Shown here: positions 1-64,000 of the stretch, piece after piece
Layout of the letters: each line of letters opens with the position of its first letter
Numbering within the stretch: position 1 is the first letter of the stretch
Assembly (NCBI GenBank): GCA_027605045.1
Contig: JAQFWX010000081.1
Coordinates: 94,653 to 158,652, forward strand
Direction: 5' to 3'
DNA: 64,000 nt
Source: Phallus indusiatus
Lineage: Eukaryota > Basidiomycota > Agaricomycetes > Phallales > Phallaceae
The notes under the pieces: model-generated
Database searches by the model: none
What the model was told of the DNA's origin: nothing
The model's input: only the letters and a program-made list of their open reading frames with translations
Translations under genes and position numbers: made by a program

Positions 1-1154
1 GAATTTTGGAATTGACATAGATCTATAGCCCTTTGTATCAGAGGATAGCGAAGTTCCACTGCCATCGTTACTCTTGTTTGTCGTGTCCAATGTGTGGCTC
101 GAAGTGTTGGCTTTGATGACTATGGTACTCCCTCTTCTGCCTTGGTATTGTTGGATATCTCCACTCAAAATTTGTTGACATCGCCTGGTTCTTCGTCTGA
201 GATCTGACTGGTCCCTTCACTGCCTTCTGGGAAAGCTGATAACAATGCTTCACGAGTTATGGGCATCCCAGTGATGATAGCATGTTACATGTAGGGAGAA
301 CTTTGCTACGATAACAGACGACGTACCGTTACTTAAGAAATTCAAAGTGTACTACTTTCGAAAAAAAAAGAAGGGAAACTTGTAATGAAGATGAAAATGA
401 CGGCTGCGAGTCGGCTCCTGGGGAGGAAAAGCTATCGGCGCTTTTTATACCTCCCAGAAACCCGCTGCGCCGACAAAATTGAACCGTGTGAGATTTTAGG
501 TCCTCATCAAGAAGTTATTTGCCAAGGTCGGAGTCATGGTGTACGTGCCAACTTCTTTACTAGTCCTCATATGATTTACCACGTCCGCCGCAGCTATCAC
601 AGAAGGCGGACAATTAATCCGTCTTCCAATGATTCGGGCGAGTACCACCGTATTTTAATTTCATTCCGTAACCGAATGCCATGGAGTTAATACTGCTTCG
701 AACCCATGTTTTTCTTCCAGAGGTAAGTGGAGTGATACCGTTACTCCCCGTTTTCATAAGTGTGTACTAACCAAATGTCAACATTCATGTGTGAGATATT
801 TGACTTCTTATTATATATCCTTAGTACAGGTATCAAAGGTTCCATTTGATATCTTTGGTAGACTGTCCATATGTCCAAAAGAGAATGTACTGACAGGATA
901 GGCAGAGATATACTAATCGCCGATGACTGTGATTTCCAATTCCACATGCGCATCTGTCAAAAATAAGAGAGAAGATCTGAATCATGAACCGACGACTGTG
1001 CATAGGCGTGGGTGGGTGAGCGACTCAGAATGCTATAAAAGTTCAGAGAGTTGCACGGCCCTACCGAGAAATCTGCTCGGAAATGCTCAAAATTCTGTAA
1101 ATGATATGTACAATAATGAGAAAACCATATAATGGAGCAAGCATTAATCGTTAA
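1..1154. other. Gene-poor left flank
   Basis: I see no convincing gene here. The open frames (the longest is 101 codons, at 385-690 on the plus strand) have no recognisable domain, and their composition looks like translated non-coding DNA. There is no repeat or RNA gene that I can support. Confidence 0.5.
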
Positions 1155-1435
1155 TCACCTCTTGTGAAACGCACGTATTGAGTCAAAAGGGTGTTCAAGT
1201 ACGTATCCCTCTCCGTCTAAAGTTGACGGATCTTCTCTTCTGATGGTGCCGAACTTGGCAATACATTCGAAGAATCCGCGAGTTCCGATGCCGTTATTGG
1301 TTCTAGTCGGATTTCTGGGGTTCATCTGCATATGGACTTAGCAAGGTGATCTTTCCCAACACTCGGATACGATCCGCTGTGGCGATGACTGCATCATCGT
1401 GGCTTGAAAAGTTGACATAGAGTGACAGAGGGTTC
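1155..1435 (-). pseudogene. Coding-like fragment, unknown family, probable gene relic
   Basis: After a TTTTAG splice-acceptor-like site (1436-1441) the minus strand reads a protein-like stretch beginning NPLSLYVNFSSHDDAV. It reaches a stop near 1300. A second frame, offset by one base and beginning MNPRNPTRTNNG (ATG at 1323-1325), continues in the same style to a TGA at 1155-1157. Residues such as FFECIAKFGTIRRED give it a real-protein look. The most economical reading is the 3' end of an old gene with a one-base frameshift near 1300-1320, and no upstream exons found. I do not recognise the family. It could also be two chance frames. Confidence 0.25.
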
Positions 1436-1441
1436 CTAAAA

Positions 1442-2827
1442 GGAGAAATCTAATTTGCATTATTTAGTGCACGGATGAAATAAAATAATCTCGTACAATG
1501 CAATGCTACATTATTTTCTTTGTGAAAAGCAATTGCCAGTGGTGACATACTGTCCATTTTTTCCAGTCTAGTTTTGAAATCTAGGAGTTCTTTGGCATAG
1601 CGTTTTCAGGACTAGTCAAAGTGACAGAATAACAGTATGTCATTCACTAATCTATTCCATTTAGCCAAGAGTGGAAATAAGACCGTATCGTTTGTTCGAG
1701 TTTGAAATGGTGATGAAGGAATGTGTCAATAATGATCCCTTCCTTGTGCAAAATTTGCATAATACACTACCGTCCTTACTTTTGACACTCTTTGACGTTT
1801 CATTATCGTTGGTGAGCCCGCAATACTAGTAGCTTGAAACAAGGCGCGGTTAACCGTTAAATACATCGTGACTCACATGTTTTTTGTGAGCAAAAAACGG
1901 CAGGTGACTTTATTCAACGGCTCCGAGCCCGACAGGCTTCCCCTTCACAAAAACCCTTTGTTGATTGAACATATGCCAATTACCACCAAACCTATCAAAC
2001 TAAACGAAATGCCTCCACTTCATCCCGGACGTCGGAATTTGACTTAATATTATACTTATCTTGCTTTTCTTAAATTCATTTGGAGAATCCTTTATCCAAT
2101 CTCAATCAAATTTGACATCTAAAAAATTCATATTATCGATTACTTACAGTTTAAGGCAAAAACAAACATATGAGCCCAACAAAAATTTGACACACACAGT
2201 ACCTGGCAAAAGGGACGTCCATGTAGTTCCATTCGGATTGTGACACCGGTGTCCTGTGTTTTCACATAGGTTGTTCTAGATCATCTGAACATGAATGATG
2301 GGCTCAGGTATATGATATTTAGGGGAACGAAATAAGACGCAATCGGATAATGCGAAGGCGAGCTTAAGGATTTCACAGCAGCGCCTTGTGCACTGGCAGC
2401 TCAAAGTTTTGTTCATTACAAGAGACGTGGTGAGTTCACCGCTCTCAAGCATATTGGGGTACGATGTGTTGAGTTTTGTTATTATACACATTAACATGGC
2501 GCGACATAAAACTTACAATTTCCAATGCAATCCGTCAATCGATATTGCAACGCGGTGTACCGCACCGCCGGTCCTCGAGACAGCCTGACATCTTCTTGAA
2601 ATAGGAAAATTATCCGAGATTCTTCGGTCTTTGGCATGGAAAATACATGTCAGTTACCTTTTAATTATTTGATATTTCGTCGATGGGACTTACTATTGAA
2701 GTCACATGCCAGGCAGGGGTGCCCCATTCGAACCAACGTTGACACAATTTCAGAAGACCTTCCGGTTCAAGAAACGTCATGAGAATTGACACACGGATAT
2801 TTTGAAAGATACCCCCAACAAGAGAAG
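1442..2827. other. Intergenic, no supported gene
   Basis: This AT-rich stretch has only short open frames (60-73 codons) and no recognisable protein, RNA gene or repeat. Several direct repeats of AT-rich words occur, but none has clear unit structure. Confidence 0.5.
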
Positions 2828-2835
2828 TATAAATA
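2828..2835 (+). promoter_or_regulatory. TATA box upstream of small ORF
   Basis: TATAAATA lies 168 bp before the ATG at 3003, on the strand of the possible small gene. It supports plus-strand transcription here, but such AT-rich octamers also occur by chance. Confidence 0.3.
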
Positions 2836-3002
2836 AAGGGAAGAGTTTCCCTTTCACTACCCAGTGAGCTCGTTTTCAATCCGAGATCATATAACAACTT
2901 GAACATCTTACCCAACTTCGTACACTTCGCATCATCTGCATTAGTACGTTGCCAGTCGCTAATTCTACACAAGTACTTATACGCAACGAGCATAGACGCA
3001 TA

Positions 3003-3389
3003 ATGTCCGACATAACTCATCAGAACTTGTTGGATCTGTTTCCCGAAGATAAGGCAGCGATCGATCAGATCTCTGATCAGGAGCTCGCCACCATTAACAA
3101 GCACTTGCAAGAAGGCAAGGGGGGGTATAAGGGTGATGGTAGCACCATACACGTTGATCCTCCTCATGCGTTGCAAACGACCAACTTGGGGAACCACGGA
3201 GAGGGTACTTCGGTTGATGATACAGCAGATGGCTACAGGCCCAAACCTATTCCACATTTCCCGCCAGGAACCCCTTACGGACTCACCCTGGAAGGAAACG
3301 TTATAACCCTAGTGGTTAATGGAGTCGAATATTTATACATAAGTAGTCAACGCCTTCGCTCATCAAGCGCAAAGGGCATTTTCGGTTGA
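3003..3389 (+). CDS. Possible small orphan protein, 128 aa
   Basis: This is a single uninterrupted frame from an ATG (MSDITHQNLLDLF) to a TGA. I chose the internal ATG at 3003 over the upstream one because the residues before it look non-coding. The product is hydrophilic and acidic at first, with no signal peptide or membrane segment, and has a Pro/Gly-rich middle (HFPPGTPYGL). A TATA box lies upstream. I recognise no domain. The opposite strand has a longer open frame (198 codons, 2661-3257), so the coding strand is not settled. I prefer the plus strand for its water-soluble protein composition and its TATA box. Confidence 0.35.
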   Translation: MSDITHQNLLDLFPEDKAAIDQISDQELATINKHLQEGKGGYKGDGSTIHVDPPHALQTTNLGNHGEGTSVDDTADGYRPKPIPHFPPGTPYGLTLEGNVITLVVNGVEYLYISSQRLRSSSAKGIFG

Positions 3390-5603
3390 AGGACTCTAGG
3401 CAGGTTTTATTTGCAACAGAAATTCTGGTGAAACGTACTTAACAATTGTGTAACGGAATGAGTTTGTAAAAGAATTGTTATTGTTGAAATTATATGGCTT
3501 TTGTAAAATTCCAAATTCGGCACTAACCAGTAATTACCAAAGCTTGTCTTTGGTTCCTTAGGGTTTGTAAAAAATTTCGTGTGGTGAATTAGGCGCCCAA
3601 AAGGGAAGATCACATGCCTTCGTAGGAAACATTTTAGTTCAATATAGTTTAATAAGATTCAACTTTGTATATTATGGTAAATTGGCTCATGAAGTATTTC
3701 TAGACGATTTTTCGAGGGTAATTATTCAGATAGTTATTGAGATATAATGCTTGAAAGTGAGCATTTCAGGAACAGCCGAGTAGATTATATAAGGATATCA
3801 TGTGACCTATTTGCGTCATCATTGACGAGTAACTTTTATGTAATTTTTGGTGCGTGGAACGCGGCACAATGTGCCGCGTTCCGGCAGCTGTTTTGTCTAA
3901 TTGGGCTCGAGTTGAGCAGGAGTTGGGTTTAGCTTTCACAATTCAAACTCCAACTTATAGTGATAATAGTAATATTTTATATGACTCATTTGCAGCCATA
4001 CATTCATATATGTAACCCATGATGCATGAGAAATATCAACTTGTCATGTTGGATTTATTTAACAGGATGAGCCTTCGCGGGGGTAAAAAATCCAAGCTTT
4101 GGTCCCCGCCGCCCTGTCGGCCCTCGCCTACCTCATTTGTCTTCGGAAGTCATCGGCACGCTTGAAGTCGTGAAAACCATCCGATGTTCATTCTGAAAGA
4201 GGGATAAATCAGGTATAAGATTGAATGACATGAATAGTACGGCAACTTTGACAGAGATATCGTTCCACAACGCACCAGAAACCTCGGCCACAAGAATCAA
4301 GTTCAAAAAACATTACAAGGGATCCGGATACACAAACGCGGCGCCAATTTTTTTTTCAGGCCCAGATCTTCTAAGTTTGTGTTTGGCACCTGGGCCACAG
4401 CGAGGTACTTTGGACAGGGAAAATAGAAACGGAGCAATCCGGTCGGGTAGGTGAAGGTACCACACAAGAATGTGTAAAGAGTCTTTCTGAAAATATTCGA
4501 CAAAGCCCACGGTCGGATCAGTTGGAGATGCGAAACGCAACTGCAGACGTTGTAGACTATCAAAGCCTGCCAAGAAGATATCTAGCACAAGAGGCGAACT
4601 CAAGTCGATGTTCACCCTTTCGGATCCTCATGCAATCGCCATTGTCACGTAAATACTAAACGCCAGTAACCTGAATTGGATTTGGTGGATTCGAGCTTAG
4701 CGTGATGGATTGCCAACGTTGGCAACTTGGCACCAAATCAGAAGACCTGTCATGATCTTATCTCAGGCTTTATGCCAATTTAAGTATGGTTTTTCGGAAC
4801 CCAACCATATTACAAAACAGAATTTTTTGTGAGGTATTATCAATTTAGTTTTACTCAAAAGATTCTCCAGCTTGAGTCTCATTTTCCGTGGCAAAAGAGG
4901 TATTATGTTTGCGTGCATCGTTTCTAAATCCGTTAAATCTCGTACCCAGCTATAATCCTGTCATAAATTTATCTAATTGAACGAAACCCGCACATGATAT
5001 CTGGATTTTGGACAGACACGATGACAGTGTCCCCCAGGTTCTGACCGACCACACTCCAACAAGGCTACACAACAGGTCGCCCATCATGAACTGAACTGGA
5101 CATTGTGAACCGTGTGTGTGTTAAGACTCTTGTGAGAATAAGTATGATGGTTGAGATTCTTCGAATTTCGCCTACTAAAATTTGAGGTGGCGTGTATAAA
5201 AAACGAGCTATTTCCCAGGTGACTTCGCATAATCAGCGTTGACATTGTTTTACGAAAAATAACCTGAAGAATCGATAACGGTCCGAGTCAGATAACACAT
5301 TGGAGAGAATCAAGTGCAGACAAGGCGGACTCCTTTTTCTTCTTAGGCGCCTAAATTGACGCCACGCTCTACCGCTACGTACTAGTAGTCCCTCTCCCGA
5401 ACATTGTACATTTCAAAAACTTTCTCTTTCCACAATGTTCTTGCCTTTTTGCATCATATCTATCGTTTGACGGACGATATTGGATCTCCTCTCTGTGGCA
5501 GTCATTCGCGAGCCTTCCGGCCAGTGATCGGTAACGCTGCATGTCTCTTAATACGTAGTATACAGAATATCAGTAATGAAAAGCGAAATACGGGATAACT
5601 TTA
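3390..5603. other. Intergenic, no supported gene
   Basis: I see no convincing gene. Open frames around 4221-4615 overlap one another on both strands and look random. The notable item is the palindrome at 3856-3882, listed separately. Confidence 0.5.
3856..3882. repeat. Perfect 13-bp inverted repeat with 1-nt loop
   Basis: GGAACGCGGCACA is followed by a single A and then by its exact reverse complement. The element is GC-rich inside AT-rich DNA and has no T-run after it. It is unassigned: a protein-binding palindrome, an excision or fold-back footprint, or part of an unknown transcript. Confidence 0.8.
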
Positions 5604-7584
5604 TTATGGGGTTGTATAACTGTCTTCCTTAATCATATCTACGCATTTCTCTGCGACTGCGTAGACCACCATCTGAGGGTGTCCGCAGTGAAGATCAGGC
5701 ATTATACTTGCGTCCGCGACTCTTAGCCCATCAACACCGCGAACACGGAGGCGTTCATCGACAACAATCATAGGATCATCACTCGAGCCCATCTTGCAAG
5801 TTCCCGCTCCATGGTAACCTGGCATTGCAATCAAAACCTTTCGTGAATGCTTTCAAGACCGAGTATAACTCGAGAGCTTACATGTTGAAACCCAATCCTT
5901 CACGTAAGATTCCCACTCTTCGCGGGTCTTATATGTATGATGATTCGTAATATTAGGAGGCCATGCTCCGGAGACAATATCCCTTGTTCCTTCTCCCTGC
6001 ATGACGATTTCATTGGCAAACTGGCATGCTTCTGCAAGCACAACTCTGTCGAGAGGATTGCTAAGGAAGTTGGGATCGACAATGGGCTTATCAAAGGGGT
6101 CTTGGCTTTTCAATGTGACCGTCCCCCGCGAATGTGCGCCAAACAGTTCAGGAATGATGGCAAACGCAGACTTGCCCATAGGTGGGAAGTCTTTGAACAA
6201 GTCAACTGGTCCATAACATTCGGTGGTGAAGTACTCGACATTTGGCTGGGAAGGTGTAAGACCCATTGGATCGCGTCCTTGACGACGCTCAGCTTCCTTC
6301 CATAATTTCGATGTTTTCAATCGTTCGTCAAGGCGGGCATAGGCGAAGGCTCCGAAAGGGAAAGTCGACAGGAAGCCTTTTTTTTCCTCCTTCCACAATT
6401 TGTACGCTTTTGGGATACAATCGGGACCGTATATAAGGTGATCGGTGGTCAGGTCAGGCTTGTTGACCTCGTAAAAGATATAAATGATAGGATGGTCCAT
6501 TAAATTTTTGCCCACTCCTGGAAGGTCGACCTTGCTTTCAATTCCCAAGCTCTCCACTTCGTCCTTGGGGCCGATGCCAGATCGAAGGAGAATGGCAGGA
6601 GAACAGTAGGCACCGCCACATACAATAATCTCTCTCTTCGCCTCGACGGTAACGCGGTTTCCGTCGTGAATCACCTCAACGCCAGTGGCCTTGCACCGTT
6701 GATCATCCACCTTCGCCAAAATGACTCTGTCGATCACTGTGTCCGTCCATACATACAAATTGTCGCCTGACATGGGAAGAATGTCAGCCGCTGTACTACG
6801 AATACCTTGATACACCGTTCTGACAGCATGGCCACAGCCGTGAACTCTGCGTCCTGTCGTGAACATATCGGCATCATAAGGAAGACCTTGGGATATCATC
6901 GACTTCAACAACAAATTTGTGATCGGAGCAGGATCGTGTGGCCCGGTGTGGAGAAATCCAGAGTTTCCATGATCCTTCGGATCGTGCTCGAACCAATCTT
7001 TGGGATGAAAATTCTCCACCTTTGTAAAAAAAAAAAAGAGTAAACGGATACATCTAAAAAGAGTATTTATATTCAGGTCTGACCTTATTCATGTAGGACC
7101 ACATCTCTGCACCAGACCATCCCTTGACTCCCCAGTCGTCAAAATCCTGGGGTATGCCACGAACGCACAATGTACCATTGATACCACTGGAACCTCCCAA
7201 GAAACGTCCGCGAGTAAGCTTGATAAGACGGTTCGATGCATCTTTTGTGGTACCGTTACGATATTCCAGTCTTCTGGCGAATTGGCTAACTGAGGCCATC
7301 TTATCAAACTCATATCAGACAAGGATAAGCTGATCGGCTATTGGTGTACCCACCCTCCAGTCATCTTAGTGTTCTCGAGAAGGTCATTGTGTTTTCCCGC
7401 CTCGATGATTAGCACCGTAACGTGGGGATCCGCCGCGAGAAGGGTTGCGATCACGCATCCACTAGTTCCACCACTAATATATGTTTGTTAGTTGTGAGAA
7501 GACAAACACGCCCAACTTGATGTCATACCCGCAAATGATGTAGTCAAATGCCTGAGTAGGAGCTGAAGTAAGTTTGACTGGCAT
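5604..7584 (-). CDS. GMC oxidoreductase (FAD-dependent alcohol/choline dehydrogenase-like)
   Basis: This FAD flavoenzyme is of the glucose-methanol-choline family and oxidises an alcohol; the substrate cannot be told from sequence. The start is MPVKLTSAP at 7582-7584, followed at once by the Rossmann motif IICGGGTSGC, which is split by an intron. The FAD-contacting segment [18 protein letters not shown] follows near residue 100, and the second GMC signature ([17 protein letters not shown]) lies mid-protein. The C-terminal domain carries the catalytic His in [10 protein letters not shown] and the second active-site His in [11 protein letters not shown]. There are five exons and about 600 residues, the normal family length. 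It has no N-terminal membrane helix or clear signal peptide, unlike the GMC pair at 54963-61372, so it is a different subfamily. The frame is intact. Confidence 0.92.
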
Positions 7585-8170
7585 TTTCACAACGTAGGGA
7601 AGAAAGCGTTTTTTTGCTCTTATTGCAACTGACAACGGCCGGTATTCTCGTTTAAATATTATTTCTTGCTAACACGCAGCCTTCAGGTTTATCACCCACC
7701 CTTCAGACAATGATGAGCGAAATCGTCCCCAGTGACCAGTGGAATCTTCGATTCGGATTGATTAAACCGAACGCACCACGTCGACTAATTAAAGCGATAA
7801 GTACACGGTACACCGGTACACCGAACCCCACCGAGAGAAGTTATGGTCGATTGTTCAGATGGGTATCTCAGATCCCTCGTCTAAGTAATCGGAATCCACG
7901 CACTGCATAATATCTTCTATTGATCAATTGGGAACCTAAGCTGTAAGTGATACAAAATAGTGGCTGCGGAAAAGTAAGTTTGAAAGCACATTCAAAGGCG
8001 GCCCTATAGTATGGTTGTACCTTGTTCGTTGTTCGGAGTGATTTAGTATCATCTTTTAGATTTTCATAGTTTAGTTGTTGACGACAATAAACTTCAATAA
8101 CTAGCGAGTACTGGGAAAGCATGAAACTAAAGCGCATCATATCCTCCGGATTGAGTCTCCGTTGTGTTGC

Positions 8171-8259
8171 AACTACGTCTTAGTGGTTAAGATGCAGTTT
8201 GGGTTGTAAGTATGACTGTCAATGCCGCGGCTTCGATTTTTGTCCCGGCGATCTTTTTT
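8171..8259 (+). ncRNA. tRNA-like relic or SINE head (degenerate)
   Basis: TCTTAGTGGTTAAGA (8178-8192) matches a tRNA A box and can form a four-pair D stem. GCAGT and ACTGT flank a 16-nt loop like an enlarged anticodon arm. GGCTTCGATTTT (8229-8240) resembles a B box. A run of seven T (8253-8259) follows, as in pol III terminators. The acceptor and T stems do not pair properly, so this is not a working tRNA. It may be a decayed tRNA gene or the head of a tRNA-derived SINE. Confidence 0.3.
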
Positions 8260-8520
8260 TATATAAATAGCTAGAGCTTCAAGACTACAGCTAATTTTAT
8301 CCTTACTTTTCAGTTCAGACAATAATGCTTGTAGATTGATTTACTATACTTTTAGCAAACTCAGTCAAGACTTGCGAAGAGCCTCTACTGGACATTGAAA
8401 GGACTGGAAAGAATCTCATGATCTCAAAAATAGACGGTACACGAGGGGCTGAATAGGCGTCGAATTTGAGATGAGATGACTATCTGAATAATTGAATGTT
8501 CACCTGGGAGGGGTTGCCGT

Positions 8521-8544
8521 GCGGTGCGGTGCGGTGCGGGGGGG
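8521..8544. repeat. Short GCGGT tandem repeat with G run
   Basis: Three GCGGT units are followed by GCGG and a G run, in otherwise AT-rich intergenic DNA. It is a simple sequence repeat. Confidence 0.8.
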
Positions 8545-8856
8545 AGAAGGACCAGCATTTGGCGGAAGATTTCGGACATCCATACCCATGCTACGGTTTC
8601 CGAGGTGCATCAGATCTGGCTTAGCCAAAAATGGGGTCTTAAAAGGACTCCAACTAATACAGAACCCAAATGTTTTTTGGACAAGAAATTGAAAGTTTTG
8701 TTAAAAGAAAAAACGCCGGTTTTCCAGGAGACATTGCAGGGTCTGTGGAGCAGGAATGATGCTGAGTGTGTACTTGATTAACCTCGGAACCAGCTCATGA
8801 CTTTAGCCAGAGAACAAGAACAAAATTTGCATATATAAAAACACAACATATTCAAA

Positions 8857-11800
8857 TCACCGCTTCCGTAATACTTCCAGTATACTTGCCAGAACCTTTC
8901 GAAAAAACATCCTTCGGGAAACGGTTCAATGCCTTTTCGTGATGTAAAAAGTACAATTAAAGATACCTTTATCAATCCTCGCGCGACCATGAGTAAAGCT
9001 TCTCTGCTCTCGAATAACGGATATATGACGACCGTGAATGCAGATCCAAATGCCCATATAATTCCAATGGTAACCCAAGCGCTGAATCCTTTGACACCAA
9101 ATATGGTTTGAGCAAAAAATAGCGGCAATGGAATAATGATGATAAATATTAATAACTAGAAATCAATCAATGACTAATTTCAGGAATATTAAAAACGATG
9201 CCAATTATGCATACCAGAATAATGGAAGACCACGCGGCGAATTTGAAAGCTTTATGCAGTGCAACAGGATCCAGTTCGTCGTTGGATGATAATTTAGAAT
9301 CATACTCTTCTTTTGTATCGCCTTTAGAATCTGTCTCCTTCATACTTTCAGCATGAGGCGCATTGATGGCTCGAGTAACGTCGAAGTTAAAGTCTTCCGG
9401 CCACTTGAAACAAACGTTTTTGAGTAAAGCGCTCAGAGTTTTGGAGACAGTATACATATGCACGTACGATTATTGAAGTAACGACAGAGATAATGCCTCC
9501 TACGCATATAGAAACGATATTTCCCGTTAGCATTTCGAAGTCACCTGCGGGTGAGATCCTGAGCGATATTCGAAGGGCGAGTGATATATTTTTGAAACCA
9601 TACCTCCGCTTGTCTAATGAATGTTATTTGAAAATCAATTAAAATTAAAACAGAAAGCTCACGTTGACGTTAATGACATTATCATTTAGCGTCGCGGTTG
9701 CAACGAGCCAAGACATAACGCCCAAGAAGAACCCAGAAACAGCACCTAGCATACAACCTACTTTATTGGCTTTCTTCCATGTTACGCATAGCGCAATGGG
9801 AACTACAGCCGAGCCCAAAATGACCCCCATCTATGTATGCATAGATAAAGGTGAATTTCAGTGATAGACATAACGCAAACGTACAAATGTCTTGAGAATA
9901 TTAAACGTTAAACAAGTTCGATATTGAAAGGACAGTGAAATAAGCGACACACATAAAGCCATCCTAGTGAAACTCCAATGAAGAAAAAGACGAGACCGGC
10001 AAGGCCCATGAATATTGCAAATGCCGCGACCTTGACATAAATTTTAGTCTATGCAAACGTTCACGTATCAACCGTGGAAAGCAAACCATTGAATGCGACA
10101 CTCGCATTATCTGAGCCTCGGTAGCTCGAGGATTCCAATATCGCTGAAGTTCAACTTAAAGTCAGGAAAGAAAAGAAAAGAAATTAAGGGAATGAACTTG
10201 TTTAAACCTTATATATATCAAAAGTCAATACTGAGCTGACGGCTATCAATTCAGCTGCAGTAGCACTAGTGACAGCCAGGAAAAGAACGATCAAGAGAGC
10301 TGCTGCTCCTGATTTGCCTAGGAGTGCTGCTGCCGCGGCGGGCGCAGGGAGACCAGCAGACACGTCAGCTGGAGTAAGGACACGCATTGCTGGATCTCCG
10401 GTCAAGGCGACAGCGGACAGTCCGAGCGTCGTGGAAAAGATCTGACAACATTTAAAAGGTCGAATATCAGGTTTACGAGCTTTGGGATTCTGAACTTACA
10501 AAGGGGATCGCAAACCTAATTAACCAAAAGCATTAACGACATTCTGAAAGAAGTAGGGTAAAAGAAAGAAAAATTACCAGGCTAAACCCCCATATAAGTA
10601 TGCCTTGACACATGTAGCGGGTTTACTTGCGATGGCCCGTTGCTGTTTTGAGTGGATTATAAAACGGACAGTTGGATTCTATGTGAAGGCACATACCCAA
10701 TACGCTTGGTCGTTGAACTAATCTCGTGAGAAATTAAGCCACATGCGAACACAGCAGGTTACCCTTACCACGGTTGCTGGATAAGAAGTCAATTATCGCT
10801 CAATTTAGTTAAGGCTGAAACGGCTCACCAAAATTGCCTATGATCTTCGACAAAATGTAAGTTGAGAAGGGCAAATGTCTGATTTCTTTCTACATACGTT
10901 TATGACGCCAAATATGAGTCCGTTCTTCGACCTAATTGTGAGATAACTTCCTCCGGCATTTCCGGGGACAGGATTAGCTTCAGCGACCTAAACGTCGCGT
11001 CTTAGTAAATTGAATAGAAAGGAGCTTGAAACGTGCCTTTGCGAGGAGCTCATGCATCTTCTCGAAACTGCCAATCTTTGGACTGGTAGCATAAACGGTG
11101 AACGTGAACTACCTCCGCGGTAAATCTTTCATCTCAGGACGGAGATTTTGGTAAAGTTCCGCAGACTCACGACAAAAATGATGGCAAATAAGACAGTCGT
11201 GTGAGTGCTTAATAGCGGATCTTCTCAGTATCAGAGAAGATGATATTGCACCAATAATACTTACTAGTCACAAAGTAGCGTGGCACGCATCCCACCTGCT
11301 ACTACATATATAGCCACGCCAATGGGAATGAGGAAACACGCCTATAATTCGGTAAATCAGGTTCCGCGCTGCCTCAAGCGCATGTACATGAACTTACTGC
11401 GATAGTACTCATCCCGGTCAGATCAGTGACAGTCGCAGAACCGCCGAGGACAAGCATGGAGCTGACAATGACATTCGTCGCTAAACCGAAGAATAGGAAA
11501 ACACTGTGAGCGACTGGTCCCCATCTTGTGTATACAATTTCAAGCCACGTATGAGCGTAGGGCGCGTTGAGTTTCAGCTTGGCAGCTAGTTGGGCGAATA
11601 ACAAAACCTGAATCGTTGCTCCTACATATAAACAAAAAAAGTACTGTTATGATACATCATGACGGTATTGAGCATGTGCATATTTACCTCCGGCGTACCA
11701 CCAAGGCCCCGATATACCATATTTATATGCAACTGCGCTTGACTGAAGCTATGATAATACGTGAATGTGGGTTAAGGCTGTTTTCAAAGGATATGGACGA

Positions 11801-12130
11801 ACAAGCGTAGCCGCCCAAGTCCATGCAGAAACGATACCGGACGCAATTAGACCAGGCTTGACGCTTCTGGAAGCACTACTAAATTCTTCGGAATTAGAAG
11901 GCGAGAAGGGAGTGTATCGGGCTTGAAGCCATGTTAGGCCGAGCATTAATACACTGAAGAACAAACCGATCCCTTCGAGGGGTGAGCCGCTGATCGACAA
12001 ACTGAATAACGCTGCATACCAACAACTTAAAAAATCAAACTCAGAGGTTGAATATCAAACCTTGAGAAATTAATCAAACGTACCAACTCCATAGCCTGCG
12101 CCTTGAGGAAGGACTACACTAGAAGACATT
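8857..12130 (-). CDS. DUR3: Urea active transporter (sodium:solute symporter family)
   Basis: This is a plasma-membrane urea/polyamine:H+ symporter of the DUR3 type. It begins MSSSVVLPQGAGYG (ATG at 12128-12130), the characteristic DUR3 start. The long helical stretches SVKPGLIASGIVSAWTW, YAHTWLEIVYTRWGPVAHS and LGGSATVTDLTGM follow, matching the DUR3 core rather than other solute:sodium symporters. A helix of APAAAAALLGKSGAAALLIV type lies mid-protein, and GVKGFSAWVTIGI lies near the end. The gene is split into more than ten exons by very short introns. My stop (TGA at 8857-8859) relies on a last exon reading VLASILEVLRKR, so the C-terminus is the least certain part. Paired GATA sites lie just upstream, consistent with nitrogen control. 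It is divergent from the PLC-like gene. Confidence 0.9.
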
Positions 12131-12196
12131 GCAGGAGCCACCGCGTCAAATTAGAAGCGTCTTGGGGTTTAAATATTCACGGAAATGTATAGTCGA

Positions 12197-12218
12197 GATA
12201 AGCATTTCATTCCTTATC
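12197..12218 (-). promoter_or_regulatory. Paired GATA sites in the DUR3 promoter
   Basis: GATAAG (12197-12202) and CTTATC (12213-12218) are exact GATA-factor sites in opposite orientation, with 10 bp between them and 67-88 bp before the DUR3 ATG. Fungal AreA/Nit2/Gln3-type regulators of nitrogen genes use such closely spaced sites. The sites are seen; control of DUR3 by them is inference. Confidence 0.6.
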
Positions 12219-12753
12219 TTTGACGGATGGGAGAAGAAACGTCATTCGCAGGACGAGACTTGGCGTAGGCGCTTGCTTCGTGGCCATTATTATCAACTGT
12301 CCCTTTAAGCTGTTATAATTCATTTTTCCGGTAACTCCATGAGAACCTTGAGAAACTTTGATAGAAAGTGCTCGGAAGTTATACATACTCCAACGTGATT
12401 GTCATAGTACCATCGATGAAGGTTGCCCAATGCCCGCAGCGATTTGAGGCCCGTCTAAACTGGTTGGCTCTAATGCTATTTTCTGGTCTAATTTAGTTTC
12501 ATTTGAATCTGTCAACGATCTGGTTGTTTTGCAACTGGACAAACCTTGAGAGTTGTCTACAATTCACTCACCCAGCGTGCCAAGCGGGCCGAAATTGTGA
12601 AGGGTCGGCTCCAGCGCCCGGCCTGTCAAGCCCTACTCAAAAGTTTTGAAACAACTTACACCATCCATTCATTCATTCTTACCCATCCTGTTCAACGAAA
12701 ATCTTCTAACCCCAATTATTTCATTCTAATATATCTCACTATTTTCTTCTCTA

Positions 12754-14345
12754 ATGTTATTGTCAACTTTTTTATCTTCTTCAGCAACGTTACTTTTTCT
12801 AAGCTCAACTGCCAACGCGGCCGCAACACCACCGACAACATGTAATGGCTTCGCCGAGGTTTGTAGCTGAATTTTCAGGTCAATAGAAACTCCTAATATC
12901 CGTCTTAGTTGTGTAACCGTTCGTATGGAAACATCACCTCGATTGGAACACACGATGCCTATGCCATTGGAACAGACGGTAAGCCCCTTTGTCAAACCCT
13001 TGTTCAGAATCTCACGAAATTTCTTAGTCGGTGCCAATCAAGATCAAAACAGTATGTTGTTTCAAATATTTCTGCCGATAAATTTGTGCCCATCTATTTG
13101 CAGTTACAACCCAGTTAGACGATGGCATCCGAATGATACAATTGCAAGCCCTTCAGCAATCAAATGGAATTGAATTATGCCATACGAATTGTGTATGATT
13201 ATTATTCCTATCTATGTGTTATTGTTCTTTTCCTGCTGACGTTTTTAAAAGGTTATTCACGATGGTGGTACAGCCGCTGCAACACTCTCAGAAATCAAGA
13301 CTTGGCTACAAAAAAACACTGATAATGGTGCGCATGATTTATCATTCTTGTTTGCAACTGTTAATGGTATTTCTTTGTGGAATAAGTCGTCACCATTCTT
13401 ATCGCTAATGTTGATAATATACCTGCGTCGTCTTGGAAGCAACTGTATGAAAACGTTGGCATCGACACGATTTCATACTCCCCTCCGACAGCTAGTTTGA
13501 CCATAGATCAATGGCCAACTTTAGGAGGTTCGCTCAATTCTTTTTTGTTCTCCCTTTCTTTTTTGCTAATTTCACTCTTTTGACAGAGATGATAAGCAAT
13601 GGTTCTCAACTAATAACATTACTCGACAACCAGGCTGATTTCACTCAGGTTCCCTACATCATCGATGGTAGGCCACTTTCCATCTTATACTTAATCTTGT
13701 CCTAAAACGTCTACTAGAATTCTCAAACGCCTGGGAAACACCTTTTGATGTTACAAGTCCGACTGATTTCCAATGTGCTGTCAACAGAACTCATGGAAAT
13801 CCCGCAACTCAACTCTCGATAGCGAATCACTTCCTTGATGCTGTGAGGCTTTTCGTCTGCTGTATTTTTTACCGCTTCCTTAAAATTTCTTAAAAGGAAA
13901 CGAACATTGTTGGCATCAGTATTCCCATTCCAGACAGAGAAGCTTTGACGACCACAAACGGTGTTAGCGGACCAGGTTCTCTGGGTGCCGAAGTCCAAAC
14001 ATGTATTGCAACACACGGAAGACCACCAAACTTCGCACTTGTCGACGTATGTTCATAGTCATTATATCTGAACACATTCCTATTTTGTTTTCCTAGTTTT
14101 ACGAACTCGGCGGCGGTTCTGTCTTCCAAGTAGCGGCTGCTGCCAATGGGCTGCAATTCACTCCAAAACAAATCGCTCAGCCTATTATATCGACTAGTGG
14201 GAACAGTAGCAGCAGTGGGAGTGGCAATGGAGTGACTTCCACACCTCTTAATGGTGCACCAGATACCCTTTTCGCTGCACCTCGCTTGGCTACGCAAATG
14301 GCTGTCGCTGGCAGTATTCTATTTGGCGTGTTAACCGCGCTTTGA
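12754..14345 (+). CDS. Secreted PLC-like phosphodiesterase, GPI-anchored
   Basis: It belongs to the PI-PLC X-box-like TIM-barrel phosphodiesterases common in fungi; the substrate is unknown. It starts MLLSTFLSSSATLLF (ATG at 12754), a clear signal peptide ending near TANA. Two catalytic-type His positions can be seen: GTHDAY near residue 55 and CHTNC near residue 110. Later conserved segments are ISNGSQLITLLDNQADF, VPYIIDEFSN and VGISIPIPDREAL. A Ser/Gly-rich linker follows, then a hydrophobic tail (TQMAVAGSILFGVLTAL) that ends at the stop, the pattern of a GPI-anchor signal. So it should sit on the outer membrane or cell wall. There are about seven exons and the frame is intact. Confidence 0.88.
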
Positions 14346-14771
14346 ACATGAACTTTTTTCTAGTAAATTTATTATATCCTTGCTATTACGATACCGTGTA
14401 TCTAGCATTCCATTCTTTGCATCAGACAATGGACCACATCCGACATTGGTTTATATTAAGTTCTAAGATAAGCTATAGGAGAGAGACACTACGGTCAAGA
14501 GCCTTTTGAGAAACAAATGCCGGAAAAATAGAAAACAGAAACCACGAAAAACTTCGAAATACATCTAATTAATACCGCCAATAAAGGAGAAACTGATAAA
14601 GTATGGAGAAATAACAGTACAATATAATTGGATGAATTGATACACAGTGCAATAATATAGAGCCCGAATGTTCGAAAACGAGGATAGAAAAATATTAAGG
14701 AAATAAGTCAGAGGCCAGAAGATTGTCTTTGGGGAGGGAGACAGAGGGAGAAAAGTAGAGGGAAGGTGCTG
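14346..14771. other. Convergent 3' ends
   Basis: This is the 3' flank shared by the PLC-like gene (plus) and the zinc-finger gene (minus). It is AT-rich with no gene seen. Confidence 0.6.
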
Positions 14772-16056
14772 CTATCGATTGGCACTAAGACTGGGAGTTA
14801 TAGCGGGTCCGAGACTGCTGCCAATTGGACTTTCGAGGTATAATCGGATTAGGACACTCTCAAGTGCAGCCACGCTCGGGGTAGGATACTCAAAACCGCG
14901 TGCGTGTTGTCGTATACTTGCGAACAAAACAGCCATTCGATCCCATCGTTCCTGAGAAACGTCTGATGGCTGAGAAGCAGATGCTGCCGATCCCGACGGT
15001 AGAGGTGTAATCAGCGAAGAGGATATGGTCGGATGTGGAGGTAAATTAGGGTGTGAATGATGGAGATGTTGCTGTAATGTAGATGGGGAGATAGCGTGTG
15101 GGTCATGTGTTTGAACTGGAGAAGAGATGATACCAACTGGGTTTGCAGGAGGAAGTGTCGATGCTGTTGTTGATGCAGCTGCCGTTGTGGTTACGAGGTC
15201 TGGAGTAGTTGCTTGACCGGAGCTACTTGCTACGGATACGGAACGCAGCACGTTTAGTTTTCCTTTTTCTTGAGCTGCTTTACGTCCTCTTCTTGTGAAC
15301 ATCAAGTTAGCCTCGCCGATTTCATGCGAATGTTTATCATTATCTGCATGAGTAACAAGGTAAATGAGAAAGGAAAGGGAAACAGACAAAGGATCTAACG
15401 CACAGCATGCTCTAACTTCATCCGTATGAAAGAACGTTTTATAGCTTATAGATGCTGGACAACCTTCACCGTCAATCTAGAGTTAACCATTTCTATCAGT
15501 CCTTTTTTTCTTTTATGATGAAAAACCACCACACCTTACGACTTGGCAGTTTTCTTTGTCTATCAGGGTACTTTTTAACATACTTCTTCCTCCCACTTCG
15601 TGTATGCCTCGCGCAGACGAGCTTTGTATGATCCTTGAAGCGTGGCGGGACAGCTTTACTACCATGAGTATCTCCCTTAACGAACTCCACAACTTTCTCT
15701 TCCTCTTCTCGAGCTCTCCACGCTTGAAACTCCTCCATGTTCGCAAACAAAAGCGTGTAGCCGTCGTCCAACTCTCCGGTACCATATGCAGGTTTGCTAC
15801 GCAGAACTGTTGAAGACCTGGTTGAAGGGCCCGGAGTGGTGTTGCTGGCATCTTGGGTGTTTGAGGTAGACGCCGAGGACGACGAAGGTGTATTTGATGA
15901 CGAATGTGTGTTTGGGTTCATGGCATTAAGAGTCTGCTGAGGCGGAGGAGCATAGTGGTGTTGAGCATGCATTGGGTGGTGACTATAATGCTGATTACTC
16001 GCTATCGACATACGATGATGATCAATGGAATTGTCAATCTGAAAGTTGTTAAACAT
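14772..16056 (-). CDS. FAR1/WRKY-GCM1-type zinc-finger transcription factor
   Basis: The protein begins MFNNFQIDNSIDHH, has a low-complexity His/Gln/Ser-rich N-terminus, then TLLFANMEEFQAWR. A zinc-binding module follows, with ligands in order LVCARH, EGCPAS and KHSHE: the C..C..HxH layout of FAR1 and related WRKY-GCM1 folds. The module is shared over three exons, and the joins (TCGTAAG to ATTGACGG, then TGCT to ATAATG) keep frame. A basic stretch (RSGRKKYVKKYPDRQRK) lies between the first two ligands and could bind DNA. The C-terminal half is Ser/Thr/Pro-rich with a short helical end (WDRMAVLFASIRQHA). It has no transposase domain, so it is a stand-alone regulator, perhaps domesticated from a mobile element. 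Target genes are unknown. Confidence 0.7.
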
Positions 16057-16455
16057 TGGGAATTGGAAATCCTTCGAAGGAGCCTTTCCAGGCCGGTGCC
16101 TGAGTCAGTAATGGTATGTATTGAAGAAGCAAAGTTTTGGGAGAAAATGCTGATAGGATAAAGCGAAATTCCGAGGTTCCAAGAAGAAAAGACCGAGAAA
16201 CCTGACACTACGGTCAGCTGGTTTTAAAGCCGTCAAGACGGAGGAGCACTGCAATGGGGAACAGACAAGTGTGGACGCTTGGAGCGCGTCGAGTCGGAGT
16301 CTCCACCAGTGGCTCAGTTCGCTGTTCTGTCATCATCAAACACAGACGGGCGCATTGTCACAAAAAATACATTTCATTTGTTTCGTTCAGAACTACGTCG
16401 CGATTTACAAAAAAAAAAACAAAACCAAAGCAAGATATGACAATAATGACAAAAT
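16057..16455. other. Promoter of the zinc-finger gene and sedolisin 3' flank
   Basis: No gene is supported. Both neighbours are transcribed on the minus strand, so this holds the upstream region of the zinc-finger gene and the 3' flank of the sedolisin. Confidence 0.5.
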
Positions 16456-18746
16456 CTATGGTAATGCTTCCAAATTGGCGAAAATGGGTGTACCAAATCC
16501 AGTAACCTGAATTTCAAAAAATAAAAATAAATCAATCATCAGCAAACAGGGAAAATGATCAGCGCGTCGCTAAACTTACAGGATCCCATCCAGCCTTAGC
16601 CTAAACCAATATCAGTCAATTGATCATTCTGAGAAAGCAAAATCATAGAAACATACCGTAAATCCGTTGGTGTTGCATCCGGGGTTGTCGCCAGAAGTAA
16701 TGTCAGTGAACAAGCCAGGGGTTGAGTAAATCAATGGGTTCAAGAATCCAAGAACGCTTTTGCCCGCTTTGAGACGCAAGGCATTAATTTGCGCAATGGT
16801 GCTTGAAACGATTGGAGTAGAGCAAGATGTGCCATCAACAGTTCCTTCTTCACCGCCGTCAAAGATAACAACATTCACTCCTTGCGCTGAAATATCAGGG
16901 AATCCACGCCCACTCTGTTTCCAAAATGTTTTGATGATATACTTTCACGATGAATTTATAGATACGTACCGTGTTGAACAAACCTGCATTAGTATTTCCT
17001 AATCCACTTAAAAAGGCTTCTACGGTCGATTGTTGGAACGAAGGAATGGGGAAGATGTTTGAAAACCCTCCTCCAGAAAAGTCGGCAGCTGTTTCTGGAG
17101 CAAAGCCTTGAGTTGCACCAACCTACGAAAATACCAAGATCAGTTTTCTGTGAGAAAAATGTGATATCGAAGATGCAATCAGAACCATACCGAGGTTACG
17201 AAGGGACAGCCAGAGGGGAAAGTTGGAATGAAGGTTGTGCAAGTTTGACTTTGAGAGCCAGATACACCACCATCACCGGACGAGAACAAGATAGAAGTAC
17301 CACGAGCACCAAGTTGCATATGTGCGTTGCACAATTGGCTAAGACGCGATATGAGAAAAGAAGACTTCATGAATGTTAGACCACTGACTTCGCAACGGTA
17401 GCCGGGACATCGGGCTCATCGAACCCGTAACTCGTTGACAAAACTTGAGGAGGGTTGGTTTCAGCAATAAGGAAGTTGATAATGTCAAGGAAGCCGTCAA
17501 TGTCATCTTGATTATTTTCACCGACGGAGATGAAAGTCACTGGAACACCGCCAGCAACACCGACGGTATACTGGGTATCCAAGTTCTACCAGTTATATGC
17601 GTCAGTACTGAGCCAAAAGAGAGTCGATAATTGTCTCACAGCTTCAATACCTGCGTCTCTACGGTTTTGCGTGTTCTCGCCACCGTCCAAAGTTTGAACA
17701 GAGAATGTGGGTCGGGGTGTTAAATCAGTTCTAAACGATTCCAGGAAACTCTATTGAACGGATTCTTAATTCAGAAACTCCCCAACGACATAAAACTTAC
17801 TGTTAGATCGGCGGTCTGAGCAAATTGTTCGATGAATCCGGAAACCCCGATCTGACTGGCAGTCTGAGGCCCCACAGTGGCTTGAAGCCCGTAGAGAGCT
17901 AAGACTAATGGCGAAATGACGATCTCAGTAAAAATGACGAGAAGCCATAACAATGAGCATAACTTACTGCAAGCCGGATCAACCTCATTGACATTGCAAG
18001 CGGAGGGGGCTGCATCAGGGGTAGGAGCGGACGACGTCTTACTAGATTTAGGAGTGAAGACTAAACCGGGAGTCTTAGACCGGATTGGGAAACTAGCGCC
18101 ACCATCATCAACACGATGAACGAAAGTGTCAAGATAAAGGAATGATGAGTTCTCACGTGGTAGTGGGATGAATCAAGTTGACGTGATTCTTCAGATTGGC
18201 AGGTAGTGAATATGATAAGGTCCGGACGGCTTGCTTTCCAGTAGTTGTGTCCGTGAAAACTGAAAAGTCAGCATCCAACAGTTCATTGGCCTGAGAAACC
18301 GTGAGAGTAAAACTAAGCCAGTCTCCAGCGGGAGAGATAGTGGTAGCTTGAAGGTTATTGGCACTCAGCCATTCGTCGACTGCGGACTTCGTCTCCGCAC
18401 TGGGTGCAACAAAGGCTTCTACCTTTTTTCAAGGTCATCAGTGGTGATGAACGGCATATACGATCAAGGGAAATATGCATACTTCTTCCTTCGTAAGATG
18501 TTGTCCGTACAGCTTGTTTCCTGGCGTAGAGACATCAAACAAAGCAGACTCGAGGCCTGGCAAGTTATTAGATGTCAACGCCATACGCAAAGTTAACGAA
18601 GTGCTGGCGGAAGCAGGACCGTTCGCCACGAAGCCCTTGGGAACAGTGTCCCTCCGTTCATGGACAACTAGGGATGAACGGGGAGCAGGCTTCGCGAGGA
18701 CGGAAAGAATGGAAACGAGGAAGAAGAGAGCCCGGAATGCGACCAT
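16456..18746 (-). CDS. Sedolisin (S53) secreted tripeptidyl-peptidase-like protease
   Basis: This acid serine-carboxyl protease is secreted to degrade external protein. The start is MVAFRALFFLVSILSVLA (ATG at 18744-18746), a signal peptide. A pro-domain follows (NKLYGQHLTKEEV, then the AVDEWL and TISPAGDWLSF region), as is usual for S53. The catalytic Glu and Asp are in GIEANLDTQY, the oxyanion Asp is in SSGDGGVSG, and the nucleophile Ser is in DGTSCSTPI, where the usual GTSAS reads GTSCS. The C-terminal calcium site is visible as DITSGDNPGC and GWDPVTGFGTP, just before the TAG at 16456-16458. There are many short introns. The frame appears intact, and length (about 590 aa) is normal. It is divergent from UTP11. 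Confidence 0.93.
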
Positions 18747-20327
18747 GGTCTGCAAAGGTGGGATCGAAAGTAGGCTGGGGAACCATTTGACCGTCCCATA
18801 TGGAGGGTATTTATGTGCCAGAGGAGCCCCACGGTCTTTTGAATAGCATAAGCATATTCATACTTCACCCCAGGTGATTTAGATAAGCGTGCGATACCAT
18901 GGATTAAGTTCGGCATTAAAGAAACCAAGCATATGAGTTGTATTTTTGACTCTTGATGCCATGATACAAATCGAGGATGTCGAGACACTCTATAAATGAC
19001 TTTTGAAAGCAGTCTTGGCAAAAAGCATAATTTGACGAATGGAGTTTCAACACATAATCGAGACTGTGGGTTGCAAACAGTTACTTCAAGACTACAGTCA
19101 GAGACCACCTGAGAGGTGCCGTCCGAAAGACGAAAGGATAATAAAGCCCGTTATGTTTATTTAATTGGTAGCTGCTCAAAAAATGAATATGTGGGTAGCA
19201 TGCTTATTCCTAAGCGAGATGGAACTCACAGATGCTTCCGCGATACTATACTTGGAATTGAGAAGTATACAGTCTATTTTTGAAGTAAAAACATACTAGT
19301 ATTCATTGGTGAACTATCCTGTGAGAATCGACCCGCACGGTATGACTTTAGACCAATTCTGATGGGAAAACGGAGGGCTTTTGAATAAGGAAAACCTAAT
19401 TCCTTATGGTATGGTACAGTGTGAACCGAGCTCAAGACTATGTCGAGTGATGTCGCACAATCCTATCCAAATACAGAGTTAATGCGAGTCCATGCTGAAA
19501 CATTACCGATTTGCTCATGATAGCATGAAATCAGATGTCAATAGAGTTTGCCCCTACAAAGAAATTATCCTAATGCAAAAAAGGGCAAGTATAATGCTCA
19601 CGTGCAATGCTCTTAGAGATATGAATCGAGAGGCCACTATGGGCGAAGACATGATCCATGATAACTAGAAGCCGTATGAACTTCGCTTCTGATATAATAT
19701 TGAAAGTATGCTCCTCTCGACTCCTGGCTGACTATTGTTGATGGCGTGATCTAGTTGGCTTTGAAGGATATATTGAACGTATTTGTTGCTCAAGCCGCAA
19801 GTTCTTCTCTCCGGTATCATGACAATATCCAAAGCGCAGTTTCCATTACAATGCCAGCTGCAATCTCTTCATGTCGGCAGTGAGTAACCGGACGTTATCG
19901 TCGATGTATAGTTTCGATGCTGATCGATGATCTTCCTAAAACACCCCTATCTGGAAAATCAACTCTTCTTGTGGATGCATTTTGACCCGGGCGAGGCATT
20001 ACATGTGGTTTTCACCTTCCATTGGTGATAGATAAACGATAGAACCGGACAATAGATCGCAAAGCCATACGAGTTTTTACGGCAAGGCAAGATCCGAGAG
20101 GGCATGCGTGACGAGTGGACGTGATTGCAAGGTTGTAAATATGAAGAAAAGAGAGCAGACTGAGAAATAATTTCCCAAGTCTCACGCGTAATGTTGGCCA
20201 AACTCGCAAAAAAAAAAGTGTGTAATCCGGATAACCAACTTGGTCAAGGAAAGCCCTAACACGCCGGCACATCGCCGAAGTCCAATTACGTCAGAATATC
20301 TTACGTAACTAAAATTCAACGATCCCA
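18747..20327. other. Long intergenic region, sedolisin and UTP11 promoters
   Basis: It separates two divergent genes. On the minus strand, CATAAATA about 65 bp upstream of the sedolisin ATG could serve as a TATA box. The UTP11-proximal end carries the element at 20271-20293. The open frame at 18668-19108 is spurious, since it overlaps the sedolisin start. No other gene is seen. Confidence 0.5.
20271..20293 (+). promoter_or_regulatory. ATCGCCGAAGTCC + CCAAT + TTACGTCA element of UTP11
   Basis: ATCGCCGAAGTCC (20271-20283) overlaps a CCAAT word and runs into TTACGTCA (20286-20293), a CRE/bZIP site, 35-57 bp before the ATG. Very similar words occur before RRB1 and the NOP6-like gene in this window. 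Confidence 0.45.
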
Positions 20328-21562
20328 ATGTCGTCCTCTTTGCGCAACTCATTACACCGTCGAAATCACAAGGAACGTAGCCAGCTCGCTCATAGATCTA
20401 GGCTAGGGATTCTTGAAAAACACAAAGATTATGTCAAGCGTGCCAGGGACTTTCATTCGAAGCAGGAACGAATCAAAAGGTTGAGGGAGAAAGCGGCTGA
20501 AAGGAACAAAGATGAGTTCTATTTTGGCATGGTAAAAAGCCGAACCACAGTGAGTTATCTTTCTATGAATCTAGTAACATAATGTTCATTGCGTTTAGGG
20601 GGGTGTGCACACGACGGATAGAGGGAACTCGGCACTTCCAATAGACTTCGTGAAGATCTTGAAAACTCAAGATCAAAATTACGTTCGTGCAGCTCGCCAA
20701 GCAAACCGCAAAGTAGGCATTTCCCGAAAGTATGAATAATTGAAAGTTTCATTGTGTAATTCTCACAGAAAATTGATAACTTGAAAGCTCAATTAACGAC
20801 GCGGGGAGACCTAATGCAGCTTGATAACATTGACGATGACGTTAACGGTTTAAACGAGGAAGAAGACAAGATTCTTCAGGAAGCGGGTGTTCTTGCTACT
20901 CCGAGTCGGCTGACGAAACATAAACCGAAACATACTATTTTTGTTTCCGATAAAGCTGAAGGTGTGTCCGTGCTGTATCTCCTCGTCCAATGCTCTATCA
21001 CTAATTACAACAGCTGCCAAGTACGAAGCTCCAAAGTCAATCGACGCTTCTTTGAAAAAACCATCCGGCACCGAAAGAGAAGAAGAAGAAAGTATAGATC
21101 TGGGATGGAATTGGTCAGATAAAAACTCTACTCGGAAGAATCCGTCATCTTCAAGAGCTGAGGAGACTGAAGAGGATGAAGATTCATTAGAGATAGGTGA
21201 AACAGGAGAAATGGGGGATAATGTGCGGGTAAGTCTCGCATTCAGTCCAATCTAACTCAATTATTCAACCTATCGTTGTCTAGAATTCACGGTCTCAACT
21301 GCTAAAAGAACTCGCGGCGAGGTTGAAACGCGAAAGGAATTTGCATTATGTTGGCCGTGAATTAGAAATGCAAAGATTGTTAATGGGTAAAGGTGCCTCT
21401 CGCAAGATTCGCGGTGCAACTTTGGTAGAAGGTGAAAATGGCAAGGAAGATGAAGATGAGATTGATGCTCGTCGAGGGAAAAGACGCAAGCCAGAAATTG
21501 GAATGGAGCCCAGAGTATACCGGCCGCGCGTGTATAAGTGGAAAGCGGAGAGGAAAAAATAA
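20328..21562 (+). CDS. UTP11: U3 snoRNA-associated protein UTP11
   Basis: This is a component of the small-subunit processome that matures 18S rRNA in the nucleolus. It begins MSSSLRNSLHRRNHKERSQL and continues with the family-defining GILEKHKDYVKRARDFH and KDEFYFGMVKSRT. The next exons add HTTDRGNSALPIDFVKILK, TQDQNYVRAARQANRKKI and HTIFVSDKAE. A variable acidic linker is followed by the conserved basic end (LKRERNLHYVGRELEMQ and a closing VYKWKAERKK). There are five exons. The start is the ATG directly before the conserved N-terminus. Joins preserve frame. Confidence 0.96.
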
Positions 21563-21675
21563 AATAAAAAATCTCTTGAATTCATCTTATTGTTATTAAT
21601 ACAAAACCAGTAGTCCAACAACAAATACTCATAATTCGGACAACACATACATATATAATGTAGATACTACCAATC

Positions 21676-23547
21676 CTAAACTGGGTCGGCAAAGGGATCA
21701 GAATCGTCAATTAGGAGAGGCTGAGGTCTAACGACACTGGAGCTCGAATAGTCGTCACTATATCGACCTTGTGGAGACCTTCCTTTCCCTTTGTCAGGAG
21801 ATACCTGTCGTGCAACCCGACGATTATGCGTTTCTTCATCAGAAGATTCGTAGCTGCTGAAATCTGATAATGACCCCCTTCTCCCGTAGTTGCCTTCCAA
21901 GGAGTCGGGGCTAGTAGGTCGAAGGGGTGGTGGTAAATGAGCTGCATCGGAACCTAACGCTCCAAAGCTCAAATCTTGCAGGTCAGCATAAACGCTGTTA
22001 CTCGTGTTCGCGGATCGAGACTTTTGTCTAGCCACAGCTGCACGCTGCTTCTCTTGAAGCTTGGTAAGCTCAGGTACCGAAGTATTTCCCTCGGCCAATG
22101 TTGTCTTCGACAACCGGGCCTCAACACCCGTTTCAGAGACATCGGGGATGAGGTACTGTTTTGCAAGGGGTAAAATGAATACGCAATGGCAAAGAAAAAG
22201 GAATTACCTTATCGTATGCATCCAAGGCTTGAATGATTCGCTCATTAGTTTCTAGCAACGTTCCGATGAGTTCTTCGTCTTCGACGAGCTAAGCCATTGT
22301 CAGCGCGTGACAAATAGAGAACCCCAACAATAACCAACCTGTATATATCTGACTAATTCCTTCCGGACTTTCTTCGTAGCCGCCAAACATTCTTGAACCC
22401 GAGTGTTTACCTCCACCGGCTCTTGTTGGGGATTGGCTAGCTGTAAAAGAAGTCAGGGGATACGATAATTGACGGATGAGAACAGATATTAATACCACAA
22501 GTGCGTTAACTAAATTGCTTGAACATTGGCTGGCAGTAGCGATGCAATTTAGAACCTGGGGCTTCTCTTGTTCAAGGTTGAAGGCTCGACGCTTTGGCCG
22601 TCTGGCTTCTTGCAGCTTTCGCTCCCGTTCTTCTTTCTCTTCTTTCTTAGCTCTTTCTTTGGCCAACTTTGCTTCTTCTCGCAAGCGTTTCGCGGTCTCG
22701 CGCTCCTCTTTCTCTCGTTCTCGTTCTCTTTCCCGTTCCAATTCACGCTCCCTTTCTCGAGCCGCGATTTCTTCTGAATAGGTATTACCATGATCTTCAG
22801 ACCTTCGATTAGTATGTGGTCTGCATTGGTCATAAAGAGAAGCGACCAGCTTCATCTTGGGATCGTCTTGAAATTGACGTTTCCAAGAGGCAAGGACAAT
22901 CAATAGCTTTTTCTTGACATCCGGGTGGGTTGTTGGGTCTGCAGCGAGGTGTCGGATGACCTCGGTTAAGCGATCATTGGCAAAGCTTGCTAGAAATAAT
23001 TCAGTGACAGTTACCCGAAAATCGACATCGCCGTACATACTTTGGAATTGCGTTCCGCAATTTTCCACCAGAGCTTTCAAGATCTAAACGAAAAGAACAG
23101 TGAGATAGGAACATTCTGACATAATGTCCACTTACTACGAGCGCACGTAATTGATGGTGAACGTCACCGTGCTTGAGCTTCTTCCTGATAGCACGAGAGG
23201 CTTCCGCTGGTCTAAGTGATATGGATGAGATCTAAGCGTCTTTATCGACGACGAAGATAACAAACCCTGATGTCTGGAGATTGATAGAATCGACAAGTTC
23301 GGGTATTCTGTGAGAAACATGGATTTTAAACTTTGATTGCAGGCATAACACAACATGGTTTCGAAACTCACCCGTCATATGCCTCCACCTCGTATCTACT
23401 GGATGTTAAAATCTCAGTCCAATCTGTGATAGATGACTAGACAAGAAGATTATTTCAAAAAGAGTTTTCCCAATAATTTTATGTTCCTACATGGGGCTTG
23501 TCTCGATTTAAAGCACTCATAGCTTGCCTAGCGAGAGCTGTTGCCAT
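21676..23547 (-). CDS. LSB5: VHS/GAT-domain protein (LSB5/TOM1-like), endocytic adaptor
   Basis: It probably links ubiquitinated or actin-patch cargo to endosomal sorting. It starts MATALARQAMSAL (ATG at 23545-23547). The VHS domain spans about residues 20-160 (EASRAIRKKLKHGDVHHQLR, LVENCGTQFQSMYGD, HPDVKKKLLIVLASWKRQF). A roughly 60-residue strongly charged helix of alternating Glu and Arg/Lys follows, and then a GAT-like helical bundle (VQECLAATKKVRKELVRYI, LLETNERIIQALDAYDK). The C-terminal tail is Ser-rich and ends DSDPFADPV, with an NPF/DPF-like DPF motif that could bind adaptor ears. About six exons. The insertion of an ER/K helix between VHS and GAT is unusual. Confidence 0.85.
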
Positions 23548-23697
23548 GATGGATGGTAGGATAGTTGTCAAGCCCCTAGCGTGAAGTCATAGATCCTTAT
23601 GTAATCGCACCCTGAAGCCACAGGAGCGTAATTTGAGCGTAATAAAAAAAATGTCCGAAAACTTGGCATGACATTTATAAACAGAAGCAAAAGCCAT

Positions 23698-25339
23698 TTA
23701 TTTCCAACAAATATTTAATGGAGCTCCATTAGGAGACCCAATCCAAAAAGGCTTCAAGACGCTGGGAAGATCCAGGCCAACCACTTCACCCTCTCCTGAT
23801 AATCTTGCGCCATTTTCTAATAACGCTATAATCAACCGGGGTACCGCTGCGGCTGTTCCGTTCAAGGTATGCGCAAACGCCAATGCGTGCTTCTCTGTCG
23901 AGCTGTCAGAAGAAAAGGCTTTGGAGGCGGAGGGCCGGTATCGGATGTGAAGTCGTCGGGACTGATAATCTGTACAATTGGAGAGAGATGTCGTCTGAAA
24001 GATTGGCATCAGGAATAAATGACAGATCCGATAAGCATTAGGAAATCACCTCCCCCCACTTCCCTCTTCCAGGCATCCAAGCTTCAATGTCATATTTGCG
24101 ATATGCGCTAGCCCCGAGTTCTTCAGTGGGCATATCCAATACTCTGAGAAGATGAATATGATTATACGTGTCAAATCATTCGGAAAGATAACGCACCGAA
24201 AAGGGATCTTAAGACCGCTCATTATCTCTATTTGAATATTTCTCATTTCTTCCATCAATCCGTTACTCTGGGATTCAGGAACGACAGAAAATAGTTCAAC
24301 TTTGGTGAACTGATGTACTCGGTATAAACCATGGGTATCAGCTCCTCTAGCACCGGCTTCTGCACGAAATGCTTTCCCGACAGCAACAACTTTGAGCGGA
24401 AGCTGCACTTCCTCAAATATCTTGTCAGAGAATAGTCCTCCTAATGGTATTTCCGCAGTACCCGACAAGACTAGCTCGGGATGGTTTTTAGCGGACCCTG
24501 ACGCAATGTGATACATTTGGTGTACATCATCTTTGTCTCGAGGCTGAAAGCCACACCGCGTAGCCATATCTGCTTTCACCACATCTGGAGGTATAACTGG
24601 TCTAAATCCGTGTTTCATCGCGATAGTGATGGAATAATTAATGAGTGCGAGCTCAAGTAAAGCGCTTTCATTAATGAGATAATACCAAGAAGATCCTGTA
24701 ACAGAAGAGCCAGCATCCAAATCAAGCAAGTTGAGCGACTTTGCAATCCGTACATGATCCCGAAACGGAGATGCAGGCAAAGGTTTTGGCCCATGGGTAG
24801 ACAACGTAACGGCAGCTTCTTCCGATCCAACGGGGGAATCTGGGTGGGTGTCGTTTGGTAATAAGAGAGCTGTTTGTGTAAGTTGCTCTTCCAATTGCAT
24901 CACCTGACTCTTCAATTCCGATGACTCCGCTTTCAAATGCTGCGCAGCCTCGATGGCCTCTTTTTTTGCGACCAAATCTGTGGTCTTTTTGACTGTATCC
25001 GATATCCGGTTTCTTGCTGCCAGTTTTTGATTCAATTGTGCAGAGAGAACTCTATACTCCTTGTACATCTGCGCAATCTTTTGAACAGTGTCGGCGGGAA
25101 CGACTGATTTCCTATTGAGAACATTTTGCGACTTGTAAGCAACGTTCTCCGAAATTGATTTGTAGTCTAATCGTGGGGCTGGTAGATTCGAACGAGAGAT
25201 CTCAAGAGATGTATACAGACGGATATGTCGATGAATATCTGTAAATATAAAAATGACATGTTAGCAAAGAATTGAGAAATAACTTGCCTCGCAGACAGCG
25301 TGTTGAACGCCGAAAAGGCGTGGGAGAGACCAACTGCAT
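23698..25339 (-). CDS. DIA4: Seryl-tRNA synthetase, mitochondrial type
   Basis: This class II aminoacyl-tRNA synthetase charges tRNA-Ser. An Arg-rich N-terminus ([18 protein letters not shown]) looks like a mitochondrial presequence, so I start at 25337-25339; an in-frame ATG at 25393 would add 18 residues. The tRNA-binding coiled-coil arm occupies about residues 70-170. The catalytic core shows the family landmarks: [25 protein letters not shown], motif 2 as [21 protein letters not shown], here shortened to FRAEAGARG and HQFTKVE, then [16 protein letters not shown], and motif 3 around [17 protein letters not shown]. The N-terminal intron uses a GC donor. The gene is divergent from, and nearly touching, the RFC gene. 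Confidence 0.92.
25239..25287 (-). other. GC-AG intron in the seryl-tRNA synthetase gene
   Basis: The intron starts GCAAGT after CGAG and ends CAG before ATATTCATCG. Joining gives CTG CGA GAT ATT CAT, which keeps the frame. The nearest GT (two bases into codon AAG) would break the frame. Confidence 0.7.
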
Positions 25340-25391
25340 GATGTGACGCGTTATTTCACGCGAAGTCACACCCATTTTGCTTCCCAGCGCC

Positions 25392-26821
25392 ATGTCTTCA
25401 TCTAAAGGCAAAGCAATTGAAACACCTTATGAGCTCCCTTGGTGCGTGACTATGCAAACATTAAGACCTTTCCTGATCTTAATTGTATCGCAGGGTTGAG
25501 AAATATCGACCTCTTCTTTTAGATGATGTCGTCGGAAACACTGAAACAATCGACCGGCTGAAAGTTATAGCTCAGGATGGCAATTGTCCCCATATCATCA
25601 TCTCCGTACGTTTTTGAGGTAGCACAAGACATAACTTCACTTTAATTAATTATAAAGGGAATGCCAGGAATTGGAAAAACTACCAGTATACATTGTCTCG
25701 CCCATCAGCTATTAGGGGACGCGTATAAAGAAGGGGTCTTAGAACTGAACGCCTCCGACGAAAGGTGTGTAGTTTTTACCATACGTATATTGCGCGCATC
25801 TAATGCTTTTGGTAGAGGCATAGACGTCGTCCGAAACAAGATTAAGGTTTTTTCCCAAAAGAAGGTTACGCTTCCACCTGGACGGCACAAAATAATAATT
25901 CTCGATGAAGCCGATAGGTATTGTACAACAACCCGTCGATCTCCCCGAACTAGTGTCTAATCTTTGACTTCTCAGCATGACAGCAGGAGCACAGCAGGCA
26001 CTTCGACGGACAATGGAAATCTTCTCTAATACAACACGATTTGCTTTAGCTTGCAATATGTCTAACAAGATAATTGAACCGATACAGAGCCGTTGCGCTA
26101 TCCTGCGATATGCTAAGCTAAAAGACTCAGAAATTTTGAAGCGGCTCTTAGAAATATGCACCGCCGAAAAGGTATGAAAACACAACCTAGCACTTTTTTA
26201 TCTATCATGACCTGATGTGTAGGTCGAATACAACGAGGACGGCTTGACGGCCTTGATATTTACCGCCGAAGGAGATATGCGTCAGGCTATCAACAATCTC
26301 CAATCAACATATTCCGGATTCGGTTTTGTCAACAGCGAAAACGTCTTCAAAGTCTGCGATCAACCACATCCTTTAGTCGCTCAAACCATTTTCAGAGCAT
26401 GCCAGAAAGGCGATATCGACGCAGCTATGGAAAAGCTAGATGATCTTTGGTCTCAAGGCTACAGTGCGATAGACATAGTAGTGACCATGTTCCGAGTTGT
26501 TAAAACATTCGACGAGTAAGCCAATCATTACCTCTTTTATTTCTCACGATATTTATACACCCTCAAAGACTACCGGAATACATGAAACTGGAGTTTATCA
26601 AGGTACGTTAGGTCGGTAGAATACTAGGTTGATCCTGACTAACGCTCTTGCAGGAGATCGGATGGACGCACATGCGGATACTAGAAGGTGTGGGTACGTT
26701 AGTTCAGCTTGGCGGTTTGGTTGCTCGACTTTGTAAATTGGTAGGTTCTAATGTACCAATTTGGATAACTTGCGTTAACCACCCATCGCAGAACATGAAA
26801 CCACAATTGTTTCAATTGTAG
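25392..26821 (+). CDS. RFC4: Replication factor C small subunit (Rfc4/human RFC2 type)
   Basis: This AAA+ clamp-loader subunit helps load PCNA at primer ends during DNA replication and repair. It begins [20 protein letters not shown] (ATG at 25392), the standard N-terminus, so this start is firm. Walker A is GMPGIGKTT, split from the preceding exon at HIIIS. Then come [19 protein letters not shown], Walker B ILDEADSM, sensor-1 region [14 protein letters not shown], and SRCAILRY, the SRC arginine-finger motif. Sensor 2 lies in [13 protein letters not shown]. The C-terminal collar has [18 protein letters not shown] and ends at TAG 26819-26821. The body best matches yeast Rfc4 rather than the other small subunits. 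Eight or more exons; intact. Confidence 0.95.
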
Positions 26822-26926
26822 TTATACTATACATTGATAATAAACGCTATATTAACGAATATCGAGGCCAACAAGTGAATATAGAAAATAGGGTATCCTT
26901 CAAAAGACAGCGGGCTATGACCGTTC

Positions 26927-27633
26927 TCAATCTGCAGTGTCCTCGCTCTCTGCATTTACGCGTAAAACCTTTACCCACTCGCGATAGTTGAAATTTCCTT
27001 CACGATCCGTGAAAGATCCTTTGAATAAAAGATCAATCTATTTCGGATGACTTTTAGAACAGTGTCACCAGCGGGTTACGTGGACATACCTCAGCTTGAT
27101 CCATTCGTTCTCCAACTTCGCTTAGCCACCGTCGCACATCATCGCATTTGACAAAACCCGAGTCATTTTCATCGAAAGATTCAAAGGCCTCGATAAGCTC
27201 CGCTTCGGTATCGAATTCGAAAAGGTGCTCCCCCATCATCGTCAAAAACATGGTAAAATTCACGCCTCGTACAGGGTAATCATCCAAATCATTTGTAGTT
27301 CCTCGTTTGTGTGATCCCGGTCTATCGTTCAATAGTTCTTCAAATAGTTTTTTGGATGGTTGCAGGCCTAAAAACCCAGAGGAGAATGATTCTCGGCTTC
27401 CAACAAGGTTCAATTACGAACGAACCTAAACTAGCAAATATTCCCTTCAGATCCTGCTCACTAACTATCCCATCTCCGTCTTGGTCTATTAATGAGAAAG
27501 CTTCTTTGAATTGCTGAATTTGGGGTGTTTGGAAAAGTGCAAATACGCCGGATGGTTCACGTCGCGCTCGCGATCTTTGCTTTAGTTTCGACGGAGTAGA
27601 CGTAGGTGTAAGATGATCAGGATAATTGGGCAT
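26927..27633 (-). CDS. RLC1: Myosin II regulatory light chain
   Basis: This EF-hand light chain binds the neck of type II myosin and acts in cytokinesis. It starts MPNYPDHLTPTSTPS (ATG at 27631-27633). A basic stretch RSRARREPSGVFALF precedes the first helix; the Ser lies where animal regulatory light chains are phosphorylated, which supports regulatory rather than essential light chain or calmodulin. EF-hand 1 has a full calcium loop (DQDGDGIVSEQD). EF-hand 3 is DENDSGFVKCDD, and the other hands are degenerate. It is longer than calmodulin by the N-terminal extension. Four exons; the last ends VLRVNAESEDTAD. A TCACGTGA palindrome lies upstream. Confidence 0.9.
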
Positions 27634-27742
27634 TGTGGATATATACGTGACAATGAAAAGTAAATCAATTTGATTGAATAACAACCTTATGAGGGAGGCG
27701 TTGGAAACAAAGTAAGGATCAAGTTACTAGGGAGCATTAAAT

Positions 27743-27750
27743 TCACGTGA
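27743..27750. promoter_or_regulatory. TCACGTGA E-box palindrome
   Basis: An exact bHLH (Cbf1/USF-type) palindrome lies 110 bp before the light chain ATG. Two more CACGT words follow within 50 bp. The spot is also close to the 3' end of the S9 peptidase gene. Confidence 0.4.
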
Positions 27751-27805
27751 TCTGCAATCACGTCACTGTCACATTATACATGTCACGTTATCGTTCTGTT
27801 ATCTT

Positions 27806-30451
27806 TCAGGAGAGAAGCCATTGCTTAAGGAAAGAAACTCTGGCTGCTTGCCAATAATCTATAACCGACTTCTGCTTGAAAACTGAGGAAAATAATTATT
27901 AGAGACGTGTCGACCGGCTAACAAGGTAAGGCATACCATGTCCTTCCTTCTCTGCAATAACAACCCCGGAATAAAAAAACACACCGGACTTCTTTACCAT
28001 CTCCCACATATGTATTGCTTCTTCGACGGGCACACGCGTGTCATTTTCTCCATGACCGGTCAACAAAGGAATCAATATTTTGTCCGCGTGATTAAGTGGG
28101 GATATTTTTTTCAAAAACTCGGCAATGACAGGGTCAGTTTCATCTCCATATTCTTTTCGACGATTAGCTTGACGGAACTTGGCGGTATTCTTGAGAAATG
28201 CGTTCCAATCTCCAATCGGGCATGTCGCAACTCCGCATCGTAACTGGGGAGAGAAGTGAACGAGACATGCCTATCAAAAAAAAAACAATCAGCAAAGCTA
28301 CATATTTTGGTCTCATGATCGGTTTAGTTCAGTACATAAACCATATAACCCCCATCTGGTAAATACTTCGTGATTTTTTTCAAAATAGCAATCAGTAAAG
28401 CTTACAGGAACCGCCCATAACGGCAATCCTATCAGTTATTATTTCATTCGCCATGTTCTTCTTGATATAGTCCAAGAGGGATCCAATGTCCCTGGCAACA
28501 GACTTTTGTTAATATCATCAAGGGATTATTGACATGAATGAGTCCTACTTTACTGAATCTTCTCTTTTCTCTACATCATCAAGAGCCATGTATCTTTTAC
28601 CGTATCCTGAACTACCTCGAACGTTAGGGTACATCACGGCGCAGTTTAGCTCGTTCAAAAGGTATCCATCAATGGGCCTTGGCAAATTAAAATGAATGAT
28701 GCCTCATGTGACTGGAACAAGGGCTTACGTTCTGTTTAAAGCTGTGGCTTGAGAAGCAGGTCCGCCGTGAATATTGATCACCAGGGGGACGGCCTTCCGA
28801 CGCCCTTCTGGATGATAGTATATGACAGGCACTTCCAAATCGTCGAAACTCTTGTAACGAAGTAATTGTGGAGATAGCGTTCTGTATTCAGGAACTTGTG
28901 CCTGTGCTTGAGAATATGGTGTAAGGGTGATTTCTGCAATTAACTTCCCGCCCTGGAATTGAGTATTTTTCAAAGCTTCTCTGACATCAAAGAAATATAT
29001 GCTGCTGGCAATTTTTGAGTTGGCTAGGGGGATCATAACATTCCAAGGTTCTCCATTACTCGAGTTCGTTCTGAACGGCCCAGCAGAGCAAACTTCCTGA
29101 TCGAATTTAAGCTCGATAACTTTGCCCTTGTGCTCCGTTACGAGCGGATAGACAAAACTTGCGTCCCAGCCGTCCAAATTCCCAGTGAAATAAACATAAG
29201 CATCGGTAACCACCAGAGACTCTGTGTCCCAAGGAATGGCCTGGAGTGAGTTGAAAATCGGATCGGGAGTGGTGATGTGAGTCACAATGCGGGAGTTTAT
29301 ATCATAGATTACAAATGATTCAAAGTCTCCATATGCGTTTGTTATCAGATAAAGAACCCATGGCTGAGTAGAATCCTTGGAGAACACGGCGTACGAAACT
29401 GCAATCTCCTCTTTAGGACTTGTTGCACCCGGGAGATCTACGTACGTGGGTGTACATTCTGCGTCAGTAATATTGACGATATAGAGGGGTCGATACGAAG
29501 CGCTTTTGCTCTGGGTCAAGGCAACAAACTGATCATCGATGGATATGGATTTGATATTCCACCAAACCGGTTCACTCTTGCTGTTGTTTTCCTCGTCAAT
29601 GACCGGAGTGATAAGTCGACCCCCTGAGACGCCAATTGAACTGGAATCAACAAGTCTGGTAACATATATCAAGGTGTCAACTCCGTTCTCTTTCGTGGAG
29701 GAGTAAACAAGAAGTCTTATTAGATAAAAGATGAGATAAACGAAGTGTAAGTCCAAAAGAAACCAGCGTACTTGTTGGAATCAGAAACGATCAATTGGGA
29801 ATATCGAAAGGAATCATTTGTAAGTCGCTCAATGCGACACACGCCAGGGGAGTTGTCCAATTCAGTTTCCAAAGTTGGAATTGGTGTTTGGCCTTGGCAG
29901 TTTTCCCAAAGACGCCTTGGTCATAAGGATAAATAAACCCCAATCAGCGCTTAATTGTAAGGATCATTACCATAATTGCCACACTTCAGAACCGTCAAGA
30001 TCCATTGCAAAGATAGCACCTCCCGGTCGCAGAACGCCATGCCAGTCATCCGCGATGATTGGCGTAAAGAGCGTTATAGTTCTTCCTGTACCCAGGTTAA
30101 AATGCGTAATCCGCTCCAATTCATCATTGTTGTGACCAGGGTAAGGCACCCTGTACAATTGTATCACCTGTTCAGTCGAAGGTCGATGAGCGATGTATAC
30201 TCTGGCCGGACCAGTATTGCCTTCTTGTAGTTTTTCGAAACCACGGGCAAAGTAGCCTTGAATAAAAATCAAATCAAGTTCAGAAAAAATTGCATTAAGA
30301 ATGCTCGGCGTCGCTTTCACTTACCTCTTGCAGCGTCTTGGTACTTCTTGAGACCTTCGCTAATGTCTACAGGAACAGGTGAAACATCCAGTGTTTTTAT
30401 TTGGGCCGCTGGCTTTACATACGGAAGGTCAGGTAGAGACTTATCAGACAT
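27806..30451 (-). CDS. S9 (prolyl oligopeptidase family) serine peptidase
   Basis: This is a two-domain peptidase: an N-terminal beta-propeller (about residues 60-400, with FAMDLDGSEVWQLW and many WD-like strands) and a C-terminal alpha/beta hydrolase. The hydrolase begins at VPLVINIHGGPASQATALN. The nucleophile reads GGSYGGYM once the intron inside the Tyr codon is removed. The catalytic Asp is in GENDTRVPVEEA, and the His is in EKEGH directly before the last intron. The last exon reads FKQKSVIDYWQAARVSFLKQ and ends with TGA at 27806-27808. It has no signal peptide, so a cytosolic acylaminoacyl- or dipeptidyl-peptidase role is likely. Open frame continues upstream of the chosen ATG for about 45 codons without an in-frame ATG, so an extra 5' exon is possible. 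Confidence 0.87.
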
Positions 30452-30742
30452 GTTCAAGCAAGATTCGAAGATGTGAGAACAAACAGTGAATATAGTATTC
30501 ACATGTTCATCAAGTCGTCCTCGTGAAGGTAGGACTGGGTCTGAAGTGAGAAGCGCGCACTGCTCATCACTGAAATTAATTCCGGCTGTTCTCTCGGCAT
30601 ACGTGATATTCTATTCTTAGACTAATGTTATCGCCCAGTGATTAGTAAATTACATTACTACGACATTGTTATTATAACAAAAGCAGACATTCGAGGACAT
30701 AAACATAATTAGTAGCTCTTGAATTTTTTGATTGTTTGGGCA

Positions 30743-31531
30743 TCATTCATCACCTAATCCGGACCACCTGAATGGTCGATAACCTCGGCCTTCTGGGAGC
30801 TCTGGGCGCAATTTCTCCAATGTCCACCACTGCTGCACTGCTCCGGCGACCATTTCGTGCAGCGATACGTTCTCCCGCAGTGTCTTAACGTAATTGTGAA
30901 CCGCTTCATAGCTGCATCCATAGAGATCCATGACAGCTCCAATTGCCATGCTCGCACTCCAGTTGTCCCCTCGCTCGGAATGTATTAAGACTTTGTGGTT
31001 GAAATTTGATGCCAGAGCTTTCCGAAGGTAAGATACGCCTTTGTCAATAATTCCTACGAGGGGTACGTCGTAAAGTGTCCCCACAGGAGGAACCGGTAGA
31101 ACAGCGTGTTCAATACACGGCATTCTGGGACAAGCTTTGTCATGATAATTATCCTGACCGATACACAGAATGTGGGTGATCCCCAATCCAATCAATTCCC
31201 CTTTGTCTGTACCGCTATATTCGTCTGCCAGATACAGCCTCCGAGGTATAATCTCTATGACTTGTGGGGGGAAGGGTTCTCCGTTTGGAGTAATGGATGT
31301 ACTGGACACAAACCGTTCCAGGCGTGCTTCACTGAGATTGGGAGGTATTTGCACTTGTGAAAGTATTTTCGCAGCATTTGGAAAAAGTGGCGAGTAGAGC
31401 TTTATTTGGGACCTCCAAATGCGCGCAGGATCGTAGGCTTTTTCGTTTCTATATAGGGTCGCGGGAATTTGAAGATTTTTCACCACAACTTCGTCTGGTG
31501 TATCGCCGCTGAGAGAGCACGTGGAAGACAT
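30743..31531 (-). CDS. Dual-specificity phosphatase-like protein, catalytically dead
   Basis: This is a single exon of 262 residues starting MSSTCSLSGDTPDEV (ATG at 31529-31531). The DUSP fold is visible: IIPRRLYLADEYSGTDKGEL, LGITHILCIGQ, and helix GVSYLRKALASNFNHKVL, leading into the P-loop. The P-loop reads IHSERGDNWSAS instead of HCxxGxxRS. The nucleophilic Cys is Ser and the phosphate-binding Arg is Trp, so catalysis should be impossible, while the Gly and fold-supporting residues remain. This is the STYX-like pseudophosphatase pattern and suggests a binding or scaffold role. The rest of the frame is intact, so this is not a decaying gene. Confidence 0.85.
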   Translation of the reverse strand: MSSTCSLSGDTPDEVVVKNLQIPATLYRNEKAYDPARIWRSQIKLYSPLFPNAAKILSQVQIPPNLSEARLERFVSSTSITPNGEPFPPQVIEIIPRRLYLADEYSGTDKGELIGLGITHILCIGQDNYHDKACPRMPCIEHAVLPVPPVGTLYDVPLVGIIDKGVSYLRKALASNFNHKVLIHSERGDNWSASMAIGAVMDLYGCSYEAVHNYVKTLRENVSLHEMVAGAVQQWWTLEKLRPELPEGRGYRPFRWSGLGDE

Positions 31532-32039
31532 AGCGGAATCGTTGTTGCACCTCCCCACGGTGGGCACAGGTACTCTTTATACTAAAGTGGCAAGACAATA
31601 AACCACAAAAGTGTTGGACGGCCTAAGTTTACAGTCTCTTTGTGGACGTAGTTCTCGGACACAATTGCATTAGCAATTATCGCAATAGTGTCCACATAAA
31701 TAGACAACTATATACTCATAAAGTAGAGCAATTGGACGAGAAGGGATTCGCCGATTTGCTATATGAGGATAGATTGCTTGTAGTAGCTTGAACCCCGTAA
31801 GTGAATTCGGCGGGAGCCCGTGCGATCCTTTCTGGGTCCAAATGCGCGTGTCAGTTAGGCGTGTCCGGTTTGAGATCCACGTATGTATATGATGTCAATA
31901 ACCGCATTTCATCGGATGTGAAGTCACATGTCAAATGACACGAAAAATACGTATAAATTACACCACCGATGGGCGAAAACAAAAACACATCTGTAACGTA
32001 AAAACAAGACCCCGCAGAAAATGAAAGCCAGCGATGCAT
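31532..32039. other. Intergenic between TAF1 3' end and the phosphatase-like gene
   Basis: Promoter region of the phosphatase-like gene and 3' flank of TAF1. No gene is seen. Confidence 0.6.
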
Positions 32040-35000
32040 CTACGGCTTCTTTCCCCCAAATTTCAACCTGATTTTTGGCGCACTCACAGTCACGCCAGGG
32101 CTTTGAGCAGGTGGCGGAGGATGAGATTCAGCATCAAAGCCATCAAAAGCTGTCGCTGAAACAGGAGGACTGGTCGCTAGCGGGGAGGGTACAGCTGCGG
32201 GAAATCCGTAAGCACTCGTCGATGGACGGTAGCCTGCTGGGAATAAAGAGTCCCCTCCAGTCAAGTATGGCGTATGGGCCGGGGGTGAAGTAGCGCCGCC
32301 AGGAGCACTGACACCAATACCACCAACAGGCTGAGGTGTATTAAATTCAGCCCATTTGGGACAATTGCGATTCGTTTCTGCGAAAAGAAAATGAAGATTA
32401 TTTCAAAAATGACAATTTTGTAAGCAACACACTCATATGTCCCATTTGCCCACAATGCCCACATCGACGCTGCAAAATATATTATACGCCGACGATTAAA
32501 GAAAAAAAATTAAATTAAAACAAACCGTTGTCTCCGACTTGATCATGCGTTTAATTTGTAATTGAACGCCGCCTTCTTTAACTGCTTTCGCATTCTTTCT
32601 GTTGACACGGCGCTCCTGGTTCTTTTTCAATTTCAAGATACGTTCTTCTAATCTGAATAAAAGTTGTCGGTTCCTAAGGACAAGCCATCATTAAGAAGAA
32701 GAAAAACATACTTCTTCCTCGCTCGGGCGTCCCTGTCTTGGTCCCCAGTGGGTGCCAGGGCATCCTCAGCGACTAACTCCTCTTCGATTTGCTGTCGTTT
32801 ACGCACGTACGCAGTGATGACACCCGAATCCCGCACGATTTCTGTCTTCCAAACGCCATCGACCTGACAAAACCAGTTATAGAAAATGATAACTTATCCC
32901 CCCGATAATACGTACCAATCGTCTAATTCTCAAGACTTTGTGTGCGTTTTCTGGGCCAATACTCATATCACGCTCCATCGAAGATCCGCGACTAAATGCC
33001 GGAGAAGAAGCAGCCCCAACGTCTAAATCGGGTAATGGTGTTGCAGCAGCAGGGGTAACAGCTGCTGGAGTGGCCACTTCCTCTTGGCCCTCGCCTGACA
33101 CCCTCCGCTTTTTTGCGGGCCGTTGCTTTTCGTCCTCGTCATCACTCAATTCAGGTTCCGTACGACGTACGAGGGAATTCCACTGGTTATTCCATATACG
33201 GACGATTTCCTGATTATATTTCGTTTGTTGCTCTTGGACATTATACCGGTGCTGTGACTTGGGTCGATTTTCTGCCTCGGCTGAATAGTGCAATTATCTC
33301 TGAATAAAGGTATACCATGAACACATACAGTGTACGAACCTAATTTAGCTTCGTAATCTTCGTCTGCGCCAACAAATATATCTTTCATCGATATTCGGAT
33401 GCAACTAAAAGCTTCTCCGCGACCCGTTGGGTCACCTTCTCCATGTAATTGAAGCATCGCCTTCCCTTGCGTCGCGAGTAAAAAGTTCTTCGTCGTAATC
33501 CATGGTGCTAAACGTTGCTCTATAGTCAACTTTGATTCATCGGCTTCATCACCGGCTTCCGCGCCTGTGTAACCAGCGTCCAGCAAATGACGCTGACCAA
33601 CTTGCATGCTTTCTGTCAGCACCACAGCTTCAGGTTCGACCATTTTCAACATTTCGGCGTCAGTAGGGATGTTCCAGCCCTGCTTCAAGCGCCAAAACCC
33701 TTGATGAGGTCCCCTTCGATGGTATTCCATGAATTCCTTCAAGAGAATCCAGATTAAGCCGAAAGCATATCTAATTGAACAAACGAAATTACCTTTAGCC
33801 TTTGACGCATTTGTAACTCGTTTTGATCGGGAAAATATTTCATTAGTCTGGATATCTTAAGCCGTTCGCCTTGACTCTTCCTGAGCAATTTGAAAGCAAT
33901 AATCTGTAGCCGATGCTTCAAAGTCGTCGTTACTTTCCGCGAGTGCGGTCCTGGAACTTCATGCACTGGATAGGTTTGACCTGTCACAAAAAGATACTTG
34001 ATATCTCGCAAATAATATTTGGTATCATTCTTGACTGTGGATCTGTAAGAGCAGAACCAGTTGTTAGTCTGTTGGAAACTTGCGAGAGCGAGACAGCCCA
34101 ACCTGACCACCAAGAAATCTGTATTATAGGCCTTTTGTCGGAAAATGGGGGCACGTATCAGATTATTATATAGTGCGTGAACAACTTCTCCTTTATGAAC
34201 AAAGCCGAACTTTTGAAACGGGGATTGATCGTCTGGCTCGATAAGGAATGGCTCTCCGACGTCATGCTAATACAGGAGTTGGTCAAAGAAATCTTGAAAA
34301 CCCTATCAAATCACAAACCCGAGGGATATGTTCATCGTTGGCATCTCTCTTCCGGTAGTAGTTGACAATGATACTCCCCATACCGAAACTCGACATAATT
34401 GGGGGATGTTCTTCCTTTATGGACGATAAGAACGATAATAAGTGCGGAATAAGAGACCAGCACCCACTGAGAATTCAAACAATACAAACGAGCTTGAGTC
34501 TTTCAGCGATAAGTCGGAAGTCTTGCGCAAAGCCTCTCCGACGTCACCACCACGACCGATAGTTCTGCCTTGTTTGTCCTTCTTTTTCTTCGCAGTTCGG
34601 ACTTTGCTGAAGTGCAATTCGATATTACTCGGGAACTGTAGAGCAGGGCGATGGAATGACCGTGCTTCTTGTTTAGACAAACGAGTTTTGTACTAAAACC
34701 AACATAAACAGGGCACGTAAACATAATGGTGAAAAGCACATACGAATGGCAGCTGGAGTTTCTGAGCCGCGTACGCATGTTGAATACGCAAGTCTTGGAA
34801 GGTCTGTCGAACACGTTGGCGGGCGATCTCTTTCGAGACTTCATACTGTTGATCGTTAGAAAGATTAAACTTGTCTTTGGGTGCGTTATCGGTTCTGAGT
34901 CTCTTTTTGGCTTTCAGAGGGTCTAGAAAGACGATGTTAGGAAAAGAGACTGTAAAGAAAACTTGAACCCGCATACCGTATGCTTGTGCAGTCCCCGTCT

Positions 35001-36060
35001 CAACAGGCGCTGATGGTTCCTCAATCACTTCCAGCTGGGTGAAATCCCTGAATGGCGTTTTTGAGTCCCATATTATACTTTGCGTCCAGACCCCAGACTC
35101 TAGAACTTCATTGGCCGGGGTCATAATTTCTTCTGCTTTCTTATTCGATACGGAAGATGACTCGGCTTGGGGGTCTGTCGTCGAGTCCGGAGCATCCGCG
35201 GCATTAGCAGGTTTGGAGGGTTCAAATTCGTTCAACGCTAATGGAATTTCTTCGTCCTCGGCCTTCGGTCCATATAGAATCTGGGATTCCCAATCTGAAA
35301 GAAGAACCAGGTCGAATGACCTCTCAGATAAAGGCAAGTTAACAGGTGCTTTGCCGAGGGATGTTCTCTCTATCAGCGCTTTACGAAGATCATCTTCAAC
35401 GGTACTTGATGTTACAACCTTTTCCACACGTCTTGTTTCAACTTCGCGTTCGGTATCACCAACCACTGTCTTGAGAAAATCCTTTGGGACGCGTTGTATT
35501 CGCGAAGGAACAATTTCGACTAGAGATTGGTTACGCTATTGGCAAGTCCAGTAGCCGACAGAACGACAAACCGTTGAAAGGCTTCTTAGTTATGCGCGAT
35601 TTCTTGACGGCGAAACCTTTAAAGAGCTCCGTGAAGTCCAGCACCTTGTCTGTCGCAAACGTAGGAAAGCGTTCGTAAACGGTTTTAGGGCGTTCCACCA
35701 GCTTATTCACTATTCTCGTCTTTACTTTCTTTTGACGAACCGCTTCTTCCTCTCGCTCCTTTTCGTGTTCTTGTTCGTCGACCGCAGGTGTTTCATCCAC
35801 AACATCTTTCTCTCTTCTGACTTCAGCATCTACCTCGTCTTCCCAATCTTCTCCTTGACCACTGTATATGTTACTTTCCCAGCTTCCAAGACCGGGTAAT
35901 CCAAGCTGAGCTAGACTCCCTGCACCTGGGAGGTTTAGACCTCGAAGCACATGATCAAGACCAAAGCCAGTTAGCGATGATAAGGCTTGTGATTCATCCT
36001 AAACGGCTTTGAGCATTTAAATTATGTTCATGCAAGTGTATAACTTACAGCTTGGGACAT
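32040..36060 (-). CDS. TAF1: Transcription initiation factor TFIID subunit 1 (TAF1)
   Basis: This is the largest TFIID scaffold subunit. It starts MSQADESQALSSLTGFG; a GCT|GT donor follows after four codons, and exon 2 begins GATGAATCA. An acidic N-terminal region is followed by the TAF1 core (DUF3591): NYYRKRDANDEHIPRHDVG, FGFVHKGEVVHALYNNLIR, APIFRQKAYNTDFLVVR, YYLRDIKYLFVTGQTYP, FLLATQGKAMLQLHGEGDP. A basic region and a zinc knuckle follow (CGQCGQMGHMKTNRNCP, CX2CX4HX6C). The Pro/Ala/Ser-rich tail ends PKIRLKFGGKKP. No bromodomain is present, as is usual in fungi, where it may be supplied by another subunit. About ten exons; intact. The total length, about 1150 aa, is typical. Confidence 0.93.
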
Positions 36061-36142
36061 GTTGAGATAGTCAGTAAACGCTGTGGCTGATAATGACAAC
36101 GGGTGGCATCAACGGATAGTGACGAAATCGAGATGTCACAAT

Positions 36143-36152
36143 GTCACGTGAC
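36143..36152. promoter_or_regulatory. GTCACGTGAC E-box palindrome before TAF1
   Basis: An exact 10-bp palindrome with a CACGTG core, 83-92 bp before the TAF1 ATG, flanked by more GTCAC words. Confidence 0.45.
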
Positions 36153-36679
36153 TGTCACTCCGCTGCAATGTCCTAGAAATTTGACTCTAACTGCCACTGC
36201 GACGTAGGCAGAAACTTGGCTGCAGCACAGAACAATCCCGTGTAAAAAAATTAGCATCGGAAATTGCGCTCAGAATAAATTTTATTCCGATGCCAAGTAT
36301 GTTCTTTTGACCCTTTCCGAGCTCACCAGGCTGATTACGCCATTTAATCTTTTCGATGAACTTTCTTAGGAGGCCTCGCCACACCAATCATCAATTTACA
36401 GTTTATTATGTTGTCAAGTCATGGCCCTTTTTTTCAAGTTTCATCTCATCTACCCCTCTCATTACAGAATTATCGACAGTCAGGTTGACCGTGTACCGGG
36501 AATATGGTTCATCGTTACAAGGTATCCAAATTCTCGGAACCACTGTCTGGAAGTACATTGATCGAATTTCAGACTAAAACTACAGAGCCTTTCAAAATTA
36601 TTTAATAATGCAATGCTAGTGAATGAAAAGAAAAAATAGAATTATTGCGTTAAATGAGGGTCAGGAAAGCAAACAACTA

Positions 36680-36731
36680 ACAAGCAAGCAAGCAAGAAAA
36701 AAAAATAAAAGAAAAAGAGAGAGAGAGAGAA
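36680..36731. repeat. CAAG, poly-A and GA microsatellite
   Basis: Consecutive CAAG units, an A run, and a GA dinucleotide run lie in the pacC 3' flank. It is a purine-rich simple sequence. Confidence 0.85.
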
Positions 36732-36857
36732 ATTGTAACGAGACAGCATTTCTAAAGACAGATGTGATAGATATTCCAAACGAGCTCAGGTATTATTAAA
36801 AATCAAAACTTCCACTACTTCTCAGTCCTCAAATCATGCCGAAAGTCGTATTTCCAA

Positions 36858-39450
36858 TCATTTCATCTCAACATCCACAGGCGTCTCAGACCGCCTGTCA
36901 AACACAGACATGGCTCTCCGCGGCGGAGATAGTGAAGTGGGGGATGAAGCAGAAGGAGAAGCAGTGATAGATGGTTTAAAACGTCCCTGGTACTGTTTAT
37001 TAATATATTCCAACAAATCGCGGACGACTCTCATGTGTGTTTGTCGTTGGGAGGAGCTGGATTCTCGGCGCAAATGCTCTTTAACAGGAGGGGATCGGGT
37101 AAGTGTAGGGGTCGCGGAACGGCTCGAGCCTTCGTCACTAGAGCTTACACTAACGCTCCTGCTCCTGCCTCTCGACCTGGTACTGACAGACGCGGTATCA
37201 GTGCTCTGATCATCCATTTCGTCATCGACGTCCATAGCGTCGCTTTCGACGCGTTTCTCCTTAGCAGTAGAAGTGGACAGCGGTGCAAGGCGAGACGATT
37301 CCGCCAGTAAAGAAGGTATCGGAGGAAGTTTCAGAGAACTCGTTGGGGATAATGACGAAGAAGAGGATGTTCGGGAAAATTGATAGCGAGTAGGGGACGT
37401 TAGTGACAAAGGAGGGGGTAAAGTAGGGTATTTAACTGTCGAGCCTGATGACAAAGGGATTGAAGGCAATGGGGGTAAAACACGTTGACCAGTAGTGGTC
37501 GTGCTTGTCCGCGTGTCAGCAGTTGGAATAGTATCTTCTTTTTCAGACTCGCTTTGGGTGTTCGAGGGTAAATCCAATTTGGGTAACCTAAGGGAGGGAT
37601 CGGCGGGATCGATAAACAAATTACTCAACGGGTTATCGTCTTGACCTTTCAGGGTGTCAGTTTTCAGTTTGTTTGATACATCTTTCGGCCGCTGTGGAGC
37701 GTCCTGTAGATCGGGCACCTGATATTTGTAGCTGGAATACGTGTCGTTCATTCGAACCTGAGGTGGTGGCATCCTGTGGTGGCCTTGGATTCGACTCGGT
37801 GGATTCAAAAAGGCGGGGTGGTGAACTTGATTGCCAATACCAATTCCAAGGGCGTCTCCGGGTATACCGCCTGGTAGTGACAATCCGACGTCGGTGGTGG
37901 ACACACTAGAAACACTACTTGACCCCGGACTTGAACCTCCCGGATCATTTCTGTACATGTCACCCTCGTCTGACGGGGTCTGACGACTGGAGACAGGGGT
38001 TGGCGGCCGTCTACGTCTGTCGTTACTCGCGAATGGAGGTTCGCTGAACTGGTGGTGGCGCGGATATGGCGGGTAGAGGCCAGAAGAATGAAAGCCGGCA
38101 GGTGATTCACCAAAGTCTCCTGGAAAGTAATATCCATTGTGACCGCCGCCTCCGCTACTATCCAAACGTTTACCGTCAGAGGTAGGCTTGACTGCGTACG
38201 TGGTATCCAGTCCAATTGCGCCATCAAAACCTGGATCGACGAGAGTCCGGGGATCAAAGGGAGTGCTAGAGTTGTTAAGCGGAGGTGAATATTCCTGCTT
38301 TACTTCATGGAAGCCGGGAGGCGAAGGAGCTCCCGAAATAACCTCTTTCCCAAGAGTAACGAGGAACTGGCTGATAGCGGCTAACTCTTCGGGAGTGCGA
38401 ATATCAAGGCTTATTTGCTGGGGATTGAATGTCGTGGGATTTGAATGGGTAGACGGGTATCCGAGAGAGCTACTCTGGTTATGTTGGACGTGATAGATAG
38501 GGGCCTGGGGAGAATCCGTCACTGGGCCATAGACACTGGACGTCATATTACGAGAGTGTGAATTGGTCACAGAAACCGAAGAATGAGAGGAATGAGTGGA
38601 TGGATTAGAACCTGTTCCCGTAAAAGAAGACGGCTGTGTGGCGTAGGCAATGGCATCAAGACGAGAAGCCATTTCTGATAGCAGAGGGGTATCGTTAAAA
38701 TATTGGTGGAAGATCACGATGTTATTGGATGGCTTACCGGCGTCATATTTGGCTTCGAATTTCCTTTTCTTCCAATCCAGAAGAAAATTACCGACAGCGG
38801 CGTCGTAATCGTGGGAACGCTTGAGACTGTTCGCATTTGGTGCAGGATGGGGCTGCCAATAGTGAGGAGGGTGCTGGTGCTGATGCTGGGTATAGTCTGG
38901 AGACTGGAGGAAGATATCGGGATGGGACATTTCGGGACTAGGCGTCGGGATTCCGTATGGCTGCTGTGATTGCTGCGGAGGTGGACGGAGATGAAGTTGA
39001 GTCGATGGATAGCCGGGGGCACGTCCGCTCGAAACGGTGATGGCTTTAGAGTGTTTGTGTTGAGCATGGTGTTCTTCTGTGTGGATCTTTTCATGTTTCT
39101 TGAGGTCCTGAGGACGTTTGAAAGATTTTGAGCATACTTCACAAGCGTGAGGCTTGAGAGGTGTATGGACTGAATAAGAAAGATAAGCTGAGGCTCAAAA
39201 AGAGAGGAGATACGAATGAAGAAGACCGACCTCGAAGGTGGGAAGTGATATGGTCTCTCTTGGCGCAGGTTGTGCCACAATCCTTCCATTTACAAGAGAG
39301 ACAGAGATTGTTGGTGCTTTTCCTGCCGATGTGGTCGTTGCAGAGATGGTTGTAGAGAGATTCTGGGTCTGGGGCGACTCTGGAGCAGCCTTCCCACTCG
39401 CACTTGTGCCCGTGATAGGGCGCGGCGTCGTCCAGCGAGATTGAGGGCAT
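36858..39450 (-). CDS. pacC: PacC/Rim101 pH-response transcription factor
   Basis: This is a zinc-finger activator of alkaline-pH genes, released in the pal/RIM pathway by C-terminal proteolysis. It starts [15 protein letters not shown] (ATG at 39448-39450). Three C2H2 fingers follow: [20 protein letters not shown] with the ending CNDH; then [20 protein letters not shown]; then [19 protein letters not shown]. One intron (GTCGGT donor, TTCAG acceptor) separates fingers two and three within the [11 protein letters not shown] join. [20 protein letters not shown] segment matches the downstream PacC-conserved region. The rest, about 600 residues, is Ser/Pro-rich and low complexity, including an acidic block near [12 protein letters not shown]. 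Total length is about 843 aa. Six PacC sites lie in its own promoter. Confidence 0.95.
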
Positions 39451-39571
39451 TGATGATAAAAAAAAGAGAAAGACAGAGAGAGATAAAAAGACGAGGGAGA
39501 GGAGGGGGAGCAGATGAGCAAACTTGGTGTGACAGACAGAAGAACGCCGTCCTTATTTTGCCTATCGACTT

Positions 39572-39730
39572 GCCAAGTAACACTTGGCGCCAAGAATACC
39601 CCGATTACCGGATCATGCCTTGCCAAGGACTATCCCAGGATACACCGCAGTTGACCTTGTATCCCAGTATATCCCACACCTGTCACTTACTATCCTGGAT
39701 GATCGCTCCTTCCCGCCAAGCGAGGCCAAG
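39572..39730. promoter_or_regulatory. Cluster of six PacC-binding sites (GCCAAG)
   Basis: Exact GCCAAG occurs at 39572-39577, 39589-39594, 39622-39627, 39715-39720 and 39725-39730 on the plus strand, and at 39583-39588 on the minus strand. Two of them form the perfect palindrome CTTGGCGCCAAG (39583-39594). All lie 122-280 bp upstream of the pacC-like ATG. The known Aspergillus PacC site is GCCARG. The sites are seen; autoregulation is inferred. Confidence 0.8.
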
Positions 39731-41219
39731 CGCGACACGGCTCCGCACGATTAACTCTAACACAAGAAAACAGTGCAGTGCAATTATTATTTGAATTCAT
39801 CTCATCTAATTGAATTGTCTAGCTTCTTAATAAACCGCTGGATTCAGGTCGTGGCGCACAAATGAAACTTGGGTGTGGCTTCAAACGAAATTTCCCAGTT
39901 TAGACTACGAAAGCCGGTTTCATGTCGTTGCCATGATTTTCTTCGAGTTTGAGATTGGTTCCGGTCAAAATGAAAATGAATAATATAATCGTAGCGAGTA
40001 TTGCAAAAATAGAGGCTCCCTGATGTTACTAACCTGGGTCAATCAAACTTTCATTAAAGAGGCAAAGGAAACGGGTGGCACTTCCATCTGCGTTACTACT
40101 TTATTGAATAGCAGCCTGTGTATGCGGCCTGATCATATCCAAGATCCCTGACAAGACATGTCAGATTGGAGTCTCTTGGACGACGACATGAGGTAAAACA
40201 TCCACGGCTTGGGAGTTAATGAAGTTTGTATTACTGTTTTGGAAATGAGCAATAACCACATGGAATAATCACGAAGCAATTACGCGTTCACCAACGCAGA
40301 TACTTACTAGTATGTTTCGGATAAATTTAGGAAGAGATTGCTGTGCGTACGTGTAATAATCATACCGTGTCAATGTGCCCTGACAAGGGGAAATCTCATG
40401 TCTATCTCAAAAAAAAAAAAATCACTGCAATGCTATGATAATTATGATATCGCTTATGAAAAGAACGCACCAGTATTTTGATAATGTTTTACACTTGGAA
40501 CCATAGTGGCGGTAATTAATTTTATCCGTCTACAATAGTATCCTTCAATTCCCATCATACATATATGTAATATCACTCACATGTGCGTCTGTCATGCCTT
40601 CTGTCGTCCGTTCTTCGTCACTCCGGTAAACAAAAATCTGACAAATATAGAATAAGTCCCCGTGCCAGAAAAGGTACAACACACAATCAAAAGCGTGGTA
40701 TTTATCATGTTCAGCTCGCTTTTCGCCGTCCGGGGCCAGGCTCATTATTTCAATTAGACGGGGAATACCGTGAGTTTGTCTTTAAAGTTCGATTTGTTTT
40801 TGGTTCCTGGCTGTCTTTCGGTGTAAGAACTCCCTAGAGAACGTCTTGGACGGCAAAGGAATCAGAATCCGGACTGAATGATCCATTAGCAAGAGAGATA
40901 CAAGGATTACATTTGGCGGCGCAGTGAATCCGAACCAAATTCTTTCCGCCGACTTAAGATGCTAAAACGACAGATTAAAAGTTTAAATTTTCATGACACT
41001 GAACGAAGCTCACTTTCCGATGCTCTTCCCTAGAAAATCTGATAGGTCTTCAATTCGCCTCAAGACCGAGAAGTTGCCAGATAGATGTGATGGCACCTGA
41101 CGCTAAGATATTTGAATCCTCATATTTTGGCTTGATCTATCATTGATCTACGTGTTCTCCTGCTGCGTCGATAATGTCACCGCACTTGCGGTCCCAGCTC
41201 AAGCTCGAAATGTGAAAGC

Positions 41220-41235
41220 TTACGTCAGCGATCGC
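41220..41235 (+). promoter_or_regulatory. TTACGTCA + GCGATCGC element of RRB1
   Basis: TTACGTCA (41220-41227) is directly followed by the palindrome GCGATCGC (41228-41235) and AAGTCC, 54-69 bp before the ATG. It shares words with the UTP11 and NOP6-like promoters. Confidence 0.45.
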
Positions 41236-41288
41236 AAGTCCGGCACAAGCGCGCCTTTTTTCAAAAAAAAAAATCTCTATCCATCGTG

Positions 41289-43034
41289 ATGTCAAAAAGG
41301 GCTGCTGCTGAAGAATCGGCTCCTTCTTCTAAAGCACAGGCTTTAGATGTCAATGGGGAAACATCGCAACCCCAAAGATTGCAAAAAATAAACGACGATG
41401 ATGTAGGAGAATTTGAGGACGCCTGGGAGGATGAAGTTGAGAGCGAGGAAGAGCAACAGCAAGATTTAGGCGATGTCCAAACGAATGGGGATCGTGAGTC
41501 GCTCTGTTACCTTTCCATGCATCGAGTATGATCAATGACTGCGAAAGGCCAGGTATGGAAGTAGACGATGAAGTTGAAGTTCTTGCCGCTGTAGAGGAAG
41601 AGGAAGATGAAAATGCGCCACAACCCGCCCCAGTAGCTTACATTCCTGGAAGATACAAGCTCGCCCATGATGAGATATTAGAACCGGATCAATCGGTGTA
41701 TATCTCTTTGCATTCGATGTCGGTGAATTGGCCTTGCTTGTCTTTCGACATCCTCCGCGATAATCTTGGAGAAGAACGTTCAAGATTTCCTGTAACTTGT
41801 TATGCCGTTGCCGGAACACAAGCAGATGTTGCCAAGAATAATGAAATTTTGGTGATGAAAATGAGCCAATTGCACAAAACTCAACGAGATGGTGGTACGT
41901 GGCTCCCCTCTGCTATTTTCTGTTTCAGTTCATCCTTCTGATATAAAGTCATTCACTTAGATCAAAGTGATGACGAAGATGAAGAAGACGATGTTGACAA
42001 CTTGGATGAGGATGCGGTTCTAGAATACCGGTCAATCCCGCATTTGGGAGGTATAAATCGAATCCGTGCGCAACCATTGCCAGCTGGTCAATCAATTCCA
42101 CCAGTCACTCAGCCGTATTATGTATCTACATGGTCAGAAACTGGGAAGGTAAATATCTTCGATATACGGACACTGGTTGAATCGCTGGCTGTACCGGGAT
42201 ATGTTCCGGATAAAACCCGTACCAGTACACCGGCTTTTACTATCACCGCCCATGGACGGAGCGAAGGCTTTGCCATGGACTGGGCTGCCTCAGGGACTTC
42301 TTCACTCAGACTTTTAACTGGAGACGTTCATTCTAGAATATTTTTGACGACATCTACTGGATCGTCATTCAACACGCTAACTCAACCGTTCACGTCGCAT
42401 ACGTCTTCCGTGGAGGATCTGCAATGGTCCCCCGCAGACCCCACGGTGTTTGCGTCATGCTCTGCAGACCGCAGTATACGCATATGGGATGTACGGGTTA
42501 AAGGGCGTAAGAGTGTGTTCGGCTTAGAGGCCGCTCACGACAGCGACGTGAACGTTATAAGTTGGAATAAATTTTCGACTTACCTTTTACTCAGTGGCGG
42601 TGATGAGGGTGGAATAAAAGTGTGGGATCTGCGGCATTTCAAAGAGTACATTATTTTCCCCCCTCCCCTTGGCTTTGGCGATTGACATCTTGTTTTTTTT
42701 AAGGCAACGATCGAAACCCACCCCTGTTGCCCTGTTTTCATGGCACGAAGCTCCCATCACCTCAGTTGAATGGCATCCGACTGAAGACAGCGTTTTTGCT
42801 GCATCAGGTGCTGACGATCAGGTTACACTCTGGGACTTGGCGGTCGAGCATGATGATGAAGAGTCCGGTATTAATGAAGACACTCAGGATGGAAAAGAGT
42901 TTCCTCCACAACTTTTGTTTAATCATCAGGGTCAGAAGGATATCAAGGAACTGCACTGGCATCCTCAAATACCGGGAGCGATGCTAACTACAGCCTCAGA
43001 CGGATTTAACTTTTTCAAAACTATCGCCGTGTAA
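41289..43034 (+). CDS. RRB1: Ribosome biogenesis WD-repeat protein RRB1/GRWD1
   Basis: This is a nuclear histone-chaperone-like WD40 protein that escorts ribosomal protein L3 (yeast Rrb1, human GRWD1). It starts MSKRAAAEESAPSSK; the N-terminal third is acidic (DDDVGEFEDAWEDEVESEEE). The CAF1C/H4-binding domain follows (YIPGRYKLAHDEILEPDQSV, MSVNWPCLSFDILRDNLG). WD repeats start after a second acidic linker: LQWSPADPTVFASCSADRSI with RIWDVR; NVISWNKFSTYLLLSGGDEG with KVWDLR; VEWHPTEDSVFAASGADDQV with TLWDLA. The end HWHPQIPGAMLTTASDGFN is diagnostic. Five or so exons; intact. Confidence 0.95.
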
Positions 43035-43415
43035 TTTAAAATTAGCTTTACCGGAGATGAAAAATTCCAGACCTTTTTTCTTACATAGTCAATTGTACCT
43101 ATCGAGCTATAATGCCCTTCATATTCGGCTTAAAAAAAACCGCCTTTTTCTTTCTAAAAAATCAATCTCCTCTCGATTCTTGAATGCCCAGGCTATCTCA
43201 ACTCAATTTACATTGATTATTTGAATTCGGACTTGTTGCAGGTTTCCACGCGGTTTCCGACGATTAGACGCCCTGCCAGCCCTGCGTCGCGCCTACACTG
43301 ACTCCGGACTGTTTCGTGCGCGTCGCTGTCATACGGCGACGACGCCAATATACCATCGATAGTCATTCTTCACCAAGATACCACTTTTAATATTTTCTGA
43401 ATCCTCAAGTATACT
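43035..43415. other. Intergenic
   Basis: RRB1 3' flank and promoter of the coiled-coil gene. Nothing specific is seen. Confidence 0.6.
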
Positions 43416-46400
43416 ATGCCAATAGGGTATGGCACTAATACGAGCGCTTTGGCATCTGTCAGTCTCTTTTGTTCTATTTTTTTTTTCTATCTGTCTTTTT
43501 AAACGCAAAACAATTTGTTGCTTTTCTAGTCCTTTGCGAATGCATCTGCTTCGTCGTCGAAGGTTACTTTGGAATCACAGACCGAAAAACGGAGTATCCG
43601 TAACCAAACACGAAAACTTATACCATGGTCTCGTCGAGGCCGGAAATCCGCCTCCGCCGACTTCGTCAAGGACGGTCCAAGTTCTGACATAGGACTCTCA
43701 GAGCCCCAAATTTTAGCTGGAAGATCGTTGACATCGAGCCCCGGTGGCTCAGAAGAGGCTTTCGAGACGCACATCGAAACGTTAATACCTACCCCTTGGC
43801 CTTGCGAAGATCGACCAGAAAACTGTCCCTCGATCACATCAGTTCCTCCATATAAACATAGCACATTTTACCGATTACACGCTCCTACGGGCCCGCCATA
43901 TTATATCAATCACCATCTTCGGCCTCCAAATCAATCTGCTCATGCTGCTGCTCAGTTTCCCGTTTCAGCCTTTTCCAGCTCTTTCCCGCCTCTTGCTGCT
44001 GTTCCTCAAGGATCTCCACCATTACGTACTATTAGACTCGGCGGCCTTACAACCGATCGCCAGTATTCTTCTTTTCAAGTTCAACAATCTTCGTCAGAAA
44101 GTGTATTACCAACTCCTGATTCTTCTTCTAGTATTGGGTTTGCCGGTGCCAGCAGTGTATCATATCAAAATAGAGATGAACTTAATGCCATGTCTATGAA
44201 GAACATGCTTGCAGCTGCCGACGTTGATCAACTAGACTTTTCTAGTCCCTGGGGCCAAAGATTCCATCATGACTCTCCATATGACTTGGGACAAAGGAAA
44301 GGAAAGAAACCCGTCCGTTCTATGGGTGGGTATGGGTCAATCTCAGCTACAGATGTGCGTATTGCCTTTATTTTTACATACCTACCATTAATTTTCTGTT
44401 TCATTTCCTACAGCTCCGTGCTCGAGTTCCATCAAACGCCCGATTCTCTCGTCCAACAACCCCTCTCCTCTTTCGCAGTCCACTCCTGCCGTGAATATAC
44501 AAACGGATAACCAAAACAACTTTCCCCTCCCCGTCGGAAATTGAGCAAGCGAAGACCGTCCGGCCTGCAAGCTCCTCCAACGACATCCCCATCCCCAGAT
44601 AGCGATTCTCCCTCAGAATCTCATCCACCCGATTCCTCTCTTGTCGATTACGGCGCCGCTGAGTCGGGTGTGTCCATGACTATCACCGCCATCTCTCAAA
44701 ACGCGCCCTCTCAAGTCACAGACTCCACCGTCCCCGGCCTTTCTCGCAAACTATCCAAGAAAAGGCCTAGTCAATTTCAGTTTCCCTCAACTCAAGGCTA
44801 CATTCCTTCTCCAGAAAAAAATAGAGGACCGAATGTATTCAGTCGCATGGCTAAGCGAATCAGTTTTGGGATGGGCAATCTTATGTCGGGAGGTACAAAA
44901 CGTGGCATGGTTTTCGAGCGACGTCTGGGACATAAGGGATCTTTCAGTATGACAGATGTCACTGTTCTATCCAAGGAACGTTATAATCCTTCTCCTCAAG
45001 ACGTTTCCAACTTGGTAACTCGCGACGGGCCATCCCAACAGGAGCCGAAAAAGCAAGGGCCCAGAAGAGTTCCACCGCCTTCATTCGAAGAACCTGCACC
45101 TTCCACTTCAGCTCCTGCTTCACAAGTATCCATTGAACCCTCGCCCATTGAATCTACCTCTGAGACAGAACCCGTTTCAACAGCCCCACAACTTCCCGAA
45201 TTCTTACCAAATTCTTCTACGTTCAACATCTTCTCGCCGTTACAGCAGAAAAACGACATTCGCGATAGCCTTTTGAGCACGGACGCAGAACCGGAGTGGT
45301 CTTTGGGTAAATTAACCATCGCAAATCCCGATCTTGCTGGTGGTTCTGACACCGATACGTCTCTTAGAGGAAAGCATCAGAAACTGACACCTCTCCCTCG
45401 TCCTCAGAACAGAATTACCTTAATGGATCCAGATCCACGTGCGTCTATACGTGCAGAGATAGACTCTCGTAGTTCTCTTCATGATCCGGACGTTCGTTTT
45501 TCTCGCTCTTTTACTTCAGAATCCGTCACCCCCGTGCAAAATCCCCAAACTTTGCAGTCCCCAAGACCGGAACCACCAGAACGGGTACTTCCTCCACCAC
45601 CTCCGAAAGATCGTGAATCTGCCGCCACTAGTGAAACAGTAACAGCTCAAGACCTTCGCGTGTCGATGACCGAGTCCTCCGTCACGCCAACCTCTACTCG
45701 ACTTTCGTCTCGCGTATCATCTCCAGAACTTCCTCCGACTCCGCAAGATGTTTCTGTTTCCTCACACGCACCTTCCAACGTGTTCCCTCCTCCACCTCCA
45801 TCAAAGCAAGCTGGGAAACCTAAGATTGATGTCTCGATTCAAGGATCTCAGCACAGTCACTCAGGGGCCTCAGCGGAGTCGAGTGGGTCGAACAATCACT
45901 CGAGTGCTGAGATAATCTCGCCCAGCATCCCGCGACTTCATGGACGGCAGGAGCACGTATACATCGTTGATGTTCCTGTCGATGGCCCATTATTCGTTCG
46001 TCCCTCTCCAGACGGTACTTCTATTCCTCCCGTTGAAAAACCCGAACTCCCTCCTCTTCCTCCCAAACCCAGAGCTCCGGAAAATGCAACCAATTCTCCG
46101 CTTACTACCACCCCTTCTTCTGTGCGCCAGTCGAAAGAACGTAAAGAAAAAGAGACAACCATTTTTACTAGTCTTTTTCTACACCACGTTCCCGTCGAAC
46201 GTCTGAAACTTCCCCCAGAGCCAGAGATGGTAGTCCTCATGACCGTAGTCCTCAAGGCGTATCTTCGAGACCTAGCAGACGGGCTAGAAATAGTCCCGAA
46301 AAGCCTTATCCGGTTGTCGCTACACATTCACGTAGTCCCACGAATACTTCAACTGAATCTCGTTCTCGCGAGGAACGCGTCAAGTCGGAACGAGATCATT

Positions 46401-48709
46401 ATGCCTCAAGACGTGGAGACCGGCGATCATATCTAGAAAAACGTAATGACTCTGACGGAGACTCTGGAAACAAACACCGTGAGTCCAGGTAAGAATTCAT
46501 TTACACTTTCACGTCAAGAATCTCATTTCAACATATAAAAAAATCAGGTCTTATTCTCAAGATGAAGATCATGAATTGCGGCGAGAGCAGGAAAGACGTC
46601 AAGTGGAACATGAGGAACGTCAAGCCAGAGAAAAGGCCAAAGAACGTGAGCGACAGCGATTGAGAGAGGAAGAAGAACGTGTTACGAGGGGAGACGTGAA
46701 AGAGAGGAAGAAGAGCGTCGAGCAAGGAGGAAAAAGAACGCGAAGAAGAGGAAAGAAGGGAGAGGAAGGCACGTGAAAAGGAGGAGGAGGAACGACGACT
46801 CAGAAGAGCCAGGGAAAGAGAGGAAGAAGAAAGAAGATTGAGACGAGCTAAGGAAAAAGAGGCGGAAGAACGAAGGGCTAGAGAGGACGAAGAGCGGCGG
46901 CTCAGGAGGGCGAAGGAGAAGGAGGAAGAAGAGAGACGGCTGCAAAGAGAAAAAGAGCGGATTGAGGAGGAGAAAAGAGCGAGACGGGAAAGAGAGGAGC
47001 AAGAACGCAGAATTCGCAAAGCCAAAGAAGAAGAAGAGCAAAGGGAGAGGGAAGAAAGAAGAGAGCGACGGAGACTTGAGGAAGAGCGAAGGCTGAAGAA
47101 AGAGGAGGAGGAACGAAAGGCCAGAGAGGAGGCGAAGAGAGAAGAGGAGAGAAGAAGGCGAAAAGAAGAAGAGGAGAGGAAGAGGAGAGAGGAGGAAGAG
47201 TCAAGGAGGAGAAAGAGGGAGGAGGAGGAGGAAAGAAAGGCGAAACGAGAGGAGGAGGAAAGGAGGAGACGGGAGGAAGAAGAGAGGAGGAGGAGGAGAG
47301 AAGAAGAAGAGAGGAGGAGGAGAGAAGAAGAAGAGAGGAGAAGGAAAGAGGAAGAAGAAAGGCAGAGGAGAGATGAGGAGGAGAGAAAGGCGAGAAAAGA
47401 GGAGGAGGAGAGAAAGCTAAGGGAAGAGGAAAGCATGAGAAAGGAAGAGGAGAGAAGAGTCAGAAGGCAGCAGAAGGAACTCGAACGACTTGAAGCCAGC
47501 CTAAAAGCTCAAGAAGAGGCTGAGCGGAAAGAAAGGGAGTGGCAAGAGCGAAAAGCAAGAGAGGAGGAACAGCAACGCAGAGAGAGGGAACGCGAGTTTA
47601 TTCGGCAACGTGAGATGGAAACAGAACAAAGACATCAAGAAGACTCGGGCTGGCGTCCAGAGCCTAGGAGTTTTTATTCTATGTTCAGCGACCGTCCGAT
47701 GACATCGACTGCTGGCTCGAGCTATCTCTCGAACTATACACCACCATATATGGGAAGCCACGACTGGGAACCAGCACCTCGGCCAAAGAAGCGAAGCCAC
47801 GATATCCATAATTCCGGAAAGCAACCTCAAACCCGCAGAGAACCGGCGAGGCTTCCTGATATCAATCGACGTGCTGAATTGGGGATTTATTCTCCAGAAT
47901 CCGTCTCTACTACTTACAGGCGTCCTCGCGCTGTCAGTCTGGAGTCTCCACCTTCCCAGCCGCCTACTCCGCCATATAAAGATACGGGATCCAGCTTGCG
48001 ACGTCAACAAACCAATGGACATGTACATCCATCTGTGTCCGCTGGTGAGACAACGTTCGTACGGCCTCGTTTCCCTAGACCCGTTTCAGGAGTTCCTTCT
48101 CCAGGCGTTTTCAAAGCAAGCGAGGCTTGGGAACACGACAGGTTCTGGCGTGGCCAGAGCATGAACTTTGACTCTGGAAGCGCTGTATCCAGTTCCGTAC
48201 CTCCACCGTCTTGGGTTGATCATTCGTATAGCTACGAAGCAAGCATACCTTCGGTACCCTACTTCCCTCCCGATCCTCATCAAGGATCTTCTTACACTTC
48301 ATATATGGTTCAGCCTCCTGCATGGTCATATCCTCATTACCAACATGCTGCTCCAATTGAACCCTTCAGCATTCCCCCAAGCTCGAACCCTACCTCCTCC
48401 ACCACGACAATCCAACTATCAGCTGGAATCCCACTCGCCCCCGTAACTGTGTACTTCCACTTGGTAGCTGTTCTTTCTTGTCTTTATCATATCTTATCCC
48501 AGTCTATTCTTTGTTTACATTCTTTATGTTTTTTCTTCATAATGTCTTATCAGGACTCTGTTGTTCATCATTATTTAATCTTTTGTGCAGTCTGTTTTGT
48601 TCATCATATTCCATTTCTTTCATATCACCAAGAAAATCATTTGGACGCATTCTATATGCATGTACTACATTCATCTTGCAATTTTACAGATCTAACTTTC
48701 GACTGGTAA
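43416..48709 (+). CDS. Large disordered protein with a very long charged (ER/K) helix, unknown function
   Basis: I do not recognise this family. The start MPIGYGTNTSALAS (ATG at 43416) joins across an intron (43458-43529) to SFANASASSSKV. The N-terminal half is Ser/Pro-rich and disordered, with proline clusters (VLPPPPPKD, FPPPPPSKQ) that could bind SH3 or EVH1 domains, and an SR-like segment (STPRSRRTSETSPRARDGSP). From about 46560 to 47640 it encodes some 350 residues of alternating Glu and Arg/Lys, likely a single alpha-helix or coiled coil. A Tyr/Pro-rich C-terminal part follows. Extra introns at 44491-44545 and about 46122-46175 keep frame. The region 46680-46740 changes frame, by a short intron or indels. 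The true 3' end is unclear: coding quality fades after about 48440. Confidence 0.6.
46560..47640. repeat. Polypurine tract encoding the ER/K helix
   Basis: The plus strand is nearly all purine for about 700 bases in its core (46780-47470), with repeated GAGGAG, GAAGAA and AGAGAG words, including a 24-nt unit repeated in tandem near 47280-47340. It codes for the charged helix. The complement shows a long Ser/Leu open frame that is only a shadow. Confidence 0.85.
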
Positions 48710-50337
48710 CACACTGGGTGCAAGAATCGATTGAGTTCAAATCGAATCAGCTTTGAAGACGTTCTCGTCGATCATAAGTTACTGATACTGGATAACGCCG
48801 TTTAGATCCTATGTTGAAAGCAACCAAGTAATTACACTGCACCCCTTTCAGTGTTTATTTTGATCCTATTAAAAGTGAATGAAATCATGAATGTCCTCGC
48901 AATGACGCAAGATTAGGATCAAACGAAACGATAGCGGAACTTGAGCGGGACCATCAAGATTCAATGCTGAGTCAGCAATATTGAGGTAAGCCCGGTGGTG
49001 CTACTGACGTGTTTCTCAAAAATTTTCCAAGCGAAATCTTCCCAAAAAAAGACCGTTGCTCTTCTTCAGAATTTGGGCTAAAAACCTGTCTCTATATTGA
49101 TGATCAGCTATGGTTACATCCAAGAAAAAGCAATTGACGATAACTCAACAAGTGCTTAAGCTCAAGGTTCACCAACCCAATATCATAGACATTTCTTTAC
49201 TTGCTCAGTTGAATCATATTGGATCAAGAGCTTGAACTGGATGATATCATCACCTCCGGGCCAAAAATACTATTATTACGAAACAGGGTGGCGTATAAAC
49301 ATTTCACCAGCACAGCCCATATCGAGTGACTCAGGTCATTCATCACATGCATCACAACTCAAGCCTTGTCAAACTTAATTTAGAGGTGAAGTCTCTTTGT
49401 GTGTCTTAGACAATTGCATGATACTAGTTAATTAACAGATTTTTCGCCGCAAGTGAGAGATTAGCAAAGCTGCTCATCACGTTATTCTTGATACCACGGA
49501 TTCGTTCATCTTCAGACTCTCAAATCTGTACTTTCTAAAACTCTAACGTGAAGGTCTGTGTTCGGTTTGCCCGGCCAAACAACATAGTAACTAACAACTG
49601 TGCCAAGCCCACTTCGTTTCTTTACGTGTGGCAGACCTATGCGTGCCAAGTCTTTTTCCCCGACTGTCATAAAGCAATTAACGATTTTATAATTATTGTT
49701 TCGAGTGAAGCGACATCCCAGTTACTTTGGCTTGAATCTGTATATTCAGTGACAAGTGGGTATGGGTGTTTCGTTCTCCATGACGTGGTAAATAATACAA
49801 AGCTGTTTATGCCAACCGAGAGCAGCCGTTAATTAACTGGTGAGCCACTTCAAGCTTCATCCTTCAAGTTATCTTAACTTGATTCGTATATTTGAAACGA
49901 GCTTAGGTGACAAATCACGAGGGGAAATCTAAACAACACCGCAGCTTACTCCTTTGAAGCTAGTTGAAGTAACGCCATGATGAACAATTGGTGCACACCT
50001 CCGCAGGTACCCGAAAGTTTATATGATGGTCAGATCTTTCAATTTTGGCTCCGTGAGTCTGGCGAAAATTTGCGATACACTATGTATCTAACTCTCGTCT
50101 TAAATTATGCCTTTTGGACGATCGTAAGGACTGTCGTTGACACCAGTCACGATGATGTGTCAGTAAGTAGTATCTTGATCCAGTACTGCCAAGTTGTTCG
50201 TGATCTTTGATGTGTCGTAGAGAATGCTCTTAAGCTTGCCAAGTCACCCCGGCTAAAACAATAAACCTTAAAACCAATTTGAAAAAGTGTAACATGGCTA
50301 CATCTGGCAATTAACATCAGCCAAGAGTCAGCTAAAC
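48710..50337. other. Intergenic, no supported gene
   Basis: AT-rich with scattered open frames below 95 codons and no recognisable product. No repeat or RNA gene is seen. Confidence 0.5.
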
Positions 50338-51010
50338 CTAAATCACTTTAGGGACTGCAGGAATCGCTCCTGGGATTTTGTCGACGGCCGATGTTTCTGC
50401 GCTGATGTTGTCAGTGCCAGTAATATCTACACCCGTCAAACCGCCTGTAGCACCAGTAGATGTAATTCTAAGGGTAAAAAGTTTTCAAGGAATTTTCTCG
50501 TATCACGAAATGATAGGATTTATCCCTACCTCATGATTGCATCACTTAGCGTATCGCACGCGATGACGACCCCTGCTTCGCCAACAGCAGGCAATGTAAC
50601 ACATTGGGTGTCTTGCCCACAAGGTTGGGGAGCTAATAATTGGTTGTTAAGGCACTAAAGGAAAGGTCAGTCTGGGATTTAGCCCGGTCGTATGGGTCTG
50701 ATATTATTGTTTGCATTTTACCTGGCTAACACCGGTTCCTATGCAACTAGGTACACCATCATTCGGGCATGAATCACCCACTTGGGCGGTTATTGCTGCG
50801 AGATTCATTTGTTGCGCAAGTTGAGCGTTACCTGAAAGGTGGTTTATTGACTGAGCATGTTCGCTTGGACGCGAGTTTATGCATATATGACGTACTTAAG
50901 GCAAAGGTGTCGTTACTGCTCTGACGTGTAATAAGGTTGTTAAAAGGTACCGCCCCGACAAAAAAATGAACGAAAGAAGCAACGAAAACCAGGGAAGTGA
51001 AAGAAACCAT
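50338..51010 (-). CDS. Small secreted cysteine-containing protein
   Basis: The start MVSFTSLVFVASFVHFFVGA is a clear signal peptide. After exon joins (DTFALS|NAQLAQQMN and GTGVSQ|CLNNQLL) the mature part contains six cysteines in two groups: SCPNDGVPSCIGTGVSQC, then PCGQDTQC and IAC. The protein ends GAIPAVPKVI at the TAG 50338-50340. About 140 residues. The Cys/Gly pattern is reminiscent of the CBM19-like tails found on fungal secreted proteins, but it stands alone here and I cannot confirm a binding function. A small secreted effector-like or wall-associated protein is the fair description. Four exons; joins keep frame. Confidence 0.7.
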
Positions 51011-52234
51011 TATAAGAAAGTACTATAAAAATAATAAGGAGAAGGAAGAAGTTTTTTTGGAGAAAACTTTGTTCAATCATCTGTTTCTTTTATACAAGGT
51101 ATGGGCGAAGAGGAGATTGCCGAGTATATGCCATCAATCTGCCATCAACTCTCATAGCCATGTTGTTTGCTCGACGATAAAGATAACAAGTCAAAATCAC
51201 CTTTATCATCAATTATCTATGACAGCAAACTCCGATAACACGCTGGTATAAATACACACCTCATTGATGTCGTTATTACTGGTCGATTAGAGATTCAAGC
51301 ACTGGAACTGAGGAAAACATGCTCTCATCTCAGGTCAGGACACTCTTAAGTGCCATGATTGTTTATATGGCGTGAGATCATGTTCTGGCTTTGTGTGATG
51401 TATCGAACACACCATCTCAGGCAGCGGTTATGGCCAGGGGATGAACAAGGATGGCAGAGTATGAGAATTCAAATAAATCTCGCAATGGGTATCATAGTGA
51501 ATGCGAATAAAATTTATTTTGGGTATGCATATATCAGCCCCAAACTTGTGACTTCAAGCTTGGGAGCTTGCAAAACCGGAAGTAATATTGACGAGTAAAT
51601 ATATCTTGATAAAATTATGCGCTCATCGTTTTCGGGTTTTACCAGTAGTGTTTGCTCCGTGTACATAATTACTATCCGTCGGGCAACGTTGTCAACTATC
51701 TCCGCATGAGTTCGCATCTGCTCGCTGGAACGCTCACTGGATATCCCGACATCGTACCTAAAACCGTTTTGAATTAAACAAAAGACGTCATTTGGACACA
51801 ATTAGCTTAGGTGGGAATAACAAATGTAAGCCAACAGATTTTCATTCGTCTCATTCATTAAAGACGTACTGAGATTCTATAATACCCAGTCTTCTGGGTT
51901 ATATGGTATTACATTGATGTGTGACTACAAGACTAATGGTGTATGTGGGTAATTGGAAAAGTGTGTAAGGGTAGAGTACATTTAACATGAAGAAGTGCCA
52001 ATGCAAGATGCGAGATGCAGTGAGTAAGCCATGCCGTAAAGGAAAGCCAAAATCTGAATAAGCTACCAATGATCAATCGATTGATGACGTAGAATCAGGT
52101 CAAAGAAAATTATGAGACGACCCATACAAAGACAAAGGGAGGGAACGAAACAAAAGAAAAAAACATGAAAGGGAAAAAGTGGACAGACAGAAGGGAATAA
52201 AATAAATAGACAAGAATTTATCTCGGGCATCAAG
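51011..52234. other. Intergenic, no supported gene
   Basis: Promoter of the small secreted protein and 3' flank of the next gene. The open frames present are short and overlap on both strands. Confidence 0.5.
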
Positions 52235-53737
52235 TCATTCTGCCAGGCTTAAGCTGCCAACGGCTTCTTCTGCGCCATCAATACATTTCCTCGTCTTCTC
52301 GCGCTCTTTTTCCGAAGCAAGTGGAGGAAGTCTGGCTACTGAACGTATGGTAGGGCTGCCGAATGAAGAGGGTCGCATAATTGGTGATGATGCTGGCCGC
52401 ATGACCGGGGAGGAGGTGACAGAACGAGTAGAACGAGGTATTGGTATTGGAATGGCTGGTGAATGTGAGTTGGATCCTGAACGGCTGTGAGTATGGTGAT
52501 GCGCGTGAAAGGCAGGCGAAACAGCCCGGCGCTTCGCCATTGGATATGGATCATATCGATCCTCGACTGATGGGAAGCATGAGCTCACGACTCACTACAT
52601 TACGGAAGAAGATAATAGGACACTCACATTTACGTTTATTTGAGCGGCACGATGCAGGAGGAGGAGTTTCACGCCATTGTGTAGGTGAACTAATTGCTGA
52701 TAACGGTTGCTGTTTACGAAGATTGAGTAAAAGAGAAAGCGGCTGAAGAAAGGTTTACGAACCATATCGATGTCCATCATAAACCCGTTTGCGAAGGATG
52801 TGTCGAGAGTCATTGGTGCATCCTCACCAGAACCACCAGAAGCAGATGCCCCTGATCCAGAAGGCGTCATCGAGACGCTATGCACGCTGCCAGGCGCAGT
52901 GGTATTCTCGTCTTCGTCATCGCTCCCACTCTCATTGTCATTATTCAAGTCGTCGTCATCAACGACCGCTTCCTCTGGATAACGGCCCCGGTTTAACCAC
53001 GAACGTGGTGTCCGAGGAGTATTCCTGTTTATTGGAAAGCTGGCGTTGGAATATGATGCGACCAGCCGTTGGAACTGCGCCTCGGACTTCAGTTCGGCTT
53101 CAATTGGGGATCTAAGCTCAGTTTTGATGTCGATAAGACGTGGCGGTTTAAGGGGAATGGAGGCTCGTCGGACCAGGCGAGAGGTGGGAGTTTCAGGAAG
53201 GCTAAGAGTTAGGGACGGTTGTAATTGCCCAAACCGAAAATCAGCCGGTTTTGACGTGGATGGAGTTTGGTCGTTGTTGAAATCAAATGAAAGCAACTTT
53301 GAAGGGATTTGGGATGCTACAGCAGTTGATGATGACGCCGGTGACGACGATGATGAGGGTGACGACGCGGTGTTCGTGTCGGCATTCACGGTTTCTGGAT
53401 TGATGGAAAGCAATGACCGCTTTGCGCGGAGGGGCGAAGAGATAGAGAAGGAGCTGGCAAGTTTTCCATCGGGGTGAAGATGAGAATTGATAGGGCTTGA
53501 GGCAAGCAGACTAGAACGTCGGAGACGGCGAAAGAAAGGGTTTATAGAGTCATCGAGTGACGACACTGCCGACGGCGACGAAGGAGCGGAAGCTGAAGAA
53601 CTGGGGATCAAGGCGAAGTCGGACAAAGACGTAGGGAGAGGAGACCTGTTTTCGATGAGGTTTGTGTCGAGCATGTCGAGGTCGACGATGGTGGGAGTGC
53701 TCAATGGAGGGTTAGCAGGAAAGGTGCTTCCGCCCAT
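52235..53737 (-). CDS. Conserved-looking disordered protein, unknown function
   Basis: I do not recognise a named family. The start is MGGSTFPANPPLSTP (ATG at 53735-53737). Most of the protein is Ser/Pro-rich with short ordered islands: SINPFFRRLRRSSLLASS, RRASIPLKPPRLIDIKTEL, a helix around EAELKSEAQFQRLVASYSN, and an acidic block DDDDLNNDNESGSDDEDEN. The last exon holds a basic motif, DRYDPYPMAKRRAVSP, that looks like a nuclear localisation signal. It ends CIDGAEEAVGSLSLAE. Two introns (GTAAAC...TATCAG and GTGAGT...CATCAG) keep frame. The composition suggests a nuclear regulator with many phosphorylation sites, which is inference. Confidence 0.65.
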
Positions 53738-53764
53738 TTCCACCTTTCTAGTCTAGCGTCTAAA

Positions 53765-53771
53765 TCACGTG
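53765..53771. promoter_or_regulatory. TCACGTG E-box
   Basis: CACGTG core 28 bp before the ATG of the gene at 52235-53737, so it lies in the 5' UTR or at the transcription start. Confidence 0.35.
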
Positions 53772-54802
53772 TTCTCCCGAAGGCCACTGTGACACTCTGT
53801 TCCCAGTGGTCCAGTGTCACACGCAGAACCTGAGTGTATTTTTAATCCACTAATCCAAAAATTGTAATCACCGTCGTTCCTCGCCTGCTTGCCTATCGTA
53901 GCTAACCTCAATCTTTTTCCCAAATTGCATCTTCAAATTGGCATCATATATTGAGCCCGAATCTCTGGCCGCTGCCAATGGGTGTCGTTCGAATTTAGAA
54001 CGTCTTGTTCCTAAATGTTCCATCGAACGCGCCATTTCCAATCGTAGGCTAGCCTTGCGCCATAGCCTGTTGTCCTGGATCTTTTATTGGGAATTTCTTT
54101 CATCACCAAAACGTGAAAATCATGATATCTCTCATGAAGGAAGCCCCCAGCTATTATCCACCAAAGTTGGAGCGGTTCCTGAATTTTTCCTGTTCTAAAG
54201 TGAGACGAATGTTGTCTTCTGGGAGTTTACCTATCTTTGGAATAAGCCACAGCTGACTTTTAGTCTTTTTTCACTACGGCATTAGCGCAGGTGCGCATGC
54301 TTCTCCGATCTTACCAAATGCTAGTCAGGTTGCAAGTGAGTTCAGAAATCAAACCCCCGAATATAAAAAGAACGTGTGGATCATTTCCTGATATGCTTAC
54401 CTACTTGATTCGAAGCACTACTGATTGGTGTTTCTCTGCATCCGACTCCCGCATTCATATTCGGCGCTCAGCAATCTACCAAGCTCCCCACTATTCTTGA
54501 TTTCCCTGGTTTCTTCGAAGTTGTCCCCCAAGAAAAGACCCAAGTCTACACGGACAGAATTGTACTTTTCAGTCGGAGCACAAACTCATCATTGTCAGTT
54601 CAGTCGTCAAGCATTGCCTCATAAAATCAAAATCTGACAACTTGGAGAAGCCCTTTGATTTCAACTTGAGATTTCGGGCTAATTGAATAAGTAGTAACGA
54701 AGCAAAAGAAAACCGGTGTCACTTTTAACTCCAACTCCCATGTGTGTACATGTTCTCACTTTCGTTCACCCAGGCGCTTCATGTTGCTTGTTATTGACAA
54801 TC

Positions 54803-54910
54803 ATCCAATAGAATACTGTAATGGACATCTTACCTTCTGGCACCCCGTAAAATGATCACAAAACCTTAAATTGGCAAACACCCCTGGGAAAAACCATGAG
54901 TATATATATA
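54803..54910 (+). promoter_or_regulatory. CCAAT and TATA boxes of GMC copy 1
   Basis: ATCCAATAGAAT (54803-54814) and TATATATATA (54901-54910) lie 160 and 62 bp before the ATG. The same CCAAT dodecamer and a TATA at almost the same distance occur before copy 2. Confidence 0.6.
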
Positions 54911-54914
54911 CTAG

Positions 54915-57661
<2,747 letters not shown>

Positions 57662-58221
57662 AGGACTTAGTCTATTTTTCGGACGTAATTTATTTGCGTC
57701 AGGCGAGTCTTGGCATGCTACTAAAGGGTTATACATTTCCTTTCCGGTTAGCTGAACATACCCTAACTGGCCCCCTCGAATTGCTCTATGGAAATTTTTG
57801 TAGTCTAAGCTCAATATGCTTCTATGTAATTTTGTATCTGCGTATGCTTTACCTGGGGCCACAGGCCCTGCCAATAGTTCGGAAATGTGGTTTATCTGTC
57901 TGAGAATAGTCACCGTTGGCTTTTGGTCCTGTTTTCACTACGGGTTTTGCATCCGAAATAATAATCTCGGTTCTCAACTTGAATGCCCTGAGTCAAGTCT
58001 ACAAGAATTGCAGTATAAAGAATATTACCTCACGAGATGTAATGACGCGGGTGATACTATGACAAGGTAAACGATAGCTAGGTACAGTGTTAATAAAGAA
58101 ATAATGATGAACTAGGTACGTATAATGACGCGACTGAGTGAGGAAGTAGGCGTCGTGCGCTTATTTGCAGCAGTTTTGAAACTGACGCTCTCACCCAACT
58201 GGAGCCCCAACCCAGCTCCTG

Positions 58222-58251
58222 ATTGGATTGGATTGGATTAGATTGAATTGG
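58222..58251. repeat. Tandem ATTGG (inverse CCAAT) pentamers
   Basis: Six consecutive 5-bp units: ATTGG three times, ATTAG, ATTGA, ATTGG. On the minus strand the exact units are CCAAT. About 400 bp before copy 2. Confidence 0.8.
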
Positions 58252-58468
58252 CTTCGGCAATGGGGCAACATGAGTACAGAAATTAACCCGAAACGTCAGC
58301 AAAGAAAGGCCTCGGCAATAAAGGCGTCTCAAATTACTATGTGCCAAAAGGTGCTAATAGGACCTTCCACGGAGCACCAACACTCAAGCTCTTTCATGTA
58401 CGTCTTCCCTATTTTCTTTTCCCCAGGCGCTTTGTGTTTATCAAATTGTCATCTGTTACTGAATACTT

Positions 58469-61372
<2,904 letters not shown>

Positions 61373-61950
61373 GAAACTTGTTCCATTCCATCAAGAATAA
61401 CTTATTGGGACAACTGGAAAGGGAAATTATGTTTATAGAAATGTACCAGTCTAACTAATACCAAACACACCCTACTCTTTTCCAAAATTTTTCTGAGAGT
61501 TCGCTGCCGACACTGATGTTGAGTAAAAGGATTGCCCTTGATCACTCCTGTCTCTGGATTCCGGTTTCCTTTTGCTTTCTTTTCTATGTTTTAATTCGTC
61601 CCACCTTTTCACGTATCTAATCACCACGAATTTGAGCCCACCTCGTATAATCGCGCTTGTAGATGCATTTAGTCAGCATTTGAGCTACTTATGACGGAAA
61701 CAGACCTCTACGCCTTTATCAGAGCTTAAAGCTTAAAGAATGGCGGCTTCACGACAATCCTCTCGGTTGCAAAGACGAGAGCCATCGATTAGTTTTCTCT
61801 CATTGCTACGGAAACTTGTAAATACAACCCAAATCCACAGGAAGGCATAATTGTAGTAATTTTTATTAGCATCATATGCTGCGCATTGTAATGTAAATCT
61901 GAAAGCATATTTAATCAAGTTCCACATTGTCAGGGGAACAGAAAAGGTCT
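61373..61950. other. Intergenic
   Basis: 3' flanks of copy 2 and of the hypothetical minus-strand gene. No gene is seen. Confidence 0.5.
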
Positions 61951-62433
61951 TTACAGATATAAGATTGCGAAGAACGCGTTAGAGCTCCATAGTATTTGCT
62001 TCGGTTGACCGAATGATGGTGATTGTGTTTCTGAACTAAATGTCGGCATCGACAATAATTTAACATCTTGTTCGGTTTGCAAGCTCATTTCGTGGTTCTG
62101 ATCGACATCTTGTTGCTCTTGAAAATACGCAGACTGGTTGCTGTCATCAAAATTAAAGCCGTCGTTGTAGTCAAGGTCGTCAGGCGATGGTGAATGCACA
62201 CGCGACGGCGGCTCGACCATGACACTCTTTGCGTCCGAATCGTCGTATTCTTCGTCGTTCATTGGTGATTCGCCGTGATGAAATTTGGTAAATGGGTGAA
62301 GACTGGCCAAGTTAATCATCAGTACAACATGCTCCAGTAGACGCGCCGTGATCAAATGCCTGCCGTACTTTTGTGTTGAGCTTTCGACGACTTTTTCGTC
62401 CATTTCCATGTCTTCATTGCGAGTATAATCCAT
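61951..62433 (-). CDS. Acidic hypothetical protein, 160 aa
   Basis: This is an uninterrupted frame from MDYTRNEDMEMDEKV (ATG at 62431-62433) to TAA at 61951-61953. The product is acidic and Ser/Asp-rich, with a predicted helix RHLITARLLEHVVLMINLAS and the segment PPSRVHSPSPDDLDYNDGF. No domain is recognised. A second open frame just upstream (62414-62596, start MIHIDEYTFDKQGHL) could be a first exon, but I found no splice that joins it in frame. It could be a real small gene or part of a larger broken one. Confidence 0.4.
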   Translation of the reverse strand: MDYTRNEDMEMDEKVVESSTQKYGRHLITARLLEHVVLMINLASLHPFTKFHHGESPMNDEEYDDSDAKSVMVEPPSRVHSPSPDDLDYNDGFNFDDSNQSAYFQEQQDVDQNHEMSLQTEQDVKLLSMPTFSSETQSPSFGQPKQILWSSNAFFAILYL

Positions 62434-62826
62434 GGTGAAAGTATGAATGCAAACAGGTGGCACTGACTCCCTCTTTTAAATTCAGAAGGCGTATGGACCT
62501 GAGGACAAAGGAGTTGCGATCGGTGTTCGAAATTAACCCGTTGACATGTTTCAAATGTCCCTGTTTATCAAAGGTGTATTCGTCAATGTGTATCATTTTT
62601 CGATTTCATCATTGTTATCATTGCTGAGCACGAGCTCATTATGACAAATCCCTCAACCAGATTTTAGAATGGCAGAATATTGTTCTTGAACTGGCATGGT
62701 AACCTGAAAAGAAGATTTGACTTGCATAGTGTTGGATGATGGATTTGCCATTGTGTAATGTTCTCCATTATCATGAATTGAATGGAAAATAAACTATGGA
62801 TAGATGGTTATTGTGTTTGTCGAATT

Positions 62827-62834
62827 GCGATCGC
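62827..62834 (+). promoter_or_regulatory. GCGATCGC palindrome before the NOP6-like gene
   Basis: GCGATCGC followed by AGTCC, 54 bp before the ATG. The same octamer and AGTCC word precede RRB1. Confidence 0.4.
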
Positions 62835-62880
62835 AGTCCACTACATAGGATAGAGTCCTGATGTGACAACAAAATGTCAC

Positions 62881-64000
62881 ATGCCTCCATCTAAACTAAC
62901 GAAGAAACAAAAGAAAGCCTTTGCGTTTCGTGAGCGCAAAGGCAAAAAGCCAAACCCGTCGGGAGAAGAAAACGATGTCCCTGAACCAGATTTACTTGTC
63001 GAGGATGAGGAACTACTGCCGGAATCGGATAACCACCAGAAGGAGCCTCAGTCCGAGAAGAACGACAAAAGTTCAACTTTAGGCAAAAGGAAAAGGGATT
63101 CGCTTGACAAGGATGACGTCAATACTTCAAAAGCAAAAGAGGACGCTACTGATGGGTTGGGGGAAAGAAGAAGAAGAAACGACCAGAACCCGGCGCAGGA
63201 CAAGAGAATGGCGTTAAGACAGTGGACGAAAGTAAAGCTAAAACTAAGTCAGGAGACTCTTCAAAATCTAGATTCATTTTGTTTGTTGGTACGTCCCTTC
63301 TGCCAATATTACCATTGTCAAAGTATGCTCATAGCCTTTCAGGAAATCTAAAATACACCACCTCCATCGATGCCGTGCGGGAGCACTTCTCAAAGTGTGG
63401 TACGAATCATGTTACAACCCCCTGCTTTCTCTGTTTCTAAGAAATTTGACAGATCCTCCTCCTCAAGTAAGACTTTTAACACCCAAACCCAAAACACCCG
63501 GTGCAACAACATCTGCGAAATCAAAAGGCTGCGCCTTCCTCGAGTTTTCGCATAAAAACGCTTTACAGCAAGCCATCAAACTACACGGATCTACATTGGA
63601 CGGTAGAAGAATCAACGTGGAGCTTACCGCTGGCGGTGGAGGCAAAAGCGACAGTAGAGTACAGAAAGTTCAAGCGAGGAATAAGCAGCTACTAGAACAA
63701 AGAGTATGTGCTCCGCCGCAATTTGCAGCGCAAGACGTTTACTAAATTATTCATTGGTGTTTAGAAGAAGCACGTGCAAAAGAAATTGGATGCGGGAGAA
63801 AATACAGATACCATTGTTATTGCACCTCCACAGCGGCATTCAACCACATCTGGAATGGAGCACGTTCCACAACAAAAACGTACATGGTCGGTCCCTGAGC
63901 GTGATGAAACCAGTGGAAGAGGCGGCGCGAAACAGCGAGGCAAAAAGACCAAACGGCCCCAACATTGGGCAACAGGTGCCAACGCCATTACTGTGAATTG
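62881..64000 (+). CDS. NOP6: NOP6-like RRM protein (3' end at window edge)
   Basis: This is a nucleolar RNA-binding protein linked to small-subunit biogenesis. The start MPPSKLTKKQKKAFAFRERK is the family N-terminus (the upstream GTG frame is not used). A charged acidic and Lys-rich region follows, then a single RRM: RNP2 as RFILFVGNL, then YTTSIDAVREHFSKC, RNP1 as KGCAFLEF, and LDGRRINVELTAGGGG. The C-terminal part is basic and ends near HWATGANAITVN with the first bases TG of a stop codon at the edge. Around 63140-63175 the frame shifts before a run of Lys codons; either an unusual GTCAAT-donor intron or a one-base indel in the GGGGG/GAA run is needed. The rest of the joins keep frame. Confidence 0.8.

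Follow-up and report, generated by a model that had tools for sequence, protein, structure and literature searches.

We found that six exact copies of GCCAAG, five on the plus strand and one on the minus strand in a word scan, are packed into positions 39572–39730 of the 64-kb window (that is, the whole stretch of DNA analysed, lying on contig C186 of an assembly of 67.2 Mb in 206 contigs), 122–280 bp upstream of the start codon (39450, minus strand) of a gene for a PacC/Rim101-type zinc-finger protein in a Phallales-like basidiomycete. The observation was confirmed as statistically strong, with some loss of strength should the sites depend on one another. The cluster would constitute an array of putative PacC/Rim101 binding sites controlling the factor's own gene. 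We put at about 78% the probability that PacC directly autoregulates through this six-site array, coupling pacC transcription to ambient pH, a judgment made from the DNA sequence.

The GCCAAG cluster and its excess over background

Both the number of sites and their distance from the pacC ATG, as given in a preliminary description of this DNA, were reproduced by the scan. Site 1 (39572–39577, plus strand) stands in the context TGCCAAGT and is followed by sites 2 (39583–39588, minus strand) and 3 (39589–39594, plus strand; context CGCCAAGA), which abut as the left and right halves of a perfect 12-bp palindrome, CTTGGCGCCAAG (39583–39594), again as had been described. The remaining three sites are all on the plus strand, namely site 4 (39622–39627; context TGCCAAGG), site 5 (39715–39720; context CGCCAAGC), and site 6 (39725–39730; context GGCCAAGC). 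Sites 5 and 6 are units 1 and 2 of a head-to-tail 10-bp near repeat with 9 of 10 bases alike, and thus a single duplication may have given both. Tandem duplication as the source of the whole cluster was rejected, none being seen apart from that possible 10-bp duplication; no perfect repeat common to a pair of sites is longer than 9 bp (CTTGCCAAG, in sites 1 and 4). The variant GCCAGG does not occur in the cluster (39572–39730), and one extra GCCAAG is found at 39259, within pacC exon 1. The motif preference of N. crassa PAC-3, BGCCVAGV (PMC4996508), is matched by four of the six sites (sites 3 to 6), sites 1 and 2 missing it because a T comes after the core. Several TATCCCAG/TATCCTGG-like elements were observed between sites 4 and 5 (39631–39698). 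A search of Rfam over 36500–43500 gave no match, and a bacterial-type promoter and terminator scan is not meaningful for fungal DNA.

GCCAAG occurs 27,598 times on both strands of the assembly (13,774 + 13,824 per 67,222,576 bases), and the reversed control word 24,966 times (12,610 + 12,356). At the assembly-wide rate, 0.063 copies are expected in a 159-bp span, and the Poisson probability of six or more is 8.4e-11, or 3.6e-5 when summed over all non-overlapping segments of the assembly, the sites being treated as independent in both figures. The comparison with background density suggested in the preliminary description, made assembly-wide rather than promoter by promoter, thus places the cluster above the GCCAAG rate. 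Moreover, nine of the 2,079 hexamer classes in the 64-kb window attain six copies within 159 bp, and the other eight are GA-only words. All other dense hexamer clusters in the window come from a GA-rich low-complexity stretch at 46.6–47.3 kb. Three plus-strand GCCAAG copies also lie within 138 bp at 50188–50325.

The cluster could be a product of chance, local duplication, or compositional clustering, with no regulatory role, and it was indeed picked out by a whole-window search for anything striking. Because sites 2 and 3 make up a single palindrome and sites 5 and 6 a near repeat that may be a 10-bp tandem duplication, the calculation was repeated with four independent events, whereupon about 0.27 such segments are expected assembly-wide; in addition, GCCARG is more frequent overall in the window than expected (69 copies, a number reached by none of 100 shuffles, where 45.8 are expected). 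Even with four events, however, P is 6.3e-7 at this one promoter, which is that of the gene for the cognate factor. Furthermore, none of 5,000 dinucleotide shuffles of 39451–41291 had at least four GCCAAG within 159 bp (five had three), only one of the 5,000 had six across the whole 1.84 kb, and the 181-bp cluster, when shuffled 20,000 times, never gave more than three sites. Given the assembly rate, the shuffles, and the scan of all hexamers, we consider a chance or compositional origin quite improbable, and say so less strongly if only four of the events are independent.

The arrangement GCCAAG, CTTGGC, and GCCAAG, with gaps of 0–30 bases, occurs five times in the 67-Mb assembly, all five at pacC promoter copies, a uniqueness that covers this order of the three words only. 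With the reversed control triad there were 95 + 81 = 176 matches, as against 5 for the real triad; triads of some hexamers are common, perhaps within repeats.

The encoded protein and the factor that reads the array

The pacC gene lies on the minus strand. Exon 1 (39231–39450), located by protein search, begins with the start codon at 39450 and encodes the first zinc finger together with most of finger 2, which is split by a 61-bp intron (39170–39230; GTCGGT...CAG) whose splicing we infer because its removal yields a continuous finger sequence. Exon 2 (38738–39169) encodes the end of finger 2, finger 3, and a basic His-rich stretch. It is followed by a probable second intron of 63 bp (38675–38737), in frame and without a stop, which was assigned because the segment is missing from the Clathrus columnatus homologue P0002. 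Exon 3 (36858–38674) extends to the stop codon and encodes a long low-complexity tail with one YPTL motif. The protein comprises 843 residues with intron 1 removed and 822 if intron 2 is also removed.

Three Cys/His units were found by reading the spliced protein. Fingers 1 and 3 scored over the Pfam cut-off (with PF21816, which takes its name from finger 1 of Zap1, and PF00096, respectively), and finger 2 (CLSCKWKDC...) was recognised by eye. A homologue search, in which 7,989 candidates were scored, yielded at least 792 proteins at E<=0.001, and the best 120 of these 792 were used for comparison. Over these 120, the finger-2 helix KRDHITSH is present in 117, the finger-3 helix KRPQDLKKH gave 118 matches, and YPX[LI] occurs anywhere in 111, being missing from homologues P0002, P0003, and P0004. 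YPX(L/I) is the PalA-binding motif in the C-terminal part of PacC, and the YPTL of the window protein is of this form. Among the matches listed, the closest named homologue is from Clathrus columnatus (Phallales; 48% identical, with 100% of the query covered), and a metagenomic protein is closer still (81% identity over 72%); the named homologues listed are basidiomycetes by name, several of them called PacC by their source. PacC is absent among the best 60 of 127 solved-structure matches. With its three C2H2 fingers, PacC-type helices, and overall orthology, the gene is, as judged from its sequence, a PacC/Rim101 orthologue.

Finger 3 of PacC makes contact with the GCC half of the word, and finger 2 with the ARG half. 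The Lys, Asp, and Arg residues of finger 3 and the Ser, His, and Lys residues of finger 2 presumably suit GCC-ARG by general C2H2 rules, and the protein is therefore expected to read GCCARG; this expectation carries the specificity over to mushrooms from ascomycetes by analogy. In Cryptococcus, GCCAAG and CCAAGAA are treated as potential Rim101 sites only, according to the text seen of PMC2824755.

Another factor, either E2F-like or a different C2H2 protein sharing the GCCAAG word, might instead read the array. The palindrome CTTGGCGCCAAG holds a TTGGCGCCAA core, which we take to resemble the E2F palindrome, and its distribution extends beyond pacC. It occurs 13 times in the assembly as against 2 for the reversed control, with five copies at pacC, seven beside members of a duplicated gene family (L026 to L032), and one at L025, where it adjoins an amino-acid permease-like frame. 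Among the frames listed, the palindrome at L026–L032 lies between two divergent members of the family in six of the seven cases. Two pieces of the family were scanned, one matching an alpha-L-rhamnosidase N-terminal domain (PF08531) and the other giving no match. It is possible that this family is co-regulated with pacC; its genes are unrelated to pacC and not necessarily PacC targets, a point in favour of a different factor. On the other side, E2F would leave unexplained the four single GCCAAG words that lie apart from the palindrome. A search for the E2F_TDP domain found no match in the assembly, but control genomes likewise gave none, so that this negative does not establish absence. As regards a C2H2 competitor, searching the assembly with the protein recovered, besides the five pacC loci (matched exon by exon), a single weak match to the N-terminal part of PacC (29% identity, E 1.8e-4); apart from the assembly copies of the same locus, pacC is single-copy. 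We therefore regard a different factor as unlikely and PacC itself as the probable reader.

General enrichment of the palindrome was considered and is not claimed, since the 13 copies reduce to about three independent origins; as the copies were gathered by exact match, their identity is no evidence for conservation. Binding by PacC is monomeric. The proposal, made together with that of autoregulation, that the palindrome is bound cooperatively or by a dimer is conceivable but unsupported, the palindrome recurring at three kinds of locus only.

Direct autoregulation and its precedents

The start codons of pacC and of a plus-strand gene with WD40 repeats (41289) are divergent and about 1.8 kb apart, so that an array bound by PacC could in principle serve the WD40-repeat gene, or a non-coding transcript, instead of pacC. 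The distance from the sites to the pacC start, however, is 122–280 bp, as against some 1.56 kb or more to that of the WD40 gene, which renders such an assignment highly improbable. Direct autoregulation of pacC is favoured because it is the simplest account and has precedents. The proposal of direct autoregulation in the preliminary description thus stands as a probable reading, drawn from the PacC orthology, the excess of sites, and the ascomycete precedents, in which we infer the binding, its pH dependence, and the direction of control.

These precedents differ in sign. Full-length PacC72 acts as a repressor of pacC in A. nidulans, where alkaline expression arises by derepression (PMC4832277); the likeness lies in a PacC-family factor that controls its own transcription in connection with ambient pH, although A. 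nidulans is an ascomycete, the control was shown there by mutants and Northern blots, and the text seen of the source maps no sites in the pacC promoter. The same source, in the part seen, mentions further ascomycetes with alkaline pacC expression, considers that autoregulation may be common, names RIM101 of S. cerevisiae as an exception with no alkaline induction, and describes reporter studies on the sign of autoregulation as lacking (PMC4832277). In N. crassa, many PAC-3 motifs are present in the pac-3 promoter, as in the cluster described here, and PAC-3 occupies this promoter in vivo by ChIP-PCR, but at alkaline pH only, which was read as activation (PMC4996508). Rim101 of Y. lipolytica activates transcription of its own gene and recognises the core GCCARG, the self-control and the core being shared with the present case, whereas this organism is an ascomycete yeast and the text seen of the source describes no six-site array (PMC8265631). 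The parts seen of PMC4393102 and PMC3432076 held nothing bearing on self-binding, and the matches listed from the open-licence literature include no mushroom-forming fungus in which PacC was reported to bind its own gene.

By analogy with A. nidulans, unprocessed PacC would repress its own gene, and processing at alkaline pH would relieve the repression. We lean slightly toward such feedback repression over self-activation, the sign suggested in N. crassa and Y. lipolytica. The circuit itself is of a known kind, and the instance is new. If true, it would extend direct PacC self-control from ascomycetes to Agaricomycetes, and the compact array would offer a clean fragment for settling the sign and the behaviour of closely packed PacC sites. 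A bolder and doubtful extension is that the pacC promoter is the densest PacC target of the genome and that this homotypic six-site array, with two sites abutting as a palindrome, makes the regulator itself the strongest sensor of how much PacC is present, giving a sharp and possibly bistable pH switch in mushroom-forming fungi.

Site number alone has a parallel among PacC target genes. In A. nidulans, PacC controls ENA-type ATPase genes, and enaA and enaB, which are positively regulated by PacC, carry five and six putative PacC sites, respectively (PMC7459330). They are target genes, however, and the enaA sites were counted over 1 kb upstream, in contrast to the six within 159 bp of the regulator's own gene here. 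In the present assembly, an ENA-type sodium ATPase was matched exon by exon, below the family cut-off, on contigs C144 and C125; within roughly 500 bp upstream of the likely start, which was placed by eye, one GCCAAG and one GCCAGG are found in both copies. This expected target lacks an array, and thus a dense array does not mark the expected PacC targets of this genome in general.

Assembly copies of the pacC promoter

The pacC promoter is present on five contigs, namely C186 (the window), C159 (99%), and C80, C67, and C129 (95–96%). Aligning 9.8–9.9 kb per copy gave two groups, {C186, C159} and {C80, C67, C129}, the C159 copy being a mosaic of both. The doubling of the assembly suggests that it holds both nuclei of a dikaryon together with duplicated contig ends.

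All six GCCAAG sites are unchanged in the five copies, which represent about two haplotypes, so that their intactness says little about selection. Scans of prokaryote and viral sequence collections yielded no orthologous DNA from a fungus. Within the cluster (39561–39740), the alignment of C186 with each of C80, C67, and C129 shows 2 substitutions over 170 aligned bases and, between sites 4 and 5, a 10-bp deletion; no difference between the groups hits a site. Comparison of the groups elsewhere gave 7–9 differences in 256–260 bases for the adjacent upstream stretch, 61–62 in about 2,130 for pacC (36858–38990), and 25 in 1,743 for the neighbouring WD40-type gene. Because the changes are few and the WD40-type gene is about as similar, no special constraint on the cluster is demonstrated. 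In the second haplotype group, the 10-bp deletion drops one of the TATCCCAG/TATCCTGG-like elements and spares all GCCAAG sites. In the C159 and C67 copies, the open frames of the large pacC exon are shorter and carry small indels, perhaps assembly errors.
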